This document shows positions 1 through 64,000 of a stretch of DNA of 64,000 bases, in pieces (the stretch's first letter is position 1; the number at the start of each line of letters is the position of its first letter). The stretch comes from Acholoe squamosa (lineage: Eukaryota > Annelida > Polychaeta > Phyllodocida > Polynoidae): positions 45,883,250 to 45,947,249 of the forward strand of contig OX439051.1 in NCBI GenBank assembly GCA_949317995.1. The letters are read 5' to 3'. The notes below the pieces were generated by a model, which ran no database searches, was not told the origin of the DNA, and saw only the letters and a program-made list of their open reading frames with translations. Position numbers and translations under genes: made by a program.

Positions 1-302
1 ATTTAGTATAGTCAGTATGGTAGACTCTCCTAAGCCCCCAGTTTTATCCATTCCAGGTGGCAATAAAAATAATGGTTTCTGTGAAGTTAGCAATTCTTGT
101 AATAATAACAAGAATTTATTTATTACTCATAGTAACCCAGTACAGGGTGAAAATGATCCATTGTTTAGTGTGGATTGTATTGGTAAGCCTAGCATCAAGG
201 TTTATGATAGTTGTGTGAATGGCGTATGCAAGTGTGAGCATTTTATTTATGGTAAAAAATCTCAAATATTACCATGCAGATTAGCTAGTTTTCTATTAAT
301 AT
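1..302 (+). other. Left flank of the nested stack; probable 5' part of a DIRS-like element
   Basis: An open frame fills this stretch up to the edge of the LTR that starts at 303. It is Asn- and Ser-rich with several cysteines, and I do not recognise a domain in it. The last five bases (AATAT, 298-302) recur at 36134-36138 just beyond the other LTR, so the two sides were once continuous. The far side encodes a DIRS-like reverse transcriptase on the same strand. By position this piece probably precedes that enzyme in the same element. That assignment is an inference. Confidence 0.4.
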
Positions 303-671
303 TGTGATGGTTCTACTTTTCTGCGGATGACAAAGGAGTCAACAAAAAGGTGATTTGGGTGTATGCGAACAGGTTTCTTTCGTTTACACAGGATACGGCT
401 ACCCGGAGGTAGCTAGAATAGCTCTCGGCATGTACAAGATACTCTCAGTGGTTTCCAGAGATCTTAATCTGGAGGTGGTCAAGCCAACTCTGATGCGGCG
501 GCTGAGCCCTGTCCCCCTTACAGGTAGAGACAGTGGTGCCACACCGTGCTTCCCTCTCACCTCCCACATAGGTGCTGCCACCTATCCGACAAGTGGAGGG
601 CGGAGCCCGGCTGGCTGACTCACCCACCGCGCCAAAGGACCATAACGTTATTATGTACATATACCTCTACA
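303..671 (-). repeat. 3' LTR of E1
   Basis: This is a 369-bp repeat of the sequence at 35766-36133 in the same orientation. In the element's sense it begins TGTAGAGG and ends ATCACA, giving TG...CA termini. A G-rich purine run on the minus strand (672-682) lies next to its U3 end and is the likely polypurine tract. Confidence 0.85.
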
Positions 672-906
672 CTACCCCCACTAGATAAAACTAGGGGGAT
701 AAATAAACCATTTAAAACCAACAATGGGGTTATATTATAGTTATATCTATCAATAATAATAGAGGTTTAACATTATGGTTGTATGTGTATTAAATGACAA
801 TATAAACATTCATCCAGAACAAGAAATATTAATGAGTACTAAGTAATATCATGCACAATATCATAGTAACATTATAGACATATATCCGGAATAGAAGTAG
901 TCCTAG

Positions 907-952
<46 letters not shown>

Positions 953-1123
953 CGGTTCTATTATTAGAACACTGTCCAGTCATGAAATGTGAATCCTATA
1001 TTGGTGATCCTTGTGGTTAGCTGACCACAGGATGGATGTGCTATGGTATATAATATTTAAGATGATAGGGCAGCTACCCTAATCCTCTGTGGTGTGCTAA
1101 AGTCTTGTATGGTTTAATGATAT
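672..1123 (-). other. E1 3' non-coding region
   Basis: No gene is seen. The stretch holds the polypurine tract of E1 next to the LTR, an AT microsatellite, and short blocks (around 1015-1105) recognisably similar to the 3' non-coding DNA of E2 (8600-8710) and E4 (31555-31680). It is cut at 1124 by the end of E3. Confidence 0.7.
910..951. repeat. (AT)n microsatellite
   Basis: This is an uninterrupted run of about 20 AT units inside the E1 3' non-coding region. Confidence 0.95.
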
Positions 1124-1458
1124 TGTAATGATATCCGGTTCAGAAGGCAACAAGTTTTATTCAATATCCTAGAGTACAGGAAGCTAATGGTATTCCAGAT
1201 GGGTATGAGGTCGTTTGGATAGCTCTGATTTACGACTACCAGGTAAGGCTTCGGAGTGAGTAAGTTCTAATGTTATTCCTACAGAATCCGGGAGGATTCT
1301 GTCTCTAGGTGCCGACCCGGCTATTATATAGCCACAGGGGTTGGGTGGCAACCTCTCGTGTTTAACCCGAGCAGCCTGAGGCCAGTGCTGCCACCACCCG
1401 CCAGGCGTGCCAGGTCTTCAACCCGAAAGGCCGCTCCGCTTGGGACCTAGTCAACCCG
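1124..1458 (-). repeat. Partial 3' LTR of E3
   Basis: It matches 21526-21938 over most of its length and matches the solo LTR at 40573-40983 in inverted orientation. It is shorter than the other copies at both sides. Confidence 0.75.
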
Positions 1459-2130
1459 GACAAATCAAGCACGTCGAGTCACCCCGGCATAAACGCTTGA
1501 TTAAACAAGATGGCGGCAAGTCGCGCGAGAAACCCCAAACCCGGATCAAAGGTCAATGACCCTCGTTTCGGGTAATTGGGTCACGCGGTGCCACAAGCTT
1601 TTAATGCATCCGTAAACAAAATGACCTATTAGGGTACTTATTGTCTTCTCGACTCAATATTATCAGGAGTACACATGGAGAATACGTATAGCATTTTGCT
1701 GATACGTCAGATAAATCCGTCCACTACCCACGGGAACCTCGAGGAGCCGACAACAGAGCAGGTTAGAGCGGTTTCATTTCAAACTGACGGGCATCCCGAA
1801 GCTGCTGTCAACATGGTTGACACCACCTACTGTCATAACGAGTAACATCACAAACATGTAAAAGTGCAGACATACAAAAAAACAGGACTATACATCGTTG
1901 TGTTCAGGATTCAGTACTTATTAGAATCTATGGACGGGCTTATTTAGGTGACACTACTTCTCTGAGCAATCCTAGCACTACGGCGAACGCCCTCCTCATT
2001 AGATCTATTTTTAGTACTGGGGGACTCCGCTCTGTTTCCGAGATCCAATCTAGTCCTTGGGTTTCCGGTATGCTTTGTCTTCCCTACTCCTGCCTAGACT
2101 TTTTTATTCTTAACACCATTCTCAGTTGAT
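1459..2130 (-). other. E3 pol tail and downstream upstream-type region
   Basis: The right part encodes a tail like the SPRIAQR-type end of E2 pol. The rest resembles the region between pol and the third gene in E2: the block around 1710-1730 (ATCCGTCCACTACCCA) also occurs near 12563-12580. No third gene follows; the LTR fragment begins directly at 1458. Confidence 0.5.
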
Positions 2131-3740
2131 TCAATTATATTCTTTTTCCGTCTTTTTCATTTTCGAGTGCCCAGCATAGGCATCATTCGGTTTCTTCTTT
2201 TTTCTTTCAGGTACCCCGTCGAGAGGTGTTTCGGAATCCTCATCCCGATCATCCATTCCAGGTGGGTCACTTAATTCTGGCAAGTCTATAATTTCCAGCA
2301 ATTCCATAACATTCAGACCTAATCCATACATTTCTTCAGCTAACTCCCTACCCCTGTATGGTCTCAACTCTTCTATGTGGCATCTTCTTACATTGCCATA
2401 CAGGTCCTTTATGAAGCAGGTAGTTTCCGAAATAATCCGAGTTATGACATGTGGGCCGTCCCAACTAGATACAACCTTTAGTCTGTCTAGGGGTTTATAG
2501 AATCTAAGGACCCTATCTCCCACCCTGAAGAATCTAGGTTTTAATCCAGTGTCATAACCCACCTTCTGCCATCTCGCTGACTTTTCTAATTGATTCCTGA
2601 CTAATTCATAAGCTTTCTTAAAATTATCTCTCAAAGATTCCACGAACATAATGGAACATGGGGTCTCAGGACTGATTCCGATTACCCTGAATACCAAATC
2701 TGCCGGCATTATGATGTCTTCACCATTGACCAGCATGTTCGGAGTGCAGTTAGTGGAAGCATGCACCGTACTATTGTACGCATACACCACAAAATCACAC
2801 TGAATATCCCAATCATCCTGGTAATTATATACTAATGGTTTCAGAACTTGTAGTAGGGTTTGGTTGAACCGTTCTACTAAACCATCTGACTGAGGACGGT
2901 ACGGATTCGTACGTGTCTTACGTGTCCTATTCTACGCATGCACCACAAAATCACACTGAATATCTTAATCATCCTGGTACTTATTTACTAATGGTTTCAG
3001 AACTTGTAGTAGGGTTCGGTTGAACCATTCTACTAAACCATCTGACTGAGGACGGTACGGATTCGTACGTGTCTTACAGATCGCTAAATACTTACACATT
3101 TCCTGAAACAACTCTGACTCAAATTCCCTTTCTTGATCACTGTGAAGCGCTAGGGGAACCCCATATTGCAGCACCCAGCCGCTCACGAATGCTTTCGCAC
3201 AAGTGATAGCTTTGTGATCCTTCAAAGGGAATACTTTCGTATATTTCGTATAGTAGTCGCAGACGACCATCATACAAGTGTTATCTCTAGGGGTTGTATT
3301 AAACCCGCTAATGATATCAATTGCAATTCTGGCGAAGCGCATTCCGAATAATTCTTGAACCAATGGGTTCTTTCCTAACCCATCTCCGGGTTTATTCTTA
3401 CAACATTCGGGACAAGTGGCGATCCACCTTAGCAAATCCCCACTTATTCCCGCCCAATAGTATCTCCGGGAAAGTCTTTCCAGAGACCTACTCTTTCCGA
3501 AATGACCACTGGTCACGTGGCCATGGCAATAATACATAATATCCCAGTGCATAGCACTCGGGATGACAATCTGAAGAATCTTATTAGTTGGACTAATTTT
3601 CCACCTACATAAGATTCCTTCTCTGACCTCCAGCTCGGCCCATTGTGCCAGAAGTCTTCTCATTTCCCTATTCTCCATACTGATAGCAGGGCGAACAGGT
3701 TTAATTCCGGATGGAACTGTTTCCAGGAGTTTCTTGGTGA
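2131..3740 (-). pseudogene. E3 pol: integrase and C-terminal tail (fossil)
   Basis: This is the integrase part of a Ty3/Gypsy polyprotein, which joins element cDNA to host DNA. Visible features are the N-terminal zinc-binding block (CHGH...SGHFG...CPECC), the catalytic-core landmarks (IAIDIISGF, LHSDQ, RPQSDGLVE) and a C-terminal region ending in a basic Lys-rich tail. It reads on the minus strand with the gag and RT pieces of E3. The copy looks broken in more than one place. It is close in sequence to the E2 and E1 integrases but belongs to a different subfamily, as its LTRs also show. Confidence 0.8.
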
Positions 3741-5341
3741 TTTTTTTGAGGTTTGAAAATGTTTTATTGTCAAGTCACTATCCATACAGAAAGTGGTTAA
3801 ATTAGACAATAATGTGAATTCTCGCTCAGTTATTACATTAAGTGGTTGTTTTCACATAGTTCAATGAATAAAGATGGGAATTTATACAATGAAGGATGAG
3901 AACAATGATATAAACAGAAAAAATGAAATCTATATAACAAACAGTATGTACTATGTACACAAGTAGCAACCTCTATAATCTTACAATAAAATTTCAAAAA
4001 GAAGGGAAGCAGGCATGGTACACCAGTTTGTTACTATCAACAAGTTTTATACTAACATGTATTACACTATACCAACAGGATATATATGAACAGATGAGTA
4101 GGAACAAAACATATCTTAAACAGATGATCAGCAGATATACAGCATAAGAGTATAGTCACTGTGAGCTCATGGATGAAATTCATGCAGTGTAGTCTTTTAA
4201 CAGCTCCACATGAATAAAGTCTAGTTGAGGGTGTAGTCAGTAAACAACAGCTCCCTCTACTCAATCAGGATAAGGTGTAATCTTTCAACAGCTCCCTAAC
4301 CTGTATCTTTTTCATATTACTCATTCAGCTCATTCAGCTCATCACCCATTAACATCATCTTGGACAAGTCTTGTATCTGCCTAATTCTTGCTTTAAATTT
4401 AAGTTTACTTTCACTGTGTTGGACATCAGCTCGGAGATTGTTCCATAACTCAACTCCTCTATATAGCGGTGAGTTGTTGAATCCCATGTTACGTGCTCTG
4501 GGAATGACTATCTTGATCTTTGATTCGGACCTCATACCTGGCTCTTCTTCATTAAGATCCAAACCTCTGAAACAAATTTTAAGGCCTCTCTTCTGCATTC
4601 TGTCCAACTTTTTTAGCAGGCCTTCATTAGCCCCCTCTTAGGCAAAACAAGCGTAATCAAACACAGACATTATGGTGGTTTTATAGACTGTTACAGCAAC
4701 TTTTTCAGATAACATGTTTCTGAATTTACTGAATCTAAAAAGACGGTGGTTAATTTTTACTATTTAAGTCCTTTAGCGCAGGTTCAAAACTCAATAGACT
4801 GTCTAACTTTAGTCCTAAGTAGCAATAGTTATTCAGGGTTTCAAGTTCTTTGTTAAACAAATATAGTTTTTGGCCCCTGGACTTTGGTAATTTTTTGCAT
4901 GAACCATACCACACAACTTTGGATTTATCCGTGTTAGCAGTAAGCCTTTTGGTTACAAACCAGGATTGTAATCGATTTAATGCCGTTTGTAACCTATTGG
5001 TTATAGTTTCAATTTTGTTGTTTGAGCTGTATATTACCAAGTCATCTGCATAAAGATAATGTTTGCAATCAGCAAGAACATCACTGACATCATTTATATA
5101 TAGTATGAACAAGAGCGGTCCCAATACAGACCCTTGTGGGACACCAAATCGTACTGGGGCTTCATTAGCAACAAAGGTAAGTAACTCATTAGTCAATTGA
5201 GTGTCGTGTCATGTAAACCAAGTTGTCCTAAAATTTCAACAAGATAGGCGTGATTAACACAATCGAACGCCTTACGTAGGTCAAGATAACAAACTCCAGT
5301 CAAATGGTCTCTATCTCTATTTTCATAGATATCACTCAGGA
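3741..5341 (-). mobile_element. 5'-truncated LINE (Jockey/CR1-like) inserted in E3 pol
   Basis: This is a non-LTR retrotransposon on the minus strand. Its 3' end is a short poly(A) (T7 on the plus strand, 3741-3747) with an AATAAA signal about 16 bases upstream (3763-3768). A 3' UTR of about 550 bases follows inward. The reverse transcriptase shows motif A (YLDLRKAFDC, 5259-5288), motif B ([19 protein letters not shown]) and the catalytic YADD. A C-terminal block with the usual RGL...P...LWNNL...FKARIR pattern lies at 4317-4607. Motif A is in another frame from 4750-5196, and a further shift separates the C-terminal block, so the copy is dead. The endonuclease half is missing (5' truncation). 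A short duplication, TCAC, is visible at both edges in E3. Confidence 0.85.
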
Positions 5342-6784
5342 GTGATAGGATCCTTACTCTGGAACTTCAAAGTTCTTGGATAATCCCGATATGGCATATG
5401 CGTGCCAGCAAGCACTGCGTTATGCTGTCCGCAATCACCACAACTCTCTCGACCACATTTCCTGATTGGTTTCCTAGACAGGGCTTCTGCATTGGTGTGC
5501 TTAGCCCCAGACCTATGTTGGATCTGGCTGTGCTCCAACCCAAATTCCGAAAGGTGCGCCAACCATCTCCCTATCATCCCTTCGGCATCCTTAAAGTTAA
5601 GGTGCCAACGGAGGGATGAATGGTCGATTCTTAGTGTGAAATCAGATCCCCATAAAAAGTGTTTAAATTTCTTAGTGTACACCACCACAGCCAAGAGTTC
5701 CCTCTTAGTGGTGCAATAATTCCGTTGAGCCTTATTCAGAGTGTTGCTAGCAAAAGCAATCGGGACTTCCACACCATCCTGGACCTGGGATAGTGCGGCG
5801 CCAATGCTATCATTACTAGCATCCGTATCCAATATAAAGTGATCTGAAGGTGTTGGGTATTTCAACACCGGCATATCCGTAAACAGAGCTTTTAATTTCT
5901 TAAAAGACTCCTCCTGATCTTTCCCCCATGGAAATGGTTCCCAAACTCTCCCAGGTGTCCGGTGTGCAATACTCTGCAGAGGAAAACTCACTCGAGAGTA
6001 TCCCGGAATGAAGTCCCTGTAGTAACTACAGAAACCAAGGAAAGATCGCACCTGCTTAGCAGTTGCTGGTCTTCCCCAATCCCGAACACTTTCCACCTTT
6101 TCGGGATCAGCCTTAATCCCATCCGTGGATATAATCCTACCTTTGGTTTCAGACGTAATCCATTGGATACTATCGCATCTCCATCTCCATCTTCTGATAG
6201 CTGTTTTCCAGAGAGGAATCCTCCACCAGTCTGTCCAACTCCATATTCATCTTTTCTTTTCCTAGCAATCCAGGCTTGGGTTTCCGTATGTCTTCCAGTA
6301 CCTCATTTACCAACGTCATGGACCAAAGCCTGGATCCCTTCTGTAGATAGATGGTCTTATCGCCTCGATTCATTACTGGCAGTACATTCCAGAACGGATT
6401 TCCTACCAGAGTGTCTGCTGATTCTAACCCAATGCTAGATAATTGAACCAAGTCGGGTTCAAATACCCCCTCTTGGTCTTTCAATTTCCAATCTGAAGTA
6501 CACAGTACATCACAGGAGACACCCGGGGGTATCTTTACTGTATCCACAACGCTGGCAACTGCACTTATCTGTCTTAATACACACTTAACTTGGATATCAT
6601 AGGGCTTCCGGATCCTTAGCATTCCACTACACGGATTCAGCTCGGCCTCAAACAGACTTGCAAAGTCCAATCCAAGTATCCCGTCATCATTCATATTGGC
6701 TATAGTGGGTGAGAGTACAAACTCTTTTCCACCAACTGACACTTTCATAAATGTTCTGTTTTTATAGTCACACCTGGACCCCAC
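5342..6784 (-). pseudogene. E3 pol: protease-region, RT end and RNase H pieces (fossil)
   Basis: In element order this holds the part just downstream of the protease active site (ILGLDFASLFEAEL and the following domain), then the end of RT (FLGFCSYYRDFIPGYS) and an RNase H of the Ty3 type (LDTDASNDSIGAALSQ, TTKRELLAVV, IDHSSLRW). A Cys-rich CGRESCGDCG block marks the connection to integrase. The catalytic half of RT is not present, so E3 is not a complete element. The LINE at 3741-5341 separates this from the integrase piece. Confidence 0.75.
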
Positions 6785-7316
6785 ACTCTATAGGCACAGT
6801 CCTGATGGTCCTTTTCCCGTAACCCTTGTACGAAATGCGAGATAAGCTCATCACTTACATAATCGTCATCCATCACCAGATTAGGCCTAGCCTTCCGCAA
6901 TAAAATCTGAAGTTCGAGATTGTAGACCTGAACTGACTCACCTGGCTTCTGGACTCTTTTCCTATATTGTATCATGGGATCCTCAGACACTATACTTCCG
7001 AGGTAGGAACTACAAATCTCAACTAACTGAGTGTACATTCCCCTATTCCTATACGGTTCCCTCCAGTGATCCACAGCGATTCTACCCGGACCCTTTTTCA
7101 GACATCTCACCAGTATAGGTAAGGACTCGTCTTCATCATAGCCATCTACTTCACGGTCATCCGTGAAGTCAGAAATCCAATCTCTCCATGGTTCGGAACC
7201 ATCGAAATGCTTAGTCTCAATCTGTTTCTTTTTAGCTGGACCCTCCCTACTCTTCAATCTGGTACATTGTTCCAGACTCCAATCTAACATCTTCTGATCC
7301 TTACTCTTCTTACCAC
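6785..7316 (-). pseudogene. E3 gag capsid part (fossil)
   Basis: This is a capsid-like stretch recognisable by comparison with E2 and E5: MLDWSLEQ...RL, then EPWRDWISDFTDD, CLKKGPGRIAVDHWR, YLGSIVSEDPMIQYRKRVQKPGESVQV and LRKARPN. No zinc knuckle is seen. It ends at the LTR of E2 (7317). The N-terminal half of the same gag lies on the far side of E2 at 20167 onward, with CCAC on both edges. Confidence 0.7.
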
Positions 7317-7693
7317 TGTAAGGGTTTGTGGCCTTACGGACCTGGGGGGTTCGGGTCTTACCGTTCGAAAAGAAAGAGTAAGACAGTATTCCAAGTGTAT
7401 GCCAACGGTTAGTTTTATTTCTTATTGTACACTCACGGCTGCCGGATGATGTCAGAGAGGCAGCTAATATCAATGAATAATTGTTTACATGGTGTGGAGG
7501 CCAGAAGGGCCTCTGACGTAGCGGCTGAGCCCTGGGCTTTATATACGGACCCAGGTGTTTGTCGTCAGATGTCCCCACAGACCCGGATCAGTGCTGCCAC
7601 CTATCCGGAACCTGAGGAACGTCCGACGACTCGACTCACCCGCCACGTCAGACGGTACCCAACTCCTATGGTTTAATAACGTGTACCTCTACA
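7317..7693 (-). repeat. 3' LTR of E2
   Basis: This 377-bp repeat is nearly identical to 19792-20166. In sense orientation it starts TGTAGAGG and ends CTTACA. A polypurine tract (sense CTGGGGGAGTGG, 7694-7705) abuts the U3 end. Confidence 0.9.
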
Positions 7694-9219
7694 CCACTCC
7701 CCCAGACATTTAGGAGGGTGTTATAGTTATAATAATATTACTAGGATAACATTTCTATATGTCTAAACCTTTAGTAATAGAGGTACAACCATAGGTATAA
7801 CTTTAACACCAAATTGAGTATGAAACGAATGTCATATATATATATCCGATAGTGAATGTAGTTACAAATAACAATTAGGATGTCAAAGTATTATACGAAT
7901 TACTTGAATAAGGGACAGTTATGTGAAACGGAACTGTCAGTTAAATTACTATACCATATAATATCATATTATATCTACGGTATAATCAATAAGAGAAGTA
8001 ATATGAATCGTATACATGTGATAATGACGGTTATATGTAACGGAACCGCCGATAACAAATAAATCACATAATAACATCCGTATGTGTGTTTGTAGTTATT
8101 AATACCACATTTAAATACATATAGTCTTGAAGAAGACTGTTATAGTAACTTCACTATATAATGACATGTCGTATATTATTAACATACTAATCCGTTAAGG
8201 ATTACGTGAGTAGTACGAATAGGACCATTTATACCATACACTTGAAAAGAAAAGAAAAAAATCACGGTGTAGTAATGAATATAATAATAATATATTATCA
8301 CCGTGTACCTAATAACCTTTATAGCACCAGATCAATATACTTATTATACAGTTTGCCTCGCAGGACAATAATGTGTGTATTCTGGTGAACTTTAACGGAT
8401 TCTTATAATATGAATATTAATAATAATCAGAGATCCGTATCAAGAAATATCTATGTACCCGTATCATAATATGTATCTAGTGAATATGCACATACATATA
8501 TTATTATAGAAAAATAGAAATATGACATTATATACAATATACAGAAATTATAGGTGCTGCTGGAGTCTTCTGCTGTATCCTCCGGGTACTAGTAGGTAGG
8601 TGTGGTCAGCTAACCACGGGATGGACGTGCTAAAGTTTATGGTTTCCATATAGAGAGTGAACACGGTAGATGAATTTGGGGCAGCTACCCACAATCCTCT
8701 AGTAGTGCTAAAGTTTATAAGTAAATCCGAATGGCGTAGAATGTAGAATAATAGTCCGGATGTGTCAACTATGTAGAAAACGTAATCCTTATTTAAGTTT
8801 AGTTGACATAAGTAGAGAATAGTCCAGGTTGATCCGGAAGTAATAGTAGTAGTTGGTATAAGTCCATTCGGGAGTATAGATGAGTTGTAGAGGTAAATCG
8901 TAAAGTCCATCCTAGTAAGTGGTTAGCACGGGTAACAGCAGGAGTCTGGAACTGGCATCCGGATACACTTCACAGCAGCAAGTCTACTATCGGATTGTTC
9001 ATGGAAGAAGTTATAAATCCGAATAGACTACTCAGGTTGCAATAAGGTTTATACAGCCTGAATTATACAATAGACTGGTCATAAGAGGGACCCGGAACAC
9101 ATGCCATAGGTGTTCATACACTAGTGAGAAAAACATTCGCAGACTTGCAGGTTCTGCAAAGACTATATCTGGTTATGGGGAAAAGAAAAATATTATGGGA
9201 GCAATAACCCGTAGCATGC
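7694..9219 (-). other. E2 3' non-coding region
   Basis: About 1.5 kb of AT-rich DNA lies between the third gene and the 3' LTR. I see no coding frame with recognisable content. Blocks near 8600-8710 recur in E1 and E4, so the region belongs to the family rather than being a separate insertion. Long 3' non-coding DNA of this kind may hold RNA signals, but nothing specific is visible. Confidence 0.7.
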
Positions 9220-12181
9220 TTAAACGGATTTCTTAGCATGCTTCTTCTTAAGAAGAGCTAGAGCCGACTCGGGAGTGCCGTCCCACTCGTCCAAGTCGAC
9301 TCCGAACACCCTCATGAACTTAGTGTTCAGGTTGGTGTTCCGAGTTATCTCCTCTTTTACACGTTTCTCCAGCACGTGTACATCCATAGCTGCCTTTTCT
9401 TGGGCAGCTGCGGCAGCCTCCTCCTGGGCCTTCACATCGCTCCGGATGAGGGTCTCGAGGCGTTGCTTTTCAGCATCCGCGACCTCCTTCATACACAACA
9501 GGGTGTCGTTTAGGAGACCCTGATGGAACTCGGTCGCCTTTTCGCGAACACACTTCTCCCAGTGAGTGTAGATGGCCTTCTGGACATCTGCCTCTCCCTG
9601 GCGAGATTTCTCAAACAAAACTTCTGCATTACCGGTTTTAATGGTAATAGCATCTTTTGGTTTCGCAGGTGCAGCGACAGCCTTGGGAGGAGTCGAGGCG
9701 GCCTGTGGACCACTTCCGGGTTTAGGGCTCCCGGACACACCTGCCGTTGGTACACAGTAGGCAGGTGGTGCGTTTTGTTTCAACCCCATTTGCAGGTACA
9801 TATTCAACTGCTCCTGGGTAAAGGTAACTGGTGGGGCGGCTGGAGCGGATGCAGATCCGGCGGCAGCAGATGCGGTGGTCTTCTTTGGCATAAGGCGACC
9901 ATCCTTTCCTACCACCAAGGTCTGGCTCTCAGGTCCAGGTCCCTGGTTTAAGGACGGAAAGTTTCGAGAACTAACTTTCCCAGGCTTAGATACGGCTCCA
10001 GCGTATCCGGCAGGTTCGGGCTTCTTGAACACCGGAGTGCCCTGAGCCTGCTCTGCGGGGTGCCTAGCCAGAGGGGACCTGGAACGGTCCTCTGCTCTGA
10101 CTTTCGATTTGGTGGTGCCCTGACCATTACCGTTGCCGCCACGGTTCTGATCTCTCCTGCTCCTTTCACGAGCTCTCTTTGCATCCTTTCCGGATTCCTC
10201 GCATTTCTGCCAGAGAGACTCGTGCATGTCCAGTTTACCCTTTCCAGGAGTCAGGACTATCTTTGCTCGGAGTTTCGAATCCTTGGTCTTCGGAACTTCG
10301 CAGAGGACTTGGTCCCCCGGTCGGATCTTAGACCAAGCATCCTCACTCAGACTGTCGAATTCTTTCATGAGTTCCTGATGAAGCTCCATGATGCGCTTCC
10401 GTGCTCCGTCCAAACCTTCTGCGTGGCATTTCTTCTGGTGTCTAGCCAGATCACTACGTCGGTTGTATTGCACCTTCGTAGTACACTTCTTGCCCTTCTT
10501 ACCATAACTCGGATCACAAATGTAAACCGGGTGATGGTGGAAGTGGGCCTCTACCAGATGCCGTTGATACCGGGCTGGAGTACTCCAGGTCCATGACATC
10601 ACTCGCATCCTGGCAGATAGAGAAGGGACAGGACTTTTGGTCGTCACCGTACCACTTCTCTAAAGCCCAATGCAGCTTCCTCCTCTGGGTATAAGTGTAA
10701 TACCCTTCGGTGTGGTTTAGCATAAGCCACATCTTTCGATAGGCTTTGCTCGGATTGGGATCCTCGTCCGAAAGACGCATCCAATCTTCATCATCTGACT
10801 CATCATTTTTATTGACTGAGTCCGGGCAGGCATAGAGGGTAGAGCCGTCCTTCTTTACTCCATACGCACAGTCGGAGAAGCACGTCGGAATCCGGGATTT
10901 GAATCCGGACTTGGCGTTAGCCCAGCGTTCGGCCTCGGTTTGAGTTGATGGAGTGGCCTTCTCATCATACTCAACCGAGGACTCGTGCACAGACTCCTCG
11001 TCAGACGATTCAACCTCCATGGCAGAACTACCAGTGGCTGAAGTGCTGGGTTTCGGCTCGGCTCTAGCAGAATCCGAGAGATTCTTAAGCTTCCGAGCAG
11101 CGGACCTTCGGTTCTTGCTGACCTTCCAGTCTTCCTCCGGTTCCTGGGTTCCGGATGCGCTGGAGGTCGAGGCTTCTACCTGTGTGGTAGTACTGCCGGT
11201 GGCTGGTGTAGCACTGGCTGAACTCCTGGCGGCAAGTTTCAGGTCGGGGATAGGAGGTGCGGGTACTTCCGCGGCCCTCTTAGCCTCTACCTGAGCCTCC
11301 CGTTCGGCAGTCATTCGACGGACGATAACCGTCCGAAGGGCTGCGCCTCGGTCCAAACCGATTAGTGACGTGTTCTGGACGTCCACTAATTCCTGCTCGG
11401 TAATATAAATACCTTCATCCCACTGCTCGAAGTTAGCAGCGGCCTCCCGATACTCCTTAGTGGTCCGGTACTGGGGCCGGTTAGCACAAGGGCGTGGGTA
11501 AGTCTGCCCCTCGGAATCCGAGACGCAGCCTACCCAGTTGATGTTCGTAGCCTTGACGTTCCACAGGGACTTGTCAGGCTTAGGGTACGTTCCGAGCTCG
11601 AAGGCTCGGTTGGCTTCATACACTGTCTCGCGGAAGGCAGCGTCTACCATAAGTCCCCGTTGGAACCACGGCCAGTCTCGAAGCCACTCGGGAGGCGTTC
11701 TGGTCAGCTGGTCGGGAACCATAACGCCCTCAACAGCTATCCTAACCTTCGGGTCCAACCTGACTGGTGTCCCGTCCGCGTAGGTCACTTGTGCCTGCAG
11801 TTCCGGGTGGACATACAGGTAGCGACCATCGTACTCTACTGGGAACGGGTCAGCCACTGCTGGCTTCCACTGGTCCTCCGCGCCGTCGACTTGTGTGGTC
11901 TCGGACTCTGTTGCTGCGGGTTCGGCACTCGCAGTCGCTCTGGATCCCTCTGGTGGGAGTGGAGATAACATCTTCTCTGGCTCATTTAGTGAAAATGAAG
12001 CCAGTTTCTCCTCGAACGAGCGATCCGTGGATTCCTCCACGTCCATCATCTCGCTCTCTTCCTGTGTAACAGGAGACAAAGCTTCCGGAAAAGCTTCTGC
12101 GGACGGAGTCAGCTTATCCGGGTCACCGGATAGCTTGGCTGCAGCTACGGATTCCTCAGCCATGACTGGGGAATCGCCCAC
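9220..12181 (-). pseudogene. E2 third gene, downstream of pol (unrecognised; zinc-finger-like)
   Basis: This gene follows pol on the same strand, where an envelope gene would sit, but I see no signal peptide and no membrane segment. The N-terminal half is acidic and Ser/Thr/Pro-rich, then has a conserved block rich in Trp (PPEWLRDWPWFQRGLMV, WNVKATNINWVG). A Cys cluster (RIPTCFSDC...YACP) is followed by an acidic DDEDW segment. Next comes an atypical C2H2-like finger with the spacing CX10CX14HX4H, ending RRSDLARHQKKCH. The C-terminal third is a basic, Gln/Pro-rich linker followed by a helical region ending VFGVDLDEWDGT. Relatives occur in E1 and E4. The copy looks broken about once. A nucleic-acid-binding or regulatory role is a guess from the finger; I do not recognise the family. 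Confidence 0.7.
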
Positions 12182-12672
12182 GGGAGTAAACTACTCCTTT
12201 TTCCGGCTTTTACGGCGCCGGGGCCGACACAAACGGAGTCTGTCTACCAGGAGACAGACTCTGGAGGAGCAGCGAGGGGTTTTGCTAACCGGTAAAATCC
12301 AAGAAGGGAGCGAGCTTGACCGTCTTGGACGTTACCGAAGAACAATATGGCGACGGGCCAGCATTCGTGACGTCATTTCCCCGTTGCACGCGGGGTCACG
12401 AGAGGTCAGCCGAGACTGGACGCGGTGACGTCATGCGGAAACGCACGTGCTACAGACTGTACATCAACAAACTGATTGTTTTTAGGTAATTATCGCTCAC
12501 ACCGATGACTCGTCCGGGGATTTAAGTGGAGATTATGGAAAGCTTAAGCCAATCCACCGGATTATCCGTCCACTACCCATTGGTACATCATGCGGCGGCG
12601 ACAAATAAGCCTTTCGGGTCAGTTGTCATCCGTTCATCTAAATGTAAACATTACACTCGTTCTGTATACAGG
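12182..12672 (-). promoter_or_regulatory. Region between pol and third gene of E2 with CRE palindromes
   Basis: This roughly 490-bp region is upstream of the third gene and is GC-richer than its surroundings. It holds two perfect TGACGTCA palindromes (12369-12376 and 12426-12433), the binding site of CREB/ATF-type factors. The equivalent region of E1 has one (25305-25312). The conserved position, the lack of coding content and the repeated CRE suggest an internal promoter, which is an inference. Confidence 0.5.
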
Positions 12673-15600
12673 TTAGGTCACTGCAGTCCTCTGGGCAATT
12701 CGGGGGCTGCGGCGAACGTATCTACCTTTCTCGGATAGTTCTATATCGGACCTGACAGTCTGAAGAGCTTCCTCTAGGTGCTTCTTAGCCTTAAAAACAC
12801 CTTTCCTCTTCTTTTTGTCTTCACCTGCCGAGACTTTTTTAACTCCCCCACGCTTAATCGGTGTTGGCGTGGGTGTTACTGATTCGGAACACTTTTTAGG
12901 TCTACCACGACCACGCTTCACTGTAGTGTTCTTTACCTGGTCTATTATGCGATTCTGGTTCAGGATCTTTCCGGAACCTTGACCATACATTTCTGTGGAG
13001 GTCTCCCTCCCAGACCATTTCCTTAATCTAGCCACATTAGACTTATAAAGTCGACCTAGGTCAGATTTGATGATTACGGTACAGTCACTGATAACTTGTG
13101 TTATAGTAAAGGGACCATCCCAATTAGACGCTAATTTTATGTGTCTAAGTGGTTCATGTAATCTGAGAACTCTGTCTCCGGATTGGAATTTCCGATGCTT
13201 TAGATCGGTATCGTATCCTACTTTCTGCCATCTGGCACTTTTCTCCAAATCCATTCGGACAGACTCATATGCCTTTTTAAATCTGTCCCTTAAGCATTCC
13301 ACAAAAACTACATGGCAAGGTAATTCCGGGTCCATCCCTACAACTCCAAATACTAAGTCAGCAGGCATTATCAGATCCTCTCCGAATACTAAAAGGTTCG
13401 GAGTACAATTTGTACTTGAATGTACCGTACTGTTATAAGCATGTGTTACAAAGTGGCATTGCTCATCCCAGTCGTCCATATGTTCATTGACGAGTGACTT
13501 TAGGACTTGGATAAGGGTTCTATTGAACCTTTCTACCAATCCGTCGCTTTGTGGCCTATACGGGTTGGTTCTAGTCTTGCAAATAGCTAAGTATTCGCAC
13601 ATACCCTGCCAGAGATTTGATTCGAATTCTCTGCCTTGGTCACTGTGTAACATCAATGGTACACCGAAACTTAGTACCCAACCTTTTACAAAGGCTTCGG
13701 CACAAGTAATTGCTTTGTGGTCCGGTAGTGGAAATACTTTAGTATATTTCGTATAATAATCACAAACTACCATCATACAGGTATTATCATTAGCGGTTGT
13801 ATTAAATCCACTAATAATATCTACCCCGATTCTTGCGAATCTAACTCCGAAAAGTTCTTGGGATAGGGGAAGTTTGCCCATCCCGGGTCCGGGTTTGTTT
13901 TTACAACAATCCGGACAAGTGGTTACCCATCTTTGCAAGTCCTGTGTCATGCCAGGCCAATAGTATTTCTTGGAAAGTCGTGCTAACGATCGTTTCCTTC
14001 CGAAATGACCACTGGTCCGATGTCCATGACAGAAATACATAATGTCATGCCTCATAGCATGTGGTATCACCACTTGCATGATTCTCTCACCATTATTGCA
14101 TGGCTTCCAACGGTATAACACGCCTTTCCGGACTTCAAGCTCGGTCCATTGAGCAAGAAACCTTCTCATTTCTCGATTTTCCAGGGAGACCTCTGGTCTA
14201 ACTGGACGTATACCCTTTGGTACCAATTGCAGTAGCTGCGCAGTTATCGAGTCAGCTTGCTGGAAATGTCGTATGTGATCCATAGACCAATCCAGTATAC
14301 TGGCAACTAGGGGTACGAATGGTCTTCGAATCCCTGCTAATACTGCCCTATGAGCTCCACAATCAGTGCAATCCGGATTATCACATTTCCGAATTGGTAT
14401 TCGAGACAAAGCATCAGCATTTAAATGCTTAACTCCGGGTCTATGCTGAATCTGTTGATGTTCAAGCCCATACTCGGATAAATGGGCTAGCCATCGGCCT
14501 AACATTCCTTCAGCATCTCGGAAGTTCAGTAGCCACCTTAAAGAGGAATGATCCGTACGTAAAGTAAAGTTCGTTCCCCATAGAAAATGTTTGAACTTCT
14601 TGGTATATACGACTACTGCTAACAACTCTCTTTTGGTTGTGCAGTAATTGCGCTGAGTCTTGCTCAGTGTGTTGCTGGCAAAGGCAATCGGTACTTCTCT
14701 CCCATTTTGGACTTGCGAGAGAGCTGCACCAATGCTATCATTACTAGCATCAGTATCCAGTATGAAATGATCCGTTTCATTCGGATATTGCAATACAGGA
14801 GTACTCGTGAACAGGTCTTTTAGCTTTTGAAAAGCGGTTTCCTGTTCATGCGTCCAAGGAAATTTTTCCTTTGTACTTCCTGGAGTCCAGTTAGCTATTG
14901 CTTGTAATGGATAACTGACTCTAGAATAATTCGGAATAAATTCCCTATAATAGGAACAGAATCCTAAAAAGGACCTCACTTCTTTGGGTGTTTTAGGTCT
15001 ATTCCAATTCGTAACTGATTCGATTTTTTCAGGATCAGCCTTTATCCCTTCATCACTAATGATGCGGCCCAAATAATTTATGGACTTTCTAAACATGTGG
15101 CATTTCTTAGGTTTCAATTTGAGACCATTAGAAATAATACGTTCTAGTACCATTTTTAGGTTATTAGAACACTCTTCGAATGTTTTTCCGAAAACTATGA
15201 CATCGTCAAGATATACAAGACATCTTTTCCACAATAAATCACTTAGAATTGTTTCCATCATTGCTTCAAATGTTGCCGGTGCATTGCACAATCCAAACGG
15301 CATTACGTTATATTGGAATAGTCCAATATGACTCGAAAATGCAGTTTTCTCCATATCTGAAGGGTTCATTCCCACTTGCCAGTAACCTGATTGCAAGTCT
15401 AGGGTACAAAACCAACTGTTCCCTCCTAAGGAGTCAATGGTTTCGTCTATTCTCGGTAATGGATACGAATTCTTTTTCGTTATTCCATTCAACTTCCTGT
15501 AGTCTATGCAGAAGCGGATAGTACCGTCTTTCTTTGTTACCATACACACAGGACTACTCCATGGACTATTGGAAGGGACTATTACATCCTGTTCCAACAT

Positions 15601-16757
15601 CTTGTTTATCTCATCTTCAGCTACTCTCTTTTTTGCTAAAGGTAACCGTCTATACGGTATCTTAAAGGGTGCAGCATCCCCAGTATCTATTTTATGTAAT
15701 ACCTTATTTGTCGTACCTAGTTTTTCACCAGGTTTGGCAAAGGCATTATTATACTGACAGAGCATCTCATAGAACTCTTTCCGGTGTTCCGGATCTTCTA
15801 ATGAAGTTTCTTCATACAACTTAAGTAAGTCTTCCGAAATTTCACCATCCCCTGTTACCTTTTGTAAGCTTAGCTTACTATCCGTTACAGTTTCCGAAAG
15901 GGTCACGCTTCCAAAAACTTGTCCCTTTTTCAAGTAGATAGTACTGTTTCCAGTATTGGAGACAGGTACTACTGACCAGGATGCATTCGCTACTATCGTG
16001 TCTACAGAATTTAATCCGATACTTGACAAAGTAACTACATCCGGTTCTATCACTGCAGGTTTATTACGCATTGCAGGGTCACTTCTTACAAGCACATCAC
16101 AGGCTACTCCCGGGGGGATTCGCACAGTGTGTGCCACACTAGCCATACTGCTCACTTGTCTCAGTACACATCTAACCTTTACGGGATACGGGTATCTCAC
16201 ACTCAACACTCCTGTTTGAGGTTCCAACACAGCACCATACAGGGATGCGAAATCCAACCCAAGTATCCCCTCATCTGCTATATCCGCAACGGTGGCGCTC
16301 ATGACATAGTCATGTATACCATCCAACTGTAGTTTCACACAAGTTCTACCATACGTTTGCAAGGTACTGCCGTCGGCCGTCTGAGCACTTCCTCCCGATT
16401 TGAGAGTATCATGTTCATCCGGTATAAGATCGTAGAACCCCTGGAGATACAAGAGTGGCTAGCTCCCGTATCCACAAGGAATTCGGCAGATCTTCCGTTA
16501 ACAGTGAGGCAAACATACCACCGCCTTCCGTTTAGAACAGAGGGCATGTCCGTGACGATCGGAACGTCATTTTTCACACCAGGAGTCGATCCACATCCTT
16601 TTAGGAATTCCAGACAAGGATGACCCGGGGGCAGGTGGGCACCACAGACCTTGGCTAATTCATAGCCGCCTGCCTCGTTACTGATATTGAGTTTCCCCTG
16701 TGCTCCCTTGGCACCTGTTATATCAGCTTCCCTAACCTTCCGGGTGTCTACAACCAC
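12673..16757 (-). pseudogene. E2 pol: protease, RT, RNase H, integrase (fossil)
   Basis: This is a complete set of Ty3/Gypsy pol domains in the usual order. The protease has the DTGASHSC active site and an ILGLDF block. RT shows [13 protein letters not shown], the [13 protein letters not shown] fingers and the YLDD catalytic box (CLVYLDDVIVFGK). RNase H shows LDTDASNDSIGAAL and RTDHSSLRWLL. Integrase has the zinc-binding HH-CC block (CHGHRTSGHFG...CPDCC) and catalytic landmarks (GVDIISGF, LHSDQGREFE, PQSDGLVERFN). The C-terminal tail has an AT-hook-like KRGRGRPKK and ends SPRIAQR. RT through integrase is one long open frame; the whole looks broken about once near its start. Confidence 0.9.
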
Positions 16758-16867
16758 CTCGGTGTTAGGCGATCTTGTTACTACATGCGAACTATCATCA
16801 CGGATGGTGATATCATGGCAAGATTTGTCACTGGGATCCCCTTCTTTGCCCCTCGGGAGATCCCTTT

Positions 16868-19766
16868 CTAGTTTTCCTCTGTACTTATCCCAGAGACACC
16901 CTCCTGTTTACACGGGACAGGCTTCTCAGCCATACATTCTGGAGCAAAATGCCCTAGTTTCTGACATCTGAAACATCTCCTTTGAGATTTGTCAACTCTT
17001 GGTCTCTTCATAGCTTCTGTTAATCCGGCTATTAACGTTTCCATCATATTAGTTGGAGCAACAGTGGCTGCTACGGTTGGTTTCGCCGTAGAGGCTACAC
17101 TGCCCGGTTGAGTTGATCCGGAAGCTGTTTTACCAGCGACAGATCCTCCTCTCCCTCTCGAATGAACCTTCTTATACCGCTTTTGTCGGTAATACTTTCC
17201 AGCTATCTGGACTGAACCAATATATTCTCCGTTTTCATCGGAGATATAGTCATACTCCTCATCAGCTTCATTCGATTCAACTGGAGCTAATTGGGAAGTA
17301 TCATATACCGGAGTAGGTGTACCTCCATATTGGAATGGAGCTGCTCTTACTGGATTAGGTCCAAGACCTACCAATCGTTTCTTCATGTCATGTCCATCAA
17401 TTGCTATGAACAGGTCACTGAAGGAAGTGTCATCTTTCCAAGAATCCCAGACCACTTGCTTGTGATCCGGATCCCGCAATCCACTGTAGAATTGTATGAA
17501 CAATTCTTGTAGATAGCAATCATCGTCATGAGCCCAATTTGGACGTGCTTTTGAAAGCAAATCCTGCAGCTCCAAACCAAAGACTTTGTGTGATTCCTTA
17601 GGTTTTTGTGTTCTCTTCTTGAAACTTACCCACGGATCTTCTCTAACGATTGATCCAAATAGGTATGCGGCACATTCTACCAATTGGTCATAGGTACCGT
17701 ATAATCCGTAAGCTGCTCTCCATTGATTGAGAGCTACTTTTCCGCCTTTATTTAACCAACAGATCAAATATGGCAAAGCTTCTTCTTTTGTCCAGCCACT
17801 ACAATTGACTTCGTCGACAAAAGCTTGATACCTGTCCTTCCATGGATCATTAGAATCATATGGAGGGGGTATCCGTGCCTGCCTACGTGCCGGATTATTA
17901 CATCCGCGTAGTCTATCCGCTTCTCGGATGCTCCAGTTCATGACTTCCATGCCGTCTGCTCCCTTCCGGTAGCAGTCAATGCCAAGGTTTTGGATACATT
18001 GGCTCCTATCAAAGATGGTTTGCATCCCTGCAGGCATAGAAGTTCTCCTATTCGGCTTCCTGCCATCTCCTCCTGATCCTGATCCTCCGGATCCGGATCC
18101 TCCTGGGCTGCCTGGAGGATTTCCTCCTGGTGGACCATTATTATTATAGGTTCCAGACGAACCGCCTGAGCATCCACCATTGTAACCGGCGTTTCCAGAA
18201 GACGCATATCTAGGGTAAGAATTATTTTGATTCCATCCCTGGTTATAGCTATTGCCATTTTGGTAATTACCATTTCCTGATGGATTATAATTATTTCTAT
18301 ATCCATAGGAAGATGTTCTTGGTTGATACATACCGCCATTAGCATTGTTTTGTGGCGGGTTTGGTCTTAGGAAGCGTCCATCAGTAGGAACATTACCAGA
18401 ACCCTGAGGTGGATTCGGTAATCTTGGCCCTGCTGGTGTACTGTGGCCGGGTTAGGGGAAATATGAAGGTGGTGTCAACATATGCCTCATTGGTCCGGGT
18501 GCTCTTGGTTGTGCTACGGGTGTATTATTACTAGTTCCAGTAGCACCATCGTGAGTCGCTTTAATTTTGTGACTCAAATCTGGTATGGGTGGTGCCGGAC
18601 CTATCGTATCCAGCATCGGGGTTGCTGGTTTAGGTGCGGTTCCATTTACTATGGTATTATCCGGTTTCTTGTAGATTCCGGATACTACATTCTTGTCAGC
18701 CCCATCATCAACGAATGGGCTGTATCTAATTGGGGTTGCATCTTTGGATGTCTTTCCCAACATTGTAGATACCACAGCTGGATCAATATTGCCTATAGTT
18801 AACTGGGCGGCTTCTACATATTTATCTAGAGTTATTGCAGTATTCTGTAACTCCTGAAGCTCATTTGTGAGTTTCTGTCTATCCTCCTCCAGTTGTTTGT
18901 TGTAAGCTATAATACCTACCCGGATGGTTTCATTGTCTTCAGCTTGTTTACTACACTGAAGTTTCAATTTATCCAACTCGTCCTGATGATGGCGAATTTC
19001 GGATTCGAATTTTGCCTTATCAAGGTTTAATTGGTCGTTCGTATCTATGTATGTTTGGATACGAATGTGCCTATTATCATATTCCTTGTTGAATGATTCT
19101 CTCATGGAATGAAGTTTTTAATTCTTCATTCTCGAGTTCTTTCATGTACTCACTCCTTCTGGCTTCGAATTCTTTTAGCATGCCAGTTAGGTCTTCTTCC
19201 AACTGAAGTTTTTCATGGAATACTTCGTCTTTAGCTTTGACCAAGGTATTTAGGTTCTCGTTCAAAGTTACATAGGTTTCATTCAACAACATGACATCCG
19301 GTCGTTTGAATTCCTCACCTTCCGGTACCGCATAGGTTAAGTCGCCATCTATAGCGCTGTAATCTAATATCGGTAATTCGGGCCTGGGTAATCTATAAGG
19401 TAGTTCTCCGAATGTTACCCTTTTTGGCATTGGTGCCGGATGTTCTGGGTTAGTACTACCACCAACTTCGAACATCGAATTACTTAATTCGTCAACAAGT
19501 GATTGTTGGCCTATTAAGTTACTCTGTCTCTGTATAGACTGTTCACGTCGTACAGAGTCTGGCAGATTCTCCTCACTATCATTATAGTGGGGTCCGGGAT
19601 CTCTCCAAGATGCAGACTCCGCATCTTGTGAGTTCGAATGGGTTTGGAGCATTAATGATCCATTTCCATTCTCTTGGGCAACCGATTGCCCTGCTGGGTT
19701 AGCTTCCCTGAGGGTGTCTAACCCATGTACTAGCCGTTCGGACGTTATAACGTCCGGGCTATACAC
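16868..19766 (-). pseudogene. E2 gag: coiled coil, Gly/Asn-rich segment, capsid, zinc knuckle (fossil)
   Basis: This is the structural polyprotein. The N-terminal third has a long charged coiled coil (EDLTGMLKEFEARRSEYMKE and following heptads), followed by a Pro-rich linker and then a Tyr/Asn/Gly-rich segment with GGSGSGGSGSGG. A capsid-like domain begins MQTIFDRSQCIQNLGIDCYR and includes WKDRYQAFVDEVNCSGWTKE. A single CCHC zinc knuckle (CFRCQKLGHFAPEC) lies near the end. Coiled-coil content this long before capsid is unusual for Gypsy gag. About two breaks are present. Confidence 0.85.
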
Positions 19767-19777
19767 CAGAATTAACT

Positions 19778-19790
19778 GGTCACGGCACCA
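19778..19790 (-). other. E2 primer-binding site (tRNA-His type)
   Basis: The sense sequence TGGTGCCGTGACC starts one base after the 5' LTR. From memory of metazoan tRNA-His, whose 3' end is GTCACGGCA plus CCA, the first twelve bases are complementary. The same site is seen in E3 and E5, with one change in E1 and in E4. Confidence 0.75.
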
Positions 19791-19791
19791 G

Positions 19792-20166
19792 TGTAAGGGT
19801 TTGTGGCCTTACGGACCTGGGGGGTTCGGGTTTAGGTTCGAAAAGAAAGAGTAAGACAGTATTCCAAGTGTATGCCAACGGTTAGTTTTATTTCTTATTG
19901 TACACTCACAGCTGCCGGATGATGTCAGAGAGGCAGCTAATATCAATGAATAATGGTTTACATGGTGTGGAGGCCAGAAGGGCCTCTGACGTAGCGGCTG
20001 AGCCCTGGGCTTTATATACGGACCCAGGTGTTTGTCGTCAGATGTCCCCACAGACCCGGATCAGTGCTGCCACCTATCCGGAACCTGAGGAACGTCCGAC
20101 GACTCGACTCACCCGCCACGTCAGACGGTACCCAACTCCTATGGTTTAATAACGTGTACCTCTACA
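19792..20166 (-). repeat. 5' LTR of E2
   Basis: The LTR is 375 bp with TG...CA ends. In sense orientation a TATATAAA box (20011-20018) sits in a block conserved with other E-type LTRs (AGGGCTCAGCCGCTACGTCA), so this is the likely core promoter. Confidence 0.9.
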
Positions 20167-21511
20167 CCACCCCCATCAGATCCATTCGATCCCGGACCAC
20201 CGGATCCCGAATGGTTGTTATTCGAATTATTCCAGAAAGTAAATCCATACCCTGTATTCATACCGGGTTGGAATCCTGTACCCCCAGGGGCCTGAGCACT
20301 GCTAGGGTGGGTCCCACTATCACAAGGGGTATCGTTATTTTTCTGATCGATATTAGGTGGGTCACACTTCTGATTGTCTACCCTATAGGTCTGATCGTTC
20401 GGAATGGACTGACTGTTGTCTCCCAGTTGGTCAGATATATCCTCCAACCCCCCAGTGCCTCCTGGAGAGGTGTGGTCCAAATGGTTAGAGGACGGGGCCT
20501 GCCCCCTGGTGTCAATATACTGATATTCACCATCAGTGGTGAAGGTGTTATCCTTGTGGCCCACAATTAACCGAACATTCTTATCATTGCCGGGTATTTT
20601 TCTGTCCCCCACGACATTCTGGGTAGCCTGACTATTCACAAAAGGATCATACCCTTTCTTCAGAATGGGTTTCGGAGTAGAGGTGACTGGTATACCTCCT
20701 TCCCCATCATCCCGTGGGATACAACTGAGGTCGGGCTCCTCCAATTCTTCTTCATTCTCATCCGCCTCGTCGCCGTCCGGTTCTTCCTCATCAGAATCCT
20801 CGGACCCCTCCCGTAGGATTCTTAGTTTTGTAAGCTCGTATATAAGATCATCTCTTTCCTGATACAACTCTCGATTGTTATCCTGAATGTCAGTGATTAA
20901 TCGATCATTCTCCTGAATGTGCTGCTCTCGGAGGGCCACATGTTCTTTTTGTTGTTTTTCTATAGTCTTCTTATTCTTTTCATAAATCTCATGTTGGGCT
21001 TCGACTTGCTTTTCCAAGTCAGCAAGGCGTGTGCTAGCTATGTCTAGCCCCATTTGGTAGTGTCCTAAGGTCTCGTCTTGCTCGGAAGTCTTAGTTTCCA
21101 GGGTGGAGGTAACCAGACTCAACTGCACCCTGACCTCCTCAACATTTTTCTCATTGACCAGCTAAGGGCACAAGGTAAATTGGGTCTTGCCCCCGTCCTC
21201 CTGGTTCACTACCAGGTACTTGGGCCAAAAGGATGGGACTACTGAAATTTCAATCTCTCAATAAATCCGACGATCTTATGTTAGGCCCGGTCTGGTTAGC
21301 CGGCGCTATCGGATGGTCGTCAACAGTGACATCAAACCCTACCGTAGAGATCTCACTTTCAGAATCCAATGCTTCGGCTTCATTCCGAGATGGATCCCTA
21401 TACTCCTGATAGGCTATGCCCGGGGCTTCATGGTTTCCCGGGAACTTGCCTTCCGGACACTGATTCTCTTCTTGTTCAGACAGGGCTGCACGCTTCTTAA
21501 AACCGGATCCT
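20167..21511 (-). pseudogene. E3 gag N-terminal part (fossil)
   Basis: A long coiled coil (about 100 residues of heptad-like KQVEAQHEIYEKNKKTIEKQ type) is followed by an acidic stretch (EEPDGDEADENEEELEEPD) and a Gly/Asn-rich end. The organisation matches E2 gag but the sequence is diverged. It is cut at 20166 by E2. The stretch 21129-21511 next to the primer site is probably the leader and start of gag. At least one break is present. Confidence 0.65.
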
Positions 21512-21525
21512 GGTCACGGCACCAG

Positions 21526-21938
21526 TGTAATGTATGACCGTTGATGGGTTCGGAAAGGATCACGAATACAAGGATATCCGGTTCAGAAGGCAACAAGTTT
21601 TATTCAACATCCTAGAGTACAGGAAGCTAACGGTATTCCAGATGGGCATGAGGTCGTTTGGATAGCTCTGATTTACGACTACAAGGTAAGGCTTCGGAGT
21701 GAGTAAGTTCTAATGTTATTCCTACAGAATCTGGGAGGATTCTGTCTCTAGGTGCCGACCCGGCTATTATATAGTGACAGGGGTTGGGTGCCGACCTCTC
21801 ATGTTTAACCCTAGCAGCCTGGGGGCAGTGCTGCCACCACCCGCCAGGCGTGCCAGGTCTTCAACCTGAAAGGCCGCTCCGCTCGGGACCTAGTCAACCC
21901 TTAAGCCATGGACGCTACTACTGAACCGTGCCCCTACA
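21526..21938 (-). repeat. 5' LTR of E3
   Basis: The 413-bp LTR has sense start TGTAGGGGCACGG and end CATTACA. The primer site TGGTGCCGTGACC follows at 21524-21512. The same LTR family occurs as a solo copy at 40573-40983 in the opposite orientation. Confidence 0.85.
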
Positions 21939-22299
21939 CTATAATGATTAGGACAACATGACGGCACTATCCACGGTTGTGCCGCATGTTTCCTCACATA
22001 TTTATAACGTATTGTAGAATAGTTCCGTTAAACATCAGGATGTAGACATGGTGATCAGCATACGTAGAACATCGCACCCGGATGGGTTGGTTAGGTAATT
22101 CCTACAGTTCCGGTAACATCAGGATGTGGATATGGTAATCAGCATATGTAGAACATCGCACCCGGATGGGTAGGTAATCCAATGATGCCGCCCTCAGGCC
22201 GGGGTCGTCTTTCCAGCATTCAATTCGGATGGATCAATACTTACACACAACATATGGGACTTATATACTATCCGGGTCCTAATATAAAGGGAACCGCAG
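21939..22299 (-). other. E1 3' non-coding region, right half, with a direct repeat
   Basis: This is the E1 sequence downstream of the third gene, separated from 672-1123 by E3. It contains two direct copies of about 75-85 bp (22022-22106 and 22107-22181), each holding the block GTAGAACATCGCACCCGGAT. No gene is seen. Confidence 0.65.
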
Positions 22300-25140
22300 T
22301 TACTTTTTCCCGTACTTGTCTTTAAGTAACCGCAGGGTGTGTTCTTTAGTGCCATCCCATTCGTCGAGATCAACACCGAAAACTGTCATGAACTTACTGT
22401 GAAGTTGGACGTTTTTCATCTCTTTCACATCCAGCTTCTTTTTGAAGACATGGACGGCACAATTTGATTTTTTCTGTGCTTTCTCAGGAGGTCTTCCTGA
22501 TATTTAACATCATCTTTGACCACCTTCTCCACATGTTCCTGTTCAGCCTCGTGCAGCTCTCTGAAGCACATCAGAGTGTCATTGATCATTCCTTGATGGA
22601 ATGTAATGGCCCTCTGACGTTGAAGCCCTTCCCATGCCTGGTAGATCGTGCTCTGGACTTCAGCTTTTCCTGGGTCGACACTATCAAACCAGGTCTCCGC
22701 CCTACCACAACGAATGACTATTTTGTCTTTGGGTGACTCAGGCGGTTCCTTCTCCACTTTCGTGGGTGTTTGTGGAGCGGTGGGGTTAGTTCCTTTGGTC
22801 CTAACCACAGGCTTAGCGACAGGAGCAGATCCGGATTGATCTGGTCCCATGTGGACATAAGGCACACCATCCGGAGTGGGGGTTAAGTGGACCTGCATAC
22901 CTAGTTTTAGGTAAGGCTGTATCTGTTTGTCACTGGTTAGAGGCTGGATTGTGCCATAAGCAGTAGGACTGCCTGCTGCTGCAGACGGCTTCCATCATAA
23001 CTTTCCCTTGTTACCGGGTGTCAAAACTTGACTTTCGGGACCATGTCCCCCCAAACCAGGGAACTGGCTGGGGTCAAGTTTTCCAGGTGTGGCTTCAGCA
23101 GCGGCTTTATATGAACCTAACCTGCCGGAATCATACTTCGGACCTCTCGACACCTGTGATGGGTGTTTGAAGGTTCAGCTGGTGATTTTTCAGCATCGTG
23201 GTGGACAAGGGGTGATCTGGATCAATCCCCTCAAACACGGGTGCTATCCAGATGCCTTGGAGATTCCTCCCGTCGGACATCTTTCCTGCTTCAGCCAGAT
23301 TGAACCGGCTTCTTGCCTGAGTTGTAACAGTCATTCCACTCTTTGTCGTGGAGATCAAGTTTACATCGCCCCTCGGTGATGTCAAACCTCGCCACGAGTT
23401 TCTTGCCGTGCGTGGTGTCAGTGGTGCCGAATGATTGATCACTCGGCTTCATATTCGCCCAACACTCGTCCATCTTTCGGAACTCTACCATGAGCTTTTT
23501 ATGCAAAGCCATGACTTGGTCACAGGCTTTGTTGAGTCCATCAGCGTGTGCTGACTTTCCATGGCGATATAAGTCACCCCGGCGTTTGAAATTAACACGC
23601 TTAATACATTTAGCACTCTTCTTACCCTCATCCAGATTGCAAGAGTACTCGGGGTGGTGGTGCATGTGCTCCTCCACCAGGTGGCATTGGAAACGTATCT
23701 GAGTGTCCCATACACGTTCCTGCTCCATGTCGCTCTTGTCCATGTCGCTCCTGGAATACCATTTATCCAGGGCCCACCGCAGTTTCTTCTTCTGTACCGG
23801 ACTGTAATATGTGTCAGCACAGTTATTCAACAAGAGCCAAATGCTTTGGTACATCTTGTTCAGGATAGCATCGCTGTAAGTTAGATGCATCCAATCCTCG
23901 TCATCGGAGTTCCGATCTTTGTTGTACCATTTAGGGCAGGCATACTTTACCATACCCTTCTTGGTAACACAAGTGACACAGTCCTCCATACAGGTCGGGA
24001 TGCGGTCTTTGAACCCACCCTTGGCGTTGGCCCATCGCTCTGCTTCGGATAGGGTCGGGGGGACTATATTGTCGTCTGACTTATCTGAAACATTAGACTT
24101 GGAAATAGATTCTGATTCTTCTACTTCCATCGTCTCTACTGGTTCGGCTGCCCTACTATGCTGCGGAATCAAAGCATAATCCGGAAGGTTTTTAATCTTC
24201 CAGAGTTCTGCCTTCCTCTGGGGTTCTGACTGGGTTTTAGTCCAGCCTTCGTCATCGGTGGCGTCTTTGGAACTGGTTTCCCTGCACAAGGACTCTTGGT
24301 AGAGGTGTCCTCCTGTTTGTCCGTAACGACAATCTTTTCAATTGGGGGAGCTACAGCGGCCTCGTCATCTAGACGTCTCCTCTCGCTCTCCTCATGTTTT
24401 GCTTTTGCAGCAGCCCTCTCCTCCTGGATTTGCTCCCGGATGAGGCGGCGAACAGTCTCGGCTCGGGTCCATGTCAATAGACTGTTTTTCCAAGCAGTAT
24501 CAATTTTGGATTCATGGATAGTAAAACCAGTAGCCCAGGAATCAAAGTCAGTGGCCGCTTTCCTGTACTCTGAAATGTTTACTAGGGAACATTCCTGAGC
24601 ATCCGGATTTGGATAACGGTGGCTCTCGGTCCGTATGAAGAGCCCAGCCCAGTTCACTTCTGTGAGATCCTCTATACCCCATGTACTATGATCCGGTCGT
24701 GTCATGAGGTCTAGCTCCAGCATCATGGCAGCATCATATACTGCCTTCCGGAATTCGTAGTGGACCATGAGTCCCCTCTGAAGCCATCCGTAATTTGTCA
24801 GCCATTCCTGAGGGATTTCCGAGTATATGTGGTCGGGTATGACCTTCAATAAGCTCCGTCGGACCTCCTGGTTGATCCGAATGTGATGCTCATTCGCGTC
24901 CAATCTCATTAAGTTCGGGTGAACGAAGAGCTATCGGCCATCAAATGACGGATAACATTCCTCGCTCACTCGGTGGCGCCCAAGGGTCCGAAATCCGTAG
25001 TCCGGGTTTCTGGTACTAGATGCGGTACCTGAAGTGGTAAGTAGGTCACTGGTGGCGTCACCGGATTTCTCCATTGTCTCGGGTGACGAATCCGGTACAG
25101 GAGGGCGATCCCCCTGCACTATCGCCGCTATGGCACACAT
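22300..25140 (-). pseudogene. E1 third gene, downstream of pol (homologue of the E2 gene)
   Basis: This has the same layout as the E2 gene at 9220-12181: the Trp-rich block (PQEWLTNYGWLQRGLMV, WGIEDLTEVNWAG), the Cys cluster (RIPTCMEDC...YACP), the acidic DDEDW segment and the zinc-finger-like CX10CX14HX4H ending RRGDLYRHGKSAH. The C-terminal helical domain ends VFGVDLDEWDGT. Identity to the E2 protein is moderate, but the Cys/His and Trp positions are kept. This suggests that selection acted on the protein before the copies died. It has several breaks. Function unknown. Confidence 0.65.
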
Positions 25141-25500
25141 TCTAACAAGGATGCACCTGTGTGATTGTCCTCCTGCTAAAAAAAACCTGGCAGAGAAAAA
25201 AAACCAAAACGTAAATACATCTGGCTCTCTCTACCACTGTGTTCAAGATGGCCGGATTCTCGTTGTTGATGTCATTATACTTCATCATACGTGAATAGCC
25301 AGTGTGACGTCACACGAGCACATGCGATACATATAAACAAATAACAATCCGGACAGTTCCGATATTATTGCTCATCACTGGGAGACTCTCAAGGGATTCA
25401 CATGAAGTTTATAGGTAGTACTCACTTACCCACTGAGTCATTCATTCAATACCAACTGGTACATCTCCCGGGGCTCACAATAGCAACCTGTCGCAAATTA
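25141..25500 (-). promoter_or_regulatory. Region between pol and third gene of E1
   Basis: This has the same position as 12182-12672 in E2. It has a TGACGTCA palindrome at 25305-25312 and no coding content. A second regulatory start for the third gene is inferred. Confidence 0.4.
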
Positions 25501-28500
25501 TTAAACGAAGTACAACATAAAACAGATTACGGGACAATACACTCGTTGTGTAATGGGATAGGTTACTGCAGCCCTGGCAAGTTGTGGACTGCGGCGGAGC
25601 ACTACACCATTCCCGGCTCCCTTATTCAACCTGGCAGACTTCAGAGCTTTCTCTAGGGATTTCGTAGCCACCAATTTCCCCTTCCTCCTCCGTCCACCTT
25701 CACCCATCGAGACTTTGTTTACTATACCACGCCCAGATGGTTTTGGCGTAGGTATTACAGCTTTACTCGTTACCTTTCTTGGTCTCCTGGGACCCCTCCT
25801 TGGCAACTTCTCTAATCGGGGTACCCTATCCACATTCAATATGGATTTGGAACCTTCCCCATACATCTCACCGGAGGTCTCCCTCCCAGACCAAGGACGT
25901 AGTCTATCTACATTGGATTTATACATCCTCCCTATATCCGATTGTATCAATATGGTACAATCACTAATTCCAGACGGACTGATACATATGCTTTTCTAAA
26001 CCTATCTCGTAATGCTTCCACAAAGACTACTTGGCAAGGTAATTTGGGATTCATTCCCACAACACCAAACACCAAGTCTGCTGGCATTATTAAATCTTCT
26101 CCAAATACTAGTAAATTTGGGGAACAGTTAGTACTCGAACGAACAGTGCTATTGAAAGCGTGAGTTACAAAGTCACATTGTTCATCCCAATCATCCATAT
26201 TTTCATTCACGAGTGCTTTTAGGACCTGTATAAGGGTTCTGTTGAACCTTTCTACCAGTCCATTACTCTGTGGCCGATTCGGGTTAGTCCTTGTTTTACA
26301 GATGGTGAGATATTCGCACATACTTTGTCAGAGATGGGATTGGAATTCCCTTCCCTGATCACTGTGAAGCATTAGGGGTACCCCAAAGGTTAGCACCCAA
26401 CCCTTCACAAAAGCTTTCGCGCAGGTGACGGCTTTATGATCTGGTAGTGGGAAGACTTTAGTATACTTTGTATAATAGTCACACACTACCATCATGCACA
26501 TGTTATCATTCGGGGTTTTATTTAAACCGCTGATAATGTCGACTGCAACCCGGGTGAACCTTACCCTGAATAATTCTTGGGATAAGGGCAACTTACCGGT
26601 TCCGGGTTTATTTTTACAACAATACAGACAACTAGCCACCCATCGGAGTAAGTCCTGTGACATACCCAGCCAGTAGTACCTTTTGGAGAGACGAGCTAGA
26701 GATCGTTTCTTTCCAAAGTGACCACTTGTTCTGTGTCCATGACAATAGTACATGATGTCCCTGCGCATGGCAGATGGTATGACAACTTGTATCTGTTTTC
26801 CTCCATCTTTATATGGTTTCCAACAGTACAGTATTCCTTTCTTGACCTCCAACTCTGTCCATTGAGCCAGAAATCTTCTCGTTTCCCTATTCTCCAGTGA
26901 CACAATCGGCCTAGCTGGACATATACCCTTTGGTACTAATTGAAGGAGTTTAGCAGTAACCGAGTCAGCTTCCTGGAAGTTCCTTATAGTTTCTAAGGAC
27001 CAATCGAGGACATTGCCTATACGTGTTTCGAAAGGAATTCGAATCAAGGCTGTTACTGCTCTATGTACCCCACAATTAGTACAATTCAGATTATCGCATT
27101 TCTGAATTGGTATTCAGGATAAGGCATCAGCATTTATGTGCTTATTCCCAGCAAGATGCTGTATCTGACTATTGTCTAGTCCGAATTCTGACAGATGGGC
27201 TAACCATCTCCCTAGCATTCCTTCGGCATCCCGGAAGTTTAATAACCATCTCAAAGAGGAATGATCTGTATGTAATGTAAAGTTGGTTCCCCATAAAAAA
27301 TGTTTAAACTTCTTGGTATACACCACGACAGCTAATAATTCACGTTTAGTGGTGCAATAATTTCGCTGCGTTTTACTCAGTGTATTGCTAGCAAATGCTA
27401 TCGGGACCTCCACTCCACCTTTGACTTGGGAGAGGGCTGCCCCAATACTTTCATTACTAGCATCTGTATCCAGTATGAAATGCCCATCCTTGGATGGATA
27501 TTGCAGTACTGGAGTGGTCGTGAACAAGGCTTTCAGTATTTCAAAAGCTTGTTCTTGTTCGGTTCCCCACTGGAACTTATCCTTTCTGCTACCAGGGGTC
27601 CAAGTTGTTAAGATTTGTAAGGGGTAACTCACCCGAGAATAATTTGGTATGAAGTCTCTGTAATATGAACAGAACCCCAAAAATGACCTTACTTCCTTTG
27701 GATTCTTTGGTATCCCCCAGTCCGTTACTGCCTGAATTTTTTCCGGGATTAGCTTTTATTCCATCATCAGATATTATATGGCCCAAATAATTTATGGACT
27801 TTTTAAACAGATTACATTTCTTTTAATTTTAATTTTAAACCGTTAGATATTATTTTAATTTTAAACCGTTAGATATTATTCTTTCTAAAACTAGCTTGAG
27901 ATTGTGTAGGCATTCTTCAAAAGTTTTCCGAATACTATAATATCATCAAGATATACTAGGCACCTTTTCCATAATAGATCACTCAAAAGCGTCTCCATCG
28001 TGGCTTCAAAGGTTGCCGGTGCATTACATAAGCCAAAAGACATAACATTATACTGGAACAAACCTATATGACTAGAAAAAGTCTTTTTCATATCATCTGG
28101 GTTCATTCCAATTTGCCAGTACCCGGATTGTAAATGCAGGGTACAAAAACATTTATTACCCCCTAAAGAATTGATTGTTTCATCAATCCTCGGCAATGGA
28201 TAAGAATTTTTCTTCGTCGAACCATTTAATTTCCTACAGTCTATACAGAATCGAATAGACCCATCCTTTTTAGTCACCATGCATACCGGACTGCTCCAAG
28301 GACTGTTAGAGGGAATTATAACATCCCGTTCCAACATCTTAGCTATTTCAGCTTCAGCTACCCTTTTCTTTGGCAAAGGTAACCTCCGATACGGGATCTT
28401 GAAGGGAGCTGCATCTCCTGTATCTATGGTATGCAATACCTTCTTTGTCTTATTGAGTGGTTCCCCCAGTACGGCAAACGCTTTTTGATATTTCACCAAT

Positions 28501-30221
28501 AACTCCTTAAGAGCTTCCTTCTTCAAAGGATCCTCTAACTTCGTATCCTCATACATTTTCTTCAAGTCATCTGTCCATTCCTGTTCATTCCCTGTAACCG
28601 GAAGGCTTAAGGAACAACTCGTTACTGTCTCAGACAATGTAACGTTACTTAAAATGGATCCTTTCTCCAAATATATTGTCTTGGTACCTGGGTTGGAAAC
28701 TGGTGAGACTGACCAAGCACCATTGGCTACTATCATGTCAACCGATCCCAATCCTATAGCAGCCAGCATAACTGTATCCGGCTCGATCACTGCATCCTGA
28801 TTTTTTAACTCGGAATTACTCCGAATCAGAACGTCACATGCTACTCCCGCAGGAATCTTTACAGTTTGGGTGACAGATGCCACACTGCTGACTTGCCTCA
28901 ATACACACTATACTCTAACTGGATAAGGATGCTTCACACTTAACACACCTGACCATGGGTCTAACACTACTCCATACAGTGATGCAAAGTCCAATCCTAA
29001 TATCCCTTCATCTGCTATGCCAGCAATAGTGGTGGTTATCACATATTCGTGAGTACCCTCCAATTGCAATTTTACACACGTCCTACCATATGTCTGCATC
29101 TTACTTCTGTCAGCCGTTTGGGCATTTCCTCCCATTAGAAGAGTATCACGCACATCTGGAGTAAGATCCGCTACCTTCCGAGAGACACAGGAGTGGCTAG
29201 CTCCCGTATCCACTAGGAATTCAGCGGGTCTTCCATTGACAGTAAGTGTAACATACCACCGCCTTCCCTGTAACAGGGGAGGTATATCAGTAACTAGAAA
29301 AGCCTCATTTTTCACACCCGGGTCACATCCACATCTTTTTTGGTATTCCAGACAAGGATGATCTGGGGGTAGGTTACTCCGTAGACGCTCTGAGGGAACC
29401 TCAGAGACCAAGTGTGTCTGTTGTAGTCTGTTTGGTCAGCCAATCTGGCAAAGTGGCCAATTCTCACAGAAGTACTTACTGTTCAGGTCCAATGCTTCCA
29501 CCAACACTTCCTTCAATGTATATCCAAAGATTCACAATACACAAATCACTTGAAATACTTGTAATAATTAATAATCCAGGTGATTTTCAAATCTCCCTCC
29601 CTAACTCCAAATCATTGTCGGCCATCTTGAAGGGCAGGTGAAGCCACCTAGTGCCAAAAAGACTACACTATTCTTGGTTGGTTAGCCCTATGTTTCAAGA
29701 GCAGTCTAACACCAGGTGGCATCCCCAGCATGTTGACAATGGAGGCCATTGAGGTAGTGATATCTAAGCTCAAGATAAACATGTCAGATTTATTGGATAT
29801 ATCTCATGCTTCAGTCATTATAAGCTGATGTACATGAAAACTACATGTTTGTGAATAGGAGGGACAATTTCCAGGAACTGAAAGTGAGTACTTAGTTCAG
29901 ACTAGCCATGTGTTTGTGCCACTATAGACTTGTATACATCTTGGATCCTGCCTGTGAGCAGGCAGGTATTTCGGCCTAGGGGTAGGTGAGCACTACCAAC
30001 CCTGGCCAACAAATGACCTCCTACCTCTAATCCAGTACCGGGTTTCCCCCGTGCTCCCTGGGCACCTGTTATACCGGATTCCCCAGTCTTCTGAGTGGGC
30101 TCCCTAACCACCTCAGTATTGGGCGAATCTGTTACTTCATTCAGTTCTGTACCACTGTTGGTGATATCATGGCAAGTGACATTCCTGGGATCCTGTTACT
30201 TGCCCATAACAGAATCCCTTC
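25501..30221 (-). pseudogene. E1 pol: protease, RT, RNase H, integrase (fossil)
   Basis: The full domain order is visible: protease with FLVDTGASHSC, RT with the YRRLPLPKKRVAE block and CLVYLDD, RNase H with LDTDASNESIGAAL, integrase with CHGHRTSGHFG, DIISG, LHSDQGREF and SNGLVERFN, and a basic C-terminal tail with RRGPRRPRK. A 604-bp non-coding insert splits the N-terminal end (29375-29978). Many breaks are present, in line with the older LTR age. It is closest to E2 among the copies here, but clearly a separate subfamily. Confidence 0.8.
29375..29978. mobile_element. 604-bp non-coding insert with 9-bp target duplication
   Basis: The insert interrupts E1 just upstream of the protease. GGGGTAGGT lies on both sides (29366-29374 and 29979-29987), where the E2 equivalent has it once. 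There is no coding capacity. A perfect hairpin (CCTGCCTG tgag CAGGCAGG, near 29948-29967) lies close to the right end. Subterminal stretches near 29475 and 29890 look like weak inverted repeats. A 9-bp duplication is typical of Mutator-like transposons, so a non-autonomous MULE is the best guess. Confidence 0.5.
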
Positions 30222-31110
30222 CTAGTTTTCCTTATCTTCTATTGTGGAAAAACTCATCTGCACCCTATATACCGGTTTCTCTGCCGTACATTTGGCAGCG
30301 AAATGACCGAATTCCTGACATCGGTAGCACCGCCTCTGGGATTTATCTACCCGCGGGCATCTCAGAGCATCCGTTAACCGGGTAACCAAATTCTCCATAA
30401 AATCACCCTGAGCAGTTGATACTGCTACTTGAGGAGTAGAGAAGGTGGGTAACTGCGGTACTGGTAATTGTGATACCGGTTTCTGTGGTACCGGTAGCTG
30501 GGGTGCTGCCGGTGAGGCATTACTGGTAGGTTTATTGAAGTTAGATTTCTTCTTTAAGCCTATGTTTCGGTATCGTTTCTGCCGATAGTACTTACCAGCA
30601 ATCTGTGCTGATCCTATATATTCTCTGTTTTCATCAGAGACATATTCATGATCAGAATCCAATGATTCGGATTCGACTGCTGCGGTGTATTCCGGTGCAG
30701 GGATATCACTTTTAACTGCCGAAGCTCTTGCAGGGGGTGCATTAGCACCTAACAATCGCTTCTTTCTATTGTAATTTTCTATAGCCAGGAACAGATCATT
30801 GAAAGAAGTATCATCTTTCCATTCATCCCAGGCTATTGTCTTGTGCTCCGAGTCTCGGAGACCGGCAAAGAATTGAGTGAATAACTCCTGTATCCAACAC
30901 TCATCGTCATATTCCCAATTTGGTCTAGCTTTACTAAGCAAGTCCTGCAGTTCTAACCCGAAAAGCTTGTGAGATTCTTTGGGTTTCTGCGTCCGTCTCT
31001 TGAATGTAATCCAAGGATCTTCCCGGATGATGGAACCGAATAAATAACAGGCACACTTTAACTACTCATCATAGGTGCCATCGATCCCATATTCTTTTCT
31101 CCACCAGTTG
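30222..31110 (-). pseudogene. E1 gag, capsid end and zinc knuckle (fossil)
   Basis: This is the C-terminal half of gag: capsid end (LLSKARPNWEYDDECW, FFAGLRDSEHK), a VSDEN..EYIGSAQIAGKYYRQKRY block also present in E2 and E5, a Pro/Gln-rich linker with repeated QLPVPQ, and a CCHC knuckle (CYRCQEFGHFAAKC). It is separated from its N-terminal half by E4, with AGGG on both edges. Broken. Confidence 0.75.
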
Positions 31111-31114
31111 AGGG

Positions 31115-31349
31115 TGTAATGGTTCATATTACTATTTCGGTGGTTCGGGCCTTACGGATCAGGAAAGAAGGAGTAAGGCGGTAATTCAAGTGTATGCCAA
31201 CGGAAGTTTTATTGCTTAAGACACTTAACAGCTACCCGGAAGATGATGCTAATAAAAGATCTTACATGATCAGAGGCCAGGAGGGCCTCTGACGTAGCGG
31301 CTGAGCCCCGGTCTTTATATACGGACCTTAGTGTTCGTTGTCAGATGTC
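31115..31349 (-). repeat. Partial 3' LTR of E4
   Basis: It is about 95% identical to the matching part of 34048-34414 and shorter than that copy. Confidence 0.8.
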
Positions 31350-32106
31350 AAGTAATATGACTAATAACAAGAGATCCGTATTATTATTAACCTGTATGAA
31401 AATTACAATATCATATCACTTCAGGTATACATTTGAGGTTTGCATTCATTAGAATAGCAGGATAATGAATATGACAATATACACAATGTACACAAGAGTA
31501 TCAAAATGAAGTAACATGTGTTGTATTGAAGTCTTCCTGATGCGTTTTAGGTAGGTGGTGTGGTCAGCTAACCACGGGATGGACGTGCTAGAGTATATAG
31601 TATTCCAGTTGAGGTCATATAAAGAAACACGGTAGTTGAAATAGGGGCAGCTACCCACAATCCTCTAGAAGTGCTAGTGTTCATTATTATAATCCGAATG
31701 GTGTGGAGTAAATAATCCGGTGGTCAACATGTAGTGATAATAGTCCTTTAGTGTGAGGTTGACAAAGTTGTAGTCCAAATAGTTGATCCGGAAGTAAATC
31801 AATAGGGTAAATAAGTCCATTCGGTACATATATATTGTATAAGTCCATCCAGTAGAGTGATCAGGAACAGGTAACAGTAGGCATCAGGTCAACGTATCAG
31901 CATCCGGAGGTAACTTTCAGCAACACCATTACTATCGGATTTTTAAATTCAGTTCTTAATCCGAATAGAACCATCAGGATATAACAATAAATATATGTCC
32001 TGATTAGTCTATTTCTGGTTATGAAGGAACCCGGAACACATAGAATAATTGTAAGTGTTAATTCACATAGGGAACATTCGCAGATAGATAATAATATCTG
32101 CAAAAA
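31350..32106 (-). other. E4 3' non-coding region
   Basis: AT-rich sequence similar to 8550-9200 of E2 (shared blocks around the GGTCAGCTAACCACGGGATG motif). No gene seen. Confidence 0.65.
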
Positions 32107-33069
32107 CTAAGACTGGTTATCAGGGTTTAGGGGAGAAAAAAATGCCGACTCAGGAGTACCCTCCCATTCGTCTATGTCGACCCCGAATACTCTCATGAAC
32201 TTAGTGTTCAGATTCGTATTCCGAGTTATTTCCTCTTTTACACGTTTTTCTAGTGCATCCTCCTCCTGAGACTTTACTTCATCCCGGATGACAGTTTCGA
32301 GGTGTTCTTTCTCAGCATCGCCTACCTGCTTTAGACACAACAGGGTATCGTTCAGAAGACCCTGATGGAATTCTGTAGCTCTATCTCTGACACATTTCTC
32401 CCAGTGGGTATAGATGGCCTTTTGGACATCTGCTTCCCCCTGGTGAGACTTTTCAAACCAAATTTCTGCGTTACCAGTTTTAATGGTAATCGCATCTTTC
32501 GGTTTTGCGGGCAGTGCAACAGCTTTGGGAGGTGTTGACACTGTCTGAGGGGCAGTTCCGAATGTGGGCCTTCCAGACGTTCCTGCTGGTGCCATTGGGA
32601 CGCAGTAGGTAGGTGGCAGATTCTGTTTCAACCCCATTTCCATGTACAATTGTACCTGTTCAGGGGTGAACGATACCTGCTGAGCAGCTGCGGCACTTGC
32701 AGAACCGGCAGCGGCAGGTGCTGAGGTCTTTTTAGGAACTAAACGACCCCCTCTCCCCAAGACCAAGGTCTGGCTCTCAGGTCCAGGTCCTTGTGTCATG
32801 GACGGGAAATTACGTGTGTCCACTTTCCCTGGTTTCGATACTGCGCCTGCGTATCCAGCAGGTCCGGGTCTCTTGAAAACAGGAGTAACCTGGGTCTGCT
32901 CATGCGGGTGATGTGCCAGGGGGGATCTAGAACGATCATCCGCCCTGGTTTGAGGTACATTTTTAGACTGACCGGGTCCACCCCGGCTCTGGTCTGTCCT
33001 AACTCTCTCCCTTGCTCGCTTACCCTCCTTTCTGGACTCTTCACATTTCTGCCAAAGAGACTCATGCAT
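32107..33069 (-). pseudogene. E4 third gene, C-terminal part
   Basis: It matches the C-terminal third of the E2 third gene: basic Arg/Ser-rich start (DDRSRSPLAHHP), the GYAGAVSKPGK block, the helical region (IYTHWEKCVRDRATEFHQGLLNDTLLC) and the VFGVDIDEWEGTPES end. The zinc-finger part is not in this copy. Confidence 0.75.
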
Positions 33070-34033
33070 GTCCAGTTTCCCATCTTTGCAAGTCTTGTGA
33101 CATGCCGGGCCAATAGTATTTTTTAGAAAGTCGTGCTAATGAGCGTTTCCTTCCAAAGTGACCACTGGTCCGATGTCCATGACAATAATACATAATGTCA
33201 TGTCTCATTGCATGTGGTATAACCACTTGTATGAGTTTCTCTCCATTATTACATGGCTTCCAACGGTATAACACGCCTTTCCGGACTTCAAGCTCGTCCA
33301 TTGAGCAAGAAACCTTCTCATTTCTCGATTTTCCAGGGAGACCTCTGGTCTGACTGGACGTATACCCTTAGGTACCAAGTGCAGTAGCTGTGCAGTTATC
33401 GAGTCAGCTTCCTGGAACTGTCGTATGTGATCCATAGACCATTCCAGTACACTGGCAATTAGGGGTTCGAAGGGTCTTTGAATCCCTGCTAAAACTGCTC
33501 TGTGAGCTCCACAATCAGTACAATCCGGATTATCACATTTCCAAATTGGTATTTGAGACAAGGCATCAGCATTTGAATGCTTCACTCCAGGTCTATGCTG
33601 AATTTGGCGATGTTCAAGCCCGTATTTGGATAGATGGGCTAGCCATCGACCCAACATACCTTCAGCATCCCGGAAGTTCAATAACCATCTTAAAGAGGAA
33701 TGATCCGTACGTAAAGTAAAGTCGGTCCCCCATAAAAAGTGTTTAAACTTCTTTGTATCTCCAACTACTGCTAACAGCTCACGTTTAGTCGTGCAGTAAT
33801 TGCGTTGAGTTTTACTCAGTGTATTGCTAGCAAAAGCAATTGGTACCTCTCTTCCATTTAGGACTTGCGAAAGGGCAGCACCAATGCTGTCATTACTAGC
33901 ATCTGTATCCAGTATAAAATGATCCGTCTCATTCGGATATTGCAATACGGGAGTACTCGTGAACAGATCTTTTAGCTTTTGAAAAGCAGATTCCTGTTCA
34001 TGCGTCCAAGGAAAATTTTCCCTGGTACATCCT
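33070..34033 (-). pseudogene. E4 pol remnant: RNase H and start of integrase
   Basis: RNase H landmarks (ILDTDASNDSIGAAL, TTKRELLAVV, RTDHSSLRW), the CDNPDCTDCG linker and the integrase zinc block (CHGHRTSGHFG) are very close to E2. At least one break is present. Confidence 0.75.
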
Positions 34034-34047
34034 GGTCATGGCACCAA

Positions 34048-34414
34048 TGTAATGGTCCGTATTACTATTTCGGTGGTTCAGGCCTTACGGATCAGGAAAG
34101 AAGAGTAAGGCGGTAATTCAAGTGTATGCCAACGGAAGTTTTATTGCTTAAGACACTTAACGGCTACCCGGAAGATGATGAAGGGGCAGCTAATGTTAAT
34201 AAAAGATCTTACATGGTCAGAGGCCAGGAGGGCCTCTGACGTAGCGGCTGAGCCCCGGTCTTTATATACGGACCTTAGTGTTCGTCGTCAGATGTCCCCA
34301 CAGGCCCGGATCGGTGCTGCCACCTATCCGGAACCTGAGGAACACCCAACGACTGGACTCACCTGCCACGCCAGACGGTACCCATAACTATGGTTATAAT
34401 ACAATGCCTTTACA
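34048..34414 (-). repeat. 5' LTR of E4
   Basis: The 367-bp LTR has TG...CA ends, is related to the E2 LTR (about 80% by eye) and carries the same TATATAAAG box and CTACGTCAGAGG block. Confidence 0.8.
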
Positions 34415-35716
34415 AGGGCTACCTTACCCCCCTTACTCAGCCAATAGACTAAATATGGCAATGCTTCGTCTTTAGTCCATCTGCTACAATTTACCTCGTC
34501 TACAAAGATCTGGTAATTGTCCTTCCAGGGTTCATTCAGATCGTGTGGAGGAGGTATTCGAGCCATACGACGCGCAGGGTTGGAGCAGCCTTTAAGGCGG
34601 TTGGCTTCCCTTAAGCTCCAATCCATTACTTCTATACCATCTGCACCTTTGCGATAGCAATCGATTCCCAATCCCTGGATACATCTACTTTTATCAAAGA
34701 TTTCCTGCATCCAGTTTCTTAGGCCTTCCTCCATCTCCTTGACTTGCACCATCCGGTGCATTGCCTCTACCCCCTGATCCTCCTGGTGGGTATCCACCAC
34801 CTCCAGATTCTCCAGATGGGTAGCCACCACCTCCGGATTCTCCCGATGGATATCTACCACCACCGGATCCTCCTGATGGATAGCCACAACCTCCGGATCC
34901 TCCAGATGGGTAGCCACCACCTCCGGATCCTCTTGTATATCCATGGCTATAGCCTTGGTTACCTCCTGCCCCAAAATAATTTGGATTTTGAGTGTAGGTA
35001 TATCCAGTATGTCGTAGCCATAGCTATTTGCTTGGTTTCTATTGAAACCATGGGAGTCAGACCTTGGTGGCTGACTACCATCCGCATATGAAGATGGAGG
35101 TGGGCTATATACATATTGTGATCCCGATTGCAGATTACTTGTATAAGCCGGGTGTGGTGGGGCACTATTGGAAGATGCCTTCGGCATGGCGTTCCATGAA
35201 GGAGGCCGTGGAGTACTTGCTCCAGGACATGGGTTTTGAGGTCCCGGGACGGATTTAGGTGGATCCGGTTGTTTTTGGTCTTTGACCCGACGTTTATATG
35301 GGCCACCTGAACAATCATCATTTGGATCCCTGGGAATCTCCGGCTCCACCAGCAGCCGACTTCTTATTTGTCAAGAAAGTCAGGTTTGGTACTGGTGGTG
35401 CCCTTGAAGTATCTATGGGTTTTGTTACATGGGGACTACTTATGGGGGGTGCTTTTGCACTAACAGTTATACTGGGTGCACCATCTCCATCGGGGTACAT
35501 AGCCGGTTTATAAATCCCTCATAGTACGTGTTTATCAGTGCCGTCGGTTACAAAAGGGTTATACCGAGTAGGGCCAGCTGCAAGTGCCGCTTTCTGCGTA
35601 TCATCAGCAGTATCATTTCCTATGACGTCACTAGTCTGCAGACGATTAGCCAATTGTACGATAACCGTATCGTCCAGTGGGCCAATTGCTTGTTGGGTTT
35701 GTGCCTGTTCGAACAC
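34415..35716 (-). pseudogene. E1 gag N-terminal and capsid start (fossil)
   Basis: It holds a Pro/Ser-rich N-terminal region, a Gly-rich repeat segment and the start of capsid (IFDKSRCIQGLGIDCYRKGA, WKDNYQIFVDEVNCSRWTKD) before E4 interrupts. The strong coiled coil of E2 gag is not obvious in what remains. Several breaks are present. Confidence 0.7.
34788..34940 (-). repeat. 30-bp minisatellite inside E1 gag
   Basis: About five tandem units of 30 bp encode, on the minus strand, a decapeptide of the form GSGGGGYPSG. The repeat keeps the reading frame and corresponds to the GSGSGG-type segment of E2 and E5 gag. Confidence 0.75.
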
Positions 35717-35751
35717 TATGTGTCCGGGCTATACATTGTACCGAACCCACT

Positions 35752-35764
35752 GGTCACGACACCA
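35752..35764 (-). other. E1 primer-binding site (tRNA-His type, one change)
   Basis: Sense TGGTGTCGTGACC, one base downstream of the LTR. It differs at one base from the site of E2, E3 and E5. Confidence 0.7.
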
Positions 35765-35765
35765 G

Positions 35766-36133
35766 TGTGATGGTTCTACTTTTCTGCAGATGACAAACGA
35801 GTCAACAAAAAGGTGATTCGGGTGTATGCGAACAGGTTTATTTCGTTTACACAGGATACGGCTACCCGGAGGTAGCTAGAATAGCTCTCGGCATGTACCG
35901 GATACTCTCAGTGGTTTCCAGAGATCTTAACCTGGAGGTGGTCAAGCCAACTCTGACGCGGTGGCTGAGCCCTGTCCCACTTATAGGTAGAGACAGTGGC
36001 GCCACACCGTGCTTCCCTCTCACCTCCCGGATAGGTGCTGCCACCTATCCGACAAGTGGATGGCGGAGCCCGGCTGGCTGACTCACCCACCGCGCCAAAG
36101 GACCGTAACGTTATTATGTACATATACCTCTAA
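35766..36133 (-). repeat. 5' LTR of E1
   Basis: 368 bp, same orientation as 303-671. AATAT follows at 36134-36138. Confidence 0.85.
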
Positions 36134-36480
36134 AATATCAATTAGATAGTCTGATTTTTTATGGTGTGGTTTTACAGAGGGTTTTAAAATAGTTGACCCT
36201 GATTGTAGAACTAGTCATGATTGTAAAAATTATAAATCTTTTCTGGAAGGCAAATTCTATGATGAAATGTGTAGAATTATTCTTAATGAGCTGTCTGAGG
36301 GTTTAGTGACTCAGACTGAGGCCAAGCCCACATGTATTCACTCCCTAGGTGGTGTTGAAAAATCTAATGGTAAATTGAGACCTATAACTGATTGTAGTAT
36401 GCCGGCTGAAATTTCCAACAATAATTATATGAAAACAACTATAAAAAAATTTTCATATAATTCTATTAATACTGTGACAG

Positions 36481-36732
36481 TGTAGGGGCCAGCTCTGGCT
36501 GTAAGTCCATGGCGGTAGGCCATCTGCCCCGTTCCGGTTGCACCAGCCCTCAGGGGCTGGTCAGCTGGTATAAGCTGCCCCCCTTGTGTATTATACCGAT
36601 CCAGATGTAGGTGGAAGGTAGAGAACGTCAGGTCTGGGGAAGTAGCTCAGAGGTAGAGCTTCCGCTTCGAAGTTGGAGGGTCCCGGGTTCGAGTCCCGGT
36701 TTCTCCAAAGACGTTTTCTGCCGACCTCTACA
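36481..36732 (+). repeat. 5' LTR of the TRIM
   Basis: 252 bp with TG...CA ends. The first part holds a GC-rich hairpin (CAGCCC ctca GGGGCTG near 36545). The second part holds the tRNA-like unit and its T4 terminator. Confidence 0.9.
36636..36707 (+). tRNA. tRNA-like gene inside the TRIM 5' LTR (Ala-like body, CGA in anticodon position)
   Basis: The 72-nt sequence folds as a cloverleaf: 7-bp acceptor stem (GGGGAAG with TTTCTCC, two G-U pairs), 4-bp D stem (GCTC/GAGC), 5-bp anticodon stem (TCCGC/TTGGA, with one mismatch next to the loop), loop TTCGAAG, 5-nt variable loop, and a perfect T stem (CCGGG/CCCGG). The B box is GGTTCGAGTCC, a perfect match to the Pol III consensus. The A box TAGCTCAGAGG is near-consensus. 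A TTTT terminator follows at 36714-36717. The body resembles metazoan tRNA-Ala, but the loop reads CGA. Serine tRNAs have a long variable arm, which this lacks, so decoding is doubtful. Confidence 0.75.
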
Positions 36733-36733
36733 C

Positions 36734-36747
36734 TGGTGGAGAAACCG
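36734..36747 (+). other. TRIM primer-binding site, complementary to the LTR-encoded tRNA
   Basis: TGGTGGAGAAACCG begins one base after the LTR. A tRNA ending CGGTTTCTCC plus discriminator A plus added CCA pairs with all 14 bases. The tRNA at 36636-36707 (and 37413-37484) ends exactly so. Confidence 0.75.
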
Positions 36748-36962
36748 AGTTGGTCCTGACCCGTGTGAGGGGGGACTACGAGAACTCGGTACCTGGGCTG
36801 GTATGACACAAATGCGATTCGATCTGCTAAGTACTGGGGGACTTGGAAACAGGTGGCACCCTCAGAGATTCCTGGGAACAGGAGTTGACTACGCTGAAGG
36901 TGACTCAGTACTAGTCCTGGGTGTCTGGTTCAGAGCCCTAGGTTGAATCTGATAGGGAGGAG

Positions 36963-37110
36963 TGTAGGGGCCAGCTCTGGCTGTAAGTCCATGGCGGTAG
37001 GCCATCTGCCCCGTTCCGGGTGTACCAGCCTAGTCACCTGGCACCTGGTGGTAGCTGCCCCTATGTGTGTCATACCAATCCAGGTGTAGGTGCCTGGAAC
37101 GGTATAATAC
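36963..37110 (+). repeat. Third, partial LTR copy in the TRIM interior
   Basis: It starts TGTAGGGGCCAGCTCTGGCTG like the LTRs and matches them for roughly the first 60 bases and again around GTAGGTG, then diverges where the tRNA would begin. A purine run (GGGAGGAG) precedes it, as with a true 3' LTR. The DNA after it resembles the DNA after the left LTR, so LTR start plus interior appear to have been duplicated and then diverged. Confidence 0.6.
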
Positions 37111-37257
37111 AGATACGCTTCGACCCTGGCAGTACTGTGTACTGGTAGGTCAACTGGGAAGTCAGGAGTGCCTCACACTGCTTGATAAAGCCCAATCGAT
37201 CTGGTTGGGAGGAATGCTTGGTGCTGGTTGGCCATGGTTGAAGCTGGTTGGGAGGAG

Positions 37258-37509
37258 TGTAGGGGCCAGCTCTGGCTGTAAGTCCATGGCGGTAGGCCAT
37301 CTGCCCCGTTCCGGTTGCACCAGCCCTCAGGGGCTGGTCAGCTGGTATAAGCTGCCCCCCTTGTGTATTATACCGATCCAGATGTAGGTGGAAGGTAGAG
37401 AACGTCAGGTCTGGGGAAGTAGCTCAGAGGTAGAGCTTCCGCTTCGAAGTTGGAGGGTCCCGGGTTCGAGTCCCGGTTTCTCCAAAGACGTTTTCTGCCG
37501 ACCTCTACA
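37258..37509 (+). repeat. 3' LTR of the TRIM
   Basis: Identical by eye to 36481-36732; preceded by the purine run GGGAGGAG. Confidence 0.9.
37413..37484 (+). tRNA. tRNA-like gene inside the TRIM 3' LTR
   Basis: Same 72-nt sequence as 36636-36707, with the same A box, B box and TTTT terminator (37491-37494). Confidence 0.75.
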
Positions 37510-38515
37510 ACAGCACAGTTGGATAAGAATGATTTCATGAGTGTCATAGATTTAAAATCTGCGTATCGTTTAATTAATGTTTATGGTCCCCATGTAGGGC
37601 ATCAAGAGTTCAGATGGAACTTTGGTGATGGTGAAAAATTTTACGAAAGTAACCGATTGACTTTCGGTTTAAAATGTGCTCCATATATATTTAATATTAT
37701 CTCTGATTTTATTACGGCAGTGGCAAAATTCTATGGTGTAGATATAGTAGTTAATTATTTAGATGATTTTATCATCATTGCTGCTACTGAGGATGAATGC
37801 TTGAGTGAAAGAGATTTATTGATAGAGTGTATGGAATATATGGGCTTTGTTGTGTCAAAGGAGAAAGTAACTGAACCAAGCCAAAGGTGTGTTTTTCTTG
37901 GTATTACTATTGACTCCACGAAAATGGAATTGTCTTTACCTCAGAAGAAATTAGATAAAGTGGCTAATGCATTGAATGAATGTATGGGTAAGAAGTTTGT
38001 ATCTAAAAAATCCCTTCAGAATTTTTTATCTCTGTGCCAAGACTAAAAACAGAGGGGTCACTGAATGGAGAGACCCAAAAAGATTTGATTTCTGTGGAGT
38101 ATTTGATTGTCATAATATTATATTAAACGACAATGAGAAAACAACTATGTACTCAGACTCATGTATTCAAGGCTTTGGTGCTTGGTTCGGTGAAGATTAC
38201 CTTTACGGTACATGGTTTTTCATGGAAATATATGCCACTTATATTAAATCAGAGGACAATGTATTAGTTGATCAATTGTCTAGGCTAAATTATAAAGGTG
38301 TTCCTAAAAAGTGTAGGAAAACACTGTATGAGACTAACATAATTATGTTGTTATAATTGCAGATCTGAGAAGGCTGAGAGAGAGGAGGAGAAAATTATTA
38401 CATAGGGGTGTTGCAGAGTCAACTCGTAGAACTCGTAGACAACAGTTTAGAAGGTATTAAAAATTTTGCAAAAAAAATAGTTTCACTCCATTTCCTTGTT
38501 CTCCTCCTCAGGCTG

Positions 38516-38964
38516 AATGAAAGAATTTTTGGATTGGTCAATAATGTATCCTACTAGGCCATGTTATAGCAGCTGGATTCTTCTGTTTTACTATTGCTTA
38601 GTATCATTATTTTATTTATTTTTGTAAAATGAGGTGTATGTTTTCACTAATAAATGTTTAACATCCTGCCTTTCAGGCCTAGCAATCAAACTACATGTAA
38701 CTATTGGTGATGGTGAAAAAGGGGGGGGGAGAAAAAAAATTTAGGGTTTCTAAATGAGTGCTCTCTATTTCAATAATTAAAGAGAAATAGGAAGAGAGCA
38801 TCTTTTACATGAAGAAACTATGCCCATAGTGTCTGGTATGTTTAGTTTGTTTGTTTCGAAGATGGTAAGAAAAAGGAAAATATATACATGTGGGGTTGGG
38901 GTGGGTTCTGTACTCTGAATACAGATGCCGAAGATAATATTTCTTTTGAGGGAAAAAAAGGTCT
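38516..38964. other. Unassigned spacer between the DIRS-like and B1 remnants
   Basis: No coding frame is recognised. It contains a G9 run (near 38722) and AT-rich DNA. It probably holds the truncated end of the DIRS-like element and the 3' non-coding DNA of B1, but the junction is not visible. Confidence 0.5.
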
Positions 38965-40572
38965 CTATTTCTTTTTGGAGGGATTTTTCTTTGCCTTCTT
39001 GGTTGGTGAGGGGGCAAAGGTTATTGTTCCCTTTTTTGTTGGTCTACCTCTTTTTCTTTTGGTGACTGGTGATTTTAGGTCTCCAGTGAGGGTGATGTCT
39101 AGGTCTGGGTCATAGAGTGAGCTTATGGGGCCAGACTGCAGCCTTTTGATCACAGCCTTGGCGCTCACTCTAGTGATTGGCTTTCTCAGCCTAGATACGT
39201 GTACTGATTTTTTCAGTACCTTACCATCCTGTAGCCTTTTAAATACCGCTGTGACCGGCGAGGTCATTCTCATGATGATGTATGGTCCACTGAAGGTGGG
39301 TTGCAGCTTTTTGGTGGTCTTTTTTACAAGTAGGTTTGGTATGTGTAGGTACACAAGCTGACCGGTGTTGTATGTGTTTTGAGAAGCTTTGGCGTCGTGT
39401 CTAGCTTTCATCTTCTTATGGTACTTTATCATACTTTCAGTGGCCTTTAACTGGATCTCATCCCTCAGGCTGAGTAGGAAAGCTGTTAAACTTTCCTTAT
39501 CTGTTAATTCATTGGTTGATGTCACCAATGATAGGGCTGATTGTGTGGGAAGGTGTGTTTGCTTGCCAAATACTAGAAGGTTTGGTGAGTATCCTAGCAT
39601 GCTGCACACAGTATTATTGATACTGAATGCCACTGCTTGTAGGAAGGTTGACCAGTGTTTCTGTGATTTGGAGACGAAAGCTCGTAGAGAGGACTCTATG
39701 GTTTGATGTTGGCGCTCACAGAGGCCTTGAGATCTACTCCAGTGTGCCGATCCTGTAACATGTTTTATGCCGAACTTTTCACAAAAGGCTGTGAAATATT
39801 TTGAGACATACTGTTGGGCGTTGTCTGTATTCAGGACTGAAGGGGTACCATGGATACAGATTACCCTTTGGAAGAATCCTAGTGCCACTTCAGCGCTATT
39901 GTTTTCTTTTGTTGACCATACAGTTATGTGTCTAGTGGCATGATCTGTGACCACGTGGATATATAGAGAGCCATCTACAGCAGGTGTAAAAGGGCCTATT
40001 GTGTCCATGGTCAGGTGAGTGTATGCTGTTAGCACAGGATACCTCAATGACTTTGTCCAGAATTATGAATTAGTCATGATTGAGCAGTATCTGTTTGCCG
40101 AGGCTTGAGTCATCTGGTAAATCACCCTTTGCGATGTATTGCAGCATAGAGAGGGCAAAGATGTCCTCATGCTGTGCCTGTATCAATGAATCCCTAGATG
40201 GTGTTAGGGAGTGATGCTTGCATAGCTGGGAGATGGCTCTCTCAGCCATGGGAAGTACTTTGTGGGATAGCTTGGCCCTCCTGGCGTTTGCTACCTTCAC
40301 TGATACTTTGGGTGACCTAGATTTGGGTGGTCGACCCCTAGGTTTTGGTTTGGTGGCCGTGACCTTTTGGGGGCGTGTCTGTTTACTTCTTTGTGGTTTG
40401 CTGGGTGCAGGGGGTGTGTCAAGCTTGCCTTTCTGAGCCTTTGAGCATGTCAGTACACACATTTCTTGGCAATGATACCCCTTGGTTTTTTGCTGGTGCT
40501 ACCCCAAATTTGTCCTCCTTTGAGTATGGACCTTGGCGGTCCCATAAGGATGGGGTTTTTTGGAATTGGGTC
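38965..40572 (-). pseudogene. B1 integrase and preceding linker (fossil)
   Basis: The integrase catalytic core is clear: HLTMDTIGPFTP (first Asp), TPSVLNTDNAQQY (second Asp) and SQGLCERQHQTIE (Glu). The C-terminal domain follows (GQLVYLHIPN ... FSGPYIIMRM), then a basic tail with the AT-hook-like KRGRPTKK. The linker before integrase has KPRGRPPK, a second AT-hook core. AT-hooks bind the minor groove of AT-rich DNA; a tethering role is an inference. Confidence 0.75.
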
Positions 40573-40983
40573 TGTAGGGGCACGGTTTAGTAGTAGTGTT
40601 TATGGCTTAGGGTTGACTAAGTTCCGAGCGGAGCGGCCTTTCGGGTTGAGAGCCTGGTACGCCTGGCGGGCGGTGGCAGCACCACCCTCCAGGCTGCGTG
40701 GGTTGAACACGAGAGGTCGCCACCCAACCCCTGTGGCTATATAATAGCCGGGTCGGAACCTAGGACGGGGAAAATCCTACCGGATTCCATAGGAATAACA
40801 TCAGAACTTTACTGACTACGAAACCTTACCTGGTAGCTGTAAATCAGAGCTATCCGAATAGCCTCTTAACCATACGGAATCTATTTAGCTCCCTGTAACT
40901 TAGGATACTGAATAAAGACTTGTTGCCTTTTAGAACCGGATATCTTTGTATTCGTGATCCTTTCCGAACGGTCATACATTACA
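40573..40983 (+). repeat. Solo LTR of the E3 family, inserted in B1
   Basis: The 411-bp sequence has TGTAGGGG...CATTACA ends, matches 21526-21938 in inverted orientation and has GGTC on both sides (40569-40572 and 40984-40987). It is a typical product of LTR-LTR recombination. Confidence 0.85.
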
Positions 40984-41490
40984 GGTCGTTGGATCTGAAG
41001 GCCTTTGTCATTGTGATATCTCAGAATTTGACTGACTTAGGTGGAAGTTTGATTTTTCCTTGGGTTCTAATAGGAATTGGGTCATCAGAGCTTGGTGGGT
41101 ATTTCCTTCTGGAAAGGAAGTCCGCCACTATGTTGGCTCTGCCCTGCAGGTATCTGACTTCAAAATCATATGACATGACGGTATCAACCCACCTGGCCAG
41201 TCTCCCATTTGTGATGTTTTCTTTTTTGTTGAATAAGGAGACTAGGGCAGTGTGGTCTGAGTACACTTTGAAGTGTGTTCCATCCACATAATGGTGGAAC
41301 GTTTTTACTGCAAAAACTATACCTAGTAGTTCTTTGTCAGTTATCCCATATCTGGATTCTTGGGGCGTCAAACCTCTCCCTGCAAATTCTATGGGTCTAT
41401 AGAAACCATAATCATCAACCTGTGTGATCACGGCCCCCAGACTGTAGTTGCTTGAGTCCGTGAAGATGATGAAAGGTCTGGTATTGTCAT
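40984..41490 (-). pseudogene. B1 RNase H (fossil)
   Basis: Contains RPFIIFTDSSNYS (active-site Asp), SRYGITDKELLGIVFAVK, KVYSDHTALVSLF and VADFLSRRKYP. Ty3/Gypsy RNase H of the same type as in B2 (51900-52290). Confidence 0.7.
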
Positions 41491-42835
41491 ACTAGTAATT
41501 ATGCATGATCAAGTTGTCATATGAGAAATATCATAAGACTAGTGGTATATAGTGTAATTACCTCAAGGCTCTTATAAATAGTGTTATTTCCAGTTGTCAC
41601 TGGTTTATTCAGCTTTAGGCAACATGTCAGAAATATCAATCATACAGTAGTTAGTATGTAGGTAATTTGTACATACAGTAAATATACAGTAATTTATAAA
41701 GTATAATGTTCTGTTCCACTCCACCTGTGAGGTAATAATAATACAATGTCCAGCATAGTTCTAGGTGGGTTCCCACACCTAGCTCCTGACCTGCTGCTTA
41801 GAGGAATAATGTAATAATGAATAACTTTACCCTCTGGTGGAAGTCTTGAGGAAGATACCCCCTGGCCACTAATGATAGAAACCAATGCCTGTCTAGCATA
41901 GTTTCACCAAAGTGCAGTGGTATAGCAGGTAGCAGGAGATGACTGGAGATGTTACCTCTAGAGCGGTTCTTGGTGTTCTGTCTTCTTGGAGGTGCAGACA
42001 GGCTATTTGTAGCAAATCTTGGAAAAGCACCTCCAGACTGACTGGGGCCAGTAGCATCTGCCTAACTCTGCAATTGTTTGAGGGGAGGCTTTCATGTGTC
42101 ACTGGGTCCACAAAGGACCCCCATGGGCGCCGCTGTGTCCCCTTTTGTCTTGGTCGGTTCTGTGACTTCAGACCCTCATATCTCGGTCGTTTACGCCGCT
42201 ATAACCGCCATTTTGCGCATGCGCGGAGTTGAATATGCCAAGTTTAAACTGCCCACTGGATAGGCGCGTAACTCGCGCCGGTTTGTCTGTAGTGCACTCA
42301 GAGCTCAATTCAGTCTCCATGGCGTAACTTCCTTAATAATGGGAGTTCCGCCTTGATCTTGGGCTCATTTTGACCGTCTAATTATGGGCTTTCCATAGAT
42401 GCTTTGATATTTGACCTAGCTTGCTCAGGAGCGACGCTAGAGCGACCGGAAGGTTATGGCGTCGTGCTTATGTAACCCATTGTTCAGTTATTAGAGTGCT
42501 CAGACACTCATGACGGCGTCAGCGGTGCTCAGGCACCCGTGACGGCCGGTTGCATTCACTTACAACTTATTAGTTTGTGCACTGATCCATGAGGTCGCAC
42601 ACTGAGACCCTCATTTTTATTATATTGTGCAGTGAACCATTAGGTCGGACCCTTTGATGTCATAAACTCTGTCTAACTGACTTGGTTTGGTGTGCAGTGG
42701 GGCATGAACGCTCTTATACAAAGTTTGAGCGCTCTTATAGCTCTTAGAAACCAACCTATGTATTAATTTCATAGATATTCTTTGATTAATACAAAATATG
42801 TTAGAATTTATGGAATAATAAAATGGTATATCATA
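41491..42835. mobile_element. Unclassified 1.3-kb insertion between B1 RT and RNase H
   Basis: Comparison with B2 shows that RT and RNase H should be contiguous here. The insert is non-coding, AT-rich at its ends and GC-richer in the middle (42080-42560). It begins ACTAGTAATTATG, and its other end reads ACTATGATATACC inward, so both ends share ACTA. It may be a solo LTR or a MITE of unknown family. The target duplication is not clear. Confidence 0.4.
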
Positions 42836-44104
42836 GTATAGTCTGGGAATTTGAGCACAGCCTCAGTACAGATAGCAGATTTGATTTTTTCAAAGGCTCT
42901 CTGACACTCAGTGGTCCATTTGAAGGTGCCCTTAGTTGCCTCATAAAGTGGCTTCATGATGTGGGCAAAACTTCTAATAAACCTTTTGTAGAACTGTGCC
43001 ATTCCGTTGAAGCATCTCAGGTCGTGGATGTTTCTGGGTGGGGGGAAGGTTTTGACTGGGCCGATCTTGTCTTGTGATGGTGATAGGCCATGTCGGTCTA
43101 CATTGAAACCTAGGAATTCCATTTTGGTAGTACCAAATTCGCATTTTTCTGATTTCAGTTTTATGTTTCCCTTGATAAAAAGTTTCAAGACTTCATCTAG
43201 ATCTTGCAGGTGCCTTTCCCATGATGGGCTGTAAATGGCTACATTGTCCACATATGCTTCAGCGTTTCTGTATTTGCATTTCATGAGCAACTGTTCCATT
43301 ACATTCATGAAGGATAGGCCAGAAGTTTTGAGTCCCATTGGAGGAACTTTAGCCATGTATCTCGTGCCGTTGGCTGAGAAGGTTCTCAGTGGCCTCGATT
43401 CTTTCACCAAGGGAATCTGGTGGTAGGCACTGTAGACGTCTAACTTTGAGAAAAATTTTGCGCCTGTTCTGCCTATTTGCTGCATTAGGTCGTCTGCTCT
43501 GGGGAAAGAGTATGAGAAGGACTTTAGGTTTTCATTGACCCATCTATAGTCCACTACAATTCTCCACCCAGATGCTACTGATCTGTCTCCTTGTGGCTTA
43601 GGTACCAAGAAGGCTGGTGAGTTCCATTCACAAGGCTTGGTGCATTCCTCAATGATGCCCTGTTCATGGTGCTTCTTTAAGAGCTCTCTCTGAAAGATTT
43701 CTTTATGAGGGGGACATTCTATAGGATGATCTGTTGCATGGTTTGAAGTCTGGGATCAATTCCAGTTTAACTTCATTTTCTACATTTAGACCTATAGCAC
43801 TTTTTTTTTAGTGAATTTTATTAAGGGTAACTCAGTATAGTATGTTTAAAAAAACATACAACCGAGACACTGGACTACGGTCATGCCGGTCCGCCGTTCA
43901 GGACGAAAGCTTGCCTGTTTGATTCAACAACATTTTTGATTTGTTGTTTTTGGGCTTTGCTGAGTTTTTCACAGATCGTGTATTTCAAAGGTTCATCACC
44001 TTTTGGGAGTTGGTCCATAGGATCCTTCCCACAATTTATAGGGAATAAATCTTTTTCTGAGGTGACGCTGTTGAGTGAGTGTTTGTTGTTGAGTGAACCA
44101 ATGG
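42836..44104 (-). pseudogene. B1 reverse transcriptase (fossil)
   Basis: The RT has RIVVDYRWVNENLKSFSYSFP, FFSKLDVYSAYHQIPL, PMGLKTSGLSF and a YVDN catalytic box where B2 has YVDD. The thumb and connection follow (FLGFNVDRHGLSPSQDKIGPV, GMAQFYKRFIRSF). The N-terminal part is interrupted by a 100-bp poly(A)-tailed insert. Several breaks. Confidence 0.75.
43801..43901 (-). mobile_element. Short poly(A)-tailed insert (LINE or SINE 3' end)
   Basis: T9 at 43801-43809 on the plus strand reads as a poly(A) tail on the minus strand, with AATAAA just upstream and about 90 bases of non-Gypsy sequence before it. It sits where B2 RT is continuous. It is too short to assign a family. Confidence 0.45.
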
Positions 44105-44682
44105 TGTCAAGCGATGAATTTAATAAAATAAACTAGCAACTCGCCAATAAATTACAATATCTTTATTGTTAAGCAGATGATAACGCTCCATCACTGACAA
44201 AGAAGGATGTATGGTTTTTGCGAAACATATTGATAGTTCATATTGATCTAAAAGTAAATGACAATTGACAAGCTCGATACACTGAGTTCCATGTTGGCCT
44301 TACCTCTCAAGATATACAGAATCCATCATGAGTGTCTAATCAACTAATGCATTGGTCCCTCAGTTCTACACGGAGTGGTCGTGTGTAGACTGGCTCCAGG
44401 CTAACCAACTGTATCTCCTACTCTAGCCCTGCGCACTCTGACTCTGGGTGCCCTGTGCTCATTGTTTATATTACTCTTATCCGGTGAACGGATATTCCCT
44501 AGGTTTCTATTTCATATCACTATCCGATCCCTTAGGATAACAGGCTGGAGGGCTCGTCATGATGGGGAGAGTATCCTATTATTTAGGATACCATAGTGTA
44601 GAGTACACTCTTATGGTGAGTGTAGGTTTTAAATAGGCGATTAATAATTGGTTATTAATTTAGTGCAATTTATAGTCTAACA
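44105..44682 (-). repeat. 3' LTR of B2
   Basis: 578 bp; in sense it begins TGTTAGACTATAAATTGC and ends GCTTGACA. An AATAAA-type signal is present. The polypurine tract AAGGGGGGGGCTA adjoins it at 44683-44695. Confidence 0.85.
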
Positions 44683-45320
44683 TAGCCCCCCCCTTAAGGT
44701 ACCGACTCTGTGCGGTAATTAATAAGTTAATTGGGAATGATTTAGGAACTCAATGAAAAACATTACAACTCAATGCAGGGGTAAAACGACAACAATACCA
44801 CAGGCTATAGTGCACTATAACCGGCACCATATTCAAAATGGTTTTTCTTTGATAATGGGGTAAAACCAATAAATGATAGCCCTTATTTAGTAAAGCACGC
44901 CATGTCTGGTTCCTGAGGGGTTGAGCATGCATGAGTAAATAGACCCCATTCGGTATTGTGTGCCAGACAGTATTCCTGTAACCCTAATACAGCGGATTAC
45001 AGTATGGACCACTGGTGGTCGGTGCGGTAAGGTCAAGAGGCATCAAATGGCATACACAGTCATTATAGGCCATTGATAATCATTGGTCAAGAAGGGCCAA
45101 TGATTGGTGCGGGCATACGCAATAGTCAATGATAATACAATCGGTCAGACCCCGCAGACTAGTTCAAGTCCATTCCAGAGTAGTTTAACATTACACATCT
45201 AACCGTCAACAGTTCCAGAAACCAATTTGACACACTTTCTACTGTGTCACAATGGAGAGTAGTTGGAATAAGACTGGCGGCATTATTCACGGCATAATAC
45301 GGAGTGAGAAGGATTGAAGT
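44683..45320 (-). other. B2 3' non-coding region next to the LTR
   Basis: After the polypurine tract I see no gene and no clear repeat in this stretch. Confidence 0.6.
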
Positions 45321-45778
45321 ATGAGTGAAGGTCGAGACGGTTATCCCAAGGATCTAGTGTACATAATTATAATCGGTATTACCTTATGGGTAGTAGTTAA
45401 GATATCTAAAAGGCTATGGAAATGCAGTGGTACCTCAAGGACAATGAGGTTGCCCTTCATTGGATTAAGTATTACGAAGGGATGGGGTGTGTTGGTGATA
45501 CCATTGGAACCGGTTAGATCTGGCTTAAAATCTATAATGGCACCAACGTGGATGTATGTGTTGGGTTAATTACTGGGATCGTTAGGATAAAACTTCAGGA
45601 TACAGTACGTGTGAGGGCAGGCAATGGTTCTCAGTGCACCAAGATGGAATACTATAGATACCTATGCTTGGTTGAAAGATGCAAGGTGTATCGGGGTGTT
45701 AACTGTACCGATAAGTACTTCCTAATTCTAATGGATAACAAAGATAACATATGGAACCCTCCTTATACGAGGGGGTAG
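45321..45778 (+). pseudogene. Antisense open frames in the B2 3' region (membrane segment and cysteines)
   Basis: Two adjacent plus-strand open frames run against the direction of B2. The first has a hydrophobic membrane-like segment near its start (LVYIIIIGITLWVVVKI). The second is Cys-rich (CTKMEYYRYLCLVERCK). Nothing in the region reads as coding on the sense strand. It could be an antisense gene of the element, a piece of another element, or chance. I do not recognise the protein; as it stands it looks broken. Confidence 0.35.
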
Positions 45779-46004
45779 ATGTCCTTAAACAGGCCTTAAC
45801 ACCTCTTAGATCTCAGCCACTGGTACAGTTGACAGGGTGAAGTGGGGGTAGATGTCCTTAAACAGGCCTTAACACCTCTTAGATCTCAGCCACTGGTGCA
45901 GGTGACAGGGTGAAGGGGTGGGGGAAGATGTCCTTAAACAGGCCTTAACACCTCTTAGATCTCGGCCACTGCTCGTACACTGGGGTGGGGGTAGATGTCC
46001 TTAG
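45771..46004. repeat. Minisatellite, about 3.2 units of 67-76 bp
   Basis: Units start at 45771, 45844, 45920 and 45987, each with GTAGATGTCCTTA or a near copy. They are nearly identical except at their 3' ends, where CAGGTGACAGGGTGAAG-type sequence varies. Confidence 0.9.
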
Positions 46005-46155
46005 ATATATTTATACTAAAGTTTACATATACATGTATACCCATAATTGAATATATAAAGATTTTGAAATGTTTTTCTTTATGTTCCTTTTGTAGGGCCT
46101 ACAGACAAAATTAAGACATCATTTTCACAGTGAAATAACATTTGTATTTCTGTTA

Positions 46156-46440
46156 GCTGGGGCCTGTTTTTCCCTATCTTACGGACAGATAAGGACGTCC
46201 GTATGTCACATATGGACCCCCATATGTTGGAAAATCAAATACGGCTAGGGGGGGTACCAGGTCGTATCCTAAAAGTGACATACGGATGTCCGTATGTAAC
46301 ATACGGACATCCGTAAGTGATATACGGACGTCCATATGTGACATATGGAGGTCCGTATGTGTCCGTATGTAGTGTCCATATCTGATATTATTTTGTATCA
46401 TTTTAATACATTTTAACATAAGGAAAAACAGGGCCCTGGA
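46156..46440. mobile_element. 285-bp MITE with TIRs and internal palindromic array
   Basis: The terminal inverted repeats are about 26 bp (left GCTGGGGCCTGTTTTTCC, right TCCAGGGCCCTGTTTTTCC inward) with TA at both edges (46154-46155 and 46441-46442). The interior (46181-46382) is built of palindromic units around CATACGGACGTCCGTATG. No coding capacity. The TA duplication suggests the Tc1/mariner superfamily. Confidence 0.7.
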
Positions 46441-46489
46441 TATACATGTAAAGCTAACTGAAGAATCATTAAACCTCCAAAGTGCTGAA

Positions 46490-46570
46490 CTTGCTTACAA
46501 CGAAATTTGGTTATAACGAATTTTTTGAGCCTGTAACAACTAGTTCCTTGTAACCAAGTTTTACTGTATA
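46490..46570 (-). mobile_element. Fragment like a pogo/Tigger transposon end
   Basis: On the minus strand it reads CAGTAAAACTTGGTTACAAG and then TTCGTTATAACCAAATTTCG, the pattern seen at the ends of pogo/Tigger-type elements. Only one end is present. Confidence 0.4.
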
Positions 46571-46639
46571 ACCAGAATTATTGTCAGTAATAACGCTTAG
46601 TGTTTAAATGAATTTACTGCCGAATTCCATGCAGTGATG

Positions 46640-48512
46640 TTTAGCCTTCTTACCGTAGAGGAAAATAGACTAGAGGACTCCTATTTTCCTTAGCGTGTAA
46701 GCACTTATTAAGATAGATAGTGCAGACATAGCAAAGCTAGCAATTTCCATGAGTGGATGTGAGGTGATAGTGTCAACAGTACTGAAAAGGTTTTCAAAAA
46801 TCATCTGGTGATTTTGCCTCCTTCAATAGTGTTTTGGCAGTGTTTCTTAGATCTAATGCATTCTTTTGCAGGACGGTCATTTTATCTAATTGTGAATATA
46901 GCAAGTCAATACCTTTTGATTTAAATATTTCGCTTCTCAATGTCAGTTCTGCTCCCGACTTGTTCCAGGCAGAATCATTGAAATGAATTAATAAGGGTAA
47001 ATTGTAAGCATGGTGAATAATATGGTCATTGAAATCACCTCTAATGCAGGTCACATTATGGTTTACTAGAATTAGTCCCTCAATCTCTATTTTACAATAG
47101 CATGGTACTTTGGTCACAAAATAAGATGCCATGTTTTGAATTAGACGTTGTTTCCCGGCACACTCCATGATGAGTGTGTCGCTGTTTGACCTTATTAAGT
47201 AAGAGTCAAATGATATTGGTATTGCCACAGGTGACAGTTTCCTTGTTGGGTTTATTATATTAGAATTGCACAATTCCTTAATCAGTGCTGTATTGTCAAG
47301 TAGTAATGCTAACATGCAAGTTGGTTTTTGAATGTTTCTTGTTGGAAGTGTTAGTGGGCAAATGAAAACACTTTGCTCCTTGCAAAGAGTTAAAAGATTA
47401 CCGTCGAGCTCAAAATATCTTCCTATTTTGTTTGATAACACGATGTGGTGGCTATCGGCTGATAGTACTGTATAACCAGCCCCCTCAGTGGTGTGTGGTT
47501 TCAATGGGACCGGGGTCACATGTATATTATACAGATCGTAGGTTTCATCCAATGAACAAATTCAAATTCTAATCTTGATGGTTACTGATTTTCGAGTCAC
47601 TGATATCAATTTAGAAGCTTCACGATAGTAGTGACTCAGTGGGATATTACAAACCCTAAGGCTGATATTGTCTCTTTCTAGTGATTGATTCATTAACTTT
47701 AGTGAATTATGCAAATGGTTCATTGGGACCAGGACAGCTGATAACTTTCCGGTAGCGGTTCTTTCGATTTCATGTATCAGTTTGGACATTCTATTATTAT
47801 ATCTAATCTGAGTGAGAAGTTGGGTTGTGCCTATCTGTAATAACAATTTATTCCTTTGTTTTACATACATAATTCTATACAGTTTATTGTATAAGTGAGT
47901 GATGTTATGTTCAAATCTTACTATCTCGGTTTCTAACTCACCTAGTGCCAACATTGTGATATTTGTGTTTTCTGCTGAGATGAGTTGAGTGACATAATTA
48001 TAATTTGCCATTTTGTAGATAGTTTCTATCATGTCGTTGTATGTGGTAAATTCCACACTTACTTCTTTTTCTAAATGGGCTAATCTTTTATCTTCCTGAT
48101 TGAATTGGTCTTCCGTCGCTACGCCTGTCACTAGAGATAGTAAATCGCCAATTGGTTCCAAAATAGCTTCTCTCTTATCTCGTGAAATGTCAGAATGACT
48201 ATTTAGTCTGTCATGAAGTCGAATGGTTTTCTCATATTCTTCTTGTATTAGTCGATCTAATTCTCTGAACTCATTTCTAGTTGCTTCGTCTGAATGTTCG
48301 TCTAAGAAATAGTCAGTGATTCTAATTGGGTTCTTGATTGATTTGTACAGAGTAAAATCAACATTGTATTTGAAGTCTTGGTGCGTGACACCATGAATAA
48401 GTGGCTTTCCTTCTTTTTTGAATACAACTCCATAATTCTGTCTAAGTATAATATTGTCAGAATACACAATATTAAAAATGCATAAACTTACCAGTAAATA
48501 CAGAGAATGCAT
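46640..48512 (-). pseudogene. env: B2 envelope-like gene, F-protein type (fossil)
   Basis: The start has a clear signal peptide (MHSLYLLVSLCIFNIVYS). About 110 residues in, a basic furin-type site (SRDKR) is followed by a hydrophobic Gly-containing segment (IGDLLSLVTGVATEDQF), the layout of baculovirus F and insect errantivirus Env proteins. Long helical heptad-like regions follow, then a domain of scattered cysteines (YFELDGNLLTLC ... VFICPLT ... CMLALLL). A membrane-like hydrophobic stretch lies at the 3' end (around 46690-46760). The gene is downstream of pol on the same strand. About two breaks. Assignment is by layout, not by a database match. Confidence 0.7.
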
Positions 48513-48764
48513 GGTGGTGTGGTGTATGAGGAGTGCGCTCCACTGTCACATAGTGTAGGTGTGTACTGTATGCTTGCTGTGCGCTGTACTGAGTGGGTGT
48601 GTGATTAAGTGGGCTATATATATATATATGATATGCTAATGAGGATGGTTATCCTATTAATGGAAAGTAGTTATCCTGTGCCTATCCGATCATGTGTATG
48701 TCTTATCCGATGATGTCGGGCCTATAATTTGATAATTCTACTAATTTTGGGTGTTGTTACAAAT
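48513..48764 (-). promoter_or_regulatory. Possible internal promoter before the B2 envelope-like gene
   Basis: A TATATATATATA run (48617-48630) lies about 110 bases upstream of the envelope ATG, followed by a CA-rich leader and a start in perfect Kozak context (ACCACCATG). Errantiviruses normally express env by splicing, so this is only a possibility. Confidence 0.3.
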
Positions 48765-49361
48765 TTATCCCCATGAGTTATCCGGTATTAGTGTCGTACA
48801 TTCAAGGTGCTTTCTATAGTGATATCCTAATATGGTTTTAATTCTTTCATTATTTAGATCAAATTTATACCTGGGGGATTCAGAGGATTCGGAGTTTGAA
48901 TCAGAATCTGGTGCATCAATTGATCTCACACCAGTAGATCGCTTTCTCCAGTAGGGCTGTTCTCGCCTCCACTTGGCAAGTGTGTTATTTAAGCAGGTCT
49001 CGCATAATTCTTTTCGCGTCTGATTGGATGTCCAAGGGTAGAATCGAATGCTCAGCTCATAATAGCTGATCATGACCTGTATGGCTAGGAACGTTATGGC
49101 CCTAGCTATTGGCTCATGATATGTTTCTAAATCTAACGGTCGTGGGTCTTCACCAGTGAAGACACGTATCTCCTGGGAGATAGCAGCGAGGGTGGCAGGG
49201 TCGCTGAGATCTAACTTGTCGTGTAATAATTGGTCTTCCCAGACATAGGCTAGGCCTTTGTCAGAGGGGTGAGCCAATATTACTCTTTCCTGCCAAATTA
49301 TCTGCCTAGCAGTTTCAGCGTCATGCCCCCTCACGCCGTCCCTCCCTAGAATGGACGACAT
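48765..49361 (-). CDS. Unrecognised 198-codon gene of B2 between pol and env
   Basis: This open frame starts MSSILGRDGVRG and has a conserved-looking helical N-terminal half (QIIWQERVILAHPSDKG, YVWEDQLLHD), a hydrophobic helix (ARAITFLAIQVMISYYEL), then CETCLNN, an acidic Ser-rich linker (DAPDSDSNSESSESP) and a basic end with YHYRKHLEC. No signal peptide or zinc-knuckle pattern. It does not look like pol or env, and I do not recognise it. Length and position suggest an accessory gene of the element. It may simply be a long open frame in fossil DNA, but its composition argues for real coding. Confidence 0.5.
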   Translation of the reverse strand: MSSILGRDGVRGHDAETARQIIWQERVILAHPSDKGLAYVWEDQLLHDKLDLSDPATLAAISQEIRVFTGEDPRPLDLETYHEPIARAITFLAIQVMISYYELSIRFYPWTSNQTRKELCETCLNNTLAKWRREQPYWRKRSTGVRSIDAPDSDSNSESSESPRYKFDLNNERIKTILGYHYRKHLECTTLIPDNSWG

Positions 49362-49483
49362 GTTCCATGACGAACCGTCTAAGTGATCGACTTTTGGTCT
49401 ATTTGAATTTTGGAGATTTAATAGGTAATCAAAATTATTATTGCTGGAAATAATGTAAAGGCTGGTATAAGCTTCAAGCTGGT

Positions 49484-49528
<45 letters not shown>

Positions 49529-50693
49529 ATAAATATGTTTTTAAATAGTTTTAGTGGTATTAAAGTCGCCTCACTGATTATCCCATGGTATAGGGCCAAT
49601 AATATGATTATAGCAAAACTGTAATATACTTGTTCAATTCATGATACAGGACTACATAGTAGAGAGGGGACTAAATGTTTATGGACTTCTTGGGTGTTAC
49701 TACCATCTCTGGACTCTACAATCAGTCAAGATCTAAACCCTAATTGATTTCAGAATTCCTAAAGTTGTATACCCTATATAAAAGCGTATTGCCTACCTGC
49801 TGGACTCTGCCCACACGAAACCTGGAGAGGTCATTTCAGTAGTTGATGGGGCGTGACTGATAACATCAAAGCTTTGAAGTTCAATCAGTTGTGGTTTTGC
49901 CATGTGGCTAACCCAACCTTATATATCTATTTTCATGTGTTTTTTTGTTTTTCTTGTCAATCAACCGGCAATATGATACAAAGGATCAGCTACTCCCCTT
50001 CAACTGTTTGCTCACAGCCTCTGCTTGGTGATTGACCGTCATTAACATTTCCCATAAATGCATCCACTCCCGGGGCCCTTGGGTGTGAACATTTCATATC
50101 TTGAACAAGTTTCCCCACAAACTATTAACCCATAATCAGGTTGAGATTTAATCAATTAAATCTATTGATAATGTCTTTGCCTATCAGTCATGTTGCCCAT
50201 CCCCTGAGCTAAATACCAATTTCGATTACTGCATGTAGCAATATGCGTGTTTCAGCCTTTTAGCATACAACTTTCTGAAGAAGGGGGTCTCTTGTCACCA
50301 CAGAACTTAACTGACTGGACGCCATATAACCAATATCCATAATTAATAATTTTTCGGAGTTTCTTTGGATCCCCATCCCATGTTTATCTCCCTACCAGTC
50401 TACCTAACATATTTGAATATCCTAGTTATTGCTATAATGGCCACTCCATAGGATAAGTAATGACTTTGATTATCCGGCGTCAGCGTGTGAATCCTATCTC
50501 ATGAAATGATAAGGATGAAATCTGAGTAATGTTTAATTGTATAGTACAAAATGTTGGTATAGGACAGATGTGATGACGAGTCCCTGGTCTGTGGGAGAAT
50601 TTTGTGCTGGTATGATGCGTTCCCACACGTTAAATATGTAAATTTATTAAAATTTTGAGTTACATACTCCTAAAATGCACACATGTTGTTAGT
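49362..50693 (-). other. Non-coding stretch of B2 between pol and the 198-codon gene
   Basis: About 1.3 kb without a recognised gene. It holds an (AT)n run at 49486-49524. The middle (49640-50330) may be a separate old insertion, but no ends or duplication are visible. Confidence 0.5.
49486..49524. repeat. (AT)n microsatellite
   Basis: About 19 uninterrupted AT units. Confidence 0.95.
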
Positions 50694-53600
50694 TTATCGT
50701 CTTTTCCGTCTGGATGCCATGGCTTTTGCTTTTTGGTTTATTCTTGGATTGTCTGTTTTGCTTAATTCTGTATGTCCTATTACGTCTGGATCTAATAACT
50801 TTCCCATGGAACCTGGAATCTCTAATCTCTTTAATATTGCCTGTTTTGAGGCTGTTGTGATTGGTTTTCTCAGGCGTTCAATATTAATTGACTTTTTGGT
50901 CATTTTACCATCTGAAAGTCGACGTAAATGAGCAGTATAGGGTGAACAACGTTCAGTTACCATATAGGGGCCTGAGTATGTTGCTTGTAGTTTCTTGCTG
51001 GTATTTGGTTTTAATAAGTTTGGTATGTACAGGTATATGATATCTCTAACGGCGTAGTCTGTTGTGGATTTGATTTTACTATCATGTCTATTCTTCATTC
51101 CTTTGTGTGTTTTTAATAAGGTATCGGCAGCCAGCTTCTCTTTGTTTAATTAAGTAGATGATCATTTCCTTTTCATCCTTAAAATCTGTCTTATTGAACA
51201 ATGCTAACGATGCGTCCGTTGGTAACATTGGTTGCTTCCCGAAGATGATAAAGTTTGGCGAATATCCCGTAGTTTGACTGACAGTGTTATTTAAGCCGAA
51301 AACTACTGATTGAAGATACAGGTTCCAATTCTTCTGATCTTTAAAAATAGATGATCTTAATGAGTTTTCTATTGATTGATTACTTCGCTCCACAGCTCCT
51401 TGACTTTTGGAACAAAATGAACTCCCGAAAATCTGCTTAATTCCGAATTTAGAGCAGAATAACTTAGTTAATTTTGATGTGAATATCGAACCGTTATCTG
51501 TGTACATCACACTTTGGAGACCATGAATACATATGACTTTGTCTATGTAATCTAATATGAAGGATGCGCTGGTCTCCCCCTCCTTTTTGGGGTCTCAGAC
51601 TCCGGCTGAGGTTTTGCAACATCCCTAAATGTTATATTTGGGTCAGATTCTTTTAATGCTTTAGCTCTTGTTATAGCATTGAGTTTATGCTTTTGGGTAG
51701 ACCTTTTACCAATTGTGGGCTTTTTAGCTTTGGCATGCTTACCTATTGGTACGTAGCCTGCTTGCTGAGCTTTAGCCTCCCATGGGATTCCGTCTTTTAG
51801 AATGGATCTTGGTTTAAACATTAAAATGGGTGAAGCTGGTACGGGGTCGCTTGGTTTAAAGGTTTCAGTGATTTCTATATCAGAGAATCTGGTCATTTTG
51901 GGTGGTAATACTACTTTACCTTGTAGTTTAATTGGTAATGGTTCATCCTCCTGTGATGGATATCTTCGTCTCGATAGGAAATCGGCTACTATGTTTGCTT
52001 TGCCATCTAGATATTTAACAGTGAAATCATATGACATAAAAAGGTCTAGTCAGCGAGCTAATTGGCCATTGGTTATTGCTTCTTTTTTATTAAAAAGTGA
52101 TACCAGTGCTGTGTGGTCTGAGTGGATAGTAAAATGTGAGCATTCAGTATATAGATGGAACCTGCTAATGGCAAATACTACTGCTTTCATTTCTCTGTCT
52201 GTAGTACCATATCTCCTTTCTTGTTCAGTTAATGTCCTACCAGCAAATTCTATTGGTCTATAAAATCCATTTTCATCTTGCTGTGTTCATGCAGCACCAA
52301 CACTATAACCAGAACTGTCAGTAAAAATTGAGAATTCTTTGGAAAAATCTGGGAATTTGAGTGTGACATCGTCGTATATAGATTTCTTGATTTTATCAAA
52401 TGCCCTTTGACACTTCCCTGTCCATACAAAAGGTACTGATTCCTTCGTTAATTCATTTAAAGATGCCATAATTTGGCTAAAACCCTTAATGAATCTTTTA
52501 TAGAATTGAGCCATTCCATTAAAACTTTTCAATTCGGATTTGTTTACTGGTGATTTAAAGATTTTTAGAGGCCATAATTTATCTGGTGTAGGTGACATAC
52601 CGTCCTCAGTAATTCTGAACCCGAGGAAGTCAATTTTTGTGTATCCAAACTCACATTTTTGGGGTTTGAATTTCAGGTTACCTTTGACAATGATTTTCAT
52701 TACTTCATCTAGATCTTCTAAATGCCTTTCCCATGTTGGGCTGTATACAGCTATATCATCGACGTAGGCACATGCATTACGATATTTACACTTTGCCATG
52801 AGCCGCTCCATAATGTCTTGGTATCGTACACCTGATATATTCATTCCCATAGGAATTGAATTCATGACATATCGTCGGCCGTTCGCTGAGAATGCTGTGA
52901 TGTGTTTTGACTCTTCAGCTAATGGAATTTTGATAAATCCATACCTGGCTTTGGTACTAAGAATGCGGGTGAATTAAATTCGCTAGGAGTGGTCAATTCT
53001 GTAATTACACCTTGTTGTAATTGTCTTTCCAATTGGTGTTTCATGATACTCTCTTTCTTCGGTGACAGTCTGTATGGTGGTTTGTAGGCTAAAGTGCTGT
53101 CATCTTTCAATTCAAGTTTAATAGTTGAATCAATTTTCCTACCGATGATGTTTTCATTTGTGACAAAGGCATTTTGGTTGTCCATTAGTACTTTTTCTAG
53201 TTGTTGTTTTTGTATAGTGCTCAGTTCAGGGTTGATTTTATATTTTGTTTTTTCTGACGGGTGATTTAGTTGTTTTAATACTTCTCCGCAGTTTATCGGA
53301 GTGAAAGCTGAGTTGGTGTTATTGTTAGTACCTTGGTGTTTTATATCATTGTTGGAAATATCTCCTAATGAAATCATAGTCATGGTGCTTGGTAATGGAT
53401 TGAATATTGCCACCTTGGTGAACTTATTCAATTTAAATTCAATATCTGATAGATTCGCCAATACAACTTTGACTGTATTTTTATTTCCATTAGGCGTTAC
53501 TATAATATGCTTTAATAAAAAGTCAGTTGGTTCAACAATGCTCTCTAGAATTCCTTGTGTTCCCTTCAGGCACGCGTGGGTGTCAATTGATCCTCTAGTA

Positions 53601-54208
53601 TGTAATTCTGAATTTGGAGGTATTATGACATTCTGTGATAGAATTACATCAGTTTTGATGTGTTCTGCCTCAGTCGTGTTGAATTTAATTTCGCCTAAAT
53701 ATTTCATTAAGAAGTTTACTCCGAGGACACATTCATGGTTCATTTTAGGTAGTACAAGAAATCTATAAGATAATTCTTTTCCATCTATGAAAATTTTAGC
53801 CTTTATTGCTTTAGTGGATTTAATTAACCGACCAGCTGCTATTGAAATTTTAATATTTGTGTGGCCATGATACAATTTGCAATTTTCTTCCATTAATTTA
53901 TGATATACCGCCTCACTTATGAAGCTTAGGGTGGCGCCTGTATCGACCAATGCCTTCACCGTGACACTTTCAATATTCAGATCTAAGCATAAGCTCTTGC
54001 TTTCCAATGGTACTCTTAGGATTTGCTTATATTTAGCTCCATGATTTCTATTTCTTAGAGTCAGATATATTCCTGGTGGTTCGAAATCGTCTTTCAATGA
54101 ATCATTACTGTCGTAATTAGAGTAGTCTTCGCGGTTTGAATAATATTCAGTATCTGATATTACTTCATCATATAAGGTATCTAGTGTGTTAAGTGATGGT
54201 ATACCCAT
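50694..54208 (-). pseudogene. B2 pol: protease, RT, RNase H, integrase (fossil)
   Basis: The protease active site reads VKALVDTGATLSFIS, followed by CVLGVNFLMKYL. RT has PSEFNSPAFLVPKPG and the catalytic box CAYVDDIAVYSPTWERHL. RNase H has the FTDSSGYSVGAA start and VADFLSRRRYP. A linker with an AT-hook-like RRGRPAH precedes integrase. Integrase has MYTDNGSIFTSKL and SQGAVERSNQSIE; its C-terminal domain has IIYLYIPNLLKP and YSGPYMV. The lineage is the same as B1 and clearly different from the E elements. About four breaks. Confidence 0.8.
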
Positions 54209-54322
54209 CGGGGATCTATCGGAGGGGTCCCTTTTACCGACTCTCCCTACATCCTATTCATGACCATTATTTTGCTGATCATCAAATTGATCATCTTGTT
54301 GATCATCCCCCATCTGGTTATC

Positions 54323-57300
54323 TCAATCATCATCTACCCATTCATCATAATCGTAATTATCATCCTGGTTATTATCACCCTCGATGTTGTTGAATCTGTT
54401 ATTTTGCTGTCTATTTTGTTGCCTATTCTGATTTTGGTTAATGGGGAATCTATTGTTTTGATTTCTATTAGGGTTTCTATTGAAATTTCTTTGATTTCCC
54501 TGATTGCCCTGTCTATTTCCTTGATCACCTTGGATAGGCTTATTTCCCTGATTGCTTTGGTTTGATCTTCCCTGATTATTTTGATTACCTTGGTAGTTGG
54601 ATCTATTGGGGTTTCTGTTTGGTGGTCTGTTTTGGTTGTTAGAAGATTGACCACTGCTCTGGTAATTACCCTGATTGTTTTGATAATTTCCCTGATTGTT
54701 CCAGTTTTGTCCCTGGTTTGGTCCCCAATTTTGGAATGGTCCATAATATGGTACAACGGCACATGGTGGGAATCCTGGGATGAATTGATTAAATCCCCAA
54801 TTTTGATAACTGCCATCATCCTGATTTGATTGATTGTTTTGATAACCTTGGTTGTTTTTGTATCCCTGATTGTTCTGGTAACCTTGATTTGATTGGAACC
54901 TTTTACCGTTATTAGAGTTATTATTCTGATAACCCTGGTTGTTATTCTGATAACCCTGGTTGTTATTCTGTCTTTGATTACCTCTGTTATTCTGGTTGGG
55001 GCCCATGTAGTTAAGGTCTGCATCTGCACTAATTCCATTTAGTTTTACTGTTGGTGCTTCAGCAGTTGCATGGTACTTAAACCGTCTTTCTTCTTTAGTT
55101 GCGACCATTTCTACATCATCGAAGTTTTTGAATGTACCCATATCGAAGGTGAGCACTTCCGCTATGTCAGGCTTATAACCTCTCACCAGTGCTTCAATCT
55201 TCGATTGCTTATCAATGTCAGTATTGAGAAGCAAGTCTACCATAGAGCTAGTGTAATCCCTTACAGATTCGCCATGCTTTTGTTTTCTATTACTATAGCC
55301 ATTTAGGATAAGGTCAGGGGTGAGTCTACTGAATTGTGTTATGAATGCACTGTAGACTGTGTCAGGGTCAACTGCTAATAGATTAGTTCCTGCCTCTAGA
55401 TTATCCAACCAAATTTTTGCTTTACCCTCTAGTAATTCTCGGAAGATTGTAGCGTGAATTTCATGTTTTTCAGGCCAGCATCCGTTTACATAAGATTTGA
55501 AATCTTTAAGAAAGCTTTTGGCTGATCGTGTTGGGGTAGCTTCCTTGAATTTTGGTGGTTTTGTAAATACCGAGGTGAGATTTGGGCTATTAGATTTACC
55601 GATGCTATGAAATACGACTTGTCGTCCTTGGCTATAATAAAAAGCCTCATTATTGTCAGTACTTTGTCTATAATTAGGACGAGTAGATGAATCATGTTGT
55701 GGATCTGGAGATTGGTGGGTTTGTTGCTGTTGCTGGGTGTGTTGTTTTGCATAAGTGGGAAGGTTTGGTGAACTTAAATATGTGTCTTGGTGGACAGCAC
55801 CTCTAATATAAAATTGGGTGTCTCCCGGAGGTTTCACCTGTAAGTCTCCACACCCTTGATCTGGTGAATAATGCACATTTAGACCATAACTATTGGGTCT
55901 GATTTCCACAGCTTTTCTTACATCTTTGACCACTTCCACTAAATAACCAACCTGTTTTTCTAGAGATGATTTTACATCTACTATATGCGGTGTCAGCTTA
56001 TTAACTGCTAACTCTTGTTTACGCTGAACATTTGTAATTTCATTTGTTAGTTTAGCACCTATTGATTCAAAATTTGAATCATTGGAAGCCTGTAATGTAT
56101 CAATTCTCAGATTGTTTGTATCTTTTTGGCTTTTAAGACTTTGCTCTATGCCTTCCGTTCTTATATTGAGTGCGGTGAAGTCTCTAGCTAGACCACTGAG
56201 CCCTGAATCAATTTCCCCTCTTAGCAGTTGTGTACAATTTTCAACTCTGGAGTCAATGGTACTCTGTATTTGATCGATGATTTCCGCCATTTCTCCATCT
56301 GTTATTGACTCAAAGTCGTCAGATAGTGTTTCAGTCGGACTAGTATTTGGTAAATCTCTTTCACTAAAATTGAGTATATATGGTAGATTTACTGTCAAAC
56401 GAGTTTTCACTTTTTCTGTTTGATTGATGGCATCATTGACAAGCATGTAAGTTTGTGTCTCGATATCGATAACATCTTTTTCAATTTGAGTATATGCGTC
56501 TACTTTAATTAACTCAGTTTGGGTCTCATCGTCTATTCTATGTACAGAACTAACCAATGTTTGTGTGTTGGCATCATATCGTCGTATTGATGTGGGTCGA
56601 TTTGTAACTGGATTGTATAAGAATTGTGAGTTAAATGCTGATGCGTCACTTCTGAAAATAAATCTATTAGCTATACTGAGGTCTCTACCGCGAGCAACTG
56701 GTCTTGGGGTAGAAGTGAAGGGTGGTACATATCTTGGGCTAATAGGTCTATTTTGTGTATAGATAGGCACAGTACCAGCCGCACTCACTATAGGACTAAA
56801 TGTTGGTTGAGTATTTAATTCTAATTCTGAATCAAGATCAATGTCAGAGTCTGATTTTTGCGTTGTCAATATTAATCTGTTCGTTGGATTCTTCTAATAT
56901 GGGTGTAATGGAATTGTCTATTTTTCTGGAAGTTGAAAGTCTAGCATGTTCTTTGAGATGTTGATAACTTTCGATAATAATACCTTGTTTTTCAAGTGAT
57001 TGTTTGATTTCATTTATAAATTTTCTGGCATGACTTAGAGGTGTTTCTGGTTTGGGTCTTACTACCGAATTATCGATTATTTCAGAACTACCAAATTCAA
57101 TTAGGACTATTGTTAATATCAAGGCGAGTGTTAACATTAGTAGCAATACTTACCTGTTGTTGGTTGATTTCTTGGAGTGACATTTGTAGGTCTTCATGCT
57201 GTCCTCCTATGGCGTGGTGTTCCTTGATAGTTTCCTTATATCTTGCGATTCCAGCCTCTAATGAAACTCTTTTGTCTTTAGTTAGCCTTAATTTAGCTTG

Positions 57301-57387
57301 TCTTTCTCTACTTAATTTAGCTTCTAGAGATTGTTTGTTTTTTTCAATGGTCGTTTTCCTAAGTGCACGCCTATCATTTTTGTTCAT
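54323..57387 (-). pseudogene. B2 gag with Gln/Asn-rich C-terminus (fossil)
   Basis: The N-terminal part is highly charged and helical (RRALRKTTIEKNKQSLEAKL). The middle has a helical region and a capsid-like domain (FKEATPTRSAKSFLKDFKSY, IWLDNLEAG, GESVRDYTSSMVDLLLNTD). The C-terminal 230 residues are strongly Gln/Asn/Gly-rich with repeats of NNQGYQN and no CCHC zinc knuckle. Such low-complexity ends may bind RNA or drive condensation in place of a knuckle, which is an inference. About two breaks. Confidence 0.75.
54390..55000 (-). repeat. Coding repeat array (NQGYQN units) in B2 gag
   Basis: Imperfect tandem repeats of 15-30 bp encode NQGYQN-type units. The plus strand reads as hydrophobic Ile/Leu frames that are only shadows. 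Confidence 0.7.
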
Positions 57388-57438
57388 TATTTTGAATGTT
57401 ATTCATTTTTAGAATTTTGATAATTCTCAGGGTCGAAA

Positions 57439-57454
57439 CCGCTGTTCTCCACCA
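57439..57454 (-). other. B2 primer-binding site
   Basis: Sense TGGTGGAGAACAGCGG, two bases after the LTR. The first ten bases equal the TRIM primer site. I do not name the tRNA with confidence. Confidence 0.55.
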
Positions 57455-57456
57455 AA

Positions 57457-57799
57457 TGTCAAGCGATGAATTTAATAAAATAAACTAGCAACTCGCCAAT
57501 AAATTACAATATCTTTATTGTTAAGCAGATGATAACGCTCCATCACTGACATAGAAGGATGTATCGTTTTGCGATACATATTGATAGTTCATATTGATCT
57601 AAAAGTAAATTGACAAGCTCGATACACTGAGTTCCATGTTGGCCTTACCTCTCAAGATATACAGAATCCATCATGAGTGTCTAATGAATTGGTCCCTCAG
57701 TTCTACACGGAGTGGTCGCGTGTAGACTGGCTCCATCTCCTACTCTAGCCCTGCGCACTCTGACTCTGGGTGCCCTGTGCTCATTGTTTATATTACTCT
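57457..57799 (-). repeat. 5' LTR of B2 (part), interrupted by E5
   Basis: It matches 44105-44470 with a few substitutions and small indels. E5 starts at 57800, and the rest of this LTR would resume beyond the window. Confidence 0.85.
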
Positions 57800-58174
57800 T
57801 GTAGAGGTACGTATTGTTTAACCATAGAGTTGGGTACCGTCTGACGTGGCGGGTGAGTCGAGTCGTCGGACGTTCCTCAGGTTCCGGATAGGTGGCAGCA
57901 CCGATCCGGGTCTGTGGGGACATCTGACGACGAACACCTGGGTCCTTATATAAAGCCCAGGGCTCAGCCGCTACGTCAGAGGCCCTTCTGGCCTCCGAAG
58001 AATGTAGACCACCATTAATCATTATTAGCTGCCCCTTCTATACTATCGGGTAGCCGTGAGTGTGCATTAGTAATAAATCTAACCGTTGGCATACACTTGA
58101 AACACCGTCTTACTCTTTCTTTCCGAATCGTAAGACCCGAACCCCCAGGTCCGTAAGGCCACAACCCCCTTACA
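57800..58174 (+). repeat. 5' LTR of E5
   Basis: The 375-bp LTR starts TGTAGAGGTACG and ends CTTACA, and has the TTATATAAAG box near 57951 in the conserved E-type core. Confidence 0.9.
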
Positions 58175-58175
58175 C

Positions 58176-58188
58176 TGGTGCCGTGACC
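58176..58188 (+). other. E5 primer-binding site (tRNA-His type)
   Basis: TGGTGCCGTGACC, one base after the LTR, identical to E2 and E3. Confidence 0.8.
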
Positions 58189-58199
58189 AGTTAATTCTG

Positions 58200-61106
58200 G
58201 TGTATAGCCGGGACGTTATAATGTCCGAACGGCTAGTACATGGGTTAGATAGCCTCGCGGAAGCTAACCCAGCAGGGCAATTAGTTGCCCAGGAGAATGG
58301 CAATGGATCATTAGTGCTCCAAACCCATTCGTACTCCCAAGATGCGGAATCTGCATCTTGGAGAGATCCCGAACCCCACTATAATGATAGTGAGGAAAAT
58401 CTACCAGACTCTGTACGACGTGAACAGTCCATACAGAGACAGGGTAACTTAATAGGCCAACAATCACTTGTTGACGAGTTAAGTAATTCGATGTTCGAAG
58501 TTGGTGGTAGTACTAATCCAGAACATCCGGCACCAATGCCAAAAAGGGTAACATTTGGAGAACTACCTTATAGATTACCCAGACCCGGACTACCAATATT
58601 AGATTACAGCGCTATAGATGGCGACTTAACCTATGCGGTACCGGAAGGTGAGGAATTTAAACGACCGGATGTCCTGTTGTTAAATGAAACCTATGTAACT
58701 TTGAACGAGAACCTAAATACCTTGGTCAAAGCTAAAGATGAAGTATTCCATGAAAAACTTCAGCTGAAAGAGGACCTGACTGGCATGCGAAGTGAATTCG
58801 AAGCCAGAAGGAGTGAGTACATGAAGGAACTCGAAAATGAAGAACTAAAACTTCAGAAAATGAGAAAGTCATTCAATAAAGAATATGACAATAGACACAT
58901 TCGTATCCAAACACACATAGATACGAACGATCAACTAAGTCTTGATAAGGCAAAATTCAAATCCGAAATATGCCATTATCAGAGCGAGTTAGAGAAATTG
59001 GAATTTCAGTGTAGTAAACAAGCTGAAGACAATGAAACCATCTGGGTAGGCATTATAGCTTACAATAAACAACTGGAGGAAGATAGACAGAAACTCACGA
59101 ATGAGCTTCAGGAATTGCAGACTACTGCAATAACCCTAGACAAATACGTAGAAGCCGCCCAACTGACTATAGGTACTATAGATCCAGCTGTGGTGTCTAC
59201 AATGTTGGGGAAAACATCCAAGGATACAACTCCAATTAGATACAACCCATTCGTTGATGACGGGGCTGATATGAATGTAGTATCCGGAATCTATAAGAAA
59301 CCGGATAATACCGCAGGTAATGGAAACGCACCTACACCAGCAACTCCTGTGCTGGATACAATAGGTCCGGCACCGCCAATACCAGATTTGAGTCATAAAA
59401 TTAAAGCGACTCACTATAGTGCAACTGGAGCTAACAATAATACACCCGTAGCACAACCGAGAGTACCAGGACCACCGAGACATATGTTAACACCACCTTC
59501 ATATTTCTCCCAACCTGGCCACAGTACACCAGCAGGTCCAAGATTACCGAACCCACCTTCGGGTCAAGGTAATGGTCCTAATGATGGACGTTTTCCAAGA
59601 CCAAACCCACCACAAAACAATGTTAACGGCGGTACGTACCAACCAAGAACAACTTCCTATGGATATAGATATAATTATAATCCGGCAGGAAGTAGTAATT
59701 ACCAAAATGGTAATAACTATAATCAGGGATGGAATCAAAATAATTCTTACCCTAGGTATGCATCTTCCGGAACAACTGGAAATGCTGGTTACAGTGGTGG
59801 ATGCCCTACCGGTTCATCCGGACACTATCCTAACAACGGTCCACCAGGAGGAAACCCTCCAGGCGGCCCAGGAGGATCCGGATCCGGAGGATCAGGATCG
59901 GGAGGAGATGGCAGGAAGCCAAACAGAAGAACTTCCATGCCTGCAGGGATGCAAACCATCTTTGATAGAAGCCAATGTATTCAAAACCTTGGCATTGACT
60001 GCTACCGAAAGGGAGCAGATGGCATGGAAGTCATGAACTGGAGCATGCGAGAAGCAGATAGACTACGCGGATGTAATAATCCGGCACGTAGACAGGCACG
60101 GATACCCCCTCCATATGATTCCAATGATCCATGGAAGGATAGGTATCAAGCTTTTGTCGACGAAGTCAATTGTAGTGGCTGGACAAAAGAAGAAGCTCTG
60201 CCCTATTTGATCTGTTGGTTGAATAAAGGTGGAAAAGTAGCCCTCAATCAATGGAGAGCAGCATACGGAATATACGGCACCTATGATCAATTGGTCGAAT
60301 GTGCCGCATACCTATTCGGATCAATCGTTAGAGAAGATCCATGGGTAAGCTTCAAGAAAAGGACACAGAAACCTAAAGAATCTCACAAGGTCTTTGGTTT
60401 GGAGCTACAGGACTTGCTATCAAAAGCGCGTCCGATTTGGGCTCATGACGATGACTGCTATCTACAAGAGTTGTTTATACAATTCTACAATGGATTGCGG
60501 GATCCAGATCTCAAACAAGTAGTTTGGGATTCTTAGAAGGATGACACTTCCTTCAGTGACCTGTTCATATCAATTGATGGACATGACATGAAGAAACAAT
60601 TGGTAGGTCTAGGACCTAACCCTGTAAGAGCAGCTCCGTTTCAATACGGAGGTACACCTGCTCCGATATATGAAACTTCCCAGTTAGCCCCGGTCGATTC
60701 TCATGAGGCTGATGAGGAGGATGAATATGTCTCCGATGAAAATGGAGAATATATTGGATCAGTCCAGGTAGCTGGAAAGTATTACCGACAGAAGCGGTAT
60801 AGGAAGGTACATTCGAGAGGAAGGGGAGGATCCATTGCTTGTAAAACAGCTTCTGGACCGACTCAATCTGGCAATGTAACCTCTACGGCGAAGCCAACTG
60901 TGGCAGCCGCTGTTGCTCCGACTAATATGATGGAAACATTAATAGCCGGATTAACAGAAGCTCTAAAGAGACCGAGAGTTGATAAATCTCAAAGGAGATG
61001 TTTCAGATGCCAGAAACTGGGGCATTACGCTCCCGAATGTATGGCTGAGAAACCTGTCCCTCGTAGACAGGAGGGTGTCTCTGGAATAAGTACAGAGGAA
61101 AACTAA
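58200..61106 (+). pseudogene. E5 gag (fossil)
   Basis: It has the same architecture as E2 gag: N-terminal region, about 110 residues of coiled coil (EVFHEKLQLKEDLTG and following), Pro-rich linker, Tyr/Asn/Gly-rich segment with GGSGSGGSGSGG, capsid (MQTIFDRSQCIQNLGIDCYR, YQAFVDEVNCSGWTKEEALP, YLFGSIVREDPWVSFKKR) and a CCHC knuckle (CFRCQKLGHYAPEC). The first 778 codons are one open frame. About one break. Confidence 0.85.
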
Positions 61107-61120
61107 GGAGGGGTCTCCCG

Positions 61121-64000
61121 ATGGGCAAAGAAGGGGATCCCAGTGACAAATCTTGCCATGATATCACCATCCGTGATGATAGTTCGCATGTAGTAGCAAA
61201 CTCGCCTAGCACCGAGGTGGTTGTATACACCCGGAAGGTTAGGGAAGCTGATATAACAGGTGCCACGGGAGCACAGGGGAAACCCAATATCAGTAACGAG
61301 GCAGGCGGCTATGCGTTAGCCAGGGTTGGTAGTGCCCACCTGCCCCCGTGTCATCCTTGTCTGGAATACCTGAAAGGATGTGGATCGACTCCTGGTGTGA
61401 ACAATGACGTTCCGATCATTACGGATATGCCCTCTGTTTTAAACGGAAGGCGGTGGTATGTTTGCCTTACTGTTAACGGAAGATCTGCCGAATTTCTCAT
61501 GGATACGGGAGCTAGCCACTCCTGTATCTCCAAGAGGCTCTATGATCTTATACCGGATGAACATGATACTCTCAAATCGGGAGGAAGTGCTCAGACGGCC
61601 GATGGCAGTACCTTGCAGACGTATGGTAGAACTTGTGTGAAGCTACAATTGGATGGAGTACATGACTATGTCATGAGCGCCACCGTTGCGGATATAGCAG
61701 ATGAGGGGATACTCGGGTTGGATTTCGCATCCCTGTATGGAGTTGTGTTGGAACCCCAATCAGGAGTGTTGAGTGTGAAATACCCGTATCCTGTAAAGGT
61801 TAGATGTGTACTGAGACAAGTGAGCAGTATGGCTAGTGTAGCACACACTGTGCGAATCCCTCCGGGAGTAGCCTGTGATGTGCTAGTAAGAAGTGATCCT
61901 GCAATGCGCAATAAGCCTGCAGTGATAGAACTGGATGTAGCTACTCTGTCAAGTATCGGATTAATATCTGTAGACACTATCGTAGCAAATGCGTCCTGGT
62001 CGGTAGTACCTGTCTCTAATACTGGAAACAGTACTATCTATTTGAAAAAGGGACAAGTTTTTGGAAACGTGACCCTTTCGGAAACTGTACCGGATAGTAA
62101 GTTAAACTTACAAAAGGTAACAGGAAATGATGAAATTTCAGAAGACTTACTCAAGTTGTATGAAGAAACTTCATTAGAAGATCCGGAACAACGGAAAGAG
62201 TTCTATGATATGCTCTGTCAGTATATGACTGCCTTTGCCAAACCTGGTGAGAAACTAGGTACGACAAATAAGGTAGTACATAAAATAGATACTGGAGATG
62301 TGGAACCCTTTAAAATACCGTATAGACGGTTACCTTTAGCAAAAAAAAAAAGTAGCTGAAGAGGAAATAAACAAGATGTTGGAACAGGATGTAATAATCC
62401 CTTCCAATAGCCCATGGAGTAGTCCTGTGTGTATGGTAACGAAGAAAGACGGTACTATCCGCTTTTGCATAGACTACAGGAAGCTGAATGGAGTAACGAA
62501 AAAGAATTCGTATCCATTACCGAGAATAGACGAAACCATTGACTCCTAAGGAGGAAACAGTTGGTTTTGTACCCTAGACTTGCAATCAGGCTACTGGCAA
62601 GTAGGGATGAATCCTTCAGATATGGAGAAAACTGCATTTCCGAGTCATATTGGATTATTCCAATATAACGTAATGCCGTTTGGTTTGTGCAATGCACCAG
62701 CAACATTTGAAGCAATGATGGAAACAATCCTAAGTGATTTATTGTGGAAAAGATGTCTTGTATACCTTGACGATGTCATAGTCTTCGGAAAAACATTCGA
62801 AGAGTGTTCTAATAACCTAAAAATGGTACTAGAACGTATTATCTCTAATGGTCTCAAATTGAAACCTAAGAAATGCCACATGTTTAGAAAGTCCATAAAT
62901 TATTTGGGCCGCATCATTAGTGATGAAGGAATAAAAGCTGATCCGGAGAAAATCGAATCAGTTACGAATTGGAATAGACCTAAAACACCCAAAGAAGTGA
63001 GGTCCTTTTTAGGATTCTGTTCCTATTATAGGGAATTTATTCCGAATTATTCAAGAGTCAGTTACCCATTACAAGCAATAGCTAACTGGACTCCAGGAAG
63101 TACCAAGGAGAAATTTCCTTGGACGCATGAACAGGAATCTGCTTTTCAAAAGCTGAAATACCTGTTCACGAGTACTCCGGTATTACAATATCCGAATGAA
63201 ACGGATCATTTCATACTGGATACTGATGCTAGTAATGATAGCATTGGTGCAGCTCTCTCGCAAGTCCAAAATGGGAGAGAGGTACCTATCGCCTTTGCCA
63301 GCAATACACTGAGCAAAACTCAGCGCAATTACTGCACAACCAAAAGAGAGTTGTTAGCAGTAGTCGTATATACTAAGAAGTTCAAACATTTTCTATGGGG
63401 AATGAACTTTACTTTACGTACGGATCACTCCTCTTTAAGATGGCTACTGAACTACCGAGATGCTGAAGGAATGTTGGGCCGATGGTTAGCCCATCTATCA
63501 GAATATGGGCTTGAACATCACCAGATTCAGCATAGACCTGGAGTGAAGCATTTAAATGCTGATGCTTTATCTCGAATACCAATCCGGAAATGTGATAATC
63601 CGGATTGTACTGATTGTGGAGCTCATAGGGCAGTGTTAGCAGGGATTCGAAGACCATTCGAACCCCTAGTTGCCAGTATACTGGATTTGTCTATGGATCA
63701 CATACGACGTTTCCAGGAAGCTGACTCGATAACTGCGCAGCTACTGCAATTAGTACCAAAGGGTATACGTCCAGTTAGACCTGAGGTCTCTCTGGAAAAT
63801 CGAGAAATGAGAAGGTTTCTTGCTCAATGGACCGAGCTTGAAGTCCGGAAAGGCGTGTTATACCGTTGGAAGCCATGTAATAATGGTGAGAAAATCATGC
63901 ACGTGGTGATACCACATGCCATGAGACATGACATTATGTACTTCTGTCATGGACATCGGACCAGTGGTCATTTCGGAAGGAAACGCTCGTTAGCACGACT
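61121..64000 (+). pseudogene. E5 pol: protease, RT, RNase H, start of integrase (fossil)
   Basis: Protease with FLMDTGASHSC and ILGLDFASLYG, RT with [23 protein letters not shown] and CLVYLDDVIVFGK, RNase H with LDTDASNDSIGAAL and RTDHSSLRWLL, the CDNPDCTDCG linker and the integrase zinc block (CHGHRTSGHFG) at the window edge. Very close to E2. A few breaks. Confidence 0.85.

Follow-up and report, generated by a model that had tools for sequence, protein, structure and literature searches.

The 1,029-bp TRIM at 36481-37509 carries in each of its LTRs a tRNA whose 3' end, once CCA is added, pairs with all 14 bases of the element's own primer-binding site (PBS). It is near certain that this is a Helenus-type TRIM. 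A tRNA in the LTRs of TRIMs has already been described under that name, and what is new is the complementarity between the LTR tRNA and the PBS (PMC10886601). That the LTR tRNA primes the family's own PBS is a reading for which belief and doubt are, in our judgement, evenly balanced. The LTR elements primed by tRNA that are known to us depend on host tRNAs. With somewhat more doubt than belief, this may be the first natural retrotransposon family with a tRNA primer of its own, in which thousands of LTR tRNA genes would supply the primer, the PBS would be adapted to it and the tRNA body would be losing its decoding function.

The window, i.e., the whole stretch of 64,000 nucleotides that was analysed, corresponds to C17:45883250-45947249 of a genome of 1,481,437,319 bp in 63 contigs. 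The two LTRs, at 36481-36732 and 37258-37509, each span 252 bp from TGTAG to CTACA and are 100% identical. The features of the element are listed below; TAGCTCAGAGG is an A-box-like motif and GGTTCGAGTCC a B box.

36477-36480 (no strand): 5' target site duplication ACAG, from sequence and LTR comparison
36481-36732 (+): 5' LTR, 252 bp, same as the 3' LTR, from sequence comparison
36636-36707 (+): tRNA of the 5' LTR, Ala-like body, anticodon CGA (ARAGORN), from ARAGORN, Rfam and comparison with host tRNAs
36643-36653 (+): A-box-like TAGCTCAGAGG, from sequence
36686-36696 (+): B box GGTTCGAGTCC, from sequence
36714-36717 (+): TTTT run, candidate Pol III terminator, adjoining the tRNA of the 5' LTR, from sequence
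36734-36747 (+): PBS TGGTGGAGAAACCG after spacer C at 36733, 14/14 complementary to the LTR tRNA 3' end plus CCA
36955-36962 (+): internal PPT-like GGGAGGAG ahead of a diverged LTR start, from sequence
36963-37092 (+): diverged duplicate of the LTR's initial ~133 bp at about 85% identity, lacking the tRNA and the PBS, from alignment
37250-37257 (+): polypurine tract GGGAGGAG preceding the 3' LTR, from sequence
37258-37509 (+): 3' LTR, from sequence comparison
37413-37484 (+): tRNA of the 3' LTR, from ARAGORN and Rfam
37491-37494 (+): TTTT run of the 3' LTR, from sequence
37510-37513 (no strand): 3' target site duplication ACAG, from sequence and LTR comparison

The original prediction had described two identical 252-bp LTRs between ACAG duplications, a purine run ahead of the 3' LTR, a 72-nt tRNA with A and B boxes and TTTT in each LTR, and a tRNA end that with CCA pairs with a 14-base primer site. 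All of this was borne out: the coordinates and the 100% identity of the LTRs hold, the purine run is GGGAGGAG at 37250-37257, the tRNA scores 53 bits with the Rfam model RF00005 (E 1.5e-08 for the 64 kb), TTTT starts at 36714 and 37491, and the 14/14 pairing is the best in the window. The TTTT beside the LTR tRNA would be in keeping with a short transcript made by Pol III. The scarcity of such runs was also considered as evidence for Pol III and was rejected, as the only runs do follow the tRNAs but shuffled sequences contain an expected 0.51 per unit, so that the scarcity is not significant.

Within 36481-37509 no stop-to-stop frame of at least 150 aa is present, and one frame of this length (37423-38046) extends out of the 3' LTR into the flank. 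The second PPT and LTR start inside the internal region (36955-37092, 83-85% identical) are probably the trace of recombination with a relative. When the flanks are joined without the element, a single open frame and a clean empty site are obtained within a reverse transcriptase gene. The part of this gene that was used in a protein search yielded four relatives, with PF00078, and by eye the gene is DIRS-like.

ARAGORN calls the LTR tRNA of the window Ser-CGA. Its body, however, is similar to those of the TGC/CGC genes for host tRNA-Ala and not to Ser, and it shares with this class the length and the GTTC T-loop. The acceptor stem differs from that of the host class in two base pairs, 6-67 and 7-66, and at both the PBS has the base that matches the LTR tRNA. 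RF00005 scores are 47.7-53.5 bits for LTR tRNAs (10 loci), compared to 49.4 for host Ala-AGC, 68.4 for TGC and 70.4-72.7 for CGC. The isolated LTR tRNA folds barely better than shuffled sequences (z -1.40, 16/200 equally good), and its minimum-energy fold lacks the acceptor stem, whereas all four host Ala forms that were tried (4/4) retain theirs; both results speak against a good tRNA fold. In the 165-nt leader the fold constrained to the cloverleaf is 11.1 kcal/mol less stable than the free fold.

The constraint on the tRNA was assessed in 115 LTR tRNA copies (47 distinct), of which 40 distinct ones could be aligned without gaps (TAGCTCA-like A box) and seven were dropped; in this set the 3' end was pre-selected, and the B box and the alignable A-box region were so in part. 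No pre-selection affected the acceptor 5' strand: it reads GGGGAAG in 34/40, and the acceptor stem is paired at each of its seven positions in 36/40. Variability peaks in the anticodon arm (0.138 versus 0.054 in the acceptor 5' strand), while the A and B boxes are conserved, in regions that were partly pre-selected. A variable anticodon arm together with a kept acceptor stem is the opposite of what decoding would need and speaks for the self-primer. The family contains LTR tRNA bodies of several kinds, with the anticodons CGA, GCA, TGA and CAA (ARAGORN). The G3-U70 pair and A73, which confer tRNA-Ala identity, are retained in the LTR tRNAs (36636-36707 in the window and L050-L068 elsewhere) despite Ser, Cys or Leu anticodons (ARAGORN). 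If charged, LTR tRNAs with Ala identity and such anticodons could misread codons.

Base 15 is the first mismatch between the LTR tRNA 3' end plus CCA and the PBS, and the TGG inside the PBS fits an untemplated CCA. When both strands of the whole window were searched, the next-best sites were ten with 11/14. One PBS-like match at 31106 (-) was dropped, as by our own reading it sits in gag coding sequence. The calculated duplex energy with the PBS is -26.6 kcal/mol for the LTR tRNA, -23.8 for host Ala-AGC, -20.7 for TGC and -21.3 and -20.7 for CGC.

A search of the genome DNA, in which 40/3,792 candidates were scored and 65 matches listed, provided the further copies that the original prediction had asked for: at least 19 full-length copies at 99-100% identity, including 36481-37509. 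The family has apparently been active recently in its host, and the element was probably moved by an element of the Gypsy type. The tRNA 3' end pattern GTTCRANNNNCGGTTTCTCCA occurs at 3,410 places in the genome. Of the first 100 matches listed, all on C1, 39 were examined, and by eye the U5 of the LTR follows the tRNA in 38 of them. At the remaining place (L104) the tRNA body is the same but no LTR U5 follows it, and no independent host gene was apparent among the 39. Another 28 loci near copies of the family were examined as well. A sampled 210 kb of C1 contained neither a family copy nor any tRNA, and viral contigs gave nothing usable when scanned with the PBS-LTR junction, with the start of the LTR or with a Gypsy-like reverse transcriptase from the window.

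A set of 54 junctions (31 distinct, including 36481-37509) was compared, restricted to those in which the tRNA ends exactly in CGGTTTCTCCA and the PBS matches in 9/14 bases or more, which leaves out 3' and solo LTRs. With all junctions pre-selected for the exact CGGTTTCTCCA end, the PBS is exact in 44/54 (21/31 distinct). Position 11 is A in 53/54, and positions 15 (A) and 16 (G) are each kept in 52/54. The PBS stays constant over differing internal sequences and over spacers C, T or G. Because the junctions were chosen by the exact CGGTTTCTCCA end, the set shows a near-constant PBS and not joint change of PBS and tRNA. The PBS runs just 10 bases in L034 and 13 in L036, and the only C at position 11 is found in L034, whose PBS seems to have been disrupted by a small deletion. 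L033 and L035 each contain three successive LTR tRNAs, i.e., tandem LTR-internal-LTR-internal-LTR forms. At C1:2995620-3025992 seven LTR tRNA matches lie within 30 kb and two of the spacings are 7,071 bp, which suggests a tandem array containing the element.

For the host primers the comparison covered tRNA-Ala, with 20 of the 208 places of the host tRNA-Ala pattern in the genome: 11 AGC, 6 TGC and 3 CGC. The 11 Ala-AGC genes end in CGGGTTCTCCA and match 13/14 PBS bases, the first 10 perfectly. The six TGC genes and two of the CGC genes (end CGGCATCTCCA) as well as the remaining CGC gene (end CGGCGTCTCCA) match 12/14. Among these 20/208 places, the comparison of the primer site with host tRNA-Ala ends therefore came out in favour of the LTR tRNA, with 14/14 against 13/14 for the best host gene. 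A host tRNA-Ala with the 3' end of the LTR tRNA was sought with GCATGN{13}GTTCRANNNNCGGTTTC and discarded, as the single place is degenerate and no tRNA by ARAGORN. On C12:51451336-51480597 (-) a dense tandem array of matches to the tRNA-Ala-AGC pattern was seen among those listed, with spacings often of about 291 and 391 bp; the array may extend further.

In the mechanism that we propose, the LTR tRNA gene would be transcribed by Pol III as far as the adjacent TTTT, and the transcript would then be trimmed and CCA-tailed. The tRNAs from many family copies would be pooled as primers for first-strand synthesis at the family PBS, while genomic RNA would arise by read-through or from a Pol II start. 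The PBS would in this case be written by the LTR tRNA and not by a host tRNA. A difficulty for this mechanism is that processing of the tRNA out of genomic RNA would presumably remove the R repeat, and therefore enough genomic RNA would have to escape processing. The anatomy, the 14-base self-match (44/54 junctions) and the host tRNA-Ala comparison (20/208) of the original interpretation thus stand, whereas its self-primer may or may not operate as envisaged.

The copying of the primer into the PBS bears on this mechanism. When retroviruses reverse-transcribe their RNA, plus-strand synthesis copies 18 nt of the primer to give the new PBS (PMC13191261), and in HIV-1 a mutated PBS returns to the sequence that complements the native primer (PMC11181671). 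Because the primer is copied, priming by host Ala-AGC should write C at position 11, and TGC or CGC should write G; the A that is observed matches neither. For the first 14 PBS bases the argument thus favours the LTR tRNA over Ala-AGC. By the same logic the LTR tRNA, which has C at the corresponding base, should write G at position 15, where A is found (52/54). Base 15 counts against the self-primer and is not explained by the LTR tRNA, unless the copying ends early or repair tends to retain the older strand.

It is rather unlikely that the element is an ordinary Helenus-type TRIM, in which the LTR tRNA, of Ala descent, acts only as a Pol III promoter and host Ala-AGC primes with one mismatch tolerated. 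The host tRNA is just one base worse than the LTR tRNA (13/14 vs 14/14), which weighs against the self-primer, as does Kojima's report of no self-complementarity in Helenus (PMC10886601); it starts with ten perfect bases and forms a duplex of -23.8 kcal/mol. Ala-primed partners may also exist in this genome, since the window contains a Gypsy-like element with a PBS that fits Ala-AGC. Gypsy-like by eye and on the minus strand (LTRs 44105-44478 and 57457-57800, 90.6% identical), this element has the PBS TGGTGGAGAACAGCGG at 57454 (TGGTGGAGAAC...), of which the first 11 bases are perfect to host Ala-AGC and the first 10 are common with the TRIM PBS; it is a candidate for an Ala-primed autonomous partner. 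However, Ala-AGC priming should have turned position 11 into C, yet A stands there in 53/54 junctions over several internal types, and the sole C belongs to the apparently broken PBS of L034.

The conservation of positions 15 and 16 would suit a different primer that has escaped notice, namely one with the 3' end CTCGGTTTCTCCACCA that would pair with all 16 conserved bases (16/16); it could be mitochondrial, come from a form of the LTR tRNA that is now extinct, or be a tRNA of the host whose T-loop is unusual. The conservation of TGGTGGAGAAACCGAG indeed extends as far as base 16 in copies that differ in their internal sequences, and a tRNA with T at base 62 would pair with 16 PBS bases. However, the pattern GTTCRANNNTCGGTTTCTCCA, which describes such a 16-base primer with GTTCRA T-loops, occurs at 25 places in the genome, and no independent host gene was apparent in the 20 examined: 19 have the LTR tRNA body, in some cases decayed, and L116 has the last bases only. 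We consider this primer improbable. More improbable still is intramolecular priming or a hairpin, as in Tf1-type self-priming, where the LTR tRNA would pair through its 3' strand with the PBS of the same genomic RNA (11 bp, 29-nt loop). A perfect 11-bp inverted pair does exist (36697-36707 with 36737-36747), but the PBS also matches the CCA, which is not encoded, and the middle pair has a predicted probability of 0.004 in the 165-nt leader.

Kojima (2024) gave the name Helenus (TRIMp3) to TRIMs that carry a tRNA in their LTRs, of which the animal members have 4-bp duplications and a Gypsy-like PBS, and expected a Pol III promoter function without validating it (PMC10886601). The element at 36481-37509 likewise has, in both LTRs, a sequence derived from a tRNA and containing the A and B boxes, a PBS and a PPT but no mobility protein, a 4-bp target site duplication (ACAG) as in animal Helenus and a length within 311-1263 bp; a Pol III promoter in its LTR is presumed from the motifs. 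It differs in the complementarity of the PBS to its own LTR tRNA (14/14; exact in 44/54 junctions), which Kojima considered for Helenus and reported for none (PMC10886601); this lack was an observation on Helenus and does not define the class. No other report on such self-complementarity was recognised in the full-text literature searched, where the class appeared only in PMC10886601. The family is an exception to this sole published test that we found, and its own match beats the host tRNA-Ala genes examined. If the LTR tRNA does act as primer, the family would be freed from host tRNA, and a mobile element could retain a tRNA for priming while the anticodon part drifts. The tRNA gene counts of such genomes may be inflated by LTR copies, as the 3,410 tRNA 3'-end matches illustrate here.

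Cassandra TRIMs have 5S rRNA, which is not a tRNA primer, where this family has a tRNA, and in Tf1-type self-priming the element RNA supplies its own 5' end as primer and not a tRNA. Cassandra is similar in using a small-RNA gene in the LTR as a Pol III promoter, validated there and presumed here (PMC10886601), and in its tandem multi-LTR forms (PMC7215508), which are represented here by L033 and L035. In Tf1-type elements (PMC6934838) the primer also comes from the element itself; in contrast, the PBS here covers the CCA as well. A precedent for a supplied primer is that in MLV vectors an artificial PBS was served by a matching tRNA-like primer (Lund 1997, cited in PMC3185771). Such vectors combine a PBS unlike natural tRNAs with a matching primer gene, but they are man-made and the primer comes from outside the element.

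A further Gypsy-like family was seen in the window at 19790 (-) and about 58175 (+), with the LTR end TTACA, spacer C and the PBS TGGTGCCGTGACC, which we take to be tRNA-His-like. It shares the LTR end TACA and the spacer C with the TRIM but differs in the PBS. At 46272-46372 weak miRNA matches on both strands, under the gathering score, are probably a simple repeat.
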